A stretch of 64,000 nt of DNA from Prescottella soli (lineage in GTDB: Bacteria > Actinomycetota > Actinomycetes > Mycobacteriales > Mycobacteriaceae), in NCBI RefSeq assembly GCF_040024445.1, contig NZ_CP157276.1:2356001-2420000 (forward strand), in the 5' to 3' direction. The position numbers and the translations under genes were made by a program. Positions 1 to 64,000 of the stretch are shown piece after piece (the stretch's first letter is position 1; each line of letters starts with the position of its first letter). Under the pieces are notes generated by a model. The model had not been told where the DNA came from. It did no database searches and worked only from the letters and a program-made list of their open reading frames with translations.

Positions 1-204
1 GGTCTCGCCCTTCGCGATGGCGTCGCGGGTGTGCAGGCGAAGGCAGAAGGCGCACCCGTTGATCTGCGAGATCCGGATCTTGACCAGCTCGCCCAGGAGC
101 GGGTCCAGTCCGGCCTCGCCGATCGCCGCGTCGCCCTGGGCGCTGAAGGCCATCAGTTGCTTGTAGATGTCGGGGTGCTGCTTGCTGAGGTTCACCGAGC
201 TCAT
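1..204 (-). CDS. AhpD-like carboxymuconolactone decarboxylase family protein (partial, 3' end outside window)
   Basis: Only the first 68 codons lie in the window; the gene runs off the left edge. The translation carries the CxxC-type motif CAFCLRLH followed by TRDA, the redox-active cysteine pair and histidine typical of AhpD-like peroxidase/CMD proteins, which reduce peroxides or act as thiol oxidoreductases. Two in-frame ATGs exist at 210 and 204. The AAGGA ribosome binding site abuts the first but sits 6 nt before the second, so 204 is preferred. A VOC-family gene lies upstream on the same strand. The family is clear; the substrate cannot be told from this fragment. Confidence 0.85.
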   Translation of the reverse strand, partial: MSSVNLSKQHPDIYKQLMAFSAQGDAAIGEAGLDPLLGELVKIRISQINGCAFCLRLHTRDAIAKGET

Positions 205-248
205 GTGCATTCCTTCCGACGTTCGACGGCGCTCACTTGCTCGAAGCG

Positions 249-602
249 TCATTCCCGATGTTGCACGATGTTCAGGATGTTGCCGTCCGGCGCTCGGACG
301 AAGAACCGGCGCACGCCCCACGGTTCGGTGGTCAACGGATACACGATCTCGTAACCGAGCTTCCGGGCCTCCGTGTAGGCGGCGTCGACATCGTCGGCGT
401 GCACCGACACGACCGAATCCTCGGGCGCGGACGCATCGCGGGTCACGAGCTGGACGTTCGCCCCGGAGTCCGGCGAGGTGTAGCGGGCCACCCAACCCAT
501 GTCGAACTCCTCGGTGCTCAACCCGAGGTAGTCCGTGTAGAAGCGTTTGGCCGCCCCGACGTCGGCGACGCGAAGGTTGGCCGTGACGCGCATGACGCGC
601 AT
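249..602 (-). CDS. VOC (glyoxalase/bleomycin resistance-like) family protein
   Basis: This encodes a 117-residue single-domain vicinal oxygen chelate protein. It shows the usual pattern: an early strand followed by FYTDYLGL, a central VQLVT strand, and a C-terminal module ending in FVRAPDGNILNIVQ. Members bind a metal and act on small electrophilic or aromatic molecules, or only bind them. The ATG at 602 is preceded by AGGAGGG at good spacing; a second ATG at 593 is too far away. The reading frame stays open further upstream, but that extension lacks domain character. It lies 45 nt upstream of the AhpD-like gene on the same strand and may be co-transcribed with it. The substrate is unknown. 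Confidence 0.85.
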   Translation of the reverse strand: MRVMRVTANLRVADVGAAKRFYTDYLGLSTEEFDMGWVARYTSPDSGANVQLVTRDASAPEDSVVSVHADDVDAAYTEARKLGYEIVYPLTTEPWGVRRFFVRAPDGNILNIVQHRE

Positions 603-832
603 ATCGCCCTCCTGCCCCAAGGGTTCGACGGACACTCGAAATCCTCCCAGTCCGAGGTGGATCAGGGGCCCGGACCGGTGAAGAAGTTCAGCCTGCCTTC
701 GGGCGCCGCTCGTTAAATGTGCGCTAAATCCGCGCCGACCGGCCGTTTCTCGATGCCGGGACGCCGGATGATCGAGCTGCCCGCCCGGATCCTCGGCCGG
801 GCGGGTCCGCATCGACGAGCGGAGGACGCACC

Positions 833-1354
833 ATGCTGATGCATCAGGGAATCGGCTTGGACCGGTTCAACGAGTTGCCGCGCCGACGCGCGGTGCACGC
901 CCTCTTCGAGTGCTGTAGCTGCCTGGCGTGGTCGGCACGGCTCGCCGACGGGCGCGCGTACGCGACGCATGCGGAGCTGCTGGCCCGCGCAGAGGAGGAG
1001 TTCGGCGCGCTGCCGGAATCCGAGATCGAGCAGGTCCTGCAGGGTCATCCCCGGATCGGTGCGCGGAAGCAGAGCCCGTCGTCGTCCCGGGAGCAGTGCG
1101 CGGTGTGGGTCGACGACGCCGCCGTCATGCGCACCCTCGACGAGGCCTCCGCCGTGTACGAGGAACGCTTCGGATTCCGCTACGTGTGGTGCTCGGACGG
1201 TCGCGACGGCCGGGCACTGCTCGCGGACCTCACCGCCCGGTTGGGCCACGATCCCGAGAGCGAACGTCGGGTCCGAACGACGGAGCTCGCGAAGATCACG
1301 CGCACCCGGCTCGAGCGAATGCTGGGGCCGGAGGACGGTTTCCCCGACTACTGA
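833..1354 (+). CDS. uraD: 2-oxo-4-hydroxy-4-carboxy-5-ureidoimidazoline (OHCU) decarboxylase
   Basis: The product is 173 residues, about the normal size of this purine-catabolism enzyme, which decarboxylates OHCU to S-allantoin after uricase. Visible family hallmarks are the N-terminal FNELP segment, the catalytic HPRIGA motif near residue 72, and a C-terminal TELAKITRTRLERML helix. An AGGA sequence precedes the ATG at 833; the ATG two codons later is an alternative. No uricase or hydroxyisourate hydrolase is in the window, so the rest of the urate pathway must be elsewhere. The 3' end overlaps the convergent TetR gene by 7 nt. Confidence 0.9.
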   Translation: MLMHQGIGLDRFNELPRRRAVHALFECCSCLAWSARLADGRAYATHAELLARAEEEFGALPESEIEQVLQGHPRIGARKQSPSSSREQCAVWVDDAAVMRTLDEASAVYEERFGFRYVWCSDGRDGRALLADLTARLGHDPESERRVRTTELAKITRTRLERMLGPEDGFPDY

Positions 1355-1968
1355 GCGTCGGCGGCGCCCATTTGGGCGCGCGCGACGGCGCCCGCGAACA
1401 GCGCCGTGACGGCGGTCCCGATCGCCTGGTGGTTGACGTCCTCGGGGTCGACGGTGTGCTCGAGCACCAGGCCGGAGATCAACGCCGTCAGCGACAGCGC
1501 GGTGGTGCGGACGTCGATGTCCACTCCCCACTCGCGGGCGCGGTCGGCGATCAGCTCCACGAGTTTGCTTCGCAGATAACGCCGTTCGCGGATGTATGCC
1601 TGCTTGACGCTGGGGTCGCGCACGGCCTGGACCCCGAACTCGAGAACGAGCAGGGACCACTCGGAGTCGGCGATGAGGGCTGACGCGACCGCGGCCCCAC
1701 CCTTGCCCAACGCGTCGGCGAGGTCGAGCCCTGCGACCTCGGCGAGCACCCGGCCGGCGAGATCCAGGGAGCGCTGCGCGAACAGTTCCGCGAACAGGTC
1801 CTGTTTGGACTCGAAGTTCGAGTACACCGCGCCCTTGGTGAATCCGGCGCGGCGGGCGATCTCGGCGAGCCGAGCGGCCGCGAATCCCCGTTCGGCGAAT
1901 TCCTCGGCGGCCGCCTCCAGGATGCGCGCACGCACCACGTCGCGGCCCGGGCGAGTGGTCGCGAGCAT
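1348..1968 (-). CDS. TetR family transcriptional regulator
   Basis: The ATG at 1968 gives a 206-residue protein; a GTG at 1992 would add 8 residues. The N-terminal TetR helix-turn-helix is evident (RILEAAAEEFAERGF, then EIARRAGFTKGAVYSNFESK, residues about 15-55). A helical ligand-binding domain follows. The gene diverges from a membrane protein gene, with a tandem palindrome between them at 1993-2023. That is the classic arrangement of a local TetR repressor controlling itself and its neighbour. The ligand is unknown, but an efflux or stress substrate of the neighbouring membrane protein is likely. Confidence 0.9.
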   Translation of the reverse strand: MLATTRPGRDVVRARILEAAAEEFAERGFAAARLAEIARRAGFTKGAVYSNFESKQDLFAELFAQRSLDLAGRVLAEVAGLDLADALGKGGAAVASALIADSEWSLLVLEFGVQAVRDPSVKQAYIRERRYLRSKLVELIADRAREWGVDIDVRTTALSLTALISGLVLEHTVDPEDVNHQAIGTAVTALFAGAVARAQMGAADAQ

Positions 1969-1992
1969 CTCGTCTTGACGACTACCAGTCAC

Positions 1993-2023
1993 GATACCTA
2001 CGGTATTCAATACCCGCGGTATC
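1993..2023. promoter_or_regulatory. Tandem palindromic operator between tetR and the membrane protein gene
   Basis: The 31 bp segment has the nested symmetry GATACC-TAC-GGTATT-C-AATACC-CGC-GGTATC. The central 13 bp GGTATTCAATACC is a perfect palindrome, and the outer hexamers are perfectly inverted too, so four half-sites share one centre at 2008. It lies directly upstream of the TetR start and 48 nt before the GTG of the divergent gene, as expected for a repressor that shuts both promoters. Assignment to this TetR protein is inferred from position. Confidence 0.7.
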
Positions 2024-2070
2024 GACAAGACGTTCGGTGCCGCCTCGACCCCAGACATCGAGGACTGCCC

Positions 2071-3174
2071 GTGACTGCACCGAGCACCACTGCCCCGGAA
2101 GCCGACGCCGGACGCACCGCGCCGCGCCATTCGCACAGCGATCCGATCGCCCGCTTCGGCCGGGGCAAGGTGATGGCCGCGCTCGTCGTCGGCGTCCTGG
2201 CGCTGCAACTCGGCTTCATCCTCAGTTACGTCGCGGCGTTCCATCAGCCGACGCCTCGCGACATCACGATCGCGGTCGTCGCGGGTCCCGGGCTGCCCGA
2301 CGGCATCGCCCAGCAGTCGGCCGACAAGCTCAACGCGCTCGACGGGCATCCGCTCGACGCCCGGACCGCGACCGACACCGCCGAGGTCCGGCGGCTGCTG
2401 CGCGATCGCGAGATTCAGGGCGCGTACGTGATCGAGCCGAGCGGTACGGACACGCTGATCACCGCGAGCGCCGGCGGCAGCTCGATCGCGACCGCGCTCG
2501 AGTCGATCTTCGATCGGGTGGCCGCCGACCAGCACCGCCAGGTGACGGTGCGCGACGAGATCCCGGTCGGCATGCACGACAATCGCGGCCTGTCCGGGTT
2601 CTACCTGTCGATCGGATGGGTCGTCGGCGGGTACCTGCTGGCCGCGGCGATCGGCCTGATCATCGGCGCGCCGTCGACGCTGCGGCAGGTCTGGGCTCAG
2701 ATCGCGGTGATGTTCGGCTACGCGGTGGTCTCGGGCGCGTTGGGCGCGCTCATCACGACGCATGTGCTGGGGACCTTCGCCGGGCACTGGTTCGCGCTGT
2801 GGCTGCTGGGCACCGGCGTGGTGTTCGGTACGGGACTGTTCACGCTGGGACTGCGGGCCGCGGTCGGCATCCTGGCGGTGCCGCTCGCGATCGCGGTGTT
2901 CGTCGTGCTGGGCAATCCGAGTGCCGGTGGCGCGTTCGGTGCCAACGTGATTCCCGGTTTCTACGCCGCGATCGGCCAGTGGATCACGCCCGGCGCCGGC
3001 ACCGAGGGCGTGCGCAGCATCGTGTACTTCGACAACGTGGGGCTGGCCCAGCCTGTGGTGACGCTGGTGCTGTACTCCGTGGTCGGCGCGGCCCTGATGC
3101 TCGGGTTCACCGCGTGGCGTGCACGCCGAGCCGGTAGTTCAGTCGCGCATACGGCTGCCCACGCCGCGAAGTAG
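2071..3174 (+). CDS. DUF3533/YhgE-like multi-pass membrane protein
   Basis: The GTG at 2071 has a GAGGA site upstream and gives 367 residues. A first membrane segment (about residues 36-57) is followed by an extracytoplasmic region of roughly 130 residues, then about five membrane segments in the C-terminal half ending in a short basic tail. This one-plus-five layout with a large outer loop is typical of DUF3533/YhgE-type proteins, relatives of ABC-2 permeases that are linked to export or cell-envelope stress. It diverges from a TetR gene and probably belongs to its regulon. No ATPase gene is adjacent, so a full ABC exporter is not shown. Confidence 0.75.
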   Translation: MTAPSTTAPEADAGRTAPRHSHSDPIARFGRGKVMAALVVGVLALQLGFILSYVAAFHQPTPRDITIAVVAGPGLPDGIAQQSADKLNALDGHPLDARTATDTAEVRRLLRDREIQGAYVIEPSGTDTLITASAGGSSIATALESIFDRVAADQHRQVTVRDEIPVGMHDNRGLSGFYLSIGWVVGGYLLAAAIGLIIGAPSTLRQVWAQIAVMFGYAVVSGALGALITTHVLGTFAGHWFALWLLGTGVVFGTGLFTLGLRAAVGILAVPLAIAVFVVLGNPSAGGAFGANVIPGFYAAIGQWITPGAGTEGVRSIVYFDNVGLAQPVVTLVLYSVVGAALMLGFTAWRARRAGSSVAHTAAHAAK

Positions 3175-3189
3175 TCCTACGCTGAATTC

Positions 3190-3663
3190 ATGCCCAGGCT
3201 GCTGCATCCCAATGCGGCGCACGTCGCCGACACCTTGATCGCGCGCGGTCATCACGGGGTGATCGTGAGTCAGCCGGCGCCGACGCACAGCGCGGGTGAG
3301 GCCGCGGCGGCCCTGGGCGTGGATCTGGGTGCGATCGTCAAGTCGCTCGTGTTCCTGCTCGACGACGACCCGGTGTTGCTGCTGCTGTCCGGAGCGCACG
3401 AGGTGAACGTGGCGGCGACCGGCGCCCGCCTGCAGGGCACCCTGACGCCGGCACCGCTGGACCTCGTGACCGAAGTGACCGGTCAGCCGATCGGCGGGAT
3501 CGCACCGCTGGGGCATCCCACCAACCTGCCGACCTATCTCGACAGCACGCTCGCCGGTTATCCGGAGCTGTGGGCCGCCGCCGGCCATCCCGACACCGTC
3601 TTCCGCACCACGTTCTCGGAACTGCTGCGGGTCACGGCGGGGCTGGCCGTCGACATGGACTGA
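3190..3663 (+). CDS. YbaK/EbsC family aminoacyl-tRNA deacylase
   Basis: This is a 157-residue single-domain trans-editing enzyme that hydrolyses mischarged tRNAs (Cys-tRNA-Pro or Ala-tRNA-Pro in known members). Family features are the catalytic lysine in AIVKSLVF (about residue 50), the GGIAPLGH motif near residue 103, and WAAAGHPDTVF near the C-terminus. It starts 15 nt after the upstream membrane protein gene on the same strand and may be co-transcribed, although the functions look unrelated. The amino-acid specificity cannot be read from sequence alone. Confidence 0.88.
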   Translation: MPRLLHPNAAHVADTLIARGHHGVIVSQPAPTHSAGEAAAALGVDLGAIVKSLVFLLDDDPVLLLLSGAHEVNVAATGARLQGTLTPAPLDLVTEVTGQPIGGIAPLGHPTNLPTYLDSTLAGYPELWAAAGHPDTVFRTTFSELLRVTAGLAVDMD

Positions 3664-3728
3664 CAACGACCGATCCGCGAAATCGCGCCCGGTGAAAGTA
3701 GTTGCCCGCTGAGTGAACGGAACCCTGG

Positions 3729-3754
3729 TTGACAGGTGAGCCTGGACTTATAGT
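3729..3754 (+). promoter_or_regulatory. Possible promoter of the flavin reductase gene
   Basis: A perfect -35 box TTGACA (3729-3734) is followed by TATAGT (3749-3754). The 14 nt spacer is shorter than the usual 17, so activity may depend on a regulator. TGGACT (3743-3748) and AGTCCA (3761-3766) form an inverted repeat around the -10 region that could be the operator. Confidence 0.35.
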
Positions 3755-3789
3755 GGCGACAGTCCACCAGGTTCGAATCGGAGAATGCC

Positions 3790-4341
3790 TTGTCACAGTC
3801 TGTCGAGAATGCGCCCGAACTTGCTGTCGTCCCCGCCGAGCCGGGGGTCAGCAACGACGAGTACAAGGCCGCGATGCGCCGCCACCCGGCAGGCGTCACC
3901 ATCGTGACCCTCGATTCGGGGAACGGTCCGGTCGGCTTCACCGCGACGTCGTTCGCGTCGCTGTCGATGAACCCGCCGCTGATCTCGTTCAACATCGCGC
4001 TGAACTCGTCGAGCATCGATGCACTGCGCGCGGCGGACTCGCTCGTCGTGCACCTGCTCGGGGAGCATCAGCAGCACCTGTCGCAGCGCTTCTCCCGCAG
4101 CGCCGATCAGCGGTTCAGCGACGAGTCGCTGTGGGGCCGCCTCGAGACGGGTGAGCCCGTCCTGCACGGCACTCCGATCTGGATGCGCACCACGGTGCAC
4201 CAGTTGATTCCCGCCGGCGACCACACGCTGGTGATCGGTCTGATCACGCGCCTCCACAACGAGAACGACGACGAGGCGGCCTCCGCCCCGCTGCTGTACC
4301 ACGAGGGCCGCTACCACCGGCCGACGCCACTCGACCAGTAG
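3790..4341 (+). CDS. Flavin reductase-like domain protein
   Basis: The product is 183 residues, the normal size for the FMN-binding split-barrel flavin reductase domain. Such proteins supply reduced flavin to two-component monooxygenases. Hallmarks are [10 protein letters not shown] (about residues 31-40), [20 protein letters not shown] and a late HTLVIGLI strand. The start is a TTG: the nearby ATG is in another frame, and GGAG lies 6 nt before the TTG. No partner monooxygenase is adjacent, so the partner is unknown. Confidence 0.85.
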
Positions 4342-4357
4342 TCGGCTCGGGCGCGGA

Positions 4358-4864
4358 CTATCCCGTGTAGGTGAAGAACGCGGCCCCCGCGCAGTCCCCT
4401 GTGCACGTGGTGGCGACGAACGACCACCGCACGTTCGGGTCCACCCCGCGCGGGTCCCACGTGGCGATCGGTCCGGCGAGACCTGGCATGCCGAAGGGCC
4501 CGGGGGCAACCGCGAACGTCTCCGGGGGTCGCTGTCCGAGTACCACGAACTTGGTGGACGGCGAGGACAGCTCGGCGCGGTCGCCGACGATCCGATAGAA
4601 GACCGTCGGGGCGGAGTACCACGGCGGCTTCTGAGTCCCGAAGGCCTCGACGACCGGGAGTCCGGCGTCGAACGCCGCGGCGAGTGCTCCCGCGGAGAGG
4701 GATCCGGTGGAGCTGCTGCCCCCGGACGACGTCCAATCCGACGACCAGGACGACGACGTCGGCGGCGGATTCGCTGCTGCGGTCGGCGCAGTAGCCGCCC
4801 CGGTTCCCACCAGCGCGACCGCGGCAACGGCCACCCCACCGGCAAGCTTCTTCCGTAACGACAT
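4358..4864 (-). CDS. Exported hypothetical protein
   Basis: This is a 168-residue protein with a clear Sec signal peptide: MSLRKK, a hydrophobic alanine/valine core, and a probable cleavage after a TAAA segment near residue 31. A serine-rich low-complexity stretch (about residues 36-55) leads into a small globular domain. Two cysteines in TTCTGDCAG near the C-terminus could form a disulfide. An AGAGGGGG site precedes the ATG. I do not recognise the family. It diverges from a secreted lipase gene, and both products should lie outside the membrane. Confidence 0.75.
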   Translation of the reverse strand: MSLRKKLAGGVAVAAVALVGTGAATAPTAAANPPPTSSSWSSDWTSSGGSSSTGSLSAGALAAAFDAGLPVVEAFGTQKPPWYSAPTVFYRIVGDRAELSSPSTKFVVLGQRPPETFAVAPGPFGMPGLAGPIATWDPRGVDPNVRWSFVATTCTGDCAGAAFFTYTG

Positions 4865-5082
4865 GGATCCCCCTCTGGCTCCGAGTCATTCGAACCACTG
4901 TGACGCCCGCGTACCCGCGAATTGCGTACATCAGCCTTCTCGCTCCGGATCCGCGGTTCGTTACCGCGTCTCAGCCGCGCCGAGTCGAGCGCTGTGCCGG
5001 CCGTCGACGGCTGGTACATGTAGGAGTGATCCGGTCAGCCGGTACATGCGGACGACGCGTGGCCGACGAACAGGGGGCAAAC

Positions 5083-6324
5083 ATGAACGGTCACCGCATC
5101 GGGGCGGTGTGCGCACTGGCCCTTGCGCTGGTCACGTCTTCGGCGGCGATTGCCGCCCCGGCCTCCGCGGAGCCGGGTGCCTGGAACCCGACGATCGTTG
5201 TGCCCGCGCCGTCGGGACCGAGCGCCGTCGGAAGCACCACCCTCCACCTGGTGGATTCGGAGCGGGCTGACCCGTGGAAGCCCGATCAGCGGCGCGAACT
5301 GATGGTCACGGTGACCTACCCGGCCGCGCACGCCGAGAACTATCCCCTGGCGCACTACGTCTCGACCGAATTCGCGACCGGTGCGACGCGGGATCTCGCT
5401 GCTGCGCTGAACCTTCCGATCGAGGTTCAGGGCCTGCTCGGCCTCCACTCGAACGCCCACAGCGGTGCGCCCGTCCAGTCGACCGCCGAGCGCAGCCTTC
5501 CCGTCGTCCTGTTCTCGCCCGGCGCCGTCGTACCTCGCATCTTCGGAACCGGTGAGGCCGAAGACCTGGCCAGTCGTGGGTACGTGGTGGTGTCGATCGA
5601 TCACACCTTCGACTCGCAGGCTGTCGAGTTTCCCGGCCTCCGAATCGTCGAAGGCATTGCACCTCCCGAGGAATCCGCGCAATCGGCGGAGTGGCTCCGG
5701 ACCGCCCTCGACGCCAGGGTCGCCGATACCGAGTTCGTCCTCGACGAGATCACCGCACTGGCAGACGGACACAATCCCGACGTCGAACAGCGCGCCCTGC
5801 CGAACGGCTTGAGCCAGGCCGTCGATCCCTCGCGGATCGGGATGTTCGGGCACTCGCTCGGCGGCTTCACCACGGCCGAGGCGATGGCCCGCGACCCGCG
5901 CATCGATGCGGGAGTGAACCTCGACGGCTCGCTGGGTTTCGACGACGACCTGGGCCTCGCGGCGACGCACGGTCTCGACCGACCGATGCTGCTGATGTCG
6001 AGCCAACAGGTCGCAGACACAGGCGCGTTCGCGCGCTCGTGGAAGGCCTTCCGGGACAACACACCCGGCTGGACGCGGGAGCTCGAGCTGACGCGAGCCG
6101 GTCACCACAGCTTCACCGACCTCCAGACCCTCATCCCGCCCATCGCCGCGGAGGTCGCCCCCGAGGCGACCGGGTACTACATCGGAACGATCCCGCCCGA
6201 GAACGCGATTCCCGCCGTCCGCGAGTACGTGGCCGCGGCGTTCGACCGATTCCTCCGCAACCGGAGGGCCGACATCCTCGACGGCGCCGACGGACGCTTC
6301 CCGGACGTGCGCTACGTCCGATGA
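5083..6324 (+). CDS. Secreted alpha/beta hydrolase, PAF-acetylhydrolase/lipase-like
   Basis: The ATG at 5083 follows AGGGGG and gives 413 residues. A signal peptide covers about residues 1-28 (MNGHRIG, hydrophobic core, ASA/E cleavage). The alpha/beta hydrolase fold includes the nucleophile elbow GHSLGG near residue 258, a long insertion before it, and a likely catalytic histidine in RAGHHSF near residue 340. The LPVVLFSPG strand with nearby GAVVP, followed by a dienelactone/PAF-AH type core, fits the actinobacterial platelet-activating-factor acetylhydrolase-like lipases. The substrate is probably a short-chain ester or lipid. The frame is open upstream, but only 5083 gives a signal peptide. 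Confidence 0.85.
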   Translation: MNGHRIGAVCALALALVTSSAAIAAPASAEPGAWNPTIVVPAPSGPSAVGSTTLHLVDSERADPWKPDQRRELMVTVTYPAAHAENYPLAHYVSTEFATGATRDLAAALNLPIEVQGLLGLHSNAHSGAPVQSTAERSLPVVLFSPGAVVPRIFGTGEAEDLASRGYVVVSIDHTFDSQAVEFPGLRIVEGIAPPEESAQSAEWLRTALDARVADTEFVLDEITALADGHNPDVEQRALPNGLSQAVDPSRIGMFGHSLGGFTTAEAMARDPRIDAGVNLDGSLGFDDDLGLAATHGLDRPMLLMSSQQVADTGAFARSWKAFRDNTPGWTRELELTRAGHHSFTDLQTLIPPIAAEVAPEATGYYIGTIPPENAIPAVREYVAAAFDRFLRNRRADILDGADGRFPDVRYVR

Positions 6325-6414
6325 CGCGGCAGCGGCCACTCGATTCCCCTGAGCTACCACCGACACATCGGTAGACTCGGCTGTTGCACTGTCCGATCCA
6401 CGGATCGAGGCGTC

Positions 6415-7200
6415 ATGGACCTTCACCTTGCCGGGAAGACCGCAGTCGTCACGGGTGCGAGCAGAGGCATCGGGCTGGCGGTGACAACCGCGCTGGCGGT
6501 CGAGGGCGCCCACGTGGTGGCCGGGTCACGAACCCTCACAACCGAACTCGAATCGCTGATACCGGACGGGTCGGTCACGTTCGTGCCGTGTGATCTCGCC
6601 ACCCCGGCGGGACCCGAAGCACTGATCGCGGTCGCCGCCGACCTGGGCGGTGTCGATGTCCTGGTCAACAACGCCGGCTCGGCGACGCCGCGACTCGGCG
6701 GCTTCGCGAGCGTGACCGACGACGACTGGCTCGCGACGCTCACCGTCAACTTCATGTCCGCGGTGCGCACCACCCGCGCGGCGCTCCCCCAGTTGCGGCG
6801 CCGCGGCGGCGGCTCCGTCGTCACGGTCAGCTCCGTCAACGCGTTCCTGCCGGACCCCGCGGTGGTCGACTACTCCGCATCGAAGGCCGCGCTCACGAAC
6901 TTCTGCAAGGCGCTGTCCAAAGAGGTTGCTCGACACGATATTCGGATCAATACAGTCAGCCCCGGCCCGGTCTCGACCGCCCTGTGGCTCGGCGAGCAGG
7001 GCGTGGCGAGCGTCGTCGCGAGCGCCGGCGGCACCACTCCACAGGCGGTCAGGGACGCGGCCGCCGCGGGATCCGAGACCGGGAGGTTCACCCGACCGGA
7101 CGAGGTCGCGGACCTGGTGCTGTTCCTGGCGAGCGACCGAGCCGGCAACATCACCGGCGCCGACTTCGTCATCGACGGCGGTCTGATCAAAACCCTCTGA
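6415..7200 (+). CDS. Short-chain dehydrogenase/reductase (FabG-like SDR)
   Basis: This 261-residue classical SDR shows the cofactor motif TGASRGIG (about residues 13-20), NNAG near 84, the catalytic serine in VSSVNA near 138, and YSASK (Tyr about 152, Lys about 156). It ends in the usual FVIDGG tail. Basic residues after the second strand (GSR) suggest NADP(H). Such enzymes oxidise or reduce alcohol/ketone groups; the substrate is not evident. It stands alone between the lipase gene and a convergent flavin monooxygenase gene. Confidence 0.92.
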   Translation: MDLHLAGKTAVVTGASRGIGLAVTTALAVEGAHVVAGSRTLTTELESLIPDGSVTFVPCDLATPAGPEALIAVAADLGGVDVLVNNAGSATPRLGGFASVTDDDWLATLTVNFMSAVRTTRAALPQLRRRGGGSVVTVSSVNAFLPDPAVVDYSASKAALTNFCKALSKEVARHDIRINTVSPGPVSTALWLGEQGVASVVASAGGTTPQAVRDAAAAGSETGRFTRPDEVADLVLFLASDRAGNITGADFVIDGGLIKTL

Positions 7201-7275
7201 CTGCAGGGACCCTCACGGCCATGGATCGCACATTCGACGACCTCAGCGCCCGCCATGGGGGTGAAGTCGGGCCGT

Positions 7276-7911
7276 TCAGGACGCGCGGGGGTGGCGGACC
7301 AGCCCGAACCGCGCGAGCGCCTCGTCGACCGTGCCGGACACGGTGACCAGACCACGGCGTTCGAGCCAGGGCAGGGTTCCGTCGACGACGTGCCCGAGAA
7401 CCTTCGGCAGTGCGAGCGGAAGCAGGGTCACACCGTCGGCGACGTCGGCTGCATGGATGTCGGCGACGAGACTCGCCAGCCCCTGGGCGGTGCCGACGTA
7501 CGACAGCGACGACGGCTGGTACGGCACCCCGAGCGTCTCGTCGAGAAGCGCGAGCTCGCCACGGGCGCTGCGGGAGTCGACCGAGATCAGGGTTTCGACG
7601 TCGACGAGGACGGCGACGGTGTCGGGGTCGCGCCCCTCGGCGGCCACCTGCGCACGGATTCGACTGCGAGCCTGCTGGGCCTCACGCAGGTCGACGGCCC
7701 GGATGCGGTGGACGACCGGCGGCTGGGCGGCGAGGTCGAGGGTGTCGGGGCCGACGGTCAGGTCGACCCAGTAGTCGGGGCCGGTCAACGGGGTGTTCCC
7801 GGCGACACGGGCGGCGGCGGGATGATGTCCGGAGCCGCTCAGTTCGACGGCGACGCGCAGCGCGCGGCGTGGGACGGAGGAGTGGACGGAGGCAAAGACG
7901 GACTGGGACAT
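7276..7911 (-). CDS. Short LLM-class (luciferase/alkanesulfonate monooxygenase-like) flavin protein
   Basis: The 211-residue product resembles the C-terminal part of the SsuD/NtaA group of flavin-dependent monooxygenases. Matching parts are the QQARSRIRAQVAAEGRDP helix and a closing segment of the form GVTLLPLALPKVLGHVVDG...PWLERRGL. Family members are usually 350-450 residues, so the N-terminal half of the barrel is missing. It may be a natural short subfamily or a decayed gene. TGAGGA lies 6 nt before the ATG. A 30-residue leader peptide with a cysteine-rich C-terminus ends 43 nt upstream, and a cysteine desulfurase-like gene lies beyond it, which ties this gene to sulfur metabolism. Confidence 0.7.
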   Translation of the reverse strand: MSQSVFASVHSSVPRRALRVAVELSGSGHHPAAARVAGNTPLTGPDYWVDLTVGPDTLDLAAQPPVVHRIRAVDLREAQQARSRIRAQVAAEGRDPDTVAVLVDVETLISVDSRSARGELALLDETLGVPYQPSSLSYVGTAQGLASLVADIHAADVADGVTLLPLALPKVLGHVVDGTLPWLERRGLVTVSGTVDEALARFGLVRHPRAS

Positions 7912-7954
7912 GGCGATTCCTCAGGAGAAGGCAGGTGGTGGACGGCGCGGGACG

Positions 7955-8047
7955 TCAGCGCGTACACATGCCCGAGGAGGTGCGGCACAGGTCGACGTGG
8001 CGGCGGGACCACTGGCTGCCCACGTACCTCGACTCCATGCGCGTCAC
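7955..8047 (-). CDS. Cysteine-type leader peptide (regulatory uORF)
   Basis: A 30-codon ORF starts at GTG 8047 with GGGGGA 4 nt upstream and ends 43 nt before the flavin monooxygenase gene. Its core RRHVDLCRTSSGMCTR matches the RRHVDLCR signature I recall from short leader peptides upstream of sulfur genes in Actinobacteria. Two cysteine codons lie within the last 10 codons. In such leaders, translation responds to Cys-tRNA supply and controls the downstream gene. An ATG at 8038 is an alternative start but has poorer spacing. Function here is inferred from the motif and position. Confidence 0.85.
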   Translation of the reverse strand: MTRMESRYVGSQWSRRHVDLCRTSSGMCTR

Positions 8048-8080
8048 GCTATCCCCCGATCATCTCCCCCACGACAGTTC

Positions 8081-8095
8081 GAATCACTCTGATTC
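8081..8095. repeat. Inverted repeat GAATCA-CTC-TGATTC between desulfurase gene and leader peptide
   Basis: A perfect 6-3-6 inverted repeat lies in the 56 nt between the stop of the desulfurase-like gene and the leader peptide start. It is too short to be a convincing terminator and has no T-tract, so an operator is possible. It may separate two transcription units. Confidence 0.4.
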
Positions 8096-8103
8096 CGAGT
8101 CTG

Positions 8104-9420
8104 TTACACGCACTCGGAGGCGCCGGCGGCCTCCGTCGAGAAGCCACGGGTCTCGGGAACCGGGTTCCACAGGCCGTCGGTCTTGCCGTAGTTCCAGGTG
8201 GCCTCGCCGGCGACGAGCTGGCGGACGGCCGCGATGAGACGCTCGACGTCGTCGGCGGTGGTGCCCAGACCGAGGCTCGCACGGACGGCACCGTCGCCGT
8301 GGCCGATGCGGTTGAGGATGGGGTGGGCGCAGAAGCGGCCGTCGCGGACGCCGATCCCGTGCTCGGCCGAGAGGTACGCGGCGATCTCGCCGGGCTCGAA
8401 GCCGTCGATCGTGAACGTGACGATGCCGACGCTGTCCGGGGCGTCCGACCACAGGCGCAGCAGCTCCACGCCGTCGATCTCGCCGAGGCCCTGCGCGAGG
8501 CGCGTCGACAGCACGCGCTCGTGCTCGACGACCTTCTCGAAGTCCAACGCGGACAGCGCATCACATGCAGCGGCGAGGGCGGCCACGCCGAGGACGTTGG
8601 GGCTGCCGGCCTCGTGGCGGGCGGGGGCGGGCGCCCAGCAGGTCTCGTCGATCTTCACCTCGCGCACGGCGCCGCCGCCGGCGAGGTAGGGCTCGGCCTC
8701 GTCGAGCCAGTCACGGCGGCCGACCAGCACGCCGGCACCGAACGGCGCGTACAGCTTGTGACCGGAGAACGCCAGGTAGTCGATGCCCGTCTCGGCGAGG
8801 TCCACGCGACGATGCGGGGTGAGCTGGGCGCCGTCGATCAGGACGCGTGCACCGCAGCGGTGCGCGGCCTCGACCAGCTCGGCGATCGGCAGCACCTCGC
8901 CGGTGACGTTGGAGGCACCGGTGATCGCGAGCAGCGCGGCAGGCTTGGCACACAGCTCGGCGACGATACGACGGATGGTCTCGGCAACCGTGTCGGCAGC
9001 CTCGACCTTGCGGGAGTTCTTCCACGGCAACAGGTTTGCGTGATGCTCGATGTCGAGGACCACGACGTCACCGGGGACGCAGTTTGCGAGGAGGTTGAGC
9101 GAATCGGTGGTGTTGCGGGTGAAGACCACCACCTGGTCGGCGTCCGCGCCGACGAAACGCTCGACGGATCCGCGGGCGTTCTCGTAGGCCTCGGTGCTCA
9201 CGCGGGAGGCGTAGCCGGCGCCGCGGTGCACGCTGGCGTAGAACGGCAGCAGTTCCTGAACCCGATCGGTGACCTGCGCCAATGCGGGTGCGCTGGCCGC
9301 GTAGTCAAAGTTCGCGTAGGTGCAGGTTCCACCCCCGACGAGTGGAACCTGCAAGTCACAGCCCGACACGCGGGCGAGCGGAGAGGTGGCACAAGCGTCG
9401 GCGGTCAGTACAGCGGTCAT
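8104..9420 (-). CDS. Aminotransferase class V, cysteine desulfurase-like protein
   Basis: The ATG at 9420 with AAGGA 8 nt upstream gives 438 residues. The fold-type I PLP enzyme pattern is complete: FDYAASAP near residue 40, TRNTTDSLN, HHANLLPW, the aspartate in VLIDGAQ, and the PLP-binding lysine in FSGHKLYAPFGAG (about residue 231). The C-terminal domain ends in a class V GIGVRDGRFCAHP segment. Such enzymes release sulfur from cysteine or related substrates. It lacks SUF/ISC neighbours, so a dedicated salvage role is more likely than housekeeping Fe-S assembly. A SAM-IV riboswitch in the leader indicates control by S-adenosylmethionine. Confidence 0.88.
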   Translation of the reverse strand: MTAVLTADACATSPLARVSGCDLQVPLVGGGTCTYANFDYAASAPALAQVTDRVQELLPFYASVHRGAGYASRVSTEAYENARGSVERFVGADADQVVVFTRNTTDSLNLLANCVPGDVVVLDIEHHANLLPWKNSRKVEAADTVAETIRRIVAELCAKPAALLAITGASNVTGEVLPIAELVEAAHRCGARVLIDGAQLTPHRRVDLAETGIDYLAFSGHKLYAPFGAGVLVGRRDWLDEAEPYLAGGGAVREVKIDETCWAPAPARHEAGSPNVLGVAALAAACDALSALDFEKVVEHERVLSTRLAQGLGEIDGVELLRLWSDAPDSVGIVTFTIDGFEPGEIAAYLSAEHGIGVRDGRFCAHPILNRIGHGDGAVRASLGLGTTADDVERLIAAVRQLVAGEATWNYGKTDGLWNPVPETRGFSTEAAGASECV

Positions 9421-9427
9421 CACAACA

Positions 9428-9447
9428 TCCTTCGGGTCTTGGGACCC
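9428..9447 (-). promoter_or_regulatory. RBS-adjacent hairpin, possible expression platform
   Basis: GGGTC-CCAA-GACCC forms a compact stem (9434-9447) directly abutting the GAAGGA ribosome binding site (9428-9433) of the desulfurase-like gene. No U-tract is present, so translational rather than transcriptional control by the upstream riboswitch is the simpler reading. Confidence 0.45.
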
Positions 9448-9487
9448 GTCAGCGATGAGAGTTGACGCCGTCGGAGTCCGCGCTTGC

Positions 9488-9592
9488 CATGTCCTTGTGG
9501 ACCATGACCTGGTCGTCACCCGGAGCACCCCACCGCGGTTGGAGGGTTGCCGACCAGCTAGCCGGGGCTTGACGCTGGTACTCGTGACCTGG
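9488..9592 (-). ncRNA. SAM-IV riboswitch
   Basis: Read on the minus strand, the leader shows the SAM-IV consensus order: GGTCACGAG, the P2 arm pair CCAGC/GCTGG around CAAGCCCCGGC, then GGCAACCCTCC, CCGCGGTGGGGTGC, and the closing GGTGACGACC. A 3' accessory hairpin follows (CATGGTCC-ACAA-GGACATG). The promoter -10 box ends 5 nt before the aptamer, so the riboswitch begins at or near the RNA 5' end. It precedes a cysteine desulfurase-like gene, consistent with sulfur-amino-acid feedback. The family assignment is by recalled consensus, not a covariance search. Confidence 0.9.
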
Positions 9593-9597
9593 CAACG

Positions 9598-9627
9598 AGA
9601 ATGACAGAGCGATTCGAGCGGTGTCAA
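9598..9627 (-). promoter_or_regulatory. Promoter of the SAM-IV riboswitch / desulfurase transcript
   Basis: On the minus strand a perfect -35 TTGACA (9627-9622) is spaced 18 nt from CATTCT (9603-9598). The predicted start near 9591 coincides with the 5' end of the riboswitch, which supports both calls. Confidence 0.65.
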
Positions 9628-9802
9628 CCCGAACCCGCCCAGTTTCGAATGAGATGGCGGTCACATCCGCGGGGCGCCGCGAGTCGGGCAGGCGTCCAGC
9701 ATCGGGCCGCGGACCAGCCCGCGTCGACTTCCGAAACCAGCTTCAATCGTGGTCCGAAATCTCACTACTGCAACATGATTGATGCGGAGCAGCGATCCCG
9801 CG

Positions 9803-10405
9803 CTAGGCAATCAGGGCGTAGGTCAGGCCGGCGGCGACAGCGCCGGTGAGCGCACCGACGACCACCTGACCCCTCGTGTGGTCCCCGAGATGAACCCGGG
9901 ACCAGCCGATCAACGGCGTGAGGACCAGTGCGAGCAGCCACCACGGCGACACCGCCAGGGCCAGCACCACTGCCACGCCGGCCGAAACGCCGGTGTGGAC
10001 GCTGACCTTCCAGCGGAAGATGCTCGTGATGACGGCGGCTGCCGCCAGTGCGACCAGGCCCGCCGCCATGAACGCGATCATCTCGATCGGTGCATGCGCG
10101 ACAATCTGCACCACCAGCCCCGCGACCACGACGACCAGCAGCGCGACGATCAACAGGTGCCGCTCGTCGATCTTGGTGACATGATGATCGCCGATCTTCG
10201 CCCGCCGAATGCCGGCCAGGATGATGGCCATCGGCACGACGCCCGCGCACACTGCGACGAAAGCACCCCAGCCGGGCGCACCCACCGAGATGCCGATCAC
10301 CATCGACGAAACGATGTTGACGACCCACGGCGCGCCGGCCTCGGTCAGCACTCGGGCAGCCACGTCGACCGCGTTGCGCCGTTCCCGCACAACGGCATTC
10401 GTCAT
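9803..10405 (-). CDS. PAP2-type phosphatase-like membrane protein
   Basis: This is a 200-residue multi-pass membrane protein. The C-terminal half carries a recognisable PAP2 third motif, WSRVHLGDHTRGQ (SR, His and a following basic residue). An altered second motif KVSVHTGVSAG takes the place of the usual PSGH. The first motif is weak. PAP2 proteins dephosphorylate lipid phosphates or undecaprenyl pyrophosphate at the membrane, or have lost activity. Changes in motifs one and two make catalysis uncertain. It lies alone, 176 nt upstream of the riboswitch promoter of the next minus-strand gene. Confidence 0.75.
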   Translation of the reverse strand: MTNAVVRERRNAVDVAARVLTEAGAPWVVNIVSSMVIGISVGAPGWGAFVAVCAGVVPMAIILAGIRRAKIGDHHVTKIDERHLLIVALLVVVVAGLVVQIVAHAPIEMIAFMAAGLVALAAAAVITSIFRWKVSVHTGVSAGVAVVLALAVSPWWLLALVLTPLIGWSRVHLGDHTRGQVVVGALTGAVAAGLTYALIA

Positions 10406-10522
10406 CGTTCCACGACCAGCTCTCCGTTCGTTCGGGCTCGGGGAAACGAGCCGCCGGACGGCAGGTGACTGTACTGGAGGCCCGAGCCGCGGGAGGCACG
10501 CCCGCTGCAGCCGTCGGTGGAC

Positions 10523-10768
10523 TCAGCCGGCAACGATCTGCCGGAGCTCGACGCACCTCAGCGGAATCCGCGACGCCAGCGCCACTGCGAACGGGCCGTC
10601 CGTCACCAGCGCGTACTCGTCGGTGCCGGGAATCGACGCGGGGCCGGTTACCCCACTTTCGTGAACACGACCTGCCGGGGGCGCGGATTTCGCCGCATCC
10701 GGGGGAGAATCGTTCGAAAGAACCGACAGCCTGGCCGACGGGTACCCGGCGACGGGGTGTTCATCCAC
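10523..10768 (-). CDS. Hypothetical 81-residue protein
   Basis: This open frame has an ATG at 10768 and codon use that is fairly GC-rich at third positions, in an otherwise empty interval of about 420 bp between the PAP2 gene and the peptide synthetase gene. There is no strong ribosome binding site, no membrane segment and no family I recognise. It could be a real small gene divergent from the synthetase or chance. The rest of 10406-10832 shows no other gene, riboswitch or clear promoter. Confidence 0.3.
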   Translation of the reverse strand: MDEHPVAGYPSARLSVLSNDSPPDAAKSAPPAGRVHESGVTGPASIPGTDEYALVTDGPFAVALASRIPLRCVELRQIVAG

Positions 10769-10832
10769 CGGACACCTTGCCGTGAGAGAACCAGGTGCCC
10801 GTCCGACCAGGCACAGAGAGGGACAGCCCGGA

Positions 10833-13800
10833 TTGTCTGCCCAGCCAGCAACAGACCAGACGGATCAGCAGGCTCACGACCTGATGGAACGGGTACCGGC
10901 CCAGTTCCTCAGGTCGTCCCTGGCGCCCGCACCCCGCACGCTTGTCGACATCCTCGAGGCCACCGCTGCGGCCTATCCGGATGCGACGGCGATCGACGAC
11001 GGCACCGCGCCCCTGACCTACCGCGAACTGCTCGAAGAGATCGCGACCGGCGCCCGCTGGCTCGCCGACGCCGGGGTGGGCGCGGGCGACCGGGTCGGGG
11101 TGCGGATGCCCTCGGGCTCGCGCGACCTGTACGTCGCGATCCTGTCGGTGCTGGCGGCCGGCGCGGCGTACGTGCCGGTCGACGCCGACGACCCCGACGA
11201 GCGCGCCGAACTTGTGTTCGGGGAGGCGCAGGTGGCGGCGATCCTCACCGCCGACGGCGTCCAGCCCGGCACCGCACCGCACCGCGCCGTCGCTCCGGAC
11301 GTCCGCCCGCCGACTCCCGACGACGACGCCTGGATCATCTTCACGTCGGGCTCCACCGGCACCCCGAAGGGCGTCGCGGTCACCCACCGCAACGCGGCCG
11401 CCTTCGTCGACGCCGAGGCCCGGATGTTCCTGCAGGCCAACCCGATCGGCCCCGAGGATCGGGTGCTCGCGGGGCTGTCGGTGGCGTTCGACGCGTCGTG
11501 CGAGGAGATGTGGCTCGCGTGGCGGCACGGCGCCGCACTGGTCCCCGCGCCCCGTTCGCTGGTGCGCAGTGGCATGGACCTCGGACCGTGGCTGGTCTCC
11601 CGCGACGTCACCGTCGTCTCCACCGTCCCCACGCTCGCGGCGCTCTGGCCGGCCGAGGCGCTCGAGGCGGTGCGACTGTTGATCTTCGGCGGCGAGGCCT
11701 GCCCACCGGATCTCGCCGAGCGCCTCGCGGTCCCCGGCCGCGAGGTGTGGAACACGTACGGCCCCACCGAGGCCACCGTCGTCGCGTGCGGCGCACTGAT
11801 GGACGGCACCGGCCCGGTGCGGATCGGTCTGCCGCTCGACGGCTGGGACCTCGCGGTGGTCGACGCGTCCGATGCGCCGGTCGCCGAAGGCGAGGTCGGC
11901 GAACTCGTCATCGGCGGTGTCGGGCTTGCGCGGTATCTCGATCCGGCGAAGGACGCCGAGAAGTACGCGCCGATGCCCACGCTCGGCTGGGACCGCGCCT
12001 ACCGCAGCGGCGACCTGGTCCGCCTCGACACCGCCGGCCTGCTCTTCCAGGGCCGCGCCGACGACCAGGTCAAGCTGGGCGGACGCCGCATCGAACTCGG
12101 CGAGGTCGACAACGCGCTCCAGCACCTGCCCGGGGTGAGTGGGGCGGCCGCCGCGGTCCGCAAGACCGCGGCCGGGACGTCGATCCTCGTCGGCTACCTC
12201 GCCAGCACCGACCCGCACTTCGACCTGAAGGCCGCGCGCGACCAGCTCGCCGAGCGGCTGCCCGCCGCCCTCGTGCCCCGGCTGGCGCTGGTCGACGAGC
12301 TGCCGACCCGCACGTCCGGCAAGGTCGACCGCAACGCGTTGCCGTGGCCGCTGCCCGGTGCCCGCGAAGACACGGTCGATCCGGCCCTCAGCCTCGACGG
12401 CACCGCCGCGTGGGTCGCCAGACTCTGGGCGTCGATCCTCGGGGCGAGCATCGCCGGGCCCGACGACGACTTCTTCGAACTGGGCGGCGGCTCGCTGTCC
12501 GCGGCCCAGCTGGTGACGGCCCTGCGCGAGCGCTTCCCGGAGGTGACCGTCGCGCAGCTGTACGACCACCCACGCCTGGGGTCGCTCGCCGAGTTCCTCG
12601 ACGCGCTCTCCCCCACCGAGACCGTCGCACCGCGCCACGTCGAGCCCCTGCCCCTACGCGCCCAGGCCGCGCAGATCGCGGCCACCGTGCCGCTGATGAC
12701 GCTCACCGGCCTGCAGTGGGTGACCTGGCTGGCGATCGCCGGCAACGTGCTGGCGTGGTTCGACGTCGCGTGGGCCCCGACGCTGTCGTGGTGGTGGGTG
12801 GCGCTCGCGTTCGTCCTCTTCATCACGCCGGTCGGACGCATGACGATCGCGGTCGCCGGCACCCGGCTGCTGCTGCGCGGGCTGAAACCGGGCACGTACC
12901 GGCGCGGCGGACCCGAGCACCTGCGTCTGTGGGTGGCGCTGCGCCTGGTCGAGGCCAGCGGCGCCGACAACCTGTCCGGCGCGCCGTGGATGCTGTACTT
13001 CGCCCGCGCCCTGGGTGCACGGGTGGGCCACGGCGTCGACCTGCACACCCTCCCGCCGGTCACCGGCATGCTCGTGCTCGGCGACGGCTGCTCCGTCGAA
13101 CCCGAGGTGGACCTGTCCGGCCACTGGATCGACGGCGACGTCGTACACATCGGCGAGATCCGCATCGGGGCCGGTGCCGCCATCGGCGCCCGCTCGACGC
13201 TGCTGCCCGGCGCCCGGATCGGCCGCGGTGCCGAGGTCGCCCCGGGTTCGGCGGTGTTCGGGAAGGTCAAGGCCGGCCAGCACTGGGCCGGCTCGCCCGC
13301 CGTCAAGGTCGGCAAGGCGACGCACCCGTGGCCCGATCACACGCCGCGGCGCGCCACGCGCTGGGTCCCGATCTTCGGCGTCACCTCCGTCGTGCTCGCG
13401 GGCATGCCGATCTTCGGCCTGGCCGCCGGCCTGATCCTGATCGGGTGGTGGGTTCGTGACGCCGCCGACCTCGGCGACGCGTTCCGGCGGGCGCTGGCGA
13501 TCCTGCCCGTCGCGTCCCTGCTGAGCCTGTTCGTCTTCGCGGCCCTGACCGTGATCGCCGTGCGACTGCTGTCAATCGGGCTCACCGAGGGATACCACCC
13601 GGTGCGCAGCCGCGTCGGCTGGCAGGCGTGGGCCACCGAGCGCCTCATGGACTCGGCCCGCACGTTCCTGTTCCCGCTGTACGCGAGTCTGCTGACGCCG
13701 CTCTGGCTGAAGCTGCTGGGCGCCAAGGTGGGCCGCGACACCGAGATCTCGACGGCGCTCGTGCTCCCCAAGTTCACGACGGTCGCCGACGGCGCATTCC

Positions 13801-14765
13801 TCGCCGACGACACGATGGTCGCGAGCTACGAACTCGGCGGCGGCTGGATGCGCATCGAACCGGCCAAGGTCGGCAAGCGCGCGTTCCTGGGTAACTCCGG
13901 CATGGCCGGACCCGGCCGGCGCGTCCCCAAGAACGGCCTGGTCGCGGTGCTGTCGGCGGCCCCGAGCAAGGCGAAGTCGGGATCGTCGTGGCTGGGCAGC
14001 CCGCCGGTCCGGTTGCGCCGGGCCGCGACGGAGTCCGACGCGTCCCGCACGTTCGAGCCGCCGCTGCGGCTGAAGATCGCCCGCGCGTTCGTCGAGACGT
14101 GCCGGCTGATCCCGGTCGTGGTGACGTTCGGGATCGGCGTCGGGGTGCTGTTCACGCTGGCGTGGCTGGTGCCGGTCGGCGGTTTCTGGCTGGCCGCGCT
14201 GTGCGGCGGCGTCGTCCTGATGCTCGCGGGCGCCGTCGCCGGCGCCGTGTCGGTGGCCGCGAAGTGGCTCGTCGTCGGCCGGATCGGCACCGTCGAGCAC
14301 CCGCTGTGGAGCTCGTTCGTGTGGCGCAACGAGGTGTCCGACGCGTTCGTCGAGACCGTTGCCGCGCCGTGGTTCGCCCGCGCCGCCAATGGCACCGCCG
14401 TGATGAACGTGTGGCTGCGCGGCCTCGGCGCGACCATCGGCCGCGGCGTGTGGTGCGAGACGTACTGGCTGCCCGAGGCCGACCTGGTGACGCTCGGTGA
14501 CGGCGCCACCGTCGAGCGGGGGTGCGTCGTGCAGACCCACCTGTTCCATGATCGGATCATGTCCATGGACACCGTCACGTTGGGCGCGGGCGCCACCCTC
14601 GGCCCGCACTGCGTCGCGCTGCCCGCCGCCGGACTCGGCGACGGCGCCACCGTCGGCCCCGCCTCGCTCGTCATGCGCGGCGACGTCGTCCCGCCGTCCA
14701 CGCGCTGGCAGGGCAATCCGATTGCACCGTGGACGGATTCGACGGCCGACGAGGGCACCCGATGA
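10833..14765 (+). CDS. Pls/PosA-type non-ribosomal peptide synthetase (A-T-membrane/left-handed-helix domains)
   Basis: From the TTG at 10833 the protein has 1310 residues; a GTG at 10782 and an ATG at 10884 are alternatives. An adenylation domain (about 35-500) has TSGSTGTPKG, FDASCEEMW, NTYGPTE and YRSGD. A carrier domain follows, with LGGGSLS near residue 550. There is no condensation or thioesterase domain. Instead, three membrane blocks (starting near 620, 845 and 1085) alternate with three acyltransferase-like left-handed helix domains rich in hexapeptide repeats. This is the layout of epsilon-poly-lysine synthetase (Pls) and its relatives, which make isopeptide-linked homopolymers. Aligned by eye to GrsA, the specificity residues read D-A-E-S-I-G-T-V-V-K, with Glu at position 239 pointing to a basic amino acid. 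It overlaps the M1 peptidase gene by 4 nt. Confidence 0.88.
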   Translation: MSAQPATDQTDQQAHDLMERVPAQFLRSSLAPAPRTLVDILEATAAAYPDATAIDDGTAPLTYRELLEEIATGARWLADAGVGAGDRVGVRMPSGSRDLYVAILSVLAAGAAYVPVDADDPDERAELVFGEAQVAAILTADGVQPGTAPHRAVAPDVRPPTPDDDAWIIFTSGSTGTPKGVAVTHRNAAAFVDAEARMFLQANPIGPEDRVLAGLSVAFDASCEEMWLAWRHGAALVPAPRSLVRSGMDLGPWLVSRDVTVVSTVPTLAALWPAEALEAVRLLIFGGEACPPDLAERLAVPGREVWNTYGPTEATVVACGALMDGTGPVRIGLPLDGWDLAVVDASDAPVAEGEVGELVIGGVGLARYLDPAKDAEKYAPMPTLGWDRAYRSGDLVRLDTAGLLFQGRADDQVKLGGRRIELGEVDNALQHLPGVSGAAAAVRKTAAGTSILVGYLASTDPHFDLKAARDQLAERLPAALVPRLALVDELPTRTSGKVDRNALPWPLPGAREDTVDPALSLDGTAAWVARLWASILGASIAGPDDDFFELGGGSLSAAQLVTALRERFPEVTVAQLYDHPRLGSLAEFLDALSPTETVAPRHVEPLPLRAQAAQIAATVPLMTLTGLQWVTWLAIAGNVLAWFDVAWAPTLSWWWVALAFVLFITPVGRMTIAVAGTRLLLRGLKPGTYRRGGPEHLRLWVALRLVEASGADNLSGAPWMLYFARALGARVGHGVDLHTLPPVTGMLVLGDGCSVEPEVDLSGHWIDGDVVHIGEIRIGAGAAIGARSTLLPGARIGRGAEVAPGSAVFGKVKAGQHWAGSPAVKVGKATHPWPDHTPRRATRWVPIFGVTSVVLAGMPIFGLAAGLILIGWWVRDAADLGDAFRRALAILPVASLLSLFVFAALTVIAVRLLSIGLTEGYHPVRSRVGWQAWATERLMDSARTFLFPLYASLLTPLWLKLLGAKVGRDTEISTALVLPKFTTVADGAFLADDTMVASYELGGGWMRIEPAKVGKRAFLGNSGMAGPGRRVPKNGLVAVLSAAPSKAKSGSSWLGSPPVRLRRAATESDASRTFEPPLRLKIARAFVETCRLIPVVVTFGIGVGVLFTLAWLVPVGGFWLAALCGGVVLMLAGAVAGAVSVAAKWLVVGRIGTVEHPLWSSFVWRNEVSDAFVETVAAPWFARAANGTAVMNVWLRGLGATIGRGVWCETYWLPEADLVTLGDGATVERGCVVQTHLFHDRIMSMDTVTLGAGATLGPHCVALPAAGLGDGATVGPASLVMRGDVVPPSTRWQGNPIAPWTDSTADEGTR

Positions 14766-16078
14766 AGCCCGGCAAGGTCTCCGAGGAACCGCTCGACCCG
14801 TACCTGCCGCAGAACGGCAATCGCGGCTACCGCGTGTCCCGGTACGAATTGGACCTCACCTACAAGGTGCACAGCAACCGCCTGTCCGGCAAGGCGTCGA
14901 TCACGGCGACGACCACCGATGTCCGGCCGCGCTTCTCGCTGGATCTCGCGCAGACGATGCTGGTGTCGAAGCTGTCGGTGAACGGGCGACGCGTCGCGAA
15001 GTACACCCACCGCGACGGCAAGCTGACGATCACCCCGGCGCAGAAGATCCCCGCGGGCGGCGCCCTGTCGGTCACCGTCCAGTACGCCGGCAACCCGCTG
15101 CCGATCGTGACCATGTGGGGCGACGTCGGCTGGGAGGAACTCACCGAGGGATCGCTCGTCGCGAGCCAGCCCAACGGGGCGGCGTCGTGGTTCCCGTGCG
15201 ACGACCACCCGAGTTGCAAAGCCAGCTACCGCATCTCGATCACCACCGACTCGCCGTACCACGCGGTCGCGAACGGCACGCTGGTCCGCAAGCAGACCAA
15301 GGCGAGCCAGACCACGTGGGTGTACGAGCAGACCGAGCCGATGGCGAGCTACCTGGCGACCATCCAGATCGGCCCGTACGAGCGCCGACGCGTCGACGGG
15401 GGACGCGTCCCCATGTACGCGCTGCACCCCACGGATCTGCGGGCCCGGTTCGACCACGACTTCGGCCGCCAGCCGCAGATGATGGAGGTCTTCGAAAAGC
15501 TGTTCGGCCCCTACCCGTTCGCGGACTACTCGGTCGTCGTCACCGGCGACGATCTCGAGATCCCGATCGAGGCGCAGGGCCTTTCGATCTTCGGCGCCAA
15601 CCAGTGCGACGGCCGGCGCGGCTCGGAACGCCTTGTCGCACACGAACTCGCGCACCAGTGGTTCGGCAACAGCCTCACCCTCGGGGCGTGGAGGGACATC
15701 TGGCTGCACGAGGGCTTCGCGTGCTACGCGGAGTGGCTGTGGTCCGAGAACTCCGGCGGACCCGACGCCCACACCCACGCCCTGCAGGCGCACCGTGGGC
15801 TCGTCGGCAAACCGCAGGACCTCCTCGTCGGCGACCCCGGACCGCAACTGATGTTCGACGACCGCATCTACAAGCGCGGCGCCCTCACCCTGCACGTGCT
15901 GCGGCAGGAGATCGGCGACGACGCCTTCTTCGCACTGCTGAACAGGTGGACCGCCAAGTACCGGCATGCGACGGTCTCCACCGAGCAGTTCACCGATCTG
16001 GCAGCGCATTTCACCGACAAACCCCTGCGCCGCCTGTGGGAGGCGTGGCTCGGCGAGAAGGCGCTACCCGCGCTCTGA
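14762..16078 (+). CDS. M1 family zinc metallopeptidase coupled to the Pls-type synthetase
   Basis: The start ATG overlaps the synthetase stop (ATGA), so translation is coupled. The 438-residue protein has the M1 N-terminal beta domain, a substrate-binding loop region (GDDLEIPIEAQGL, replacing the usual GAMEN), the zinc site HELAHQWFGNS near residue 293 and the third ligand in WLHEGFA 18 residues on. It stops after the catalytic and a short helical part, so it is a compact M1 form of half the classical length. No signal peptide is visible, so it is cytosolic. Pairing with a Pls-type synthetase suggests it trims or degrades the polymer from its amino end; this is inference from the coupling and from recalled pls/pld pairs in Streptomyces. 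Confidence 0.88.
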   Translation: MKPGKVSEEPLDPYLPQNGNRGYRVSRYELDLTYKVHSNRLSGKASITATTTDVRPRFSLDLAQTMLVSKLSVNGRRVAKYTHRDGKLTITPAQKIPAGGALSVTVQYAGNPLPIVTMWGDVGWEELTEGSLVASQPNGAASWFPCDDHPSCKASYRISITTDSPYHAVANGTLVRKQTKASQTTWVYEQTEPMASYLATIQIGPYERRRVDGGRVPMYALHPTDLRARFDHDFGRQPQMMEVFEKLFGPYPFADYSVVVTGDDLEIPIEAQGLSIFGANQCDGRRGSERLVAHELAHQWFGNSLTLGAWRDIWLHEGFACYAEWLWSENSGGPDAHTHALQAHRGLVGKPQDLLVGDPGPQLMFDDRIYKRGALTLHVLRQEIGDDAFFALLNRWTAKYRHATVSTEQFTDLAAHFTDKPLRRLWEAWLGEKALPAL

Positions 16079-17338
16079 CGCCTCCGGCAGGTGTCTGCGC
16101 CACTTGACGAGGACGAGCGCCAGACTCGCCGCGGCGACGATCGTCCCGAACACGAACATCATGGGATAGGTCAGCGCCGGGTTCGTCTCCGCGATCATCG
16201 CCATCACCGCAGGCACTGCGAAGCCGAGGTAGCTGAGCGAGTAGAAGACCGCGGTCAGACCGGCCAGATCGTCCGGGCCGGCGATCCGCTGGATCTCCTG
16301 CAACCCCGACACCAGCGCGAGCCCGTAGCCGCAGCCGAGGATCGCCGCCGCGATCATCGACACCGGCACGGTGAGGACGTGCGACGCGACGGCCGCGACG
16401 GACATGCCCACCACGAGCACCGCGAGGGCCACCGCGACGGCCCGGGCGTTCGACGGGGTGTCAATTTTGCGTCCGACCGCCTGGATCGCGAACCCCGAGC
16501 CGAGACCGATCATGCACAGCAGCGCCGAGAACGCCACGGGCGCACTGCCGCTGCGACCGGTCATGAGCGCCGGTATCACCGCGTAGGCCGACGCGGCGGC
16601 ACCGAACACCCACGGGGCCACCGGGGCGACGACGTAGAGGAATCGCCGGTGCCCGGCTGCCGGGATCTTCAGATCCTGTGCGAGTGAACGGCGCTCGGCC
16701 TTCGCGACCGCGGGCCGCGTCTCCGGCACCCGCAGCAGTGCGACACCGGCCGCCAACGCGAGCGTCGAATGAACAACGTACGCAAGCGCACTCGGCCACG
16801 GCGCCCACTGCGCGAGGATCCCGGCGACGCCGGCGCCGATACCGAAGCCGGCGGTCAGGCTCATCGCGGCGCGGCGGGCACCGGCCCCCGGCCGCGCCGA
16901 CGGGTCCCGGTCGGGCGTCGAGAGTTCCTTGAGCCAACTGCCGCCGACGGCCATGCCCAGCCCCAGTGCGACACCAGACAGGACACGCCCGACGATCAGC
17001 CACGCCGCCGAGTCCGGCCCGGCGGCCAGCACCAGCGACCCCGCCACCGCGATGAACGGGGCAGGAAGCATCAGAGGCCGCCGCCCCAGCCGGTCCGACA
17101 GCGGTCCACCGATGAGCAGCGCCGGCACGATCCCGAGCACGTACGCGAACAGGAAGGTGTCGACCACCACCTGGGTGAAGCCGTGGTCGAGTTTGTACAT
17201 CACCAGCAGCGGGGTGAACTCGTTCCCACCCCACGCCACCGCGAACATGCCCGCCGCGACGAGCATCCACGGCCGCATCCACGTCCGGGGCTCTGTGGTG
17301 GTGGTGGTGATCGTGGCAGTCTCGTCGACAGCCGTCAT
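16064..17338 (-). CDS. MFS transporter
   Basis: The 424-residue protein has about twelve membrane segments and the MFS loop motif GGPLSDRLGRRP after segment two. The loop between segments six and seven is cytoplasmic and basic. The 3' end overlaps the convergent M1 peptidase gene by 15 nt. Its start overlaps the stop of a GntR regulator gene by 4 nt, so the two are translationally coupled and the regulator probably controls the transporter. Substrate unknown; a link with the neighbouring peptide system is possible but unproven, because the genes are on opposite strands. Confidence 0.88.
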   Translation of the reverse strand: MTAVDETATITTTTTEPRTWMRPWMLVAAGMFAVAWGGNEFTPLLVMYKLDHGFTQVVVDTFLFAYVLGIVPALLIGGPLSDRLGRRPLMLPAPFIAVAGSLVLAAGPDSAAWLIVGRVLSGVALGLGMAVGGSWLKELSTPDRDPSARPGAGARRAAMSLTAGFGIGAGVAGILAQWAPWPSALAYVVHSTLALAAGVALLRVPETRPAVAKAERRSLAQDLKIPAAGHRRFLYVVAPVAPWVFGAAASAYAVIPALMTGRSGSAPVAFSALLCMIGLGSGFAIQAVGRKIDTPSNARAVAVALAVLVVGMSVAAVASHVLTVPVSMIAAAILGCGYGLALVSGLQEIQRIAGPDDLAGLTAVFYSLSYLGFAVPAVMAMIAETNPALTYPMMFVFGTIVAAASLALVLVKWRRHLPEASERG

Positions 17339-17988
17339 CGCCGTCCTCCCTCGCCGAGCGCGTGGACCTCCCGCATGTGCCGGTGCACGGCCGCGGCGAA
17401 CCCCTCTGCATCCCCGGCCGCGATCAGGTCCGCCAGGCGGGTGTGATCCTCGATGATCTTGGTGATCTGTTCCGGGTCGCGGGCCAGCGAGTGCGCCGTC
17501 ATCCGGCGCTGACGCTCCCGAAGCCCGTCGTAGAAGGTCTCGAGCAGCGGATTGCCGCCAGCACGCACCAAGGCCCGGTGGAAGTCGGCGTCGAGCACAC
17601 TGAACTGCACGGCGTCACCGCTCGATGCGACCAGTTCACGCTGCCGCGCCAGGTTCTCCCGCAGTGCGGCCACCAGCGCGTCCCGGACCCGGGGATTCGC
17701 GGTGACGGCCTCGGCGGCGTGCACCTCGACCAGCAGACGCGCATCGACGACGTGCTCGGCCTCGCCGGCGGCGACCGGCACGATCAACGCACCCCGCTTC
17801 GGGTACAGCCGCATCCAGCCCTCGGCCTCGAGCCTGAGAAACGCCTCCCGCACGGGCGTCCGACTGGACCCCATCCGCGTCGCGATCTCGCCCTCGCTGA
17901 TCAGCTCCCCGCCCGGAAGCTCCCCAGACAGGATGAGCTCCTTGACCTCGCGGTACGCGAGCTCAGCCGCTGAATACAACTTAGACAC
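17335..17988 (-). CDS. GntR family (FCD-domain) transcriptional regulator
   Basis: This 217-residue protein has an N-terminal winged helix (AYREVKELILSGELPGG, GEIATRMGSSRTPVREAFLRLEAEG, residues about 12-58). An FCD ligand-binding domain follows, with its metal-type residues (DADFHRALV; a histidine near 167 in EDHTRL). It begins at a GTG without a ribosome binding site, and TATAAA lies 8 nt upstream, suggesting a leaderless mRNA. The coupled MFS gene follows directly. FCD regulators bind small carboxylic acids; the effector here is unknown. Confidence 0.9.
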   Translation of the reverse strand: MSKLYSAAELAYREVKELILSGELPGGELISEGEIATRMGSSRTPVREAFLRLEAEGWMRLYPKRGALIVPVAAGEAEHVVDARLLVEVHAAEAVTANPRVRDALVAALRENLARQRELVASSGDAVQFSVLDADFHRALVRAGGNPLLETFYDGLRERQRRMTAHSLARDPEQITKIIEDHTRLADLIAAGDAEGFAAAVHRHMREVHALGEGGRR

Positions 17989-17996
17989 AAGATGTA

Positions 17997-18002
17997 TTTA
18001 TA
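17997..18002 (-). promoter_or_regulatory. -10 box of a leaderless gntR transcript
   Basis: On the minus strand TATAAA ends 8 nt before the GTG of the GntR gene, and no ribosome binding site exists in between. ATACA (17974-17978) and TGTAT (17993-17997) form a spaced inverted repeat across the start and could be an autoregulatory operator. No clear -35 is seen. Confidence 0.4.
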
Positions 18003-18038
18003 CGCCTTGCGGACGGTCTCGATGCGCGCGGGGTCCGG

Positions 18039-18860
18039 TCAGGCCGTCGAACCCAGGCCGGGCGTGCGCGACTGCGCCGAGTACCTCCCGCCGTTGCGGA
18101 CGATGGTGATGGGATGGTCGAAGCACTCGCTGATGCGCTCGGTCGTGATCACTGCTTCCGCCGAACCCTGCGCCGTCACCCGGCCGTCGCGAATGAGCAG
18201 CGCATGCGTCGTGGTCGTCGGGATCTCCTCGATGTGATGAGTGACGAGGATGCTCGCCATGGCCGGGTGCTGCGCGCGCATCTCGTCGAGCGCGGTCAGC
18301 AACTGTTCGCGCGCGGCGAGGTCGAGGCCCGTCGCGGGCTCGTCGAGCAGGAGTACCGGAGGCTCGGGCATCAACGCGCGTGCGATCAGGGCGCGCCCCC
18401 GCTCCCCCTGCGACAGGACGGGCCAACGAGCCTCGATGCGCGCCGACATCCCCATCATCGCGATCAGTTCCTCCGCACGCTCCCGGTCGGCGTCGGTGGG
18501 CTGCCACCGCTGCGCAAACTCGGGGGTGTTCGTCAGCCCCGTGAGGACGACCTCACGCACGGTGAGCGGGCGTTCGATCGCGTGGCGCGGATTGACGTGA
18601 CCGATGTGCGAGCGCAGCTCACGCATGTCCACCCGACCGAGGCGATGTCCGAGCACGTGGACGGTGCCGCGGGTCGGATGGGCGACGGCGCCCAGCAGGC
18701 TCAGCAGCGTGCTCTTGCCCGCGCCGTTGGCCCCGAGCAGCACCCAGTGCTGGCCCTGCTCGATCTGAACGTCGATGCCGCCCAGGATCGTCCGACCGTC
18801 GCGGACCAGGTCGACGTACTCGGTGCTCAGCACCACCTCGCCGTGGATACGGGTACTCAC
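18039..18860 (-). CDS. ABC transporter ATP-binding protein (stand-alone, ModF/YlmA-like)
   Basis: The 273-residue ATPase has Walker A GANGAGKST near residue 43, a Q-loop region, the signature LSQGERGR (one change from LSGGQ-type), Walker B LLLDEPATGLD and a switch histidine in VTHHIEEI. The sequence resembles the ATPase halves of ModF/YlmA-type proteins, which lack a dedicated permease and are linked to metal or stress responses. No permease or binding protein is adjacent. The GTG start overlaps the stop of the upstream FadR-type regulator gene by 4 nt, so the two form an operon. What it energises is unknown. Confidence 0.85.
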   Translation of the reverse strand: MSTRIHGEVVLSTEYVDLVRDGRTILGGIDVQIEQGQHWVLLGANGAGKSTLLSLLGAVAHPTRGTVHVLGHRLGRVDMRELRSHIGHVNPRHAIERPLTVREVVLTGLTNTPEFAQRWQPTDADRERAEELIAMMGMSARIEARWPVLSQGERGRALIARALMPEPPVLLLDEPATGLDLAAREQLLTALDEMRAQHPAMASILVTHHIEEIPTTTTHALLIRDGRVTAQGSAEAVITTERISECFDHPITIVRNGGRYSAQSRTPGLGSTA

Positions 18861-19570
18861 TCGCCGTGCCCTCCTTCGCGCAGCTTGGCCATCATCGGAT
18901 CCAGGTTCCCGGCCGTCGCCGCCACCGCCGCCGCACTGTCACCGGCCTCGAGCGCGTCGACGAGTGCGTCGTGGGCGTCGCCGGTGTCCGGAACCTGCGG
19001 TTCGTTCTCCACCATGTCGACGAGCGCGGCGTGCAGCACAGGGCGCACCGAGTCGAACAGTGCCGTCAGCACCGAATTGCCGGCCAACGCGACGACCGAA
19101 CGGTGGAAGTCGAGGTCGGCTGTGACGAACGCGCGGGCGTCGACCGCATGCTGTTCGTGATGATCGTGCCGGTCGACGAGTTGCCGCCGGATCTCGGCAA
19201 GATCCTCCGGCCCCGCACGATCCGCAGCCAGACGAGCGGCCTCGACCTCGAGCGCGCGCCGAACCTCCAACACCTCGAGCACGCGGGATCGACGCAGCAA
19301 TGTTTCGAGCGCCGGCTCGGCGGGGGGTTCGGCGACGAACGTGCCGACGCCGTGCCGGACGTCGAGCAGACCGTCCCGCGCCAGCAACTTCACAGCTTCT
19401 CGGACCGACGAGCGTCCCACGCCCACCTCCGCCGCCAGTTCCGTCTCACTGGGCAGGCGTTGCCCCACCGCCCACTCGCCGGTCTCGATCCGCCGCCGGA
19501 ACAGCTCTTCCAGCTGCGGCACAAGCGGGCCGCTCCGCAATGCGCGTGCTGTCACCGCAATCACCTCCAA
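18857..19570 (-). CDS. FadR subfamily GntR transcriptional regulator
   Basis: The TTG start gives 237 residues. The N-terminal winged helix is clear (QRLPSETELAAEVGVGRSSVREAVKLLARDGLL, about residues 37-69) and is followed by an all-helical FCD domain (FHRSVVALAGN, HDALVDALEAGD). It is coupled to the downstream ABC ATPase gene by a 4 nt overlap. A perfect 12 bp palindrome, TCAGACGTCTGA, lies 19 nt upstream in the space shared with a divergent gene and is the natural candidate for its operator. The ligand is unknown. Confidence 0.9.
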   Translation of the reverse strand: MEVIAVTARALRSGPLVPQLEELFRRRIETGEWAVGQRLPSETELAAEVGVGRSSVREAVKLLARDGLLDVRHGVGTFVAEPPAEPALETLLRRSRVLEVLEVRRALEVEAARLAADRAGPEDLAEIRRQLVDRHDHHEQHAVDARAFVTADLDFHRSVVALAGNSVLTALFDSVRPVLHAALVDMVENEPQVPDTGDAHDALVDALEAGDSAAAVAATAGNLDPMMAKLREGGHGE

Positions 19571-19588
19571 TCCAGGAGTCTACAGACC

Positions 19589-19600
19589 TCAGACGTCTGA
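19589..19600. promoter_or_regulatory. FadR-type operator TCAGACGTCTGA
   Basis: This perfect 12 bp palindrome sits between the FadR-type gene and the divergent small gene. It overlaps the expected -35 position of a leaderless promoter for the latter (TATATT at 19621-19626). Palindromes with a GAC/GTC core are common GntR/FadR targets. The assignment is positional. Confidence 0.6.
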
Positions 19601-19632
19601 TGTCTCTAGGCCGGTTTGCCTATATTCACGGG

Positions 19633-20081
19633 ATGGAGACAGCGCACCTCGACATCGGATCCGGCGACATGGATACCGGCTCCCGCGTCGGCGGCAACCC
19701 GCCGGCATGCTTCGACTCGGATCCGATCCTCGACACGCACGACTACCTGCTCACGCTCGGCGCGGCAACGGTGGAATGGCTCGGCGAGCGGGAGGTGTCG
19801 GTGTTCGTCCGGCGGGGATTCACGATCGGAGGCGACGATCTGGAATACCCCGAAATCGGAGTGCGCGCGGTTCTCCACGGTCCTTCCGCGCGTGGCGGGT
19901 GGAAGCCGACGGCTATCGCTTCCTGTTCCAGATGAACGAGGAGGGATGGCCGATGGCGAAGAATCCGGAGGCCGAGTTCGTCGAGGAGTACCTGTTCGGC
20001 TACCGGTCGGTTTACTTCTACGGAAAGTTCGACGAAACCGGGCGGGCCGGCGAGATCGTGGCCGGATTCCTCGATTTCTGA
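19633..20081 (+). pseudogene. Frameshifted hypothetical gene (about 149 residues if repaired)
   Basis: The frame starting METAHLDI at 19633 runs in good codon use to about 19885, then turns into an atypical tail that stops at 19935. The -1 frame from the same point gives a convincing continuation (FRAWRVEADGYRFLFQMNEE, later YLFGYRSVYFYG) to a stop at 20081. The two parts fit as one protein. A single-base deletion, a sequencing error or a programmed shift could explain this; no classical slippery heptamer is obvious. A TATATT -10 box 6 nt before the ATG suggests a leaderless transcript. The family is unrecognised. Confidence 0.6.
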
Positions 20082-20096
20082 CCATATGCGGAAACG

Positions 20097-20132
20097 CCGA
20101 AGGCCCCCACCAGTAATGGTGGGGGCCTTCGG
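20097..20132 (-). terminator. rRNA operon terminator
   Basis: A perfect 16 bp stem (CCGAAGGCCCCCACCA and its complement) with a GTAA loop lies just after the 5S gene on the minus strand, followed by a short T-containing stretch. It also lies after the convergent frameshifted gene and may serve both directions. Confidence 0.85.
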
Positions 20133-20138
20133 GAAAGG

Positions 20139-20258
20139 ATGTTCGGCGGTGTCCTACTCTCCCACACCCTGTCGAGTGCAGTACCATCGGCGCTGGAGGG
20201 CTTAGCTTCCGGGTTCGGAATGGGACCGGGCGTTTCCCCTCCGCTATGGCCGCCGTAA
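20139..20258 (-). rRNA. rrf: 5S ribosomal RNA
   Basis: The minus strand begins TTACGGCGGCCATAGCGG and contains CCCATTCCGAACCCGGAAG and GATGGTACTGCA. It ends near GAGAGTAGGACACCGCCGAAC, the standard actinobacterial 5S sequence of about 120 nt. Ends are estimated by pairing of the terminal stem. Confidence 0.95.
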
Positions 20259-20393
20259 CTCTATGAAACTGTCACACATTCAATTCCCCCGCCCGAACCA
20301 CCCGCCGGCCACGAGGGCTCCGGGGTGTTGGGGGTGAATGATATCTGTGTGTTGTTTCAGATACCGCACAGTGGACGCGTAGCTTCTTTGTGG

Positions 20394-25371
<4,978 letters not shown>

Positions 25372-25809
25372 AGACTCTAGATTTCGCAGCCGAAGCCACT
25401 AATCAGTCATAGACATCGAGTCAAATCACTAGCAAAATAAACTCAAACTAGCTGTTTGCGCTGACCATCCCAGACGGAAGAATGAGACGATCAGCAAATA
25501 CCCACCACAAAAAGTGGTGGAGTACCAAAATTGGCACTGACATTCATCGACACACTGTTGAGTTCTCAAAGAACACGCGCACACCATCACTCGAAACTTT
25601 GCAGTTCCTCGTTCCGGGGCAACCGTTCCAGCTTATCCCACCCGGGATCCGAGTGCAAACTCGGCTCCCTTCCGGGCTACCCGGACACGCCCCACCACCC
25701 CATAAGAGGGTGAAACGAACCAGATTTTCAGGCGCTCCCCGTACAACCTCGTTTTCCCTCGCTGACCTGTGAAGATCGCGGCCGGGTCGGTGTCCGTGTC
25801 GCTCTGACC
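25372..25809 (-). other. rRNA operon leader
   Basis: The stretch between the promoter and the 16S 5' end has no protein gene. It contains GTTCTTTGAGAACTCAAC (25574-25557), the leader copy of the motif also found in the 16S-23S spacer. A hairpin, CCACCACTTTTTGTGGTGG (25500-25518), sits nearer the 16S gene. Both are probable RNA processing or antitermination elements. Confidence 0.7.
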
Positions 25810-25858
25810 TGGAATAAGTTACGCGAACCCGGCACAGAACACCAAATCGCCAGGTCAG
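25804..25858. repeat. 9 bp inverted repeat flanking the rRNA promoter
   Basis: CTGACCTGG (25804-25812) and CCAGGTCAG (25850-25858) bracket the predicted rRNA promoter exactly. A third partial copy, CTGACCTG, lies about 40 bp further downstream. This may be a regulator site or a structural element. Confidence 0.5.
25816..25845 (-). promoter_or_regulatory. Probable rRNA operon promoter
   Basis: On the minus strand TTGGTG (25845-25840) is followed after 18 nt by TAACTT (25821-25816), about 440 nt upstream of the 16S gene. This is the best promoter-like pair in the leader interval. Further promoters may exist. Confidence 0.55.
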
Positions 25859-25925
25859 GGAGGTAAACGGCGTGAGAACGCGGCGGAAATGGGCGTCGAC
25901 CGGTGTTCGGCCGGCCCGTGAGCCA

Positions 25926-26123
25926 CTACGGGACCCAGTACTTGGCTGCCAACTCCTCGACCAAGGGGTCATCGTCGGCCACCTCGTCGAGGGCTGCGAG
26001 ATCACTGTCGATCGCGACGAGGCGCGGATCGTCCCCCTCGAACTCCTCGACCGGGTGGCCACCGTTTTCGGCGAGCTGACGCAGCAGCTTCTCGCGAACC
26101 CGGGCCTTGAGTGAATCGCTCAC
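25926..26123 (-). CDS. Small acidic conserved hypothetical protein
   Basis: This is a 65-residue soluble protein: a basic N-terminal helix (SLKARVREKLLRQL), then a strongly acidic region (EEFEGDDPRL, DEVADDDPLVEEL), ending in AAKYWVP. Codon use is typical of the genome. It starts at a GTG without a useful ribosome binding site, so leaderless translation or another start is possible. A similarly short gene occurs near this place in mycobacteria (Rv3643 region), but homology is not shown. Function unknown. Confidence 0.65.
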   Translation of the reverse strand: MSDSLKARVREKLLRQLAENGGHPVEEFEGDDPRLVAIDSDLAALDEVADDDPLVEELAAKYWVP

Positions 26124-26172
26124 CTTCAGAGCATGGCCGCTCCGAACGGACCTTGTCGAGGGTTCGGGGAAG

Positions 26173-26271
26173 TCAGTCGTCGCCGGAACGCTTGAACACC
26201 TGCCTCGCCACCGGGATCAACGTCACCAGTGCGCCGATCGCGAGGATCAGCCAGAAGATCTGCATCCACAC
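26173..26271 (-). CDS. 32-residue single-pass membrane peptide
   Basis: A GTG at 26271 lies 8 nt after a perfect AGGAGG (26285-26280). The ORF encodes VWMQIFWLILAIGALVTLIP followed by a basic, charged tail (ARQVFKRSGDD) and a stop at 26173. That is one hydrophobic helix with a positive-inside C-terminus. The perfect Shine-Dalgarno sequence and the compact placement between the tRNA-Thr terminator and the next small gene argue that it is translated. No family is recognised. Confidence 0.6.
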   Translation of the reverse strand: MWMQIFWLILAIGALVTLIPVARQVFKRSGDD

Positions 26272-26364
26272 GGCGCTCGCCTCCTACCGTCGGAACCGTT
26301 GCCCCGCCCGACTCCATTGTCGCGGCGCACCGCACGGTGTCGAGCGACCTGCCGGAAACGAGAA

Positions 26365-26397
26365 AGACCCCAGGTGGACTGTGTCCACCTGGGGTCT
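26365..26397 (-). terminator. Terminator downstream of tRNA-Thr
   Basis: A perfect 15 bp stem (AGACCCCAGGTGGAC and complement) with a 3 nt loop is followed on the minus strand by TTTCTCGTTT. It starts 6 nt after the tRNA 3' end: a standard intrinsic terminator. Confidence 0.9.
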
Positions 26398-26402
26398 CCC
26401 AG

Positions 26403-26475
26403 AGCTGCCTGCGAGAATCGAACTCGCGACCTTTTCATTACGAGTGAAATGCTCTACCGACTGAGCTAAGGCAGC
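26403..26475 (-). tRNA. tRNA-Thr (CGT)
   Basis: The minus strand folds as a 73 nt cloverleaf: acceptor GCTGCCT/AGGCAGC, D arm GCTC-AGTCGGTA-GAGC, anticodon loop with CGT, T arm CGCGAGTTCGATTCTCG. CCA is not encoded. Anticodon CGT reads ACG threonine codons. An intrinsic terminator follows. Confidence 0.97.
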
Positions 26476-26538
26476 GTGCCTTTCGGCGCGTGCGAGTCTA
26501 GCCCGAACCCCCGCCCCTAATGCAAATCGGGCGTCGAA

Positions 26539-27726
26539 CTACCTGTACTCGGCTCCGATCCGAGCCACCAGGGCGTCGAGCGCGAACTTGGGTTTGACGT
26601 TCATGTCGAGCGCTTCGCGGCAGTCCAGGATCGCCTCGATGCAGCGCAGCAGTCCCTCACGGGAGGTGCCGGCGGCGAGGTCGGCGGCCTGCTCGGCCAT
26701 GTCCGGGTGGTTCGACGTCGCGGTGGAGCCGAACGAACACGCGAGCGCGTCGCGGTAGAGGCCGGCGAGATCCATCAGCGCCCGGTCGAGCGCGTCCCGA
26801 CCGGTGCGAGTGGCACGGGACTTCTGTCGTCGTTCGAGGTCCTTGAGCACACCGGCCGATCCGCGCAGCGCTCCCGCCGCACCCTTACCGGTGCCGCCGG
26901 CGCCGAGCGCCGTCCGCAGTTCCTCGGTCTCGCGCTCGTCGCGCTCGGCCGTGAGCTCCTTGGCCTCGAGGTCGGCGGCTTGGACCAGTTCCTCCGCCGC
27001 CGCGTAGGCCGTGCCGGGCCGCGTTGCCGCTCGCGCCAGCGACAGCGCGCGCTTGCGCCGAGCCCGGGCGTCCTCGTCGGTGGCCAGTCGGCGTGCCCGC
27101 CCCACATGGCCACCACAGATCGACGCGGCCCAGTGGGCAGTTTCGGCGTCGAGCCCGTCGCGCTCCCCCAGCACCTGGGCGATGGCGTCGACCGACGGCG
27201 TCACCAACGGGATGTGCCGGCACCGCGAGCGCAGCGTCACGGAGATGTCCTGCGGATCGACCGACGGCGCGCACAGCAGGAAGACCGTGCGGTCCGGCGG
27301 CTCTTCGACGACCTTGAGCAGTGCGTTGGCCGCGCCCTCGGTGAGTCGGTCCGCGTCCTCGACGACCACGATCTGCCAGCGGCCCGTGCTCGGGCGCCGG
27401 GACGCCGTCTGCACGATGCCTCGCATCTCGCTGACGCTGATGCTCAGTCCCTCGGGCACGATGCGCCGGACATCACCGTGTGTGCCGGCCATCGTCGTCG
27501 TGCACGCCTGGCACTCACCGCAGCCGGGGACGCCGTCGGACGTGCACTGCAGGGCCGCCGCAAAACACACCGCGGCGACGGAACGACCGGATCCGGGCGG
27601 CCCGGTGAACAGCCACGAGTGCGTCATCCGCGATCCGGCCTCACCGCCACGGGCGGCGGTTGCGGCAGCCGTCAGCTCCGCCTCGACATGCTCCTGCCCG
27701 ACCAGCCGATCGAATACACCCGCCAC
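26539..27726 (-). CDS. holB: DNA polymerase III subunit delta' (clamp loader)
   Basis: The 395-residue AAA+ protein begins MAGVFDRLVGQEHVEAEL. It has a P-loop in which the lysine is replaced (GPPGSGRSV, about residue 41), a four-cysteine zinc element (cysteines in CTSDGVPGCGECQAC), Walker-B-like VVVEDADRLT, and the arginine-finger SRC motif in LRSRCRH. Delta' subunits typically lack ATP binding but give the arginine finger to the neighbouring clamp-loader subunit, consistent with the altered P-loop. It matches the position of Rv3644c and lies 53 nt after topA, probably in one transcript. The adenylyl cyclase gene that separates them in M. tuberculosis is absent. Confidence 0.92.
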   Translation of the reverse strand: MAGVFDRLVGQEHVEAELTAAATAARGGEAGSRMTHSWLFTGPPGSGRSVAAVCFAAALQCTSDGVPGCGECQACTTTMAGTHGDVRRIVPEGLSISVSEMRGIVQTASRRPSTGRWQIVVVEDADRLTEGAANALLKVVEEPPDRTVFLLCAPSVDPQDISVTLRSRCRHIPLVTPSVDAIAQVLGERDGLDAETAHWAASICGGHVGRARRLATDEDARARRKRALSLARAATRPGTAYAAAEELVQAADLEAKELTAERDERETEELRTALGAGGTGKGAAGALRGSAGVLKDLERRQKSRATRTGRDALDRALMDLAGLYRDALACSFGSTATSNHPDMAEQAADLAAGTSREGLLRCIEAILDCREALDMNVKPKFALDALVARIGAEYR

Positions 27727-27779
27727 GAGCCGACCCTACCGAGCCGCGCCGACGACCCTGCCGACAACCGAGGTCACGA

Positions 27780-30680
<2,901 letters not shown>

Positions 30681-30750
30681 CAGTCTGTCCGCACCTTTCC
30701 TGCTCGATCAGTGCTGCTGCGCACCTGATGCGACTCTCGTCGCCGCCCCC

Positions 30751-30756
30751 GTTATA
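30751..30756 (-). promoter_or_regulatory. -10 box of a topA promoter
   Basis: On the minus strand TATAAC lies 70 nt upstream of the topA start in the 145 nt gap. No convincing -35 is seen. The rest of the gap shows no gene. Confidence 0.45.
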
Positions 30757-30825
30757 CCGGGTCCGGTCAGTTACAGGGTGTCACACCGTAAGGACGGGCG
30801 CGTATATCCGTCCCTCTCCATTCGC

Positions 30826-31410
30826 TCAAATGTGCGGCCAGTTGCGTCGCGCGTCTGGATCCTCCGGCGGTAGACCGATGTTCTCCGCGAGGTGCATGAG
30901 ACGTCGGCGACCCGAAATGCGCAATCCCGGTGACGACCCGCGAATGCCGACGATGGTGGGCGCAACTCCGGCCCGCATGAGTGACTGCGCCAACACCACG
31001 TGGGTATCCGGGGCGTGTGGATCGAGCCCGAGGACGTATCGCTGGCCGTCCGCCTCGACTCGCCCGGACGCGAGCACCCAGGCGCGCTGTTCACGCGCGC
31101 CGGGAATCCATCCTTCCGGCACCGCCTTCACCGCACCTCGTGTCCACCGCCCGGCGAGGGCGGTCAACTGCGGAACGGTGGCGGTCCGTACGAGCGGACG
31201 GCCCTCCTCGGACCTGCCAATCTCGGCGTCGAGGTCGGCCTCGCGCATCAGTTCGGCGATCGCCTCCGCCCGCCAGAGGCTGTCGACCACGACCGATACG
31301 CGTGCCCCATCCTTGGAGGTGACCACCTGGCCCTGCGCGGCCAGCAGCCCACCGAGGTCGGTCACCGCGGGCGGCACCGATTCGGCGGAGAAAAAGGAAA
31401 GCTGAGCCAC
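30826..31410 (-). CDS. Rv3647c-like conserved hypothetical protein
   Basis: From the GTG at 31410 the protein is 194 residues, close to the size I recall for Rv3647c, which has the same position between topA and cspA. It has a basic C-terminal part (GLRISGRRRLMHLAENIG) and no membrane segments. The frame extends upstream to 31527. Choosing 31410 rests on the size match and on TACTGT 6 nt before the GTG, which would make the mRNA leaderless. It diverges from nothing and runs toward topA with a 145 nt gap. Function unknown. Confidence 0.75.
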   Translation of the reverse strand: MAQLSFFSAESVPPAVTDLGGLLAAQGQVVTSKDGARVSVVVDSLWRAEAIAELMREADLDAEIGRSEEGRPLVRTATVPQLTALAGRWTRGAVKAVPEGWIPGAREQRAWVLASGRVEADGQRYVLGLDPHAPDTHVVLAQSLMRAGVAPTIVGIRGSSPGLRISGRRRLMHLAENIGLPPEDPDARRNWPHI

Positions 31411-31605
31411 AAGTGGACAGTAGGCCACCAGCGGGCGTCGGTCGTCGGGATCGCGAATCTGCCACGCGGGCGGATCGGTCGACGCGGGTAACCAGGAGTA
31501 CGCCACAACGAACGCGTCCCCCACCACCGTTGCCGGCAGCAGGGGACGAGTCAGGCAGCGGTCAGTGCGACCGGCCTTGAATCACTTGTTCAGTTGATGA
31601 ACAGA

Positions 31606-31809
31606 TCAGATAGCGCGAACGCCGGTGGCCTGCGGGCCCTTGGTGCCCTGGCCGACCTCGAACTCGACGCGCTGGTTCTCCTCCAGGGTGCGGAAGCCGC
31701 TGCCCTGGATCTCCGAGTAGTGGACGAAGACGTCAGCGGAGCCGTCCTCGGGAGCGATGAAGCCGAAGCCCTTTTCCGCGTTGAACCACTTCACAGTGCC
31801 CTGTGCCAT
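31606..31809 (-). CDS. cspA: Cold shock protein (CspA family)
   Basis: This is a 67-residue nucleic-acid chaperone with one cold-shock OB fold: [18 protein letters not shown] (RNP1) and DVFVHYSEI (RNP2). It is nearly identical in pattern to mycobacterial CspA (Rv3648c), with the same neighbours. The start ATG lies after a purine-rich GAGAAGGAAAAGC site. The upstream 387 nt to the divergent helicase gene contain no other gene and probably hold a long 5' leader, as is usual for cold-shock genes; TTGACT with no well-spaced -10 is present there. Confidence 0.95.
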
Positions 31810-32196
31810 GCTTTTCCTTCTCTTTCTTACACCGGATTCGATGGACAGCACTTCTGGTCCATCGGGCCGGTTCCGACCGCTGTACTTTCTCGATTCCCCC
31901 TCAGGAACGCATAAGCACCGCGCTCGCAACATCGATCCTGCGGGCGTTTAAACGAACACAGAAGCTGCGACCAGGTCATAGTCAACCACGTCCGACGCCC
32001 CCGCAACAGTCGAAAGACGAACAAAAACTGCAAATAGATGATCTTGCACGGAGTGCCACCCCAGCAACTGTCGAGTACACCCCCCGGCGCCCGGTCCCGG
32101 GACCCGCGGATAGGATCAAAACCGCAGGTCCGACGCATGCGACGCGCCCAGGACAACCCAGGACACTCGATCGTGACAATTCCGGAAGAGGCGCCC
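31810..32196. other. Intergenic region between cspA and the helicase gene
   Basis: These 387 bp separate divergent genes. I see no protein gene, tRNA or known riboswitch. The 8 bp palindrome GTTTAAAC (near 31947) and the nearby CGAACACAG do not amount to a LexA box. It likely carries both promoters and the cspA leader. Confidence 0.5.
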
Positions 32197-34560
32197 GTGA
32201 ATCCCTCGCCCCACTCCCGATACATGGGAAAAAACAGCGACGACTCCTTCGGACGCACACTTCTCGATCGCGTACTCGCCGGCACCGCGCCGGGCGAGCA
32301 ACCCCTCACGTTCAGCGCCGAACTCCCACCCCGCGTGTCGCACTTCTCCGAATGGCCCGAGTGGGCAGGACCGGCCGCGGTGCGGGCCCTCGAGGCGGCC
32401 GGGATTCCCCGGCCGTGGAGCCACCAGGCCGAGGCGGCGTCGATCGCCGCGGCGGGCGAGCACGTCGTCGTCGCGACGGGGACGGCGTCGGGCAAGTCGT
32501 TGGCGTATCAGCTTCCCGTGCTGACGGATCTCGCCGGCGAGTCTCGCGGCACGGCGCTGTACCTGTCCCCCACCAAGGCACTCGGCGCCGATCAGCTGCG
32601 GTCGGCGATCTCGCTCACCGAGTCGGAGCCGGACCTGGCGTCGATCCATCCGTGCGGCTTCGACGGCGACACCCCGACCGAGATCCGGCAGTGGGCCCGC
32701 GCGAACTCGCGGTGGATCTTCACCAACCCGGACATGCTGCACATCGGGATCCTGCGCTCGCACCAACGGTGGGCGCATCTGCTGCGCCATCTCCGGTACG
32801 TCGTCGTCGACGAATGCCACTCCTATCGGGGGGTCTTCGGGTCGAACGTGGCGCTGGTGCTGCGTCGACTGCGCCGGATCGCCGCACGCTACGGCGCCGA
32901 CCCGGTGTTCGTGCTGGCGAGCGCGACCACGTCGCAGCCGGGCGCCGCCGCATCGCGGTTGATCGGGGCCCCGTGCGCGGAGGTCACCGAGGACGGCTCG
33001 CCTCACGGGCCGCGCACGATCGCGCTGTGGGAGCCACCGCTACTCGAGTCGGTGACCGGGGAGAACGGCGCCCCGGTCCGACGGGCGGCCGGATCGGAGG
33101 CGGCGCGGATCATGGCGGACCTGCTGGTCGAGGGTGCCCGGACGCTGACGTTCGTCCGGTCCCGCCGCGGCGCCGAACTGACCGCGATCGGTGCCCGTCG
33201 CATCCTGTCGGAGATCGATCCCGACCTGGCCGACCGCGTGGCCGCGTACCGCGCCGGATACCTCGCCGAGGACCGGCGCGACCTCGAGGCCGCCCTCTCC
33301 GACGGCCGACTGCTCGGCGTCGCGACGACGAACGCGCTCGAGCTGGGGGTGGACATCGCGGGTCTCGACGCCGTCGTGGTCGCCGGCTTTCCGGGAACCG
33401 TCGCGTCGTTCTGGCAGCAGGCCGGCCGGTCGGGACGACGAGGCGAGGGCTCGCTCGTGGTTCTCGTCGCACGCGACGACCCGCTCGACACGTATCTCGT
33501 GCACCACCCGTCCGCGCTGCTCGACCGGCCGATCGAGGCCACCGTCACCGACCCGACCAACCCCTACGTGCTGGGCCCGCAGCTGCTGTGTGCCGCGCGG
33601 GAGATGCCGCTGTCCGACTCGGAGGTCGACGACCTGGGGGCGGTGGAGGTGCTCACCGACCTCGCCGCGCAGGGTCTGATCCGCAGACGCGCACACGGCT
33701 GGTTCGTCACCTCCGACATCGACCCACACGCCTCACTCGATATCCGTGGGGGCATCGGTGGCCAGGTCGCCATCGTCGACGGCGAGTCGGGGCGGCTCCT
33801 GGGGACCGTCGACGCGGGCCGCGCACCGGCCACGGTGCACCCGGGCGCCGTCCACATCCACCAGGGCGAGTCGTTCGTCGTCGACCACCTCGATCTCGAC
33901 GACGGAATCGCGCTCGTGCACCCCGAGGAACCGGAGTGGACCACCTCCGCGCGCGAGATCACCGACATCGCGATCGGCGAGATCGCGGAGCACAAGCCGT
34001 ACGGCGACGTGGGCGTCGCGCTGGTCCGGGTCGAGGTGACGCACCAGGTGGTCGGGTATCTGCGCCGACTGCCGTCGGGCGAGGTGCTCGACTCGGTGGA
34101 ACTCGACATGCCGGCCCAGTCCCTGCACACGCGGGCCGTGATGTACACGATCACCCCGGAACTGCTCGAGGAGGCCGGGATCGGGGCCGACCGCATCCCC
34201 GGCGCGCTGCACGCCGCCGAGCACGCGGCGATCGGGCTGCTCCCGTTGGTCGCGACCTGCGACCGCGGCGACATCGGCGGGGTGTCGACCGCACTGCACC
34301 CCGACACGGGACTGCCGACGGTGTTCGTCTACGACGGCCACCCCGGCGGCGCCGGGTTCGCCGATCGCGGGCACTCCGAGTTGGCCCGCTGGCTCGGCGC
34401 GACCCGCGCGGCGATCGACTCGTGCGAATGCGTCGCCGGCTGCCCGTCGTGCGTGCACTCCCCCAAGTGCGGCAACGGAAACCACCCGTTGGACAAGGAC
34501 GGCGCGCTCCGGGTGCTGTCGGCGGTGCTCGCCGCGGTGGATCCGGAATCGGCCGTCTGA
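32197..34560 (+). CDS. MrfA/YprA-type DEAD-box helicase with C-terminal zinc module (Rv3649-like)
   Basis: GTG 32197 with GGAAGAG upstream gives 787 residues. The helicase core shows ATGTASGKS (motif I, about residue 102), DECHSY (II, about 206), SATT (III), the segment NALELGVDIAGLD, and QQAGRSGRRG (VI, about 410). The C-terminal DUF1998-type region ends in a four-cysteine cluster, CECVAGCPSCVHSPKCGNG. This is the architecture of B. subtilis MrfA, a 3'-5' helicase in mitomycin C damage repair. The partner nuclease MrfB is not in the window. It diverges from cspA as in M. tuberculosis. Confidence 0.9.
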   Translation: MNPSPHSRYMGKNSDDSFGRTLLDRVLAGTAPGEQPLTFSAELPPRVSHFSEWPEWAGPAAVRALEAAGIPRPWSHQAEAASIAAAGEHVVVATGTASGKSLAYQLPVLTDLAGESRGTALYLSPTKALGADQLRSAISLTESEPDLASIHPCGFDGDTPTEIRQWARANSRWIFTNPDMLHIGILRSHQRWAHLLRHLRYVVVDECHSYRGVFGSNVALVLRRLRRIAARYGADPVFVLASATTSQPGAAASRLIGAPCAEVTEDGSPHGPRTIALWEPPLLESVTGENGAPVRRAAGSEAARIMADLLVEGARTLTFVRSRRGAELTAIGARRILSEIDPDLADRVAAYRAGYLAEDRRDLEAALSDGRLLGVATTNALELGVDIAGLDAVVVAGFPGTVASFWQQAGRSGRRGEGSLVVLVARDDPLDTYLVHHPSALLDRPIEATVTDPTNPYVLGPQLLCAAREMPLSDSEVDDLGAVEVLTDLAAQGLIRRRAHGWFVTSDIDPHASLDIRGGIGGQVAIVDGESGRLLGTVDAGRAPATVHPGAVHIHQGESFVVDHLDLDDGIALVHPEEPEWTTSAREITDIAIGEIAEHKPYGDVGVALVRVEVTHQVVGYLRRLPSGEVLDSVELDMPAQSLHTRAVMYTITPELLEEAGIGADRIPGALHAAEHAAIGLLPLVATCDRGDIGGVSTALHPDTGLPTVFVYDGHPGGAGFADRGHSELARWLGATRAAIDSCECVAGCPSCVHSPKCGNGNHPLDKDGALRVLSAVLAAVDPESAV

Positions 34561-34565
34561 CGGAA

Positions 34566-34916
34566 TCATTCGACGGGTCCGGCGCGGGCGATCGCCCGCG
34601 CCGGACCCAGGACGAACACCGGGCCCGCCGTCTCGGTCGACACCACGACGTCCCACCCGTCGACGGTGCACTCGGTCACCTCGGCCCACATCCGCTGTGC
34701 GAGCGACGCCGCTGCGGTGCAGGCTGATTCGCCTCCGCCGGTGAGGGCCTGCGCGGCCGCGAGGGCGGCCAGGTCGGCCGCGCCCTGGGCCCGATGCCGT
34801 GCCGCGACCGCCCCACCCACCTGGATCAGGACGGCGGTCACCGCGACGAGCCCGGCCAACGCGAAGCATGCGAACACCGTCGCGCCGCCGGACTCGTCCC
34901 GGACGAAACGCCTCAC
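34566..34916 (-). CDS. TadE-like protein of the Tad locus (Rv3654c-like)
   Basis: This 116-residue protein has one N-terminal membrane helix after a short basic start (RRFVRDESGGATVFACFALAGLVAVTAV) followed by ARHRAQGAADLAALAAA, the signature of the helicase/secretion-neighbourhood TadE-like family. The helix resembles a prepilin signal, so it may be a minor pseudopilin. The start overlaps the TadE stop by 4 nt. It is the last gene of the seven-gene operon and lies 5 nt from the convergent helicase gene. Confidence 0.85.
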   Translation of the reverse strand: MRRFVRDESGGATVFACFALAGLVAVTAVLIQVGGAVAARHRAQGAADLAALAAAQALTGGGESACTAAASLAQRMWAEVTECTVDGWDVVVSTETAGPVFVLGPARAIARAGPVE

Positions 34917-35266
34917 CCGTCACTCGTTTCCGGCTCGCGCGCGGCGACGGCCTCCGCGGACAGTTCGACGAGCGGCAGCAAAGGCACACCCGCGCGGACC
35001 GTCGCGACGACGAATGCGCCGTCCTCCCGCACCGCGATGTCCGCACCGGCGGGTGCGACGCGGACGGACGCGGCGACAGCGTCGCGATCGCCGCGGGCCG
35101 CCAGCCGAGCCGCCTCGCGCGCCGCGTCGATGCACCGCACCTGCGCGGACACCGCCGCGATCGCCCCGACGCTCAGCACCACGACGGTCACGATGGACGC
35201 GATCGCGATCGCCGCCTCCACCGTGACCGCGCCGTCGTCGCGCCGGATCGCGGACCGCGCGCTCAC
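34913..35266 (-). CDS. TadE family minor pilin-like protein (Rv3655c-like)
   Basis: The GTG at 35266 overlaps the Flp pilin stop by 4 nt; the product is 117 residues. It has DDGAVTVEAAIAIASI at the start of a single N-terminal membrane helix, the TadE/pseudopilin pattern with Gly-x(3)-Val-Glu at the likely processing site. An extracytoplasmic domain follows (VRCIDAAREAARLAARGD). Members are minor pilins or assembly factors of Flp-type pili. It overlaps its neighbours on both sides, so expression is coupled. Confidence 0.88.
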   Translation of the reverse strand: MSARSAIRRDDGAVTVEAAIAIASIVTVVVLSVGAIAAVSAQVRCIDAAREAARLAARGDRDAVAASVRVAPAGADIAVREDGAFVVATVRAGVPLLPLVELSAEAVAAREPETSDG

Positions 35267-35466
35267 ACCGACGTCTTCAGCGCCTTGTCGATGATCCCGG
35301 TGAGCGCGGACACGATCGAATCGCCGGTGACCACCGTGTACAGGATCGCGCCGAATGCCGCGGCAGCGATGGTCCCGATCGCGTATTCCGCCGTCGACAT
35401 CCCGTCGTCCGCGGTCGCGGCGAGCACGATTCGGGCCTGGAGTTCGTGGAACTTCTTGGTCCACAT
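35263..35466 (-). CDS. Flp-like pilin, DUF4244 family (Rv3656c-like)
   Basis: This 67-residue pilin-like protein has a 20-residue leader ending in DDG, then MSTAEYAIGTIAAAAFGAIL, a hydrophobic stretch with Glu at mature position 5, as in type IVb Flp pilins. A short hydrophilic C-terminus follows. It lies between TadC and TadE genes. A 60 nt gap separates it from tadC, the largest gap in the operon, allowing a separate promoter or processing for high-level pilin expression. No prepilin peptidase (TadV) gene is present here, so processing must rely on one encoded elsewhere. Confidence 0.9.
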   Translation of the reverse strand: MWTKKFHELQARIVLAATADDGMSTAEYAIGTIAAAAFGAILYTVVTGDSIVSALTGIIDKALKTSV

Positions 35467-35526
35467 TGGTTTCCCCCTTCATTCGAGTCCGGCGCGGCCG
35501 TTCCGCGCCGGGATTCCCCCTGCCGG

Positions 35527-36111
35527 TCACAGGAGCCCTCCGTCGAGCACCCGACCGGCGAGCCCGATCACCACCGGGACGATCCCCAGGCAGACGAATG
35601 CGGGCAGGAAGCACAGGCCCAACGGGCCGCTGATGAGCACGCCGGCCCGCTCCGCCGCGGCCACCGCGCGATCCTCGGCGTCGGCACGCTGCTGACCCGC
35701 CAACTCTCCGATCGCGCTCGACAGCGCAGCCCCGGAGCGCGCGGAGCGCCGTGCCATCCTCGCGAGCGCCTCGGTCGCGGGTTCGGTCGCCACGACATCC
35801 CACGCAGTCGCGGGGTCGGCGCCGAGCGCCAGCAGATCTGCGGTGCGGCGCAACGACTCCGACAGCGGCCGCGGTGCGGACGGCGCGACCGCCGCGGCCG
35901 CCGCCGACGCGGGCAGTCCCGCCTCGAGGCACGCAGCCAGCAGGTCGAAGGTTCCGGCCACCGCCAACGGGTCCGGGGTGTCCGGTGCTGTCGGGGCGTC
36001 CGACGGCGCGTCGACGGTCGGCGCCGATCCACGGAGCCTGCGTCGCACGACCGTTCCGCCCGGTGTCACGAGCACGGCCAGCGCCACCGCCGCCAGCGGC
36101 GCCCACATCAC
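35527..36111 (-). CDS. tadC: TadC-like inner membrane protein of type II secretion F family (Rv3657c-like)
   Basis: The GTG at 36111 overlaps the tadB stop by 4 nt, giving 194 residues. It has a membrane helix near the start, a cytoplasmic T2SSF-type helical domain (FDLLAACLEAGLPASAAAAA; GELAGQQRADAEDRAVAAAER) and C-terminal membrane segments (GPLGLCFLPAFVCLGIVPVV). T2SSF proteins form the membrane platform for pilus assembly with TadB and the ATPase TadA. It is short relative to classical TadC (about 300), as usual in Actinobacteria. Confidence 0.88.
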   Translation of the reverse strand: MMWAPLAAVALAVLVTPGGTVVRRRLRGSAPTVDAPSDAPTAPDTPDPLAVAGTFDLLAACLEAGLPASAAAAAVAPSAPRPLSESLRRTADLLALGADPATAWDVVATEPATEALARMARRSARSGAALSSAIGELAGQQRADAEDRAVAAAERAGVLISGPLGLCFLPAFVCLGIVPVVIGLAGRVLDGGLL

Positions 36112-36929
36112 TGCACCACCCGGGCGGTGATCCGGTCGGTCCACAGCAGTCCCGCCGCGACCAGTACCGCGCCGACGACCAGCAGCACCGCACCGAGACC
36201 GCCACCGAGGAGGATCCGGACAGGTGCGGCACCCATGAGCTGCCCCAGGCCGACCCCGAGGACCGGGAGCCCCGCCAGGACGGCCGCCGTCGCCCGCGCA
36301 CCGGCCAGGCCGGCCTCCGCCCGGGTGCGGAATCGGGTGCGGCCCACCAGGTCGGCGCGTGCCGCCTGTAGCAACTCGGCGAGCGCCAGTCCGTGTGTCT
36401 CGGCCACCGCCCAGGCGCGGGCGATCCTGTGCAGGTCGTCGGCGACGACACCGTCACCGGCCGCGAGGCCGCTCGCCGCCGAACCGCCGAGGCGGGCGCG
36501 GGCGGCCGCGCACCGGAACGCCTCGGCGGCGGCCCCGTCGCACTCGGTCGCCGCGGTCTCGCAGGCAACCGCCGGGTGCGCGCCCACGCGGAGTTCCCCG
36601 ATCACGACGTCGAGCCCGGCGAGCACACCGCGACGTTCACACTCCCGACGCTCCGACTCCCGCCGTCGGCGATGGCGCCGGCCCGCGGTGAGTGCCGCGA
36701 CCGCGGTCGCGATGGCCGGTCCCACCATCCCGACGGCCGCGAGCGGCACGCACGCGAGGACCACGAGGTCGAACGGCGACAGCCCGCGGCGCACCACCCA
36801 CGCCCGGACGCGGGAAACCGCCCCGCCCGGGGCCGTCGACGCCGCGCCGGTCGCCCGCAGTCGCGTGCGCGCACCCCGGGCGGGCACCAGCACGATCGCC
36901 GTGGACAGGCAGAGCAGGACGGCGGTCAT
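36108..36929 (-). CDS. tadB: TadB-like inner membrane protein of type II secretion F family (Rv3658c-like)
   Basis: This 273-residue protein has a membrane helix at the N-terminus, a pair near residues 55-80, a basic linker (GRRHRRRRESERRE), a T2SSF helical domain and C-terminal membrane segments. It overlaps tadA (upstream) and tadC (downstream) by 4 nt each. It would pair with TadC as the platform that couples the TadA ATPase to pilin insertion. Confidence 0.88.
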   Translation of the reverse strand: MTAVLLCLSTAIVLVPARGARTRLRATGAASTAPGGAVSRVRAWVVRRGLSPFDLVVLACVPLAAVGMVGPAIATAVAALTAGRRHRRRRESERRECERRGVLAGLDVVIGELRVGAHPAVACETAATECDGAAAEAFRCAAARARLGGSAASGLAAGDGVVADDLHRIARAWAVAETHGLALAELLQAARADLVGRTRFRTRAEAGLAGARATAAVLAGLPVLGVGLGQLMGAAPVRILLGGGLGAVLLVVGAVLVAAGLLWTDRITARVVQ

Positions 36930-38104
36930 CGCACGCTCCTGGCGTCGAGCAACCTGCGCAGCGTTCCGGACGCCGGCCCGGCGCCAGACTCGCTCGTCCA
37001 GGCGGCCGTCACCCGCACATCTCCGGACGAGTCCCGCTCGAGCACACCGATTTCCACGAGCCCGCGGGCACCCGACGAATCACGGCGCACGTGCAGGACG
37101 GCCTGGACCGCGGCAGCGAGCTGACTGTGGAGCGCCCGGCGGTCCATGCCGCCGAGCGCGGCGAGCGCCTCCAGACGGGCCGGGACCTCACCCGGCGAGT
37201 TGGCGTGCACCGTGCCGGCGCCGCCGTCGTGGCCGGTGTTGAGGGCGGTGAGCAGATCCACCACCTCGGCCCCGCGGACCTCGCCGACCACGATGCGGTC
37301 CGGGCGCATCCGCAGCGACTGCCGGACCAGGTCGCGGACGGTCACCTCGCCCACCCCCTCGACGTTCGGGGCACGCGCCACCAACCGGACGACGTGCGGA
37401 TGGGACGGCGCAAGCTCGGCTGCGTCCTCGACGCACACGATCCGCTCGGTCGGTTCGACGCGGCCGAGCATCGCGGCGAGCATGGTCGTCTTCCCGGCCC
37501 CGGTGCCGCCGGTGACGAGGAAGGCCAGCCGCGCCCGCACGATCTCCTCGAGAAGGTCCCGGGCGTCCGGAGCCACCGCCCCGCCGGCGGCCAGCTCGTC
37601 GAGTCCCTGTGTCGCGGGCCGGAGCACACGCAGCGACACACACGTCCCACCTTGCGCCACCGGCGCGAGAATCGCGTGCAGGCGAACCCCGAAGTCTCCG
37701 TATCCGATTCGCTCGAGTCGCCCGTCCACCCACGGTTGCGCGTCGTCCAGGCGGCGCCCTGCGGACAGTGCCAGCCGCTGCGCGAGTCGCCGGACGGCGG
37801 CCTCGTCGGGGAACGACACCGACGTCGGTTCGAGACCGGCACCACGGTCGACCCACACCGCATCCGGGGCCGTGACGAGGACATCGGCTACACCGGGGAC
37901 CTCGAGCAGAGCCTCGAGCGGACCGGCGCCGGTGAGTTCGGTCTGCAGCATCCGCAGGGCGGCAAGCAGATCCGTGTCGCCCAGGACCCCGCCCGATTCG
38001 GCGCGGATCGCTGCCGCGACCGTCGCCGGGGTGAGGTCGCTCTCGGCGAGGGCGAGACGCTCCCGCACCCGGTCGAGGAGATCGGGGGACGCGATCGCGC
38101 TCAT
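36926..38104 (-). CDS. tadA: TadA-type secretion/pilus assembly ATPase (Rv3659c-like)
   Basis: This 392-residue AAA ATPase of the CpaF/TadA group powers Flp pilus assembly. Walker A is GGTGAGKTT near residue 200; an Asp box region (CVEDAAEL) and Walker B (RMRPDRIVVGEVRG) follow. A His box is seen in GHDGGAGTVHANSP. The N-terminal domain is all-helical as in CpaF. Both ends overlap the flanking genes by 4 nt. Confidence 0.93.
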   Translation of the reverse strand: MSAIASPDLLDRVRERLALAESDLTPATVAAAIRAESGGVLGDTDLLAALRMLQTELTGAGPLEALLEVPGVADVLVTAPDAVWVDRGAGLEPTSVSFPDEAAVRRLAQRLALSAGRRLDDAQPWVDGRLERIGYGDFGVRLHAILAPVAQGGTCVSLRVLRPATQGLDELAAGGAVAPDARDLLEEIVRARLAFLVTGGTGAGKTTMLAAMLGRVEPTERIVCVEDAAELAPSHPHVVRLVARAPNVEGVGEVTVRDLVRQSLRMRPDRIVVGEVRGAEVVDLLTALNTGHDGGAGTVHANSPGEVPARLEALAALGGMDRRALHSQLAAAVQAVLHVRRDSSGARGLVEIGVLERDSSGDVRVTAAWTSESGAGPASGTLRRLLDARSVR

Positions 38105-39228
38105 GCCGCCCACCGTCCACGCCGCGGCCGGGCCGCGAGAATGTCGAGGACGGACCGGGCTGCGGCGGCCAGCGGCGACCGTCTCCCGAGGTCGAGTCCA
38201 CCCCGCTCGAGCATCGCGTCGATCCGCGGTTCCGGGCGCACCGCCGCGAGCAGCGGGGCACCGAGCCTGTCGGCCAGGTCGGTACCGCGCAGCCCACCCG
38301 GCGCGGGACCGCGAATCACGATTCCCTGGTTGGGGTTTCGTTCGGAAACCCGGGCCAGCACCCGTTCGGCCGCCAGTCCGCCGCGCACGGTGGCGGGTAC
38401 CACGACGACGACAAGGTCCGCGGCGTCGAGGAGAACGTCGCCGACTGCCGACGGGTGTCGCGGCACGTCGCAGACCACCAGACCGCCGGCACTGCGACCG
38501 GCCTCCACGACCGCGGTGGCCGCAGCCGGGGTGGGCCGGTCGTCGCCGGCGCGGCCACGGCCGCACGCGAGCACACTCACCCCGCTCCCCCGCGCCGGTA
38601 ACGCCGCGCGCAGTGCGTCGGCGGAGACCCGTCCGCCCTCCACCGCCAGGCCCGACCACCGCAGGCCCGGGTCGCCCTCGACGCCGAGGAGCAGGTCGAG
38701 TCCGCCGCCGAGGGGATCGGCGTCCACGAGCAGCGTCCACGGGGCGAAGGCTCGACCGCCGCGCGGACGTCCCGCTTCGAGGGCCACCGCGGCCGCCAGG
38801 CTCGACGCCCCCGCACCCCCGGCACCGCCCGTCACCACGACCACGGCGCCGTCGGCGACACTTCGGGTGCCGCGCTCGCCGAATACCGTCACGAGGACCG
38901 CCTCGTCGTCGGGGACGCCGAGAACCCGGTCCGCCCCCACCGCCGTCGCCGCCTGCCAGTCGGCCAGGGTCGGTGCGCCGTCGCTCACCACGACCACGCG
39001 GCTTCTCCGCGGCAGCCGGGCCGCGCAGGCGAGCGCGGCCTCGGCATCGACGACGACCAGATCCGCCGATTCCCATTCGATCCGCCCGACCGACGCCGAG
39101 GACTCAACGAATGTTTGATCAGTGACGGCCGCGATCGATCGCAGGCACTGCACCACCGCCCGTGCGGTCACCATTCCCAGCACTCCGGGCCTGCCGGCCG
39201 CGTCGGGCCCGATGCGATCGATATCCAT
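38101..39228 (-). CDS. ssd: Septum site-determining/CpaE-TadZ-like protein (Rv3660c-like)
   Basis: ATG 39228 gives 375 residues. An N-terminal response-regulator-like half (ADLVVVDAEAALA) precedes a MinD/ParA-like ATPase half. Its P-loop is GGAGGAGASS, in which the usual lysines are missing, so nucleotide use is doubtful. LLVDADPLGGGLDLLLG and LVVCDVPRHPSAV follow as in MinD/CpaE proteins. Mycobacterial Ssd affects septum placement, and TadZ/CpaE localises the pilus machine. It is the first gene of the Tad operon, overlapping tadA by 4 nt. Confidence 0.85.
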   Translation of the reverse strand: MDIDRIGPDAAGRPGVLGMVTARAVVQCLRSIAAVTDQTFVESSASVGRIEWESADLVVVDAEAALACAARLPRRSRVVVVSDGAPTLADWQAATAVGADRVLGVPDDEAVLVTVFGERGTRSVADGAVVVVTGGAGGAGASSLAAAVALEAGRPRGGRAFAPWTLLVDADPLGGGLDLLLGVEGDPGLRWSGLAVEGGRVSADALRAALPARGSGVSVLACGRGRAGDDRPTPAAATAVVEAGRSAGGLVVCDVPRHPSAVGDVLLDAADLVVVVVPATVRGGLAAERVLARVSERNPNQGIVIRGPAPGGLRGTDLADRLGAPLLAAVRPEPRIDAMLERGGLDLGRRSPLAAAARSVLDILAARPRRGRWAA

Positions 39229-39478
39229 GCGCCCAGCGTGCAGCCTCCGGCGACGGCCCGAAACATGCCGGCGGGAAATGTGCACAGAATCGAACCCTGT
39301 GGATGAATTTCGGTACTTGCGTACCATTTTTTCATTCTTCCGCCCAGCACAGCGCCCGACCCCGGGCCCGAGGGATTCGAGCGGTCGTCGACGAATCGTC
39401 CGGCGGACGAGCACAAATGGAGTGGCCACCGATGACGGCAGTCCGGTGAATGCGCCCGAGAATTGGGGCAGAAAAGGG

Positions 39479-39516
39479 GACGACCCCCGCCAGGGGGGGA
39501 GGAGGCGGGGGTCGTC
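39479..39516 (-). terminator. Intrinsic terminator after the 31-residue peptide gene
   Basis: A perfect 13 bp stem, GACGACCCCCGCC with its complement, and a 12 nt loop overlap the stop codon of the small ORF. CCCCTTTTCTG follows on the minus strand. It would end a short transcript of roughly 200 nt before it reaches the Tad operon. Two further hairpins (TTCAGCCC/GGGCTGAA at 39521-39545 and CCTGGA/TCCAGG near 39550-39566) lie inside the small ORF. Confidence 0.75.
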
Positions 39517-39610
39517 AGAGTTCAGCCCCGGGGGGTCGGGCTGAACACGCCTGGATCGCGTCCAGGTACAGCAATACTACACCCAGATCCAGGATTGTTC
39601 GCAACTTCAT
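39515..39610 (-). CDS. 31-residue peptide with its own terminator
   Basis: ATG 39610 lies 6 nt after GGAGGGG. It encodes MKLRTILDLGVVLLYLDAIQ followed by ACSARPPGAEL, a short amphipathic/hydrophobic helix with one cysteine, and stops at 39515. A strong intrinsic terminator overlaps the stop codon, so this is a discrete small transcription unit between ssd and the divergent HAD phosphatase gene. The hairpins within it raise the alternative that it is a structured small RNA. The family is unrecognised. The rest of 39229-39478 shows no gene. Confidence 0.6.
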   Translation of the reverse strand: MKLRTILDLGVVLLYLDAIQACSARPPGAEL

Positions 39611-39702
39611 GTATCCCCTCCGACGTGCCGGTACCGCCCGGAATCGGACACGGATCCCCCACCGCGACCCGCGACACGGGCCGAAACACCCCATTCCTCC
39701 CC

Positions 39703-39708
39703 TATTCT
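39703..39708 (+). promoter_or_regulatory. -10 box of a leaderless HAD phosphatase transcript
   Basis: TATTCT lies 7 nt before the GTG at 39716 and no Shine-Dalgarno sequence is present in between, so the mRNA probably begins at the start codon. Confidence 0.5.
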
Positions 39709-39715
39709 TGGTCAC

Positions 39716-40534
39716 GTGACGGCCCTCCCGAGCGCACTCACCCAACGCGGCCGTGTGGCCGCGTTCTTCGATCTGGACAAGACCGTCATTGCGAAATCGA
39801 GCGCCCTCGCTTTCAGCAGACCGTTTTTCGCACAGGGACTCATCACCCGCCGGTCGGTATTACAGGGCAGCTATGCCCAATTCCTCTTCCTCCTCTCCGG
39901 CGCCGATCACGACCAGATGGAGCGGATGCGCGCCCACCTGACGAACATGACCGCCGGCTGGGACGTCGAGCAGATCCGCACCATCGTCGCCGAGACGCTG
40001 CACGACATCGTCGACCCGCTGATCTATGCCGAGGCCGCCGACCTCATCGCTGATCACAAGGCACGTGGCCACGACGTCGTGATCGTGTCCGCGTCCGGTG
40101 AGGAGGTGGTGGCTCCCATCGCTGCCGCCGTCGGTGCCACGTACAGCGCCGCGACCCGCATGGTGGTCGCGGACGGCCGGTACACCGGCGAGCTCGAGTT
40201 CTACTGCTACGGGGACGGCAAGGTCGAGGCCATGCGCGAGTTGGCCGAGGCCCACGGCTACGACCTGACGCAGTGCTACGCCTACTCGGATTCGGTCACG
40301 GACCTGCCGATGCTGGAGGCCGTCGGCCACCCCACCGCCGTCAATCCGGATCGCGCCCTTCGCCGCGCGGCGTCCGAAAATGGTTGGCCCGTATTGTCTT
40401 TCTACAACCCCGTGTCGCTCCGCGCCCGGCTGCAGACGCCGTCACGGACGACGGCCGCGACAGCCGCGGCGGTGCTGTCGAGCGCTGCCGTCGCGGGGGC
40501 GTTCATGTACGGCATGCGACGCCGCAAACACTGA
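39716..40534 (+). CDS. HAD-IB family phosphatase (SerB-like, Rv3661-like)
   Basis: This 272-residue HAD hydrolase has motif I FFDLDKTV near residue 17, motif II VSASGEEV near 123, and motif III/IV with a lysine in YGDGKVEAM and the acidic pair in YSDSVTDLPML. A C-terminal hydrophobic segment followed by MRRRKH suggests a membrane tail. The subfamily acts on phosphoserine or lipid phosphates (some are lysophosphatidic acid phosphatases). In M. tuberculosis the equivalent gene is next to the Tad locus and the Ms1 RNA, as here. Confidence 0.9.
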   Translation: MTALPSALTQRGRVAAFFDLDKTVIAKSSALAFSRPFFAQGLITRRSVLQGSYAQFLFLLSGADHDQMERMRAHLTNMTAGWDVEQIRTIVAETLHDIVDPLIYAEAADLIADHKARGHDVVIVSASGEEVVAPIAAAVGATYSAATRMVVADGRYTGELEFYCYGDGKVEAMRELAEAHGYDLTQCYAYSDSVTDLPMLEAVGHPTAVNPDRALRRAASENGWPVLSFYNPVSLRARLQTPSRTTAATAAAVLSSAAVAGAFMYGMRRRKH

Positions 40535-40565
40535 ACCGGCGTCTGCCACAAAGGAAAATTGCCAC

Positions 40566-40594
40566 TTGAAGTGGGTTGGAGCACGGGGTACAAA
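40566..40594 (+). promoter_or_regulatory. Promoter of the Ms1-like RNA
   Basis: TTGAAG (40566-40571), a 17 nt spacer and TACAAA (40589-40594) make a good housekeeping-type promoter in the gap after the HAD gene. It predicts an RNA start at about 40601. Confidence 0.65.
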
Positions 40595-40600
40595 GGAGTT

Positions 40601-40899
40601 ACGGAAGGCCTGAAGGCCAGGATCGACCCGGAAGAGAAGGGCCGATTCCCCACACGGACTTCCCAGCACGGGCACCAGGCACCCACGCGGAGCAGCAAGC
40701 CACTATAAGGGCAGAAGCGTTGTGGGCTTGCGTGACTCGGCCGCCTGACGGCAAGGACCCCGCACGAGTTGCAGGGACGACCCGCCACCGACCGAGCCTA
40801 CGCCGAGGCCGTTGACACACAACCCATTTTGCACGCATGGTAACCCGGCAGTCCGTGCTAGCGGGTGGCGATCCGACCCAGGTCGGTGACACCACCCGC
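40601..40899 (+). ncRNA. Probable Ms1 (MTS2823-type) small RNA
   Basis: In M. tuberculosis the abundant RNA MTS2823/Ms1, about 300 nt, lies between Rv3661 and Rv3662c and binds core RNA polymerase. Here the same gap, between the Rv3661-like and Rv3662c-like genes, has a good promoter and no protein gene. A terminator-like hairpin ends at 40899, giving a predicted RNA of 299 nt. The middle folds as a stem GCAAGCC/GGCTTGC (40695-40701 with 40735-40741) closing a loop of about 30 nt with TATAAGGG. Primary-sequence homology to Ms1 was not tested; the call rests on synteny, promoter, length and orientation. Confidence 0.75.
40861..40899 (+). terminator. Terminator-like hairpin ending the Ms1-like RNA
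   Basis: GCGGGTGG (40861-40868) pairs with CCACCCGC (40892-40899) and encloses a second stem CCGACC/GGTCGG. TTCGCATGTTC follows; the T-tract is weak. It also lies 20 nt from the convergent Rv3662c-like gene. Confidence 0.6.
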
Positions 40900-40918
40900 T
40901 TCGCATGTTCGGGGGCGG

Positions 40919-41680
40919 TCAGCCCGCAGCGGCATCGGCGATCGACATCGCCTCGCGGGCGCCGGCCTCGAGGGCGCCGCAGCACAGGATCACCCAACTG
41001 CCCACGCCCTCGGGCGTTCCCGACACGAATCCTTCGATCCCGTCCCGGTAGGCCGGGACCCGGCGCATCCAGCTCACCTCCGGCACACCGAGATTGTGCG
41101 GATCCAGTCCCGTCGACGTGGCAACCAGTCGGGATGCGGCGCGGGCCACGATCCCGTCGGCCACCCCGAACGGACGCAGCGCGAGCAGTTCTCCGTGCAC
41201 GACCGCGGCGAGCACCGGCGCCGGCGCCTTCGTGCCGCCCGTGATCAACTGCGCGAGCATGTCGAGTCGTTCCCCGACGCCCCGCTCGGCTCGCGGGCGT
41301 CCCAGCGTTTCCGGGTCGGTGACGAGGTCGGCCGCGGCGAGCAGGTGCAGGCGGGCGAGCGCCTGCAGCGGGGCCCGCTGCCAGGTGGGGAGGATGACCG
41401 TCAGCGACTCCCCGTCGAGGGCTTGCGCGACACGCAGCGCGCCCGAGAGCACCGGATCGCCCACCGTGCCGGGGACGGGCAGTTCCATCGAGCCGCCGTC
41501 GATGGCCGCCGACGCCCGGGCTGCGCGCACCGACGCCTCGGTCGCCGTCTGCGGCCAGCCCCGGCGGTTCGTCTTGTGCCGATGCACCTCGCCGAGCGCG
41601 TCGCGCGCGCGATCCGCTGCCTCGACCACACCGGGCAGGTCCAACAGCGGCCGCAGGGGATCAGTCACGGGAACACTCAC
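40919..41680 (-). CDS. Rv3662c-like protein with degenerate Fic-like motifs
   Basis: This 253-residue protein is syntenic with Rv3662c. Two short segments recall Fic/Doc AMP-transferases. RASAAIDGGSMELP near residue 56 resembles the N-terminal SxIEG-type segment of Fic proteins. LRPFGVADGIVARAASRLV near residue 177 has the spacing of the active-site HPFxxGNGR loop, but Arg replaces the catalytic histidine and the central GNGR is altered. If related, it has lost canonical AMP-transfer. Function unknown. It is 49 nt downstream of the dpp operon and may be read from it. Confidence 0.75.
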   Translation of the reverse strand: MSVPVTDPLRPLLDLPGVVEAADRARDALGEVHRHKTNRRGWPQTATEASVRAARASAAIDGGSMELPVPGTVGDPVLSGALRVAQALDGESLTVILPTWQRAPLQALARLHLLAAADLVTDPETLGRPRAERGVGERLDMLAQLITGGTKAPAPVLAAVVHGELLALRPFGVADGIVARAASRLVATSTGLDPHNLGVPEVSWMRRVPAYRDGIEGFVSGTPEGVGSWVILCCGALEAGAREAMSIADAAAG

Positions 41681-41729
41681 GGCCCAGACGCTACCCGCTG
41701 CCCGCGCCGGCCCGATCGCCCGTGACCTG

Positions 41730-43340
41730 TCAGCGCCGCCGACCGTGTGGGATCGCGTCGAGCAGGCTGCGCGTGTACTCGTGGCGGGGGTTCTCGAAGA
41801 CCTCCCCGGCGTCGGACGCCTCGACCACCCGGCCTCCGTGCATGACCACTACCCGGTCCGCGATCCGGCGCACGACCGCCAGGTCGTGGCTGATGAAGAC
41901 GTACGTCAGCCCGAGGTCGCGCTGCAGGTCGTCGAGCAGGCGCAGGATCTGGTCCTGCACGACGACGTCGAGCGCCGACACCGCCTCGTCGCACACCACC
42001 AAATCGGGTCCGAGCGCGAGGGCCCGCGCGAGCGCGACGCGCTGCCGTTGCCCACCGGACAGTTCCGCCGGGAACCTGCGCGCCAGGTCGGTCGGCAGGG
42101 CGACGCGGTCGAGCAGCTCACGCACCCGTGCGGCGCGCTCGCCGCGGTCGCCGATCGCGTGCACCCGCAGCGGCTCCTCGACGATCCGCTGCACCGAGTA
42201 CGTCGGGTCCAGGCTGCCGTAGGGGTCCTGGAACACGGGCTGGACGCGGCGGCGGAACTGCCGCTCCCGACGGCCCAGCGCCGCGACGTCGGCGCCGTCG
42301 AACATCACCGATCCGGCGTCCAGCGGCAGCAGCCCCAGCACCATGCGGGCGACGGTCGACTTACCCGAGCCGGACTCCCCGACGATCGCCGTCGTCGTGC
42401 CGCGAGCGACGGAGAAGGAGACGCCGTCGACGGCGGTGACCTCGGTGTGGTGTCCGAGCTTCGCCGCGCGCCGGCGGAACACCTTCCGCAGGTTGTCGAC
42501 GACGAGCAGCGGGGGCGCTCCCGGCTCCACGGGCGGCCGGGTCCGGGCCACGGACAGGGACGGCGCGGCGGCCACGAGTCGGCGGGTGTACTCGTCCTCC
42601 GGGTCGGTGAGGATTCGCTCGGCCGGACCGGATTCGACGACCCGCCCCCGGTGCATCACGACGACATGCTCAGCACGTTCGGCCGCGACTCCCAGGTCGT
42701 GGGTGACGAGCAGGACCGCGGTGCCCAATTCGCTTGTGAGCCCGGCAAGGTGATCGAGGACCCGCTGTTGGACGGTCACGTCGAGCGCCGAGGTCGGCTC
42801 GTCCGCGATGAGCAGCCGGGGCCGCGCGGCGAGCCCGATCGCGATGAGGACCCGCTGCCGCATGCCCCCGGAGAACTCGTGCGGGTAGTGCCCGGACCGG
42901 GCCGCGGCGTCGTCCAGTCCGGCCTCGGCGAGCAGATGTTCGGCGCGCCTGCGCGCCGCGCGGCCCTTCGCGATCCCGTTGGCCTCCAGCGCCTCCCGAA
43001 CCTGGAAGCCCACCTTCCAGACCGGGTTGAGGTTGGTGGCGGGATCCTGCGGCACGAACCCGATGCCGTTGCCGCGGATCCGGACGAACTCCCGCTCCGG
43101 GGCGCCGACGAGGTTGGCGCCGCCGAACGTGATCCGGCCGCCGGCGATCCGGCCGGTGCCCGGTAGCAGCCCGATGATCGCGTGCGCGAGTGTCGATTTG
43201 CCGGAGCCGGATTCCCCGACGACCGCGACCGTCCGACCCGGGTGCACCGTCAGGTCCACCCCGCGCAGGGCGGACACCCGGGTCGGACCCGACCCGAACG
43301 TGACGTCGAGCCCTTCGACGACGAGCAGCGGGTCCGTCAT
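41730..43340 (-). CDS. dppD: Peptide ABC transporter, fused double ATP-binding subunit (DppD-like, Rv3663c-like)
   Basis: This 536-residue protein contains two complete ABC ATPase domains, equal to DppD plus DppF in one chain. Domain one has GESGSGKST near residue 42 and a signature near 153 (EFSGGMRQR), with DEPTSALD. Domain two has GESGSGKST near 322 and LSGGQRQRVALARAL, with DEAVSALD. Such fusions are usual in Actinobacteria. The start overlaps the dppC stop (ATGA). It energises the dipeptide/oligopeptide importer; related mycobacterial systems also handle heme. Confidence 0.93.
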   Translation of the reverse strand: MTDPLLVVEGLDVTFGSGPTRVSALRGVDLTVHPGRTVAVVGESGSGKSTLAHAIIGLLPGTGRIAGGRITFGGANLVGAPEREFVRIRGNGIGFVPQDPATNLNPVWKVGFQVREALEANGIAKGRAARRRAEHLLAEAGLDDAAARSGHYPHEFSGGMRQRVLIAIGLAARPRLLIADEPTSALDVTVQQRVLDHLAGLTSELGTAVLLVTHDLGVAAERAEHVVVMHRGRVVESGPAERILTDPEDEYTRRLVAAAPSLSVARTRPPVEPGAPPLLVVDNLRKVFRRRAAKLGHHTEVTAVDGVSFSVARGTTTAIVGESGSGKSTVARMVLGLLPLDAGSVMFDGADVAALGRRERQFRRRVQPVFQDPYGSLDPTYSVQRIVEEPLRVHAIGDRGERAARVRELLDRVALPTDLARRFPAELSGGQRQRVALARALALGPDLVVCDEAVSALDVVVQDQILRLLDDLQRDLGLTYVFISHDLAVVRRIADRVVVMHGGRVVEASDAGEVFENPRHEYTRSLLDAIPHGRRR

Positions 43341-44209
43341 CGTCGGTGCCTCGCGGTGGTCGGGTCGAGGGCGTCACGGAGGGCGTCGCCGAGCAGCACG
43401 AAGCCGAGCACCGTGATCGCGAGCGCGCCCGCCGGGTAGAACAGGATCGTCGAGCCGCGCCGCAGGGTGACCTGCGCGGTACTGATGTCGCCGCCCCACG
43501 AGACGGTGGTCGGTGGCAGCCCGATCCCGAGGAACGACAGCGTCGCCTCGGCGACGATGAACGTGCCGAGCAGCATCGTCGCCAGGACGATGATGGGCGC
43601 CAACGAGTTCGGCAGCACGTGTCGCAGCAGGATCGACGGGTGCGACATGCCCACCGCGCGGGCGGCGAGAACGTAGTCGTTGGACTTGGCCGAGATGACC
43701 GCTCCACGCGCGATTCTCGCCATCTGCGGCCACCCGAACAGCGCCAGCACCGCGACCACCGTCCAGATGGTGCGCTGCGCGAACAGTTGCATCAGCACGA
43801 TGGCGGCGAGGATCAGCGGGATGCCGAAGAAGATGTCGGCGACGCGCGAGAGCAGCGAATCGGCCCAACCCCCGTAGTAGCCGGACAACGCACCGAACAC
43901 CACCCCGATCAGCAGCACCGCCGCGGTGACGCACACACCCACCGTGACCGACGGGCGTGCTCCGTACACCGTCCGGGCGTAGACGTCACAGCCCTGCCGA
44001 TCGAACCCGAACCAGTGCCCCGACCGCGGCGGTGCCAGGCTGTCCGCGATGTCGCAGTAGCGCGGATCCAGATCGGTGAACAGCGACGGGAACAGCACCA
44101 CGGCGGCCACCACGAGCAGGATCACGCACGCGACGAGGAACATCGGGCGGCGGCGCAGACGCCGCCACGCCGACCCCCACATCCCTTCTGCCCGCGGCTC
44201 GTCAGACAT
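43337..44209 (-). CDS. dppC: Peptide ABC transporter permease (DppC-like, Rv3664c-like)
   Basis: This 290-residue permease has an N-terminal membrane helix, a periplasmic loop containing HWFGFDRQGCDVYAR, and about five further helices. The ATPase-binding EAA loop reads ARAVGMSHPSILLRHVLPN (about residue 185). It overlaps dppB by 8 nt and dppD by 4 nt. Confidence 0.93.
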   Translation of the reverse strand: MSDEPRAEGMWGSAWRRLRRRPMFLVACVILLVVAAVVLFPSLFTDLDPRYCDIADSLAPPRSGHWFGFDRQGCDVYARTVYGARPSVTVGVCVTAAVLLIGVVFGALSGYYGGWADSLLSRVADIFFGIPLILAAIVLMQLFAQRTIWTVVAVLALFGWPQMARIARGAVISAKSNDYVLAARAVGMSHPSILLRHVLPNSLAPIIVLATMLLGTFIVAEATLSFLGIGLPPTTVSWGGDISTAQVTLRRGSTILFYPAGALAITVLGFVLLGDALRDALDPTTARHRR

Positions 44210-45128
44210 AGCGGATCCTGGGGTCGAGGACCGCGTACAGCAGGTCCACCAGCAGGTTGGCCACCAGGTAGACGACGACGAGGACGCTGACGAACGAGAC
44301 GACGGTGGGCGCCTCGCCGCGGATGACGGCCTGGTAGATCGTGCCGCCCACCCCGTTGATGTTGAAGATTCCCTCGGTGACCACCGCGCCGCCCATCAGA
44401 GTCGCGAGGTCGACGCCGAGGAACGTGACGACCGGGATGAGCGAGTTGCGCAGCACGTGGACACCGACCACCCGCGGCCTCGACAGCCCCTTCGCGGTCG
44501 CGGTGCGCACGTGGTCGGCGGTCAGCGTCGCGGCGACGGACGTGCGGGTGAGGCGCAGCACGTACGCGAACGACACCGCGGCGAGCACGCACGCGGGCAG
44601 GAGCATCCGGGAGAAGCTGGTGTCCGCGCCGACGGTGGGCGGCGCCAGCCCCCACCGGATGGCGACGAAGAACTGCGCCAGGAACCCGAGTACGAACACC
44701 GGCACCGCGATCAGCACCAGGCTCACAACCAGCACGGTGGAGTCGAACACCCCGCCCTGCCGCAGGCCGGCGATCAGTCCCGCACCCACCCCGAACACGG
44801 TCTCGATCGCGACGGCCATGACCGCGAGTTTCAGCGTGATCGGAAATGCCTGTGCCAGAACCTCTCCGACCGGACGTCCCGAGTACGACGTCCCGAAGTC
44901 CAGCGTGACGATGCCCTTCAGATACTCGAGGTACTGCACCAGGAACGGCTGGTCGAGGTGGTAGCGGGCCCGCAGCTCCTCGGTGACGGCCGGGGTGAGC
45001 GCCCGGTCCCCCGCGAGTGCCGCGACCGGGTCGCCCGGCAACAGGAACACGAGCGCGTAGATCAGGAACGTCGCCCCGAGGAAGACCGGAATCATCTGCA
45101 GCACACGGCGGCCGGTGTATCGGAGCAT
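44202..45128 (-). CDS. dppB: Peptide ABC transporter permease (DppB-like, Rv3665c-like)
   Basis: This 308-residue permease has the typical start MLRYTGRRVLQMIPVFLGAT, a periplasmic loop, FGTSYSGRPVGEVL and six membrane helices. The EAA loop is TATAKGLSRPRVVGVHVLRN (about residue 204). It starts 3 nt after the dppA stop, so expression is coupled. Confidence 0.93.
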   Translation of the reverse strand: MLRYTGRRVLQMIPVFLGATFLIYALVFLLPGDPVAALAGDRALTPAVTEELRARYHLDQPFLVQYLEYLKGIVTLDFGTSYSGRPVGEVLAQAFPITLKLAVMAVAIETVFGVGAGLIAGLRQGGVFDSTVLVVSLVLIAVPVFVLGFLAQFFVAIRWGLAPPTVGADTSFSRMLLPACVLAAVSFAYVLRLTRTSVAATLTADHVRTATAKGLSRPRVVGVHVLRNSLIPVVTFLGVDLATLMGGAVVTEGIFNINGVGGTIYQAVIRGEAPTVVSFVSVLVVVYLVANLLVDLLYAVLDPRIRYV

Positions 45129-45131
45129 GAT

Positions 45132-46739
45132 TCACTTCTTCTCGATCAGGTAGTACACCGGCACCCCGTCCCAGCCGATCCGGACGTTCGTCACGTACTC
45201 GGACCAGGCCCCGGTGGCGTTGCGGTTCCAGTTCGGCACCGCCGGCAGGTCGCGCAGCAGGATCTCCTGCGCGCGGTCGATCAACTGCTGCGACTCGACC
45301 GGATCCGTCGCGCCCGCCGACGCCCGCAGCAGGTGGTCGAACTCGGGGTTCGAGTACTCGCCGTCGTTGGAGCTGCCTCCCGTCTGGTAGTTCTGGGCCA
45401 GAAAGCCGTACTGCTGCGGGTAGTCGGCCTGCCATCCGGAGCGGAAGGCCGTCTCGATCGTCCGTTCGGTCACCTCGGTCCGCAGTTGCGCGAACGTCGG
45501 ATACGGGGCACCGTGCGCGTCGATTCCGAGCGTGTTGCGGATGCTGTTGCAGACCGCGTCCACCCAGTCCTGGTGTCCGCCATCGGAGTTGTAGGCGATC
45601 TGGAACGACCCGGACCAGGGAGCGATGGCGTCGGCCTGCGCCCACAGCGCCCGCGCCCGGTCGGGCGCGAAGTCGAGATGCTCGGACCCGGGCAGATCTG
45701 GGGCCCACCCCTCGACCGCGGGGCTGGTGAAATCCCGGGCCGGTGTCCGGGTGCTCGCGAACAGCCGCTCGGTGATCCGCCCCCGGTCGATCGCCTGCGA
45801 GATCGCCTGCCGGCGCAGCCGCCCCTCCTCACCACCGAAGTGCGGCAACCGCTCCGGGATCGTGAACGTCTCGATCGTGGCGGACGGTTGGTTGACGGTG
45901 CGCCCCGGTAGATCCTCCTCGTACGTCTCGAGCGCACTGGCCGGGACGCCGTCGAGCACATCGAGGTTGTTCGACAGCAGATCGGTGTAGGCGGTGTCGA
46001 GGTTGCTGTAGAGCACGAACGTCACGCCCGCGTTGTGCGCCACCCGGTTGCCCCGATAGCCCGGATTCGCGACCAGATCGATCCGCACATTGTGTTGCCA
46101 CGCACCGTCGTTCGCGAAGCGGTACGGTCCGTTGCCGATCGGGTGCCGGCCGAAGGCCGCCATGTCCGCGTACGCCGACTGCGGTAGCGGGTAGTACGCG
46201 GCGAATCCCAACCGTCTCGGGAACGCCGACTCCGGTTGTTTCAGCGTGATCGTGAACGTGCGGTCGTCGACCACCCGCAGCCCCGACATCGTCCGCGCCG
46301 TCGGGTTCGCCGCCGCGACCTCGTCGTAGCCCTCGATCGGGTCGAAGAACGACGACTGCAGCTGCGCATTGGTCGACAGCGACCCGTAGTTCCATGCGTC
46401 GACGAACGACCGCGCGGTGACCGGGGTGCCGTCGGTGAACGTCCAGCCCTGCGCGAGCGTCACGGTGTAGTGCTGCGCGTCGGCGCTCTCGATAGACTCG
46501 GCCACCTCGTTCTCGGTGCCGCCGTCGGCGGTGTAGGAGACGAGGCCGGCGAAGAGGGCGTCGAGCACCCGCCCACCGGTGTTCTCGCTGGTGTCGGTGG
46601 GGATCAGCGGGTTCTGCGGCTCACCACTCCACGCGTAGACGATGCCGGTGCCCGACGTCGTCCCGCCGGTGCACGCTGCGAGCACCGACGCGGCCAGTCC
46701 CACCACCAGCGCCGCCGCGGCGGCGCGCGCGATACGCAA
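45132..46739 (-). CDS. dppA: Peptide ABC transporter substrate-binding lipoprotein (DppA-like, Rv3666c-like)
   Basis: The TTG at 46739 with GGAGGA 5 nt upstream gives 535 residues. It has a lipoprotein signal LRIARAAAAALVVGLAASV with lipobox LAAC (Cys about residue 24), followed by an SBP family 5 body (AWSGEPQNPLIPTD, YTVTLAQGWTFTDGTPVTA, GNGPYRF). It binds peptides or heme outside the membrane and hands them to DppBC. The frame is open far upstream, but only this start yields a proper signal. First gene of the dppABCD operon. Confidence 0.93.
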   Translation of the reverse strand: MRIARAAAAALVVGLAASVLAACTGGTTSGTGIVYAWSGEPQNPLIPTDTSENTGGRVLDALFAGLVSYTADGGTENEVAESIESADAQHYTVTLAQGWTFTDGTPVTARSFVDAWNYGSLSTNAQLQSSFFDPIEGYDEVAAANPTARTMSGLRVVDDRTFTITLKQPESAFPRRLGFAAYYPLPQSAYADMAAFGRHPIGNGPYRFANDGAWQHNVRIDLVANPGYRGNRVAHNAGVTFVLYSNLDTAYTDLLSNNLDVLDGVPASALETYEEDLPGRTVNQPSATIETFTIPERLPHFGGEEGRLRRQAISQAIDRGRITERLFASTRTPARDFTSPAVEGWAPDLPGSEHLDFAPDRARALWAQADAIAPWSGSFQIAYNSDGGHQDWVDAVCNSIRNTLGIDAHGAPYPTFAQLRTEVTERTIETAFRSGWQADYPQQYGFLAQNYQTGGSSNDGEYSNPEFDHLLRASAGATDPVESQQLIDRAQEILLRDLPAVPNWNRNATGAWSEYVTNVRIGWDGVPVYYLIEKK

Positions 46740-46962
46740 GGCACTCCTCCCGCCGGCGGGGCACGCACGGTTGGTGCTGCGACGATAGCGAGCGGTGGAC
46801 GTCGGCGCGGGCGGTCGACCGGGCACCCACCGGATCGGCACCCGTTCGAGGCCCGATCGCAACGAACCCGCCGAGCGAGGCCCGTCGACCGCCCGTCGCT
46901 CGAAATCGACCGATCGCCGCACACCGTGACCGCTCCACGGGAGCGAATCATGCGACGCCAGT

Positions 46963-46986
46963 CACGTGTGACTACCCTCACACGTG
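46963..46986. promoter_or_regulatory. CRP/GlxR-type operator upstream of acs
   Basis: CACGTGTGA (46963-46971), 6 nt, TCACACGTG (46978-46986) is a perfect 9 bp inverted repeat. Its core TGTGA-N6-TCACA is the consensus for cAMP receptor proteins (mycobacterial CRP, corynebacterial GlxR). It lies 70 nt before the acs start in the gap shared with dppA, and acs genes are known CRP/GlxR targets in relatives. GATAAC just downstream (46988-46993) may be the -10 box. Confidence 0.8.
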
Positions 46987-47055
46987 CGATAACCGTCGCA
47001 GTGACACTCCCCGAGGCTCCGCCCGAGAGCTCGATCGGAAAGAAGGCAAGCCGAG

Positions 47056-48984
47056 ATGACGAGCAGTGCTACCGACGCCCCCGAGGTGTACCCGCCCAGC
47101 GCGGAGTTCGCGGCCACGGCGAACGCGGGCCCCGAGCTGCAGGCCGAGGCCGATCGCGACCGGCTCGCCTTCTGGGACGCCCAGGCCCGGCGCCTGGACT
47201 GGGCGACGCCGTGGACCGAGGTCCTGGACTGGTCGGACGCCCCGGTAGCGAAGTGGTTCGTCGGTGGCAGCCTCAACGTCGCGTACAACTGCGTCGACCG
47301 GCACGTCCTCGCCGGCAACGGCGACCGCGTCGCGATCCACTTCGAGGGCGAGCCGGGCGATCACCGTGACATCACCTACAGCGACCTGCTGGCCGAAGTA
47401 AGCCGCGCGGCAAACACTTTCACCGACCTTGGTCTGGTCTCGGGCGATCGCGTCGCGATCTACATGCCGATGATCCCCGAGGCGATCGTGACGATGCTCG
47501 CGTGCGCCCGGCTCGGTCTGACCCACTCGGTCGTGTTCGCCGGGTTCTCGGCGACCGCGCTGCGCTCGCGCATCGACGACGCCGAGGCCAAGCTCGTCGT
47601 CACCGTCGACGGGCAGTGGCGCCGTGGCCAGGCGGCCCCGCTCAAGCCGGCCGTCGACGAGGCGGTCGACGGCGCGGCATCGGTGCAGAACGTGTTGGTG
47701 GTCAAGCGGACCGGCATCGACGTCGACATCGTCGAGGGGCGGGACCTGTGGTGGCACGACACCGTCGAGAAGGCGTCGCCCGTGCACGAGGCGCAGCCGT
47801 TCGACGCCGAGCACCCGCTGTTCATCCTCTACACGTCCGGCACGACGGGTAAGCCCAAGGGCATCATCCATACCTCCGGCGGCTACCTGACCCAGGCGTC
47901 GTACACGCACCACAACGTGTTCGACCACAAGGCCGGGCAGGACGTCTACTGGTGCACCGCCGACATCGGCTGGGTCACCGGGCACAGCTACATCGTCTAC
48001 GGCCCGCTGAGCAACGGCGCCACCCAGGTCGTCTACGAGGGCACCCCGAACTCCCCCGACGAGCACCGGCACTTCCAGATCATCGAGAAGTACGGCGTCT
48101 CCATCTACTACACCGCGCCGACCCTGGTCCGCACGTTCATGAAGTGGGGCCGCGAGATCCCCGACGCGCACGACCTGTCGTCGATCCGGTTGCTCGGCTC
48201 GGTGGGCGAGCCCATCAACCCGGAGGCGTGGCGCTGGTTCCGTGACGTGATCGGCGGCGGCACCGCCCCGATCGTCGACACGTGGTGGCAGACCGAGACC
48301 GGCGCGATCATGATCTCGCCGCTGCCCGGCATCACCGCGACCAAGCCCGGCTCCGCGATGGCGCCGCTGCCCGGCATCTCCGCGAAGATCGTCGACGACG
48401 AGGCCCACGAGCTCGGCGCCGGCGGGAGCGGCTACCTGGTCCTCGACCAGCCGTGGCCGTCGATGCTGCGCGGCATCTGGGGCGACATGGAGCGCTACAA
48501 GGACACCTACTGGTCGCGCTACGCCGAGGAGGGCTGGTACTTCGCCGGCGACGGCGCCAAGTACGACGAGGACGGCGCCCTCTGGGTGCTCGGCCGCGTC
48601 GACGACGTCATGAACGTCTCCGGTCACCGCATCTCCACCTCCGAGGTGGAGTCCGCCCTCGTCGGGCATCCGTCGATCGCGGAGGCCGCCGTCGTCGGCG
48701 CCGCCGACGAGACCACCGGTCAGGGCATCGTCGCGTTCGTGATCCTGCGGGAGGGCGCCGACAACACCGGCGAGGTGCTGATCGCGGAACTGCGCGCACA
48801 GGTCTCCACCGAGATCTCCCCGATCGCCAAGCCCCGACAGATCACCGTCGTGCCGGAACTGCCGAAGACCCGCTCCGGCAAGATCATGCGCCGCCTGCTC
48901 CGCGACGTCGCCGAGGGCCGCGACCTGGGCGACACCTCGACCCTCGTCGACCCCAAGGTGTTCGACGCGATCCGAGGCAAGTAG
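47056..48984 (+). CDS. acs: Acetyl-CoA synthetase
   Basis: This 642-residue AMP-forming ligase converts acetate, ATP and CoA to acetyl-CoA. Visible motifs: YTSGTTGKPKGI (A3, about residue 258), the acetate-pocket region TADIGWVTGHSY, DTWWQTETG near 413, WYFAGDGA, GRVDDVMNVSGHR and the C-terminal PKTRSGKIMRR with the catalytic lysine that is acetylated in related enzymes. The length matches the family. AGAAGGC precedes the ATG. It matches Rv3667 in position. A CRP/GlxR site upstream suggests carbon control. Confidence 0.96.
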   Translation: MTSSATDAPEVYPPSAEFAATANAGPELQAEADRDRLAFWDAQARRLDWATPWTEVLDWSDAPVAKWFVGGSLNVAYNCVDRHVLAGNGDRVAIHFEGEPGDHRDITYSDLLAEVSRAANTFTDLGLVSGDRVAIYMPMIPEAIVTMLACARLGLTHSVVFAGFSATALRSRIDDAEAKLVVTVDGQWRRGQAAPLKPAVDEAVDGAASVQNVLVVKRTGIDVDIVEGRDLWWHDTVEKASPVHEAQPFDAEHPLFILYTSGTTGKPKGIIHTSGGYLTQASYTHHNVFDHKAGQDVYWCTADIGWVTGHSYIVYGPLSNGATQVVYEGTPNSPDEHRHFQIIEKYGVSIYYTAPTLVRTFMKWGREIPDAHDLSSIRLLGSVGEPINPEAWRWFRDVIGGGTAPIVDTWWQTETGAIMISPLPGITATKPGSAMAPLPGISAKIVDDEAHELGAGGSGYLVLDQPWPSMLRGIWGDMERYKDTYWSRYAEEGWYFAGDGAKYDEDGALWVLGRVDDVMNVSGHRISTSEVESALVGHPSIAEAAVVGAADETTGQGIVAFVILREGADNTGEVLIAELRAQVSTEISPIAKPRQITVVPELPKTRSGKIMRRLLRDVAEGRDLGDTSTLVDPKVFDAIRGK

Positions 48985-49112
48985 CCGTCCACTGGGCGGG
49001 ACAACCCGGACTGAGATCCGGCGGATCGCCCTACCCTCGTCGGGAGATGCCGGGCCGCCGCACGCCGCCGGCCCGGCAACGTCCCACCCTTCCGGCAAAA
49101 GGAGAACCACAG

Positions 49113-50828
49113 ATGGCCGCCAACCGGGGACCCGCCTCACAACCGTCCGACACCACGGTCGACCTGCTCGTCATCGGCTCCGGGACCGGCATGGCCGCAG
49201 CGCTTGCCGGCCACGAAGCCGGTCTGTCCACCCTGATCGTCGAGAAGACCCAGTACGTCGGCGGCTCGACCGCGCGCTCCGGCGGTGCCTTCTGGGTCCC
49301 CGGTAACCCGGTTCTCGCCAAGGACGCGGCGAACGATTCCCTCGACGCCGCCCGCGCCTATGTGCGCGCCGTCGTCGGCGACGCGGCCCCGGCGGAGCGC
49401 GGCGAGGCCTTCCTCGACCACGGCGCCGAGGCGATCGAGATGCTCGAGCGCACCACCCCCATGAAGTTCTTCTGGGCCAAGGGCTACTCCGACTACCACC
49501 CGGAGAACCCGGGCGGATCGTCCCTCGGCCGCACGTGCGAGTGCCGGCCGTTCGACGCATCGGTGCTCGGCGCGGAGCGCAAGCGCCTGCGTCCCGGGTT
49601 GATGGCCTCGCCGCTGCCGATGCCGATCACCGGCGCCGACTACAAGTGGCTCAACCTCATCGCACGCAAGCCGCTCAAGGGCTTCCCGCGGGCGATCCGC
49701 CGCCTCGCGCAGGGCATCGGCGGCCTGGCGATCAAGCGCGAATACATGGCGGGCGGCCAGGCACTCGCGGCCGGCATGTTCGCGGGCGTCGTGAACGCCG
49801 GCATCCCGGTGTGGACGGAAACGTCGCTGGTGCGCCTGGTTACCGAGGGTGACCGAGTGACCGGCGCGGTGCTCGCGTACGGCGGCACCGAGGTCACCGT
49901 CACCGCCACCCGCGGCGTCGTCCTCGCGGCCGGCGGCTTCGACCACGACATGGAGTGGCGTCACAAGTTCCAGTCGCCCGCGCTGGGCGAGAAGGCCAGC
50001 CTGGGCGCCGAGGGCAACACCGGCGACGCGATCAAGATCGCTCAGGAAGTCGGTGCCGGCATCGGTCTGATGGACCAGTCGTGGTGGTTCCCCGCCTTCT
50101 CGGCCGGACCCGGCCGTCAGCCCGTCGTCATGCTCGCCGAGCGCTCGCTGCCCGGTTCGCTCATCGTCGACCAGGACGCCGAGCGTTTCGCCAACGAGGC
50201 CAAGGACTACATGTCCTTCGGCCAGGGCGTCCTGAAGCGCGAGCAGGAAGGCAAGCCGATCGAGAAGATGTGGCTCGTCTTCGACCAGCGGTACCGCAAC
50301 AGCTACATCCTCGGCGGCGGCATCTTCCCGCGTCAGCCCCTGCCCGGTGGGTGGTACAAGGCGGGCATCGCCCACTCGGCGACCTCGCCCGAGAAGCTGG
50401 CCGAGTCGATGGGGGTTTCGGCCGAGAAGCTGCGCGCCACGCTCGACCGGTTCAACGGCTTCGCCGCCGTCGGCAACGACCCCGACTTCAAGCGCGGTCA
50501 GAGCGCGTACGACCGCTACTACGGCGACCCGACCCAGAGCCCGAACCCGAACCTGCGTTCGCTCGACACGACCCAGCTGTACGCGATCGAGATGGTGCTC
50601 AGCGACCTCGGCACCTGCGGCGGCGTCCTCGCCGACGAGAACGCCCGCGTCCTGCGTGAGGACGGCAGCGTCATCGACGGGCTCTACGCGATCGGCAACA
50701 CCGCCGCCAACGCGTTCGGCAAGTCGTACCCGGGCGCCGGCGCGACGATCGGCCAGGGCCTGGTGTACGGCTACATCGCCGCCCACGATGCGGCTCGCCG
50801 CGGCGCGGCCAAGGCCGTCGCGCGGTAG
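49113..50828 (+). CDS. FAD-dependent 3-ketosteroid dehydrogenase-like oxidoreductase
   Basis: This 571-residue flavoprotein has an N-terminal Rossmann motif (LLVIGSGTGMAAALAGHEAG, about residue 18), EKTQYVGGSTARSGGAFWVPGNP and a C-terminal FAD/substrate segment GNTAANAFGKSYPGAGATIGQG. This pattern is shared by KstD-type 3-ketosteroid delta-1 (or delta-4) dehydrogenases and related fumarate-reductase-like enzymes. The steroid assignment is by resemblance; no steroid genes are adjacent. AAGGAG lies 8 nt before the ATG. A strong terminator follows the stop. The gene is not part of the mycobacterial order here. Confidence 0.82.
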   Translation: MAANRGPASQPSDTTVDLLVIGSGTGMAAALAGHEAGLSTLIVEKTQYVGGSTARSGGAFWVPGNPVLAKDAANDSLDAARAYVRAVVGDAAPAERGEAFLDHGAEAIEMLERTTPMKFFWAKGYSDYHPENPGGSSLGRTCECRPFDASVLGAERKRLRPGLMASPLPMPITGADYKWLNLIARKPLKGFPRAIRRLAQGIGGLAIKREYMAGGQALAAGMFAGVVNAGIPVWTETSLVRLVTEGDRVTGAVLAYGGTEVTVTATRGVVLAAGGFDHDMEWRHKFQSPALGEKASLGAEGNTGDAIKIAQEVGAGIGLMDQSWWFPAFSAGPGRQPVVMLAERSLPGSLIVDQDAERFANEAKDYMSFGQGVLKREQEGKPIEKMWLVFDQRYRNSYILGGGIFPRQPLPGGWYKAGIAHSATSPEKLAESMGVSAEKLRATLDRFNGFAAVGNDPDFKRGQSAYDRYYGDPTQSPNPNLRSLDTTQLYAIEMVLSDLGTCGGVLADENARVLREDGSVIDGLYAIGNTAANAFGKSYPGAGATIGQGLVYGYIAAHDAARRGAAKAVAR

Positions 50829-50841
50829 GCAAGTCCTCTCC

Positions 50842-50878
50842 GAGAACCCGGGCGCACGCACCGTGCGCCCGGGTTCTC
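50842..50878 (+). terminator. Terminator after the KstD-like gene
   Basis: A perfect 16 bp GC-rich stem (GAGAACCCGGGCGCAC and complement) with a 5 nt loop begins 13 nt after the stop codon. The T-run is minimal, as is common for actinobacterial hairpin terminators. Confidence 0.85.
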
Positions 50879-50889
50879 TGCTGCGCGGA

Positions 50890-50909
50890 GGCTGAGGATC
50901 GGCTGAGGA
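50890..50909 (+). promoter_or_regulatory. Direct repeats, probable response-regulator binding site
   Basis: GGCTGAGGA occurs twice (50890-50898 and 50901-50909), starting 11 bp apart. That is one helical turn, the usual spacing of OmpR/PhoB-family half-sites. It lies about 90 nt before the histidine kinase gene, so autoregulation by the convergent response regulator is plausible. Confidence 0.5.
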
Positions 50910-50997
50910 ACACCGCCACTCGACGACGCGCGCCCGTACCGTCGTCTCTGGCAGGCCTGACGGTCGCAGCGCAAGGAGCTCTGGGAGGCAGACGAAG

Positions 50998-52395
50998 GTG
51001 AGAGTTGGTCCGCTGGATCCGCGCCGATGGAATGTCCGTGCGCGTTCCGCGGTCGCGGCCGCACTGGTCGTGATCTTCTGCCTGGTCCTCGCCGGCGGTG
51101 CGATGGTGTTCGTTCTCTATCGCGCGCTGGGGCAGTCGGCCCGCGACGCGGCCGAGGCCCGCGCCCAGCAGATCGCCACGCAACTGCAGAACGCGTCGCC
51201 CGCGAGTCTCGATCCAGGTCTGCTCGCGACCGACGACCAGGTCGGCGTGATCCAGGTGCTGGGCCCCGACCGATCGATCGTCGTGGAGTCGGCGGGCGCA
51301 GCCCAGTCCCCTCTGGCGGCACCACTGTCGGAGCCCTGGAAAGTGGAATCCGTTGGGCGGGTGAAGGACCGCCAAGGAGGCGACTACTGGATCGTGGCCC
51401 ACAGCGCGGGGCCGACGGCCGCCCCATGGACGGTGTTGGTCGGGGCGGACCGGGAACCGGTCGAGCGGGTCGTCACGACCGTCGCGCTGCTCCTCGCCGC
51501 AGGCGGGCCGATCGTCGTGGCCCTGGTCGCCCTGGCGACCTACCGTCTCGTCGGCGCGGCGCTCGAACCCGTCGAGCAGATCCGCACCCGGGTGTCGTCG
51601 ATCTCGTCCGGGAAGCTGGACGAGCGAGTGCCCGTGCCGGGAACGCACGACGAGATCGCCCGCCTGGCGGAGACCATGAACGACATGCTGGCCCGGCTCG
51701 AACACGGCAGCGTCACGCAGCGTCGCTTCGTCAGCGACGCGTCGCACGAACTGCGCAGTCCGCTCGCCACCATCACCGCCGCCCTCGAACTGGCCCACAG
51801 CAAGCCCGAATTGATCGACACGGCGCTCGTCGACGACACCCTCCTTCCCGAAGCCCGCCGAATGCGCGACCTCCTCGAGGATCTGCTGATCCTGGCCAGG
51901 GCCGACGAGCAGGGCCTGACCGCAACCGCCACGGACGTCGACCTCGACGACATCCTGTTTGCCGAGGCCGCCCGGTGCCGCGCGTTGCCCGACATCCGCG
52001 CGCGCACACAGATCGCCCCCGCCCGGGTGCACGGCGATCCACGACAACTGGCCCGCATGGTCCGCAACCTCGTGGACAACGCGGTTCGACATGCCCACAA
52101 CGAGATTCGACTCGAGTGCCGGATCCACGAGGGGTCCGCCGTGATCACGGTCCAGGACGACGGGCCCGGCGTGCCGGAAGCGCAGCGGGCGCGGATCTTC
52201 GAACGGTTCGTCCGGCTGGACAGCCCCCGGACCCGGGACGGCGGCGGAACGGGACTCGGCCTGGCCATCGTCGCGGAGATCGTGGCGGTGCACCGCGGGA
52301 CCGTCCTGGTCACCGAACCCGAGGGCGGCGGAGCACGATTCGTCGTGACCCTGCCCGCCGACAGCGCGGATCAGACTTCGGACTCCAGGCAGTAG
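50998..52395 (+). CDS. Two-component sensor histidine kinase
   Basis: This 465-residue kinase has a membrane helix at about residues 17-40, an extracytoplasmic sensor of roughly 110 residues, a second helix at about 158-182, a HAMP linker and the phosphoacceptor H-box FVSDASHELRSPLATI (His about 250). The ATPase domain has RNLVDNAVRHA (N box), DDGPGVP (G1) and GGTGLGLAI (G2). GTG start. It is convergent with the response regulator gene, the 3' ends overlapping by 25 bp, which is unusual for a cognate pair. The signal is unknown. Confidence 0.92.
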   Translation: MRVGPLDPRRWNVRARSAVAAALVVIFCLVLAGGAMVFVLYRALGQSARDAAEARAQQIATQLQNASPASLDPGLLATDDQVGVIQVLGPDRSIVVESAGAAQSPLAAPLSEPWKVESVGRVKDRQGGDYWIVAHSAGPTAAPWTVLVGADREPVERVVTTVALLLAAGGPIVVALVALATYRLVGAALEPVEQIRTRVSSISSGKLDERVPVPGTHDEIARLAETMNDMLARLEHGSVTQRRFVSDASHELRSPLATITAALELAHSKPELIDTALVDDTLLPEARRMRDLLEDLLILARADEQGLTATATDVDLDDILFAEAARCRALPDIRARTQIAPARVHGDPRQLARMVRNLVDNAVRHAHNEIRLECRIHEGSAVITVQDDGPGVPEAQRARIFERFVRLDSPRTRDGGGTGLGLAIVAEIVAVHRGTVLVTEPEGGGARFVVTLPADSADQTSDSRQ

Positions 52396-53045
52396 CCGAC
52401 CCCGCGAACAGTCGCGATCGTGTGAGTGCCGAACGGCGCGTCCACCTTTCGCCTGAGGTACCCGATGTAGACCTCGACGATGTTGTCGTCGCCTTCGTAG
52501 TGGCTGTCCCACACCGACTGCAGGATCTCGAGCTTCGACACCACGGACCCCGCGCGACGCATCAGGAATTCGAGGACGCTGTACTCCCGAGGTGTCAGCG
52601 TCAACACCGTCCCGCCACGGCTCACACGCCGCCGCGCCGGGTCCAACTCCAGGTTCCCGGCACTCAGGACGGCCGGCCGCGCCGGCGCACCGCGCCGCAC
52701 CAGCGCCCGCAGCCGGGCCGTCAGCACGACGAGCGAGAACGGTTTGACGAGGTAGTCGTCGGCGCCCAGGTCGAAGGCGTCGGCGAGGTCGTACTCACCG
52801 TCCTTCGCGGACAGCATCAGCACCGGCGTCCACACCTCACGCCGCCGGAGCTCTCGGACGATGTCGTAGCCGTTCATGCCCGGCAGCATGATGTCGAGGA
52901 CCACCACGTCGAACTCGCCTCCGACCGCGGCGGCGTAGCCGTCGAGCCCGTCGTGCGCCAACTCGACGACGAACCCCTCGGCGACCAGACCACGACGGAC
53001 CGTCTCGGCGAGGCGCACCTCGTCCTCCACCAGCAGAATTCGCAC
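52371..53045 (-). CDS. OmpR-family response regulator
   Basis: The GTG at 53045 gives 224 residues. The receiver domain has the acidic pair in VEDE, the phospho-aspartate in VVLDIMLPGMNG (about residue 51) and the lysine in DYLVKPFS. The winged-helix DNA-binding domain follows (LTPREYSVLEFLMRRAG; VEVYIGYLRRKVDAP; TVRGVGYCL). The architecture is that of PrrA/TcrA-like regulators. Its gene is convergent with the kinase gene and overlaps it by 25 bp. A GGAGGA site lies close to the start. Confidence 0.93.
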   Translation of the reverse strand: MRILLVEDEVRLAETVRRGLVAEGFVVELAHDGLDGYAAAVGGEFDVVVLDIMLPGMNGYDIVRELRRREVWTPVLMLSAKDGEYDLADAFDLGADDYLVKPFSLVVLTARLRALVRRGAPARPAVLSAGNLELDPARRRVSRGGTVLTLTPREYSVLEFLMRRAGSVVSKLEILQSVWDSHYEGDDNIVEVYIGYLRRKVDAPFGTHTIATVRGVGYCLESEV

Positions 53046-53153
53046 CGCTCCTCCGTCGATCTGGTCGGCCGCAGGGTTCAGTAGAGCAGACAACGAAAGC
53101 GCCGACCACCCGCTCTCAGTGTTTGCACAGCGCGCTCTTGGAAGCCTCGTGGA

Positions 53154-54005
53154 ATGTCTCGCATTCTCGACCTCGCGCACACCGTCACCACCGACGCCAC
53201 GACCGAGTTCGCCACGGAAACCGGCTCGGCCGAGGTCGCGATCACCGTCCTCGGCATCGCCGCGGCGATGTTCGCCGCCGGAATCGTGCTGAGGGGCCGC
53301 GCCCGTCTGTCCGTGGCTCTGCGCGCCGGTGGGCTGGCACTCGCCTTCTCGGTGTTGGCCGTGCAGGTCGACGACGCCGGCTGGCTGACCGGTCAGGACG
53401 GGCCCGTCACGTCGTGGTTCGTGGCCCACCGCACGTCGACGCTCGACGGTGTCGCCGTCGCGGTCACGAACCTCGGGAGCCCCGCGGCCACGGTCGCACT
53501 CGCCGTCGCCGTCGCCGGGCTGCTGGCGTGGCGGGCGCGCTCACCGATTCCGGCGGTGGTCCTGATCGGCACGGTGGGCGCCGCGTCCGCGGCGAGCACG
53601 GTCCTCAAGGTCCTGATCGGGCGGGACCGGCCGTCGGCCGCGGTCCAGACGATCGTGGAAACCGACCACTCCTTCCCGTCGGGTCACGTGACCGGAACCG
53701 CGACGCTGCTCGCCATGATCGTCGTCATCGCGGCAGCTGGATGCAGCCGCCGGGTGCGCGCCGTGCTGGCCGTCGTCGTCGCTCTCGTCGTCGTCCTCGT
53801 CGCCGCCACCCGGGTCTACCTCGGCGTGCACTGGCTCACCGACGTCATCGGCGGTGCCCTCCTCGCGGCGTTCTTCGCGACGCTCGGGTCCGCGGCGCTG
53901 CACGAACTGACCGAACGGGCGAGGTCGCGTCAGCACCCCCAGGGTGTCGTTCAGGAAGCCGCAGTGGCCGCGGCACCGTCCAGCCGAGCTGGCACGGCCC
54001 GGTGA
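53154..54005 (+). CDS. PAP2 superfamily membrane phosphatase
   Basis: This 283-residue protein with about six membrane helices has all three PAP2 motifs: KVLIGRDRP (about residue 147), PSGH (about 170) and TRVYLGVHWLTDV (about 217). The likely reaction is dephosphorylation of a lipid phosphate or undecaprenyl pyrophosphate outside the membrane. It lies next to a two-component regulator and 46 nt before a large LuxR-type regulator gene on the same strand. Confidence 0.9.
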   Translation: MSRILDLAHTVTTDATTEFATETGSAEVAITVLGIAAAMFAAGIVLRGRARLSVALRAGGLALAFSVLAVQVDDAGWLTGQDGPVTSWFVAHRTSTLDGVAVAVTNLGSPAATVALAVAVAGLLAWRARSPIPAVVLIGTVGAASAASTVLKVLIGRDRPSAAVQTIVETDHSFPSGHVTGTATLLAMIVVIAAAGCSRRVRAVLAVVVALVVVLVAATRVYLGVHWLTDVIGGALLAAFFATLGSAALHELTERARSRQHPQGVVQEAAVAAAPSSRAGTAR

Positions 54006-54051
54006 AGCACAGGCGTACCGTGACCGGCAGGGGACCGAAAGAAGGTCACGG

Positions 54052-56382
54052 ATGGCGTCCGCCGTGCGAGGCAAGGTCGGCAACCTGCCTCTCGATCTGA
54101 CCAGCTTCGTCGGTCGGCGCCGGGAGGTGACCGAGACGAGACGGCTTCTGGCTGCATCGCGGCTGGTGACCCTGACGGGCATCGGCGGCGTCGGCAAGAC
54201 CCGCCTCGCACTGCGGGTGGCCGCCGAGTCCCGACGCGCCTTCAACGACGGCGTCTGGTTGGTCGAGTTCGGGGAGCGGCGCGACCCGAGACTGGTCGCC
54301 GAAACCGTGGCCGCGACGCTCGGGCTACGTGAGCGGGCGGCCGTCCCGACCATGCAGATCCTGACCGAATTCCTCGGTCCGCGGAACCTGCTGCTCGTCC
54401 TCGACAACTGCGAACACCTGATCGACGACGTCGCCAAACTCGCGGAGACGCTGCTGCGCACGAGTCCGGATCTGCGAATCCTGGCGACGAGCCGCGAACC
54501 CCTCGCGATCAGCGGGGAAACCGTGATGCGGGTGCCCCCGCTCACCTTCCCGGTCCCCGACGGTTCGACGTCGGTGAAATCACTGGCGCAGTACGAGGCG
54601 GTGAACCTGTTCGCCGAGCGCGCCGCCGCCGCGACCCCCGGATTCGAGATCACGGACGACAACCGGGAGTCGGTGGTCGCGATCTGCACGAAACTCGACG
54701 GACTCCCCCTCCCCATCGAACTCGCGGCAGCACGGTTGCGCGCCATGTCGGTCGACCAGGTGCTCGCTCGGCTCACCGACCGGTTTCGCCTGCTCACGGG
54801 GGGCACCCGCGGAGGCCCCGACCGCCAGCAGACCCTGCGGATGAGCATCGACTGGAGCCACGATCTGTGCACGGCGACCGAGCAGGAACTGTGGCGCCGG
54901 CTGTCGGTCTTCCCGCACGGATTCGAACTCGACGCCGCCGAGGCGATCGTGGCCGACGGCCTCACTCCGCCCGACCTGCTGGACCTCGTCACCTCCCTCG
55001 TCGACAAGTCGATCCTGATCTGTGAGGAACATGCGGGCATCGTGCGGTACCGGCTCCTGGAGACACTGCGGGACTACGGGCTCGAGCGCCTGCGTGAAGC
55101 GGACGAATACACCGGTCTCCACAGGCGGCACCGGGACTGGTACCAGGAGCTGGTGCACCGTGCCGAATCGGAATGGATCGGTCCCAACCAGCCAGTGTGG
55201 TTCGCCCGGATCGGACGCGAACGATCCAATCTGCGCGACGCACTCGAGTACTGCGTCACAAATCCCGGCGAGGCCGAGAACGGGCTGCGCATCGCGAACG
55301 CACTGTTCCTGTTCTGGATCTCGCGCGGCCTCCTCACCGAGGGCCGGCTCTGGATCGATCGCGCACTCGCCGCGCACGGAGGGCAGCCCACCCCCGAACG
55401 CGCGAAGGCCCTCGCGGCGGCGACTCTCCTGGCTGCCAACCAGGGCGACATCGAGGCCGGCTCGTCGCTCATCGGGGAGGCCTACGACATCGCAGCCCAG
55501 CTCGACGACCCGGAGACCGACATCCAGGTCGCACACGCCGCCGGACACCTCGAGATCTACGCCGGCGATCTGCCCGAAGCGATGCTGATACTCGGCGGCA
55601 TCCTCGACACCGTCCGAGCCAGGGACGATCGCCTGCGTCACATCACCACGCTGCTCGGACTCGCGATGGCGTCCGCGGCGCTCGGCGAGCCGACGAAGGC
55701 GTCCGAGTACACCGACGAGGTGCTCGCCATCACGGAATCCCACGGGGAATCGATCTACCGGGCCTACGCGTTGTGCTCGCGCGGCCTCGCGATCTGGCAG
55801 CACGATCCCGACGCAGCGCGGCCGCTGTTCGAACAAGCGCTGCAACTGAGCGCCGGCGTCGACGATCTGCTCGGCGCCGCGATCTGTGTCGAAGCGCTCG
55901 CGTGGAAGGCAGCCATGAAGGCCTCGTACCAGCGCGCAGGGATACTCCTCGGGTCGGCCCGAACGCTATGGCTGGCGGTCGGGAACCAGGGGGTCACCAT
56001 CCCGGCGCTCCGCGAGAACCACGACGACACCGAGGACCGCGTGCGGCGGGCGCTCGGGGACCGAGGCTTCGACGCCGCCGTGCGCCAGGGGTCCGCGTTG
56101 GCACTCGACGAGGCGGTCACGTTCGCCATCGACGACCGCCTCCCCCAGGAAGCAACCTCCGAGCGTTCCGCGACCGACCTGACCCCGCGTGAGGAGGAGG
56201 TCGCCGGCCTGGTGGCACAGGGCCTGACGAACAAGGCCATCGCCGACCAACTGGTCATCTCGCAACGCACCGTCCAGGGCCACGTCGAACATGTCCTCGC
56301 GAAACTCGGATTCAACTCGCGGACGCAGATCGCCGCGTGGGTGGTCGAACACGGCCGGAAACCCGAGAACGACGCCGACTGA
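54052..56382 (+). CDS. Large ATPase regulator with LuxR-type DNA-binding domain
   Basis: From ATG 54052 (GAAGG upstream) the product is 776 residues. The N-terminal NB-ARC-like ATPase has TSFVGRRREV, TGIGGVGKTRLAL (P-loop, about residue 45), LLLVLDNCEHL (Walker B, about 115) and GLPLPIELAAARLR. The middle is helical and TPR-like. The C-terminus is a LuxR helix-turn-helix (LTPREEEVAGLVAQGLTNKAI, residues about 708-728, then VQGHVEHVLAKLGFNSR). This is the LAL/AfsR-like class of ATP-dependent activators. The target is unknown; nearby genes on the same strand are the PAP2 gene upstream and a DUF35 gene downstream. Confidence 0.92.
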   Translation: MASAVRGKVGNLPLDLTSFVGRRREVTETRRLLAASRLVTLTGIGGVGKTRLALRVAAESRRAFNDGVWLVEFGERRDPRLVAETVAATLGLRERAAVPTMQILTEFLGPRNLLLVLDNCEHLIDDVAKLAETLLRTSPDLRILATSREPLAISGETVMRVPPLTFPVPDGSTSVKSLAQYEAVNLFAERAAAATPGFEITDDNRESVVAICTKLDGLPLPIELAAARLRAMSVDQVLARLTDRFRLLTGGTRGGPDRQQTLRMSIDWSHDLCTATEQELWRRLSVFPHGFELDAAEAIVADGLTPPDLLDLVTSLVDKSILICEEHAGIVRYRLLETLRDYGLERLREADEYTGLHRRHRDWYQELVHRAESEWIGPNQPVWFARIGRERSNLRDALEYCVTNPGEAENGLRIANALFLFWISRGLLTEGRLWIDRALAAHGGQPTPERAKALAAATLLAANQGDIEAGSSLIGEAYDIAAQLDDPETDIQVAHAAGHLEIYAGDLPEAMLILGGILDTVRARDDRLRHITTLLGLAMASAALGEPTKASEYTDEVLAITESHGESIYRAYALCSRGLAIWQHDPDAARPLFEQALQLSAGVDDLLGAAICVEALAWKAAMKASYQRAGILLGSARTLWLAVGNQGVTIPALRENHDDTEDRVRRALGDRGFDAAVRQGSALALDEAVTFAIDDRLPQEATSERSATDLTPREEEVAGLVAQGLTNKAIADQLVISQRTVQGHVEHVLAKLGFNSRTQIAAWVVEHGRKPENDAD

Positions 56383-56521
56383 CCAGGGATTTCGATCCGG
56401 CGGGTACGTAGCCTCCCTCGAAACAGGTATGCGCCCGGGTAGTTCTGCCCTCGTGGGGTGGCGCCCCGGTTGGAACTGTGGGAGGCGGACAAACCCAAGC
56501 TTTCCTAAGTCGAGGTCTCCC

Positions 56522-56881
56522 ATGCACGATCAACGATCGACCACAACCGACGTGGACGTCTTCACAATCGGCCGGTGCGACGCCTGCGGCGCGCTGCTCG
56601 GACCCGACGCCTCTGTCTGCTCCTCGTGCCGCGGCACCGAGATCAGCCGGGCACCGTCCTCCGGCAACGGGACGATCGTCTCCTGGACTGTCGTGGAGGT
56701 CTCCCCCGACCGGACGTGCGCCGACCTCACCCCGTACACGATCGCGATCGTCGCACTCGACGAGGGCCCGTGGATGTACGCGTGGATCGAAGGGGCGGTT
56801 CCCGAGCGGCGCGGCAAGGTCCGTGTGCACTACGACCGGATGACCCCCGGCCATCCGTATCCGCTGTTCGTGCGCCAGTAG
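56522..56881 (+). CDS. Zinc-ribbon OB-fold protein (DUF35-like)
   Basis: This 119-residue protein has an N-terminal rubredoxin-type zinc ribbon (CDACG...CSSC, about residues 19-37) followed by an OB fold (GTIVSWTVVEVSP, YTIAIVALDEGPWMYAW). This is the DUF35 architecture. Such proteins accompany thiolases and lipid or steroid CoA enzymes and help channel acyl-CoA. No thiolase gene is adjacent here. A hairpin terminator lies 55 nt downstream. Confidence 0.85.
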   Translation: MHDQRSTTTDVDVFTIGRCDACGALLGPDASVCSSCRGTEISRAPSSGNGTIVSWTVVEVSPDRTCADLTPYTIAIVALDEGPWMYAWIEGAVPERRGKVRVHYDRMTPGHPYPLFVRQ

Positions 56882-56935
56882 GAGCGAAACAGACGCGCCA
56901 GGTGGCGACGGTCGGTCCGACGAGCCTCGATTCGG

Positions 56936-56972
56936 ACGAGTGGCCCGGGACGTGATGTCCCGGGCCACTCGT
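56936..56972. terminator. Bidirectional terminator hairpin
   Basis: A perfect 16 bp stem (ACGAGTGGCCCGGGAC and complement) with a GTGAT loop lies between the convergent DUF35-like and secreted-protein genes. Confidence 0.8.
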
Positions 56973-57034
56973 CTGTCTCGGCGTCTGCGGTGCGGGCGCC
57001 CCCGGATCCGACGCCTCCGGATCCGCGCTTCCGG

Positions 57035-57781
57035 TCAGGGCGCTCCGGGGCCCGGCGCGTTCTGGTCCGGCGCGTTCTGGTTCGGCGGGCATGGCACGTT
57101 CAGGAACGGCACATTCGGGAACACGGGGTTCGGGCACGAAGCGGCCGGGGGCTGGTACGGAGTACTGAGCGTCCAGGCGCCGAGTGCACCCAGCACACCC
57201 AACGACCCCAGCCCCAAGGATCCCAAACCAGCACCCAGCGATCCCGCGGCCAGCGATCCCAGCAGCGGCGATCCGAACACCGGCGATCCCACCGCCGGCA
57301 GGATCGCGCTTCCGGCAACGGCGTTGCCGCAGTTTGTGACGACCCTCGCCGCCGACGGCGCCGACGTGACGGGGTTCCCCTGTGGATCCTGGCCGGTCGC
57401 GGTCGCCGTGTTGCCGATGAAGCAGGCAGCCTGGTCGGCGTCGGTCACGCCGTAGGTGGCGGTGCAGTTCACCGACTGCCCTGGCTGGAGCGTTCCCGAC
57501 GGGCAGGTGGCCTGTGGCGCCGAACCGGAACCCGTGAATGCGGTTTCGTCCACGCCGACCTGGGAGATCGGAGTTGCACCGGTGTTGGACACCAGGAACG
57601 AGTAGGTGACCGTGTCTCCCGACCGTAGGCCGAAGCTCGGGGTGGCCGACTTCACCAGCGAGAGGCCGCTTGCAGTCGGCTGAGCGATGCTGGTCGGCCC
57701 GAAGGCCACCGTCGTCAGCGCAACCAGGCTGGTGAGCACTGCGATGACCAGAATCCGGAAAGCTGCACCGAAATTACGCAC
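57035..57781 (-). CDS. Secreted DUF11-like repeat protein with low-complexity tail
   Basis: GTG 57781 lies 8 nt after AAGGAG and gives 248 residues. A signal peptide (about 1-33) leads to a beta-sandwich of DUF11 type (LSLVKSATPSFGLRSGDTVT, YSFLVSNTGATPISQV, CPSGTLQPGQSVNCTATY). A glycine/leucine/serine-rich hydrophobic block follows (repeats of the form GSLGLGSLG, residues about 165-200). The tail is rich in Pro, Asn and Cys and ends in NAPDQNAPGPGAP. It is probably an exported, perhaps envelope-anchored, surface protein; the low-complexity block may insert in the mycolate layer. Function unknown. Confidence 0.75.
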   Translation of the reverse strand: MRNFGAAFRILVIAVLTSLVALTTVAFGPTSIAQPTASGLSLVKSATPSFGLRSGDTVTYSFLVSNTGATPISQVGVDETAFTGSGSAPQATCPSGTLQPGQSVNCTATYGVTDADQAACFIGNTATATGQDPQGNPVTSAPSAARVVTNCGNAVAGSAILPAVGSPVFGSPLLGSLAAGSLGAGLGSLGLGSLGVLGALGAWTLSTPYQPPAASCPNPVFPNVPFLNVPCPPNQNAPDQNAPGPGAP

Positions 57782-57943
57782 TCTGGAGACTCCTTTTCGT
57801 CACATACAGGACAAATCGGGTTCGAACTCAGGTGCCGCGCATTACAAGCGTTTCGGAAGTTACTGGATTTCCGCGATGAATGAGTGCGAATGAAACCGGC
57901 AGGTGCGTTTTCCGCTGAATCGCACACCACCGCACGACGAAAA

Positions 57944-57978
57944 CCCGGGTTCGCCCTCGATGCGAGGACGAACCCGGG
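57944..57978 (-). terminator. Terminator of the MHS transporter gene
   Basis: A nested hairpin (CCCGGGTTCG/CGAACCCGGG with inner CCTCG-ATG-CGAGG) follows the transporter stop and is followed on the minus strand by TTTTCGTCG. Confidence 0.85.
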
Positions 57979-57993
57979 CGGAGAGAACTGGCG

Positions 57994-59397
57994 TCAGACG
58001 TTGTCGAGCGAGTCGTCCTTGGTCTCGCGCATGATCAGCAGCGAGACGAACGTCAGCGCCGACGCCACCAGCAGGTAGACCCCGACCCAGCCGACACCGT
58101 AGGTCTCGGCCAGCCACGTCGCGATGAACGGCGCCACCGCCGCACCGAGGATGCTCGACGTGTTGTACGCGATTCCCGATCCGGTGTAGCGGACGTTGGT
58201 GGGGAACAGCTCGGGCAGCACCGCACTCATCGGACCGAACGTCAGGCCCATCAACACCATGCCGATGATCAGGAAGGTCAGCATCCGGGCGTCGCCCATA
58301 CCGACGGGGTCGAGGATCACGCCGAACGTCAGGCCGAACACCATCATGACGGCGGTGACGACGAGCAGGGTGATGCGGCGACCGAACCGGTCGGCGAGCC
58401 AACCCGCAACCGGAATCGCGGCCGCGAAGAACAGCACCGCCACCAGCTGCAGCACGAGGAAGTCCCGGTACTGGAAACCGGCGCCGTGACCGCCGGCGGC
58501 GGGGGTCTTGCCCGTTCCGTAGCTGAGGACCCACGTCGTCATGATGTAGAAGAGCGTGTACGTCGCCAGCATCACGAAGGTGCCGATGATCAGCTGACGC
58601 CAGCTGGTCTTGAACACCTCCTTGAGCGGGGTCTTGACCTTCTCGCCGTTCGCGACGGCGCGCGCGAACACCGGCGTCTCCTCGAGCTTGAGCCGGACGT
58701 ACAGGCCGATCATCACCATCACTGCACTGAGCAGGAACGGGATGCGCCAGCCCCACGACAGGAAGGCGCTGTCCAGATCGGGCGACGAACTGCTCGTGTA
58801 CCCGAGAGTCAGCGTGATCAGCAGGAACAGGCCGTTCGCGAAGAAGAAGCCGATCGGTGCGCCCAACTGCGGCCACATCGCGGCCCACGCCCGCTTGCCG
58901 CTCTTCGCGGTCTCCGTCGCCAGCAGTGCCGCGCCGGACCACTCACCGCCCAGGCCGAGACCCTGACAGAAACGCATCAGCGCCAGCAGCGCCGGCGCCC
59001 ACAGCCCGACCGCGTGATAGGTGGGCAGCAGGCCGATCAGGAACGTCGCGATGCCCATCGTGAGCAGCGATCCGACGAGCGTGGCCTTGCGGCCGATGCG
59101 GTCACCGAAGTGACCGAACACGATGGAACCGAGCGGGCGGGCGACGAACGCCAGACCGAACGTTGCGAACGAGGCCAGCAGCGCCGTCGTGTCGTTGCCC
59201 TTGGGGAAGAACAGGTGCGGGAATACCGACACCGCCGCCGTGGCATAGATGTAGAAGTCGTAGAACTCGATCGAGGTACCGACCATGCTGGCGACGACGA
59301 TCCGACTGCGGGGCACTCCCGCGACCGTGTCCGCCGAGTCGGCGTCCCTCGATAACTGATCCGGACCGCGCGTGGCGGACTCGACACCCTTGCTCAC
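57994..59397 (-). CDS. MHS-family MFS metabolite:H+ symporter
   Basis: The GTG at 59397 (GGAG upstream) gives 467 residues with about 12 membrane helices. MHS features: VVASMVGTSIEFYDFYIYAT in helix one, FGHFGDRIGRKATL after helix two, MRFCQGLGLGGEWSGAALL in helix four, and the long central loop. The family imports organic acids and related compounds (shikimate, citrate, betaine, aromatic acids). The upstream divergent region has a TTCCACT-G-AGTGGAA palindrome resembling IclR-type operators. Confidence 0.92.
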   Translation of the reverse strand: MSKGVESATRGPDQLSRDADSADTVAGVPRSRIVVASMVGTSIEFYDFYIYATAAVSVFPHLFFPKGNDTTALLASFATFGLAFVARPLGSIVFGHFGDRIGRKATLVGSLLTMGIATFLIGLLPTYHAVGLWAPALLALMRFCQGLGLGGEWSGAALLATETAKSGKRAWAAMWPQLGAPIGFFFANGLFLLITLTLGYTSSSSPDLDSAFLSWGWRIPFLLSAVMVMIGLYVRLKLEETPVFARAVANGEKVKTPLKEVFKTSWRQLIIGTFVMLATYTLFYIMTTWVLSYGTGKTPAAGGHGAGFQYRDFLVLQLVAVLFFAAAIPVAGWLADRFGRRITLLVVTAVMMVFGLTFGVILDPVGMGDARMLTFLIIGMVLMGLTFGPMSAVLPELFPTNVRYTGSGIAYNTSSILGAAVAPFIATWLAETYGVGWVGVYLLVASALTFVSLLIMRETKDDSLDNV

Positions 59398-59467
59398 CTG
59401 AAAATGCTCCTGCACAGATCCCTGCGGAATCCGGCGATCGGACGACCGGACCCGCGTTCCCGACATG

Positions 59468-59482
59468 TTCCACTGAGTGGAA
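59468..59482. promoter_or_regulatory. Palindromic operator TTCCACT-G-AGTGGAA
   Basis: A perfect 15 bp palindrome lies 71 nt upstream of the MHS transporter gene in the gap shared with nhaA. Palindromes of the TGGAA/TTCCA type are typical IclR-family targets. No IclR gene is in the window, so the regulator is encoded elsewhere. Confidence 0.6.
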
Positions 59483-59518
59483 TTTCGTCCCAAACCGTAG
59501 GAATTGAACACTCCACCC

Positions 59519-59561
59519 GATCGGTGTTGCAAACGACACTTTCCGACTGATCGGTTGCAAA
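59519..59561. repeat. Direct repeats GATCGGTGTTGCAAA / GATCGGTTGCAAA
   Basis: Two near-identical copies (59519-59533, 59549-59561) start 30 bp apart, about three helical turns, between the palindrome and nhaA. They may form a second regulator binding region for either divergent gene. The second differs by loss of GT. Confidence 0.55.
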
Positions 59562-59650
59562 GAACGCGTTAAGATTCTCTGAGGAGTGCCGGGAAGTCTG
59601 GTCGGCGACGCTTTGCCGTACCCAAGGAAACCCCAGGTGAAAGGCTTTCA

Positions 59651-60859
59651 TTGATAGTCGCCGCACGCTCCGAACTGGCCCGCTACCTCCGCACCGAGAC
59701 GGTCGGCGGTTCCATACTCCTGATCGCCGCGGCCCTCGCCGTGCTGTGGGCAAACTCTCCCTTCGTCGACGCCTACACGGCGCTTCGCGACTGGCAGGTG
59801 GGCCCGAGCGCGCTGCACCTGCACCTCACTCTCGGAACGTGGGCGCAGGACGGGCTGCTCGCCATCTTCTTCTTCGTGGCCGGGCTCGAACTCAAACGCG
59901 AACTCGTCGTCGGCGAACTCGCCGACCGGAAGAAGGCGCTGCTGCCGATCATCGCGGCGTGCGGAGGCGTCATCCTGCCGGCGATCATCGCGGCCGTCGT
60001 CGGAGCCGGCACCCCCGGCATGGACCGCGGCTGGGCCATCCCCGTCGCCACCGACATCGCCTTCGCGCTGGGTGTCCTGGCCCTCACCGGGTCACGGATC
60101 CCCGCGAGCGCACGCGTCTTCCTGCTCAGCCTCGCCGTCGTCGACGACCTGCTGGCGATCATCCTCATCGCGGTGCTCTTCACCGGTTCGATCGCGATGC
60201 TGTGGATCCTGTCCGCGGTCGCGTGCATGGTCGCCTACTGGTACGCCCAGCGCCGCCGGATCACCACCCCGTTCCTCTACGTCCCGCTGGCGCTGCTCAC
60301 CTGGTACAGCGTTCACGAGGCCGGCATCCACGCGACACTCGCCGGAGTCGCGCTGGGACTGCTCACCCGCGTCCGCACCGACCCGGGCGAGGCGTACTCC
60401 CCCGCGGCGCGGCTCGAACACCGCCTGCAGCCGTGGTCCGCGGCGGTCTGTGTGCCCCTGTTCGCGCTGTTCGCGTCCGGCGTCCCCATCAACGGGGACG
60501 TCTTGAGTCAGATGTTCACCAACAGGATCTCGCTCGCGATCATCCTCGGGTTGCTCGTCGGCAAGACCGTCGGCATCTTCGGGGTCTCGTGGATCGCGGT
60601 CCGTCTCGGCATCGCCACCAAGCCGCGTCAGCTCGGATTCCGCGACATGTTCGCCCTGTCGGTGCTCGGCGCGATCGGGTTCACGGTTAGCCTTCTGGTG
60701 GCCGATCTTGCGCTCGCGGGTATCGGCGACGGCAGCGAAGCGGACATTGCGAAGGCCGCGGTGCTCTTGACATCGTTGGCTGCGTCACTGATCGGATCGG
60801 CGTTACTGTTGCGACGCGGACGGGTCCATCAGGCCCGCGCCGCTGTCACCGACACGTGA
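59651..60859 (+). CDS. nhaA: Na+/H+ antiporter NhaA
   Basis: The TTG at 59651 has AAAGG 6 nt upstream; the product is 402 residues. It shows FFFVAGLELKRELVVGEL, the transport-site segment VATDIAFALG (about residue 137) and SLAVVDDLLAIILIA, containing the adjacent aspartates (about 167-168). About 12 membrane segments are predicted. NhaA exports Na+ in exchange for protons. It diverges from the MHS transporter. Confidence 0.93.
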   Translation: MIVAARSELARYLRTETVGGSILLIAAALAVLWANSPFVDAYTALRDWQVGPSALHLHLTLGTWAQDGLLAIFFFVAGLELKRELVVGELADRKKALLPIIAACGGVILPAIIAAVVGAGTPGMDRGWAIPVATDIAFALGVLALTGSRIPASARVFLLSLAVVDDLLAIILIAVLFTGSIAMLWILSAVACMVAYWYAQRRRITTPFLYVPLALLTWYSVHEAGIHATLAGVALGLLTRVRTDPGEAYSPAARLEHRLQPWSAAVCVPLFALFASGVPINGDVLSQMFTNRISLAIILGLLVGKTVGIFGVSWIAVRLGIATKPRQLGFRDMFALSVLGAIGFTVSLLVADLALAGIGDGSEADIAKAAVLLTSLAASLIGSALLLRRGRVHQARAAVTDT

Positions 60860-60916
60860 GAACCACTCGCGAGTCGGAGCTACCAGCGCGTCAGAAGAAC
60901 CTGGAGGGGTCGAGAA

Positions 60917-61441
60917 GTGAGCTTCACCAACGGCAATGGTGTCACGGGAGACGGCGGCCGGTTCACCGGCGACGGGGTTCCGACGACGGTGTCCTCGATT
61001 CCCCTCACCGATCTCCACGACCCGCAGACGGCATCGATCGGCACCCTCGTCCGTGACGCGACCGCCCAGGTCTCGACGCTGTTCCGCGCCGAGGTCGAGC
61101 TCGCGAAGGCCGAGGTCACCAGCGAGGTCAAGAAGGGCCTGCAGGGCAGCCTGTTCTTCATCCTCGCGCTGTCCGTGCTGGTGTTCAGCGCCTTCTTCTT
61201 CTTTTTCTTCCTCGCCGAACTGATCAGTGTGTGGCTCGATCGCTGGGCAGCGTTCCTGATCGTCTTCGCGCTGATGCTCGTCGTCACCGGCGTCCTCGCG
61301 CTGCTCGGCTACATGCGGGTCCGTAAGCTCCGCGCACCGAACAAGACGATCGACTCGCTCAAGCAGGCCGCCACCGTGCTGCCGGGGCAGCGTCCCGACG
61401 GCGCTTCGCCGCTGGGCACGGGAACGGGCACCGCCGGCTGA
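60917..61441 (+). CDS. Phage holin family (DUF1469-like) membrane protein, Rv3669-like
   Basis: The GTG with GGAGGGG upstream gives 174 residues. An amphipathic region (IGTLVRDATAQVSTLFRAEVELAKAEV) precedes two membrane helices (ILALSVLVFSAFFFFFFLAEL and a second of similar length). The name holin is historical: these are chromosomal envelope proteins of unknown function. It sits upstream of the epoxide hydrolase-like gene as in M. tuberculosis, 11 nt apart, so they are probably co-transcribed. Confidence 0.88.
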   Translation: MSFTNGNGVTGDGGRFTGDGVPTTVSSIPLTDLHDPQTASIGTLVRDATAQVSTLFRAEVELAKAEVTSEVKKGLQGSLFFILALSVLVFSAFFFFFFLAELISVWLDRWAAFLIVFALMLVVTGVLALLGYMRVRKLRAPNKTIDSLKQAATVLPGQRPDGASPLGTGTGTAG

Positions 61442-61452
61442 TTCAGCCAGCC

Positions 61453-62400
61453 GTGACCACACAAGTGACCCAACCAGACCCGTCCACGGTCCGTTTCGAC
61501 GGGCCGTGGACGCATCGTGACATCCATGCGAACGGCATCCGCATCCACATCGCGGAGGCGGGTCCGTCGCGTCCCGACGCTCCGCTCGTGGTCCTGCTGC
61601 ACGGCTTCGCCGACATCTGGTGGTCGTGGCGGCACCAGCTGACCGCCCTCGCCGACGCCGGCTTCCGCACCGTCGCCGTCGACCTGCGCGGGTACGGCGA
61701 CACCGACACCCCACCCCGCGGCTACGACGGCTGGACCCTCGCCGGTGACATCGCGGGCCTGATCCGCGCGATGGGCCACTCGAGTGCCACCCTGATCGGG
61801 CACGCCGACGGCGGCCTGGTGTGCTGGGCGACGGCGCTGCTGCATCCCCGGCTGGTGAAGTCGATCGGGCTGGTCAGCTCGCCGCATCCGATCGCGCTCA
61901 AGCACGCCGTCCTGCACGACCGCCAGCAGCGAGCAGCCCTGCTGCCGACGTTCCTGGACTACCAGGTGCCGTGGCGCCCGGAGCGCCGGCTCGTCCGCGA
62001 CGACGGCGCCGAGGTCGAGCGTCTGCTGCGGGCCCGGTCCGGGCCTGCTTGGCCGCAGTCCGACGAGTTCCCTGAGGTCGCGCGGCGGCTGCGGTCGGCG
62101 ATGCAGATCCCGCGCGTCGCACACTCCGCCCTGGAGTACCAGCGGTGGGCGTTCCGCAGCCAGTTCCGCCCGGACGGTCGCCGGTTCATGACCGCGATGG
62201 ATCACCGGTTGGACATCCCGGTGTTCCAGGTCCACGGCGAACTCGATCCGTACGTGCTGGCCACCACCATCGAACGCTCGACCGCGCACGCGCCCGGCCA
62301 GCAGCTCTACCGGGTCGCCGGCGCGGGGCACTTCGCGCACCAGGAATCGCCCGACGAGGTCACCGCGGAACTGACGCGTTTCGCGCTCGCCTCGCGCTGA
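61453..62400 (+). CDS. EphE-like alpha/beta hydrolase (epoxide hydrolase family), Rv3670-like
   Basis: This 315-residue alpha/beta hydrolase has HGFADIWWSWRHQ (oxyanion region, about residue 50), the nucleophile aspartate in IGHADGG (about 116), an acid in HGELDPYV and the base histidine in GAGHFAHQE. The Asp nucleophile marks the epoxide-hydrolase/dehalogenase type. It precedes the convergent MarP gene by 24 nt. The physiological substrate is unknown. Confidence 0.9.
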   Translation: MTTQVTQPDPSTVRFDGPWTHRDIHANGIRIHIAEAGPSRPDAPLVVLLHGFADIWWSWRHQLTALADAGFRTVAVDLRGYGDTDTPPRGYDGWTLAGDIAGLIRAMGHSSATLIGHADGGLVCWATALLHPRLVKSIGLVSSPHPIALKHAVLHDRQQRAALLPTFLDYQVPWRPERRLVRDDGAEVERLLRARSGPAWPQSDEFPEVARRLRSAMQIPRVAHSALEYQRWAFRSQFRPDGRRFMTAMDHRLDIPVFQVHGELDPYVLATTIERSTAHAPGQQLYRVAGAGHFAHQESPDEVTAELTRFALASR

Positions 62401-62424
62401 CCGCCGCCGGCACGGCGGCGGGGA

Positions 62425-63615
62425 TCAGACGATGCACACCCCGGTGCCGACCGCGGCCGTCGACCCGTTGGCCTGCTCGAGCTGCTTGGACACCTCGTTC
62501 GCGGTGAGCACGAAGCCGGTGTCGCTGTCGTCGACCGCGGCGCCGAAGACGACCCCGAGGACGCGCCCCTGCTCGTCGACGAGCGGACCGCCCGAGTTGC
62601 CCTGACGGATCGAGCCGCGCACCGTGTACACCTCGCGCTCGACCGTGCCGGACCGGTAGATGTCCGGGCCGCGGAGGTCGAGGACCTCACGGATACGGGC
62701 GGCGCTGGCGGTGTAGGGGCCGCCACCCGGGTAGCCGAGGACGATCGCGTCGTCGCCGGTGCGCGCCTGCTTGGGCGCGAAGGTCAGCGGTGCGGCGCGC
62801 AGGCCGGGCACGTCGAGGATGGCGACGTCGACGGCCGGATCGAACACCACGACACGGGCGTCGAGCGGCCCGTCGACGGTGTCGACAGCGACGGTGGACG
62901 TGCCCGCGACGACGTGCGCGTTGGTCATGACGCGTTCGGGCCCCACGACGAACCCTGAGCCTTCGAGCGCCTTCTGGCAGCTCGGGGCCGCCCCGCGGAC
63001 CCGCAGCACGCTGGTCTGCAGCTGCTGCGCGACCGGGCTCGCGAGCACACTGGCGTCCGGCGGGTCGACGTTCGTGATGGGCGTGCGTCCGAACGGACCG
63101 ATGACGTCCGGCAGGCCCGACGTGTCGAGCAGGGCCGAGAACTCGCTGGGCACCTGGCGCAGCCAGTCGGGCGCGACGTCGTCGACGGCGCTGAGCACCT
63201 TGGACCCGCGCACCGCGGACGCGACGTTGGCCTGTGTGGACGTGGTGAGCGGGATCGCGAGGAGCCACGCCGCGACCAGAACCGCGACGAGCTGCAGGCC
63301 CGCGCCGATAAAGCTGTCCACACCCCGCGCCACGGGGCTGTGCATGACGCTGCGGGCCGCCCGGCCCAGCACCATGCCCGCGACCTCACCGATCACCACG
63401 AGCACGACGATCAGGGCGATGCCGACGAGCACCCGCATCCGGCCCTCGTCGACGTGGACGAGCACGTGCGGCGCGATGAGGATGCCGGCGACGGCACCGA
63501 GCACGACGCCGAGGAAGGCGAGTGCCGACGCGACCGCGCCGTGCCGCCATCCCGACGACGCCGCAAGCAACGCCACGAGAATCACGGCCAGGTCGATCCA
63601 TGCGGATCCGCTCAA
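62425..63615 (-). CDS. marP: MarP-type membrane serine protease (Rv3671c-like)
   Basis: The TTG at 63615, behind GGGGGA, overlaps the NUDIX gene stop by 4 nt and gives 396 residues, the size of Rv3671c. Four N-terminal membrane helices (residues about 5-145, CvpA-like) anchor a periplasmic chymotrypsin-like protease. Catalytic residues are visible: His in TNAHVVAG (about 237), Asp in VDVAILDV (about 267) and Ser in RQGNSGGPL (about 345). Two cysteines (APSCQKA and the C-terminal VCIV) may form the regulatory disulfide described for MarP. In mycobacteria it is needed for acid survival. Confidence 0.93.
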   Translation of the reverse strand: MSGSAWIDLAVILVALLAASSGWRHGAVASALAFLGVVLGAVAGILIAPHVLVHVDEGRMRVLVGIALIVVLVVIGEVAGMVLGRAARSVMHSPVARGVDSFIGAGLQLVAVLVAAWLLAIPLTTSTQANVASAVRGSKVLSAVDDVAPDWLRQVPSEFSALLDTSGLPDVIGPFGRTPITNVDPPDASVLASPVAQQLQTSVLRVRGAAPSCQKALEGSGFVVGPERVMTNAHVVAGTSTVAVDTVDGPLDARVVVFDPAVDVAILDVPGLRAAPLTFAPKQARTGDDAIVLGYPGGGPYTASAARIREVLDLRGPDIYRSGTVEREVYTVRGSIRQGNSGGPLVDEQGRVLGVVFGAAVDDSDTGFVLTANEVSKQLEQANGSTAAVGTGVCIV

Positions 63616-64000
63616 CGCTCCCCCATTTCCCGTGACGGACGGTGCTGCCCGAATTCGATCATGCCGTCGTTCTCCACACCGGTCGCGACCCGCGTGAGCG
63701 TTACGTCGAGGTCGCGGACGTCGTGGTGGTCCCACTCGATTTCCCAGCCGGACACGGCCAGCAGACCCGCGAGCACGCCCGCGGTGAATCCCCACACCAG
63801 CATCCCGTCGACCTCGAAGGCAGGGCCCTGGTAGCCGGCGCGGTGCCGCACCTGGAAACGGTTGTCCGGGTCGATCAGGTCCCGCAGCGGCACCCGCACG
63901 ACACGCTCGGCCTCGGCGGCGTCGACGACGCCGACCGGGCTGGGGTCATGCCAGTACGCGAGCACAGGGGTGACGTCGAACCCGGACGGCGGGATGAAGA
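63612..64000 (-). CDS. NUDIX hydrolase, CoA pyrophosphatase-like (partial, 5' end outside window)
   Basis: The last 129 codons lie in the window. The NUDIX box itself is beyond the right edge. What is seen is the C-terminal part (GVVDAAEAERVVRVPLRDLI, GYQGPAFEVDGMLVWGFTAGVL), which matches CoA-pyrophosphatase-type NUDIX proteins in having the segment VDGMLVWGFTA. It corresponds to Rv3672c and is coupled to marP by overlap. Confidence 0.85.
   Translation of the reverse strand, partial: FIPPSGFDVTPVLAYWHDPSPVGVVDAAEAERVVRVPLRDLIDPDNRFQVRHRAGYQGPAFEVDGMLVWGFTAGVLAGLLAVSGWEIEWDHHDVRDLDVTLTRVATGVENDGMIEFGQHRPSREMGER

Follow-up and report, generated by a model that had tools for sequence, protein, structure and literature searches.

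Two overlapping genes in the 64,000-nucleotide stretch of Prescottella soli DNA analysed here (the window) are likely to form a synthesis and degradation pair for epsilon-poly-L-lysine (ePL), in which the degrading enzyme, an M1 metallopeptidase, most likely works in the cytoplasm; we put the probability of this reading at roughly 0.75. The pair belongs to a known kind of system, the pls-pldII type, and what looks new is its leaderless M1 partner, as against the PldII reported at the cell surface. ePL is an industrial preservative and a natural antimicrobial polymer known mainly from Streptomyces albulus.

The synthetase gene (forward strand, 10833..14765) has a TTG start and encodes a 1310 aa poly(amino acid) synthetase of the Pls/PosA family, a predicted ePL synthase. 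GTG 10782 and ATG 10884 are other possible starts; an in-frame TTG is found in the matching N-terminal stretch of all six close relatives compared, 3–8 codons nearer to residue 18 than the window's TTG. The original prediction of a Pls-type architecture was right, and the case is stronger than claimed: TIGR02353 (the Pls/PosA family) matches residues 613–1297 with 754.1 bits against a curated cut-off of 423.1, and the adenylation domain shares 329 of 490 residues with the ePL synthase of PDB entry 7wew. The Pfam scan bears out one adenylation domain (AMP-binding, PF00501; 10953..11933, residues 41–367) and one carrier domain (PP-binding; 12411..12599, residues 527–589, with a GGGS motif and Ser554), and there is no condensation or thioesterase domain among its matches, again as described. 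An NRPS_term_dom segment (12669..14723, residues 613–1297) comprises three hydrophobic blocks and three C-terminal domains that are homologous to one another (hhalign probabilities 98.2, 98.7 and 95.6 %), and to this extent the earlier description of its layout stands. Simple hydropathy gives three blocks (646–674, 853–908 and 1095–1113) and not six clean helices, and an extra hydrophobic segment (98–116) lies inside the adenylation domain. The left-handed helix that had been assigned to all three C-terminal domains was recognized by the Pfam hexapeptide model in one significant stretch, within the first; for the second and third it is a putative assignment, because they are homologous to the first.

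The adenylation code, formed by D220, A221, E224, S263, I284, G286, T308, V316 and V317 in the adenylation domain and K497 beyond it, is DAESIGTVVK, exactly as first proposed. The two differences from the lysine code that had been counted are gone, and the yardstick from which they arose, DAESIGSVCK, is a different lysine code and was misleading. A search against Pls references had also been suggested; the best PDB match of the synthetase is the ePL synthase 7wew (662 bits, the second-best entry reaching 412 bits over two stretches), which we take to be the S. albulus protein, and in the alignment the two codes are identical at 10 of 10 positions. The same code is common to all 80 relatives kept in the comparison set. 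In a survey of the window's class, based on an even draw of 394 genomes from which 119 family hits were fetched, the lysine code is present in 94 of 119 adenylation-domain rows; fifteen rows reading DIWQSTADD and one reading GMGYIACPVK come from ORFs 24–33 % identical to the references and were not taken as codes. No code was read for locus L257, and a lysine-like variant, DAESVGTVVK, occurs in L261, L269 and L270, whose M1 proteins are leaderless. These similarities suggest that lysine is the substrate of the synthetase, and the product is presumably epsilon-linked. The same genome encodes a second synthetase of the family, with the code DFEYLGTVTK.

The downstream gene (forward strand, 14762..16078, 438 aa) encodes a leaderless two-domain M1 metallopeptidase, a PldII homologue and predicted cytosolic ePL hydrolase. 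Its ATG (14762–14764) lies on the TGA of the synthetase gene (14763–14765), giving the four-base overlap ATGA (14762..14765) noted originally, and the two genes are probably translationally coupled in this organism. The M1 assignment likewise holds, with matches to Peptidase_M1 (89.8 bits, cut-off 27.7) and Peptidase_M1_N (60.9 bits, cut-off 25.8) and a zinc site HELAH-x18-E at 15641..15712; HExxH-x18-E is kept in all 213 M1 proteins checked, the window's included. In place of the M1 exopeptidase motif GxMEN, the window's enzyme has IEAQ (15566..15577), in which the Glu is kept and Ala stands for Asn. We file the protein as a PldII homologue and not as PldII because it has no leader, whereas PldII is reported to reside outside the cytoplasmic membrane. 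The analogy with pls/pld pairs is well founded: a 4 nt overlap of pls and pldII has been published for S. albulus (PMC4361855, excerpt), and the three loci most similar to 7wew, whose pls genes are 89–93 % identical to it on a 303-aa fragment, have an M1 gene with a start at the pls stop codon, encoding a protein 41–42 % identical to the window's. At locus L233 there are 1404 bases from overlap start to stop, the length given for pldII (PMC9223678, excerpt).

The synthetase extends far beyond S. albulus: all 14 genomes covered from the window's genus carry it, as do 31 of the 36 listed for its family. An M1 gene lies in the stretch in 89 of the 94 class-survey rows with the lysine code, and as regards conservation of the overlap, raised in the original prediction, a start codon allowing the same four bases is found at 58 of the 93 class-survey loci that have an M1 on the strand of the synthetase. 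Chance pairing of synthetase and M1 is ruled out by the conservation of the pair. Adjacency is not obligatory, however: of the 234 loci whose code is DAESIGTVVK, 28 lack an M1 in the stretch, namely 19 of 20 loci from a genus read as Corynebacterium, five class-survey loci, three S. albulus-like loci (L248, L249 and L250) and L059, whose stretch ends at the synthetase. (The names Corynebacterium and Streptomyces are inferred for sampled genomes.) In those 19 Corynebacterium loci pls and M1 are unlinked, the M1 gene being elsewhere in the genome; an alternative peptidase behind pls was rejected, none being seen by eye in the five of the 20 that were inspected. Across 151 genomes read as Corynebacterium, 108 have both a lysine-type synthetase and the M1, one the synthetase only, two the M1 only and 40 neither, so that 148 are concordant, in counts that ignore shared ancestry and are weaker if any synthetase is taken.

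This concordance bears on whether the M1 might be a general cytosolic aminopeptidase merely placed behind pls. M1 is a broad aminopeptidase family and the nearest PDB entry, 6a8z, is a putative zinc metalloprotease, but the protein stays with lysine-coded synthetases across the class and is tied to the synthetase even when unlinked, while the two other M1 matches in the genome are far weaker (about 60 versus 1032 bits); we consider this explanation very unlikely. We think it more improbable still that the substrate of the synthetase is another diamino acid (ornithine, diaminobutyrate or diaminopropionate) and its product a cationic polymer other than ePL. The family does include enzymes with other codes, among them the DFEY-coded one of the same genome, and PosA uses ornithine, yet the code is that of 7wew at every position, and the chain-length position is Ala, the state of lysine enzymes, where PosA has Met and the PDAP synthetase Phe (PMC10522769).

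By hydropathy and RR motif, the M1 of the window lacks an export signal of the Sec or Tat kind, and there is room for at most 11 extra codons upstream of its start. The same criteria, applied to inferred starts, find no leader in 187 other M1 proteins, whereas all 22 sampled members of an S. albulus-like clade have a twin-arginine leader, and the split corresponds to one branch of the synthetase tree. The residue at the exopeptidase site tracks the leader, being Asn in 22/22 proteins with a leader and Ala or Ser in 188/188 without; the S. albulus-like clade carries VENQ where the window has IEAQ. Upstream of the M1 core, a permissive search for Tat signals was positive in 15 of 214 cases, all in the leader group, of which it misses seven of 22. 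Two loci lay near the thresholds: L114, above the hydropathy cut but without RR, was counted leaderless, and L234, slightly below the first leader cut, passed a second with a 13-residue window. The sampled genomes nearest to S. albulus are 93, 92 and 89 % identical to the 7wew fragment, S. albulus itself not having been identified among them. Leaderless M1 proteins, the window's included, are predicted to be cytosolic because they have no leader, and the envelope role first suggested is not supported as regards the M1 partner. An M1 is not exactly exclusive to lysine synthetases: one also accompanies four of seven DFEY-coded synthetases, each of the four belonging to family f19. These M1 proteins are more divergent (360–375 bits) and have a hydrophobic leader without RR, and at L222, the one of the four inspected, a BPL_N-like gene lies between synthetase and M1.

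In the pathway that we favour, the adenylation domain of the membrane-bound synthetase would activate L-lysine, the carrier domain would be loaded with it, and the three C-terminal domains would build a short cationic homopolymer of lysines linked via the epsilon amino group, to be cleaved by the translationally coupled M1 zinc peptidase. Most likely cytoplasmic, because it is without a Sec- or Tat-like leader, the peptidase may clear or recycle chains that are not exported, in contrast with the homologue of the S. albulus clade, which carries a leader and for which a cell-surface location is reported. An ordinary S. albulus-type system, in which the polymer is a secreted antibiotic and the M1 protects the producer, either exported non-classically or acting on re-imported chains, would share the identical operon layout and 4 nt overlap; self-protection has been postulated for PldII (PMC8117764, excerpt), and a producer in which pldII is repressed tolerates less ePL (PMC9223678, excerpt). 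The uniform contrast between leaderless and twin-arginine M1 proteins, and the active-site residue that differs in parallel, make this unlikely. A more radical proposal, which we regard as distinctly unlikely, is that ePL is for the most part an intracellular polymer in all but the S. albulus clade, synthesized at the membrane and broken down in the cytosol by a leaderless M1 dedicated to it; the S. albulus antibiotic would then be a special use marked by the Tat leader and by Asn for Ala or Ser. By analogy with cyanophycin and cyanophycinase, the polymer would store lysine or nitrogen, or would serve polyphosphate or nucleic acid as a counter-ion. Intracellular ePL could account for the silence of so widespread a gene as pls where it has been tested (C. 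variabile), and for the ppk2-like gene that lies close to pls at 18 of the 20 Corynebacterium loci sampled.

If, as in our preferred reading, the hydrolase of the widespread form is intracellular, the role in self-protection proposed for S. albulus is not simply transferable, and what ePL does natively in Rhodococcus, Nocardia and mycobacterial relatives becomes a directly testable question. The leader and its linked active-site residue also offer a simple sequence rule for separating the two forms when genomes are mined for producers.

Several relatives of this system are known, with homologues reported in Rhodococcus, Nocardia, Prescottella and Corynebacterium. PosA, the delta-poly-L-ornithine synthetase of Acinetobacter baumannii, belongs to the same CHPA family as the window's synthetase and shares with it a conserved Asp and a conserved Glu, the ligands of the two amino groups (PMC10522769). 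Homologous synthetases have already been annotated in near relatives, in Nocardia (nfa3790; PMC4035055, excerpt) and in an antiSMASH ePL cluster of Prescottella sp. R16 (PMC10972888, excerpt), and these excerpts make no mention of an M1 partner or its location. The Pls of Corynebacterium variabile resembles the window's in family, architecture and an operon with a peptidase, unlike the 19 of 20 loci read here as Corynebacterium in which the M1 is distant, and its pocket is reported to be identical or highly similar to that of proven Pls enzymes; a Corynebacterium homologue expressed heterologously made ePL of 26–35 residues, C. variabile in culture made none and its Pls protein was undetected, and a Rhodococcus homologue is mentioned in the same source (PMC8117764, excerpt). 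The closest parallel is pls-pldII of S. albulus, which is like the window's pair in gene order and overlap (PMC4361855, excerpt), in A-T-(TM,C)x3 architecture and in an adenylation code identical to that of 7wew, with an M1 likewise adjoining the pls genes most similar to 7wew. The polymer trimming originally envisaged is doubtful as a main role, inactivation of PldII and Pld having left production and polymerization degree unchanged according to a review (PMC8506220, excerpt), yet longer chains are reported in a CRISPRi study (PMC9223678, excerpt). The two systems probably differ in where the hydrolase acts: PldII activity in S. albulus is reported to lie outside the cytoplasmic membrane (PMC9205021, excerpt), and its close relatives combine a twin-arginine leader with VENQ, whereas the window's M1 combines IEAQ with the absence of a leader.

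The synthetase gene (10833-14765, + strand; genome positions 2356001-2420000 hold the window, on the single contig of a 5.48 Mb genome) encodes 1310 residues from a TTG codon, and initiation there is supported by all six close relatives compared, each of which has an in-frame TTG in the matching part of its gene. The predicted Pls/PosA architecture is borne out: the protein scores 754 bits against the family model NCBIfam TIGR02353 (cut-off 423), a domain search matched one AMP-binding and one PP-binding domain and no condensation or thioesterase domain, and the three C-terminal domains, with hydrophobic blocks in between, are mutually homologous. The named relatives nearest to it come from Prescottella equi DSM 20307, at 94 % in the alignment used for the tree, and from Rhodococcus sp. 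OK519. The stop codon overlaps, as the original prediction stated, the start of the M1 metallopeptidase gene (14762-16078, + strand; ATG at 14762, 438 residues) in the sequence ATGA. A gene for a PAP2-like membrane protein (9803-10405, − strand), scoring below the Pfam cut-off, lies divergently upstream of pls, and an MFS transporter gene (16064-17338, − strand) runs convergently towards M1 and shares the last 15 bases of that gene.

The best match among solved structures, by far, is the epsilon-poly-L-lysine (ePL) synthase 7wew (662 bits, the runner-up reaching 412), which we take to be the Streptomyces albulus enzyme. The two are identical at 329 of 490 aligned residues and at all ten positions of the adenylation code (D220, A221, E224, S263, I284, G286, T308, V316, V317 and K497). 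The code first read by eye, DAESIGTVVK, is retained; these positions were located by matching motifs to GrsA by eye and then transferred through the alignment. The same code is common to all 80 relatives kept (the best 80 of at least 593). It is reported that an Asp and a Glu of the pocket hold the two amino groups of the substrate, and that the position occupied by Ala in lysine enzymes is Met in the delta-poly-L-ornithine synthetase PosA and Phe in the PDAP synthetase (PMC10522769); the window's enzyme has Asp, Glu and Ala there. We infer that the product is most likely ePL, as regards both the lysine substrate and the epsilon linkage.

An M1 homologue lies downstream on the same strand in 79 of these 80 loci, and the sequence of the remaining one (L059) stops at the synthetase. 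As to conservation of the overlap, proposed as a check, a 4-base overlap start is available in 48 of the 79 and a 1-base overlap start was chosen in 17, while the M1 start is more than 400 bases downstream in six (L013, L016, L017, L018, L024 and L079). A survey of 394 genomes drawn evenly from the window's class, with the two top candidates per genome scored, gave a synthetase match above the cut-off in 105. Apart from the window's own, every listed match of this kind was fetched, which gave 119 stretches carrying some 4.5 kb of flanking sequence at either end if the contig was long enough. DAESIGTVVK occurs in 94 of the 119 A-domain rows obtained (some stretches yielded two rows, others none), with an M1 gene within the stretch for 89. 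In the class survey 93 loci have an M1 on the same strand; of these, a 4-base overlap start is possible in 58 and a 1-base overlap in six; the start is at most 60 bases away in 21 and farther in eight. Within the window's genus the synthetase was found in all 14 genomes searched (743-757 bits). Three S. albulus-like synthetases (L248, L249 and L250) have no M1 in the 3.3-3.8 kb downstream.

In a genus that we read as Corynebacterium, judging by family and gene content, no M1 gene stands beside the synthetase in 19 of 20 fetched loci, and an M1 homologue (42-54 % identical) occurs somewhere in all 20 genomes; in the linked locus, from genome G857, the M1 match is split into two parts, 51 and 36 % identical. 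Across 151 genomes of this genus both genes are present in 108, the synthetase alone in one (G854, 77 % complete), M1 alone in two (G840, 77 % complete, and G891, with a synthetase fragment only) and neither in 40, including G862, with a broken synthetase under the cut-off and no M1 match. Lysine-type synthetases were defined here as those above 640 bits, or above 500 bits in two pieces (G863 and G875), a threshold set after the scores were seen, the code itself having been read in 20 loci only. Counting any synthetase above the family cut-off adds G765 and G792 (510-523 bits), both lacking M1, and leaves 146 of 151 genomes concordant. The co-occurrence has a Fisher's p of 6e-33, shared ancestry being ignored. 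By their coordinates the two genes are adjacent in four of the genomes (G786, G802, G857 and G878). A gene presumed, from its sequence by recall, to be polyphosphate kinase 2-like lies near pls in 18 of the 20 loci (L276-L289, L291, L292, L294 and L295) and in the fetched stretch of L165, with none in the other loci searched (a set excluding L081-L110); its presence around pls may be plain synteny but suggests a polyphosphate link.

The window's M1 begins MKPGKVSEEPLDPYLPQ and has no leader; it contains no 19-residue stretch with a hydropathy above 0.85, and could be extended upstream by at most 11 codons. We classed 214 M1 enzymes, drawn from the window together with the 80 relatives' loci, the 119 survey stretches and 63 chosen loci wherever an M1 existed, requiring for a leader both a hydrophobic stretch and a twin arginine. 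By this rule 22 carry a leader and 188 lack one, and four, accompanying DFEY-coded synthetases, have a Sec-like leader with no twin arginine. Among the 206 that accompany DAESIGTVVK, the twin-arginine leader is present in 15/15 where the A domain is at least 75 % identical to 7wew, 6/6 at 70-75 %, 1/98 at 65-70 % (L256) and 0/87 below 65 %. A permissive Tat search that disregarded start codons matched 15 of the 214, all inside the leader group, and missed seven of the 22. When 83 chosen synthetases are placed in a tree, all 22 with a leadered M1, L256 included, fall on one side of one branch (one change, against a mean of 19.6 after shuffling; SH-aLRT 99); this is a quick tree with long-branch warnings, and the direction of the change is not readable from it. 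The leader is matched by a difference in the active site: the residue following the exopeptidase-site Glu is Asn in all 22 leadered enzymes, Ala (172) or Ser (16) in the 188 leaderless ones and Thr in the four of DFEY type. Two copies were fetched from each of four genomes; both forms occur in G633 (L245 and L271) and G761 (L237 and L270), and G621 and G735 have an S. albulus-like copy without an adjacent M1. In L233, among the three loci nearest 7wew, the overlapping GTG to the stop spans 1404 bases, the length reported for pldII (PMC9223678).

The window's genome also encodes a second Pls/PosA-family synthetase (L142, G000:C1:3579674-3590551; 561 bits), whose code DFEYLGTVTK is of the Phe type that is reportedly tied to PDAP synthetase (PMC10522769). 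There is no M1 within the fetched stretch, and the synthetase and a BPL_N-like gene (PF09825) are oriented divergently. Second-type scores above the cut-off occur in three of the 14 genomes of the genus, with a match in three pieces in G915. In four loci of one family (L222, L223, L225 and L227) the gene about 0.9 kb beyond a DFEY-coded synthetase is the diverged M1 whose leader is Sec-like; inspection of one of these loci, L222, showed a BPL_N-like gene between the two.

We propose that the synthetase would build ePL and that M1, most likely a hydrolase of this polymer, would act on it in the cytoplasm of the window's organism. Chain length is probably fixed by the synthetase, since loss of pld or pldII is reviewed as being without effect (PMC8506220), although a CRISPRi report of longer ePL chains runs counter to this (PMC9223678). 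A cytosolic M1 could serve either to remove chains that fail export or to mobilize an internal store.

Homologues and a pls-peptidase operon have been described from coryneform bacteria, with Rhodococcus named (PMC8117764), and homologues are known from Nocardia (PMC4035055) and, by antiSMASH, from Prescottella (PMC10972888) and another Rhodococcus (PMC11303147). The literature searched, with most subscription journals outside its reach, yielded no statement on leaderless M1 partners or on co-occurrence of pls and M1. The likeness to Streptomyces pls/pld pairs that was originally proposed is apparent in the S. albulus pls-pldII operon, for which a 4-nt overlap, as long as that in the window, has already been published (PMC4361855).
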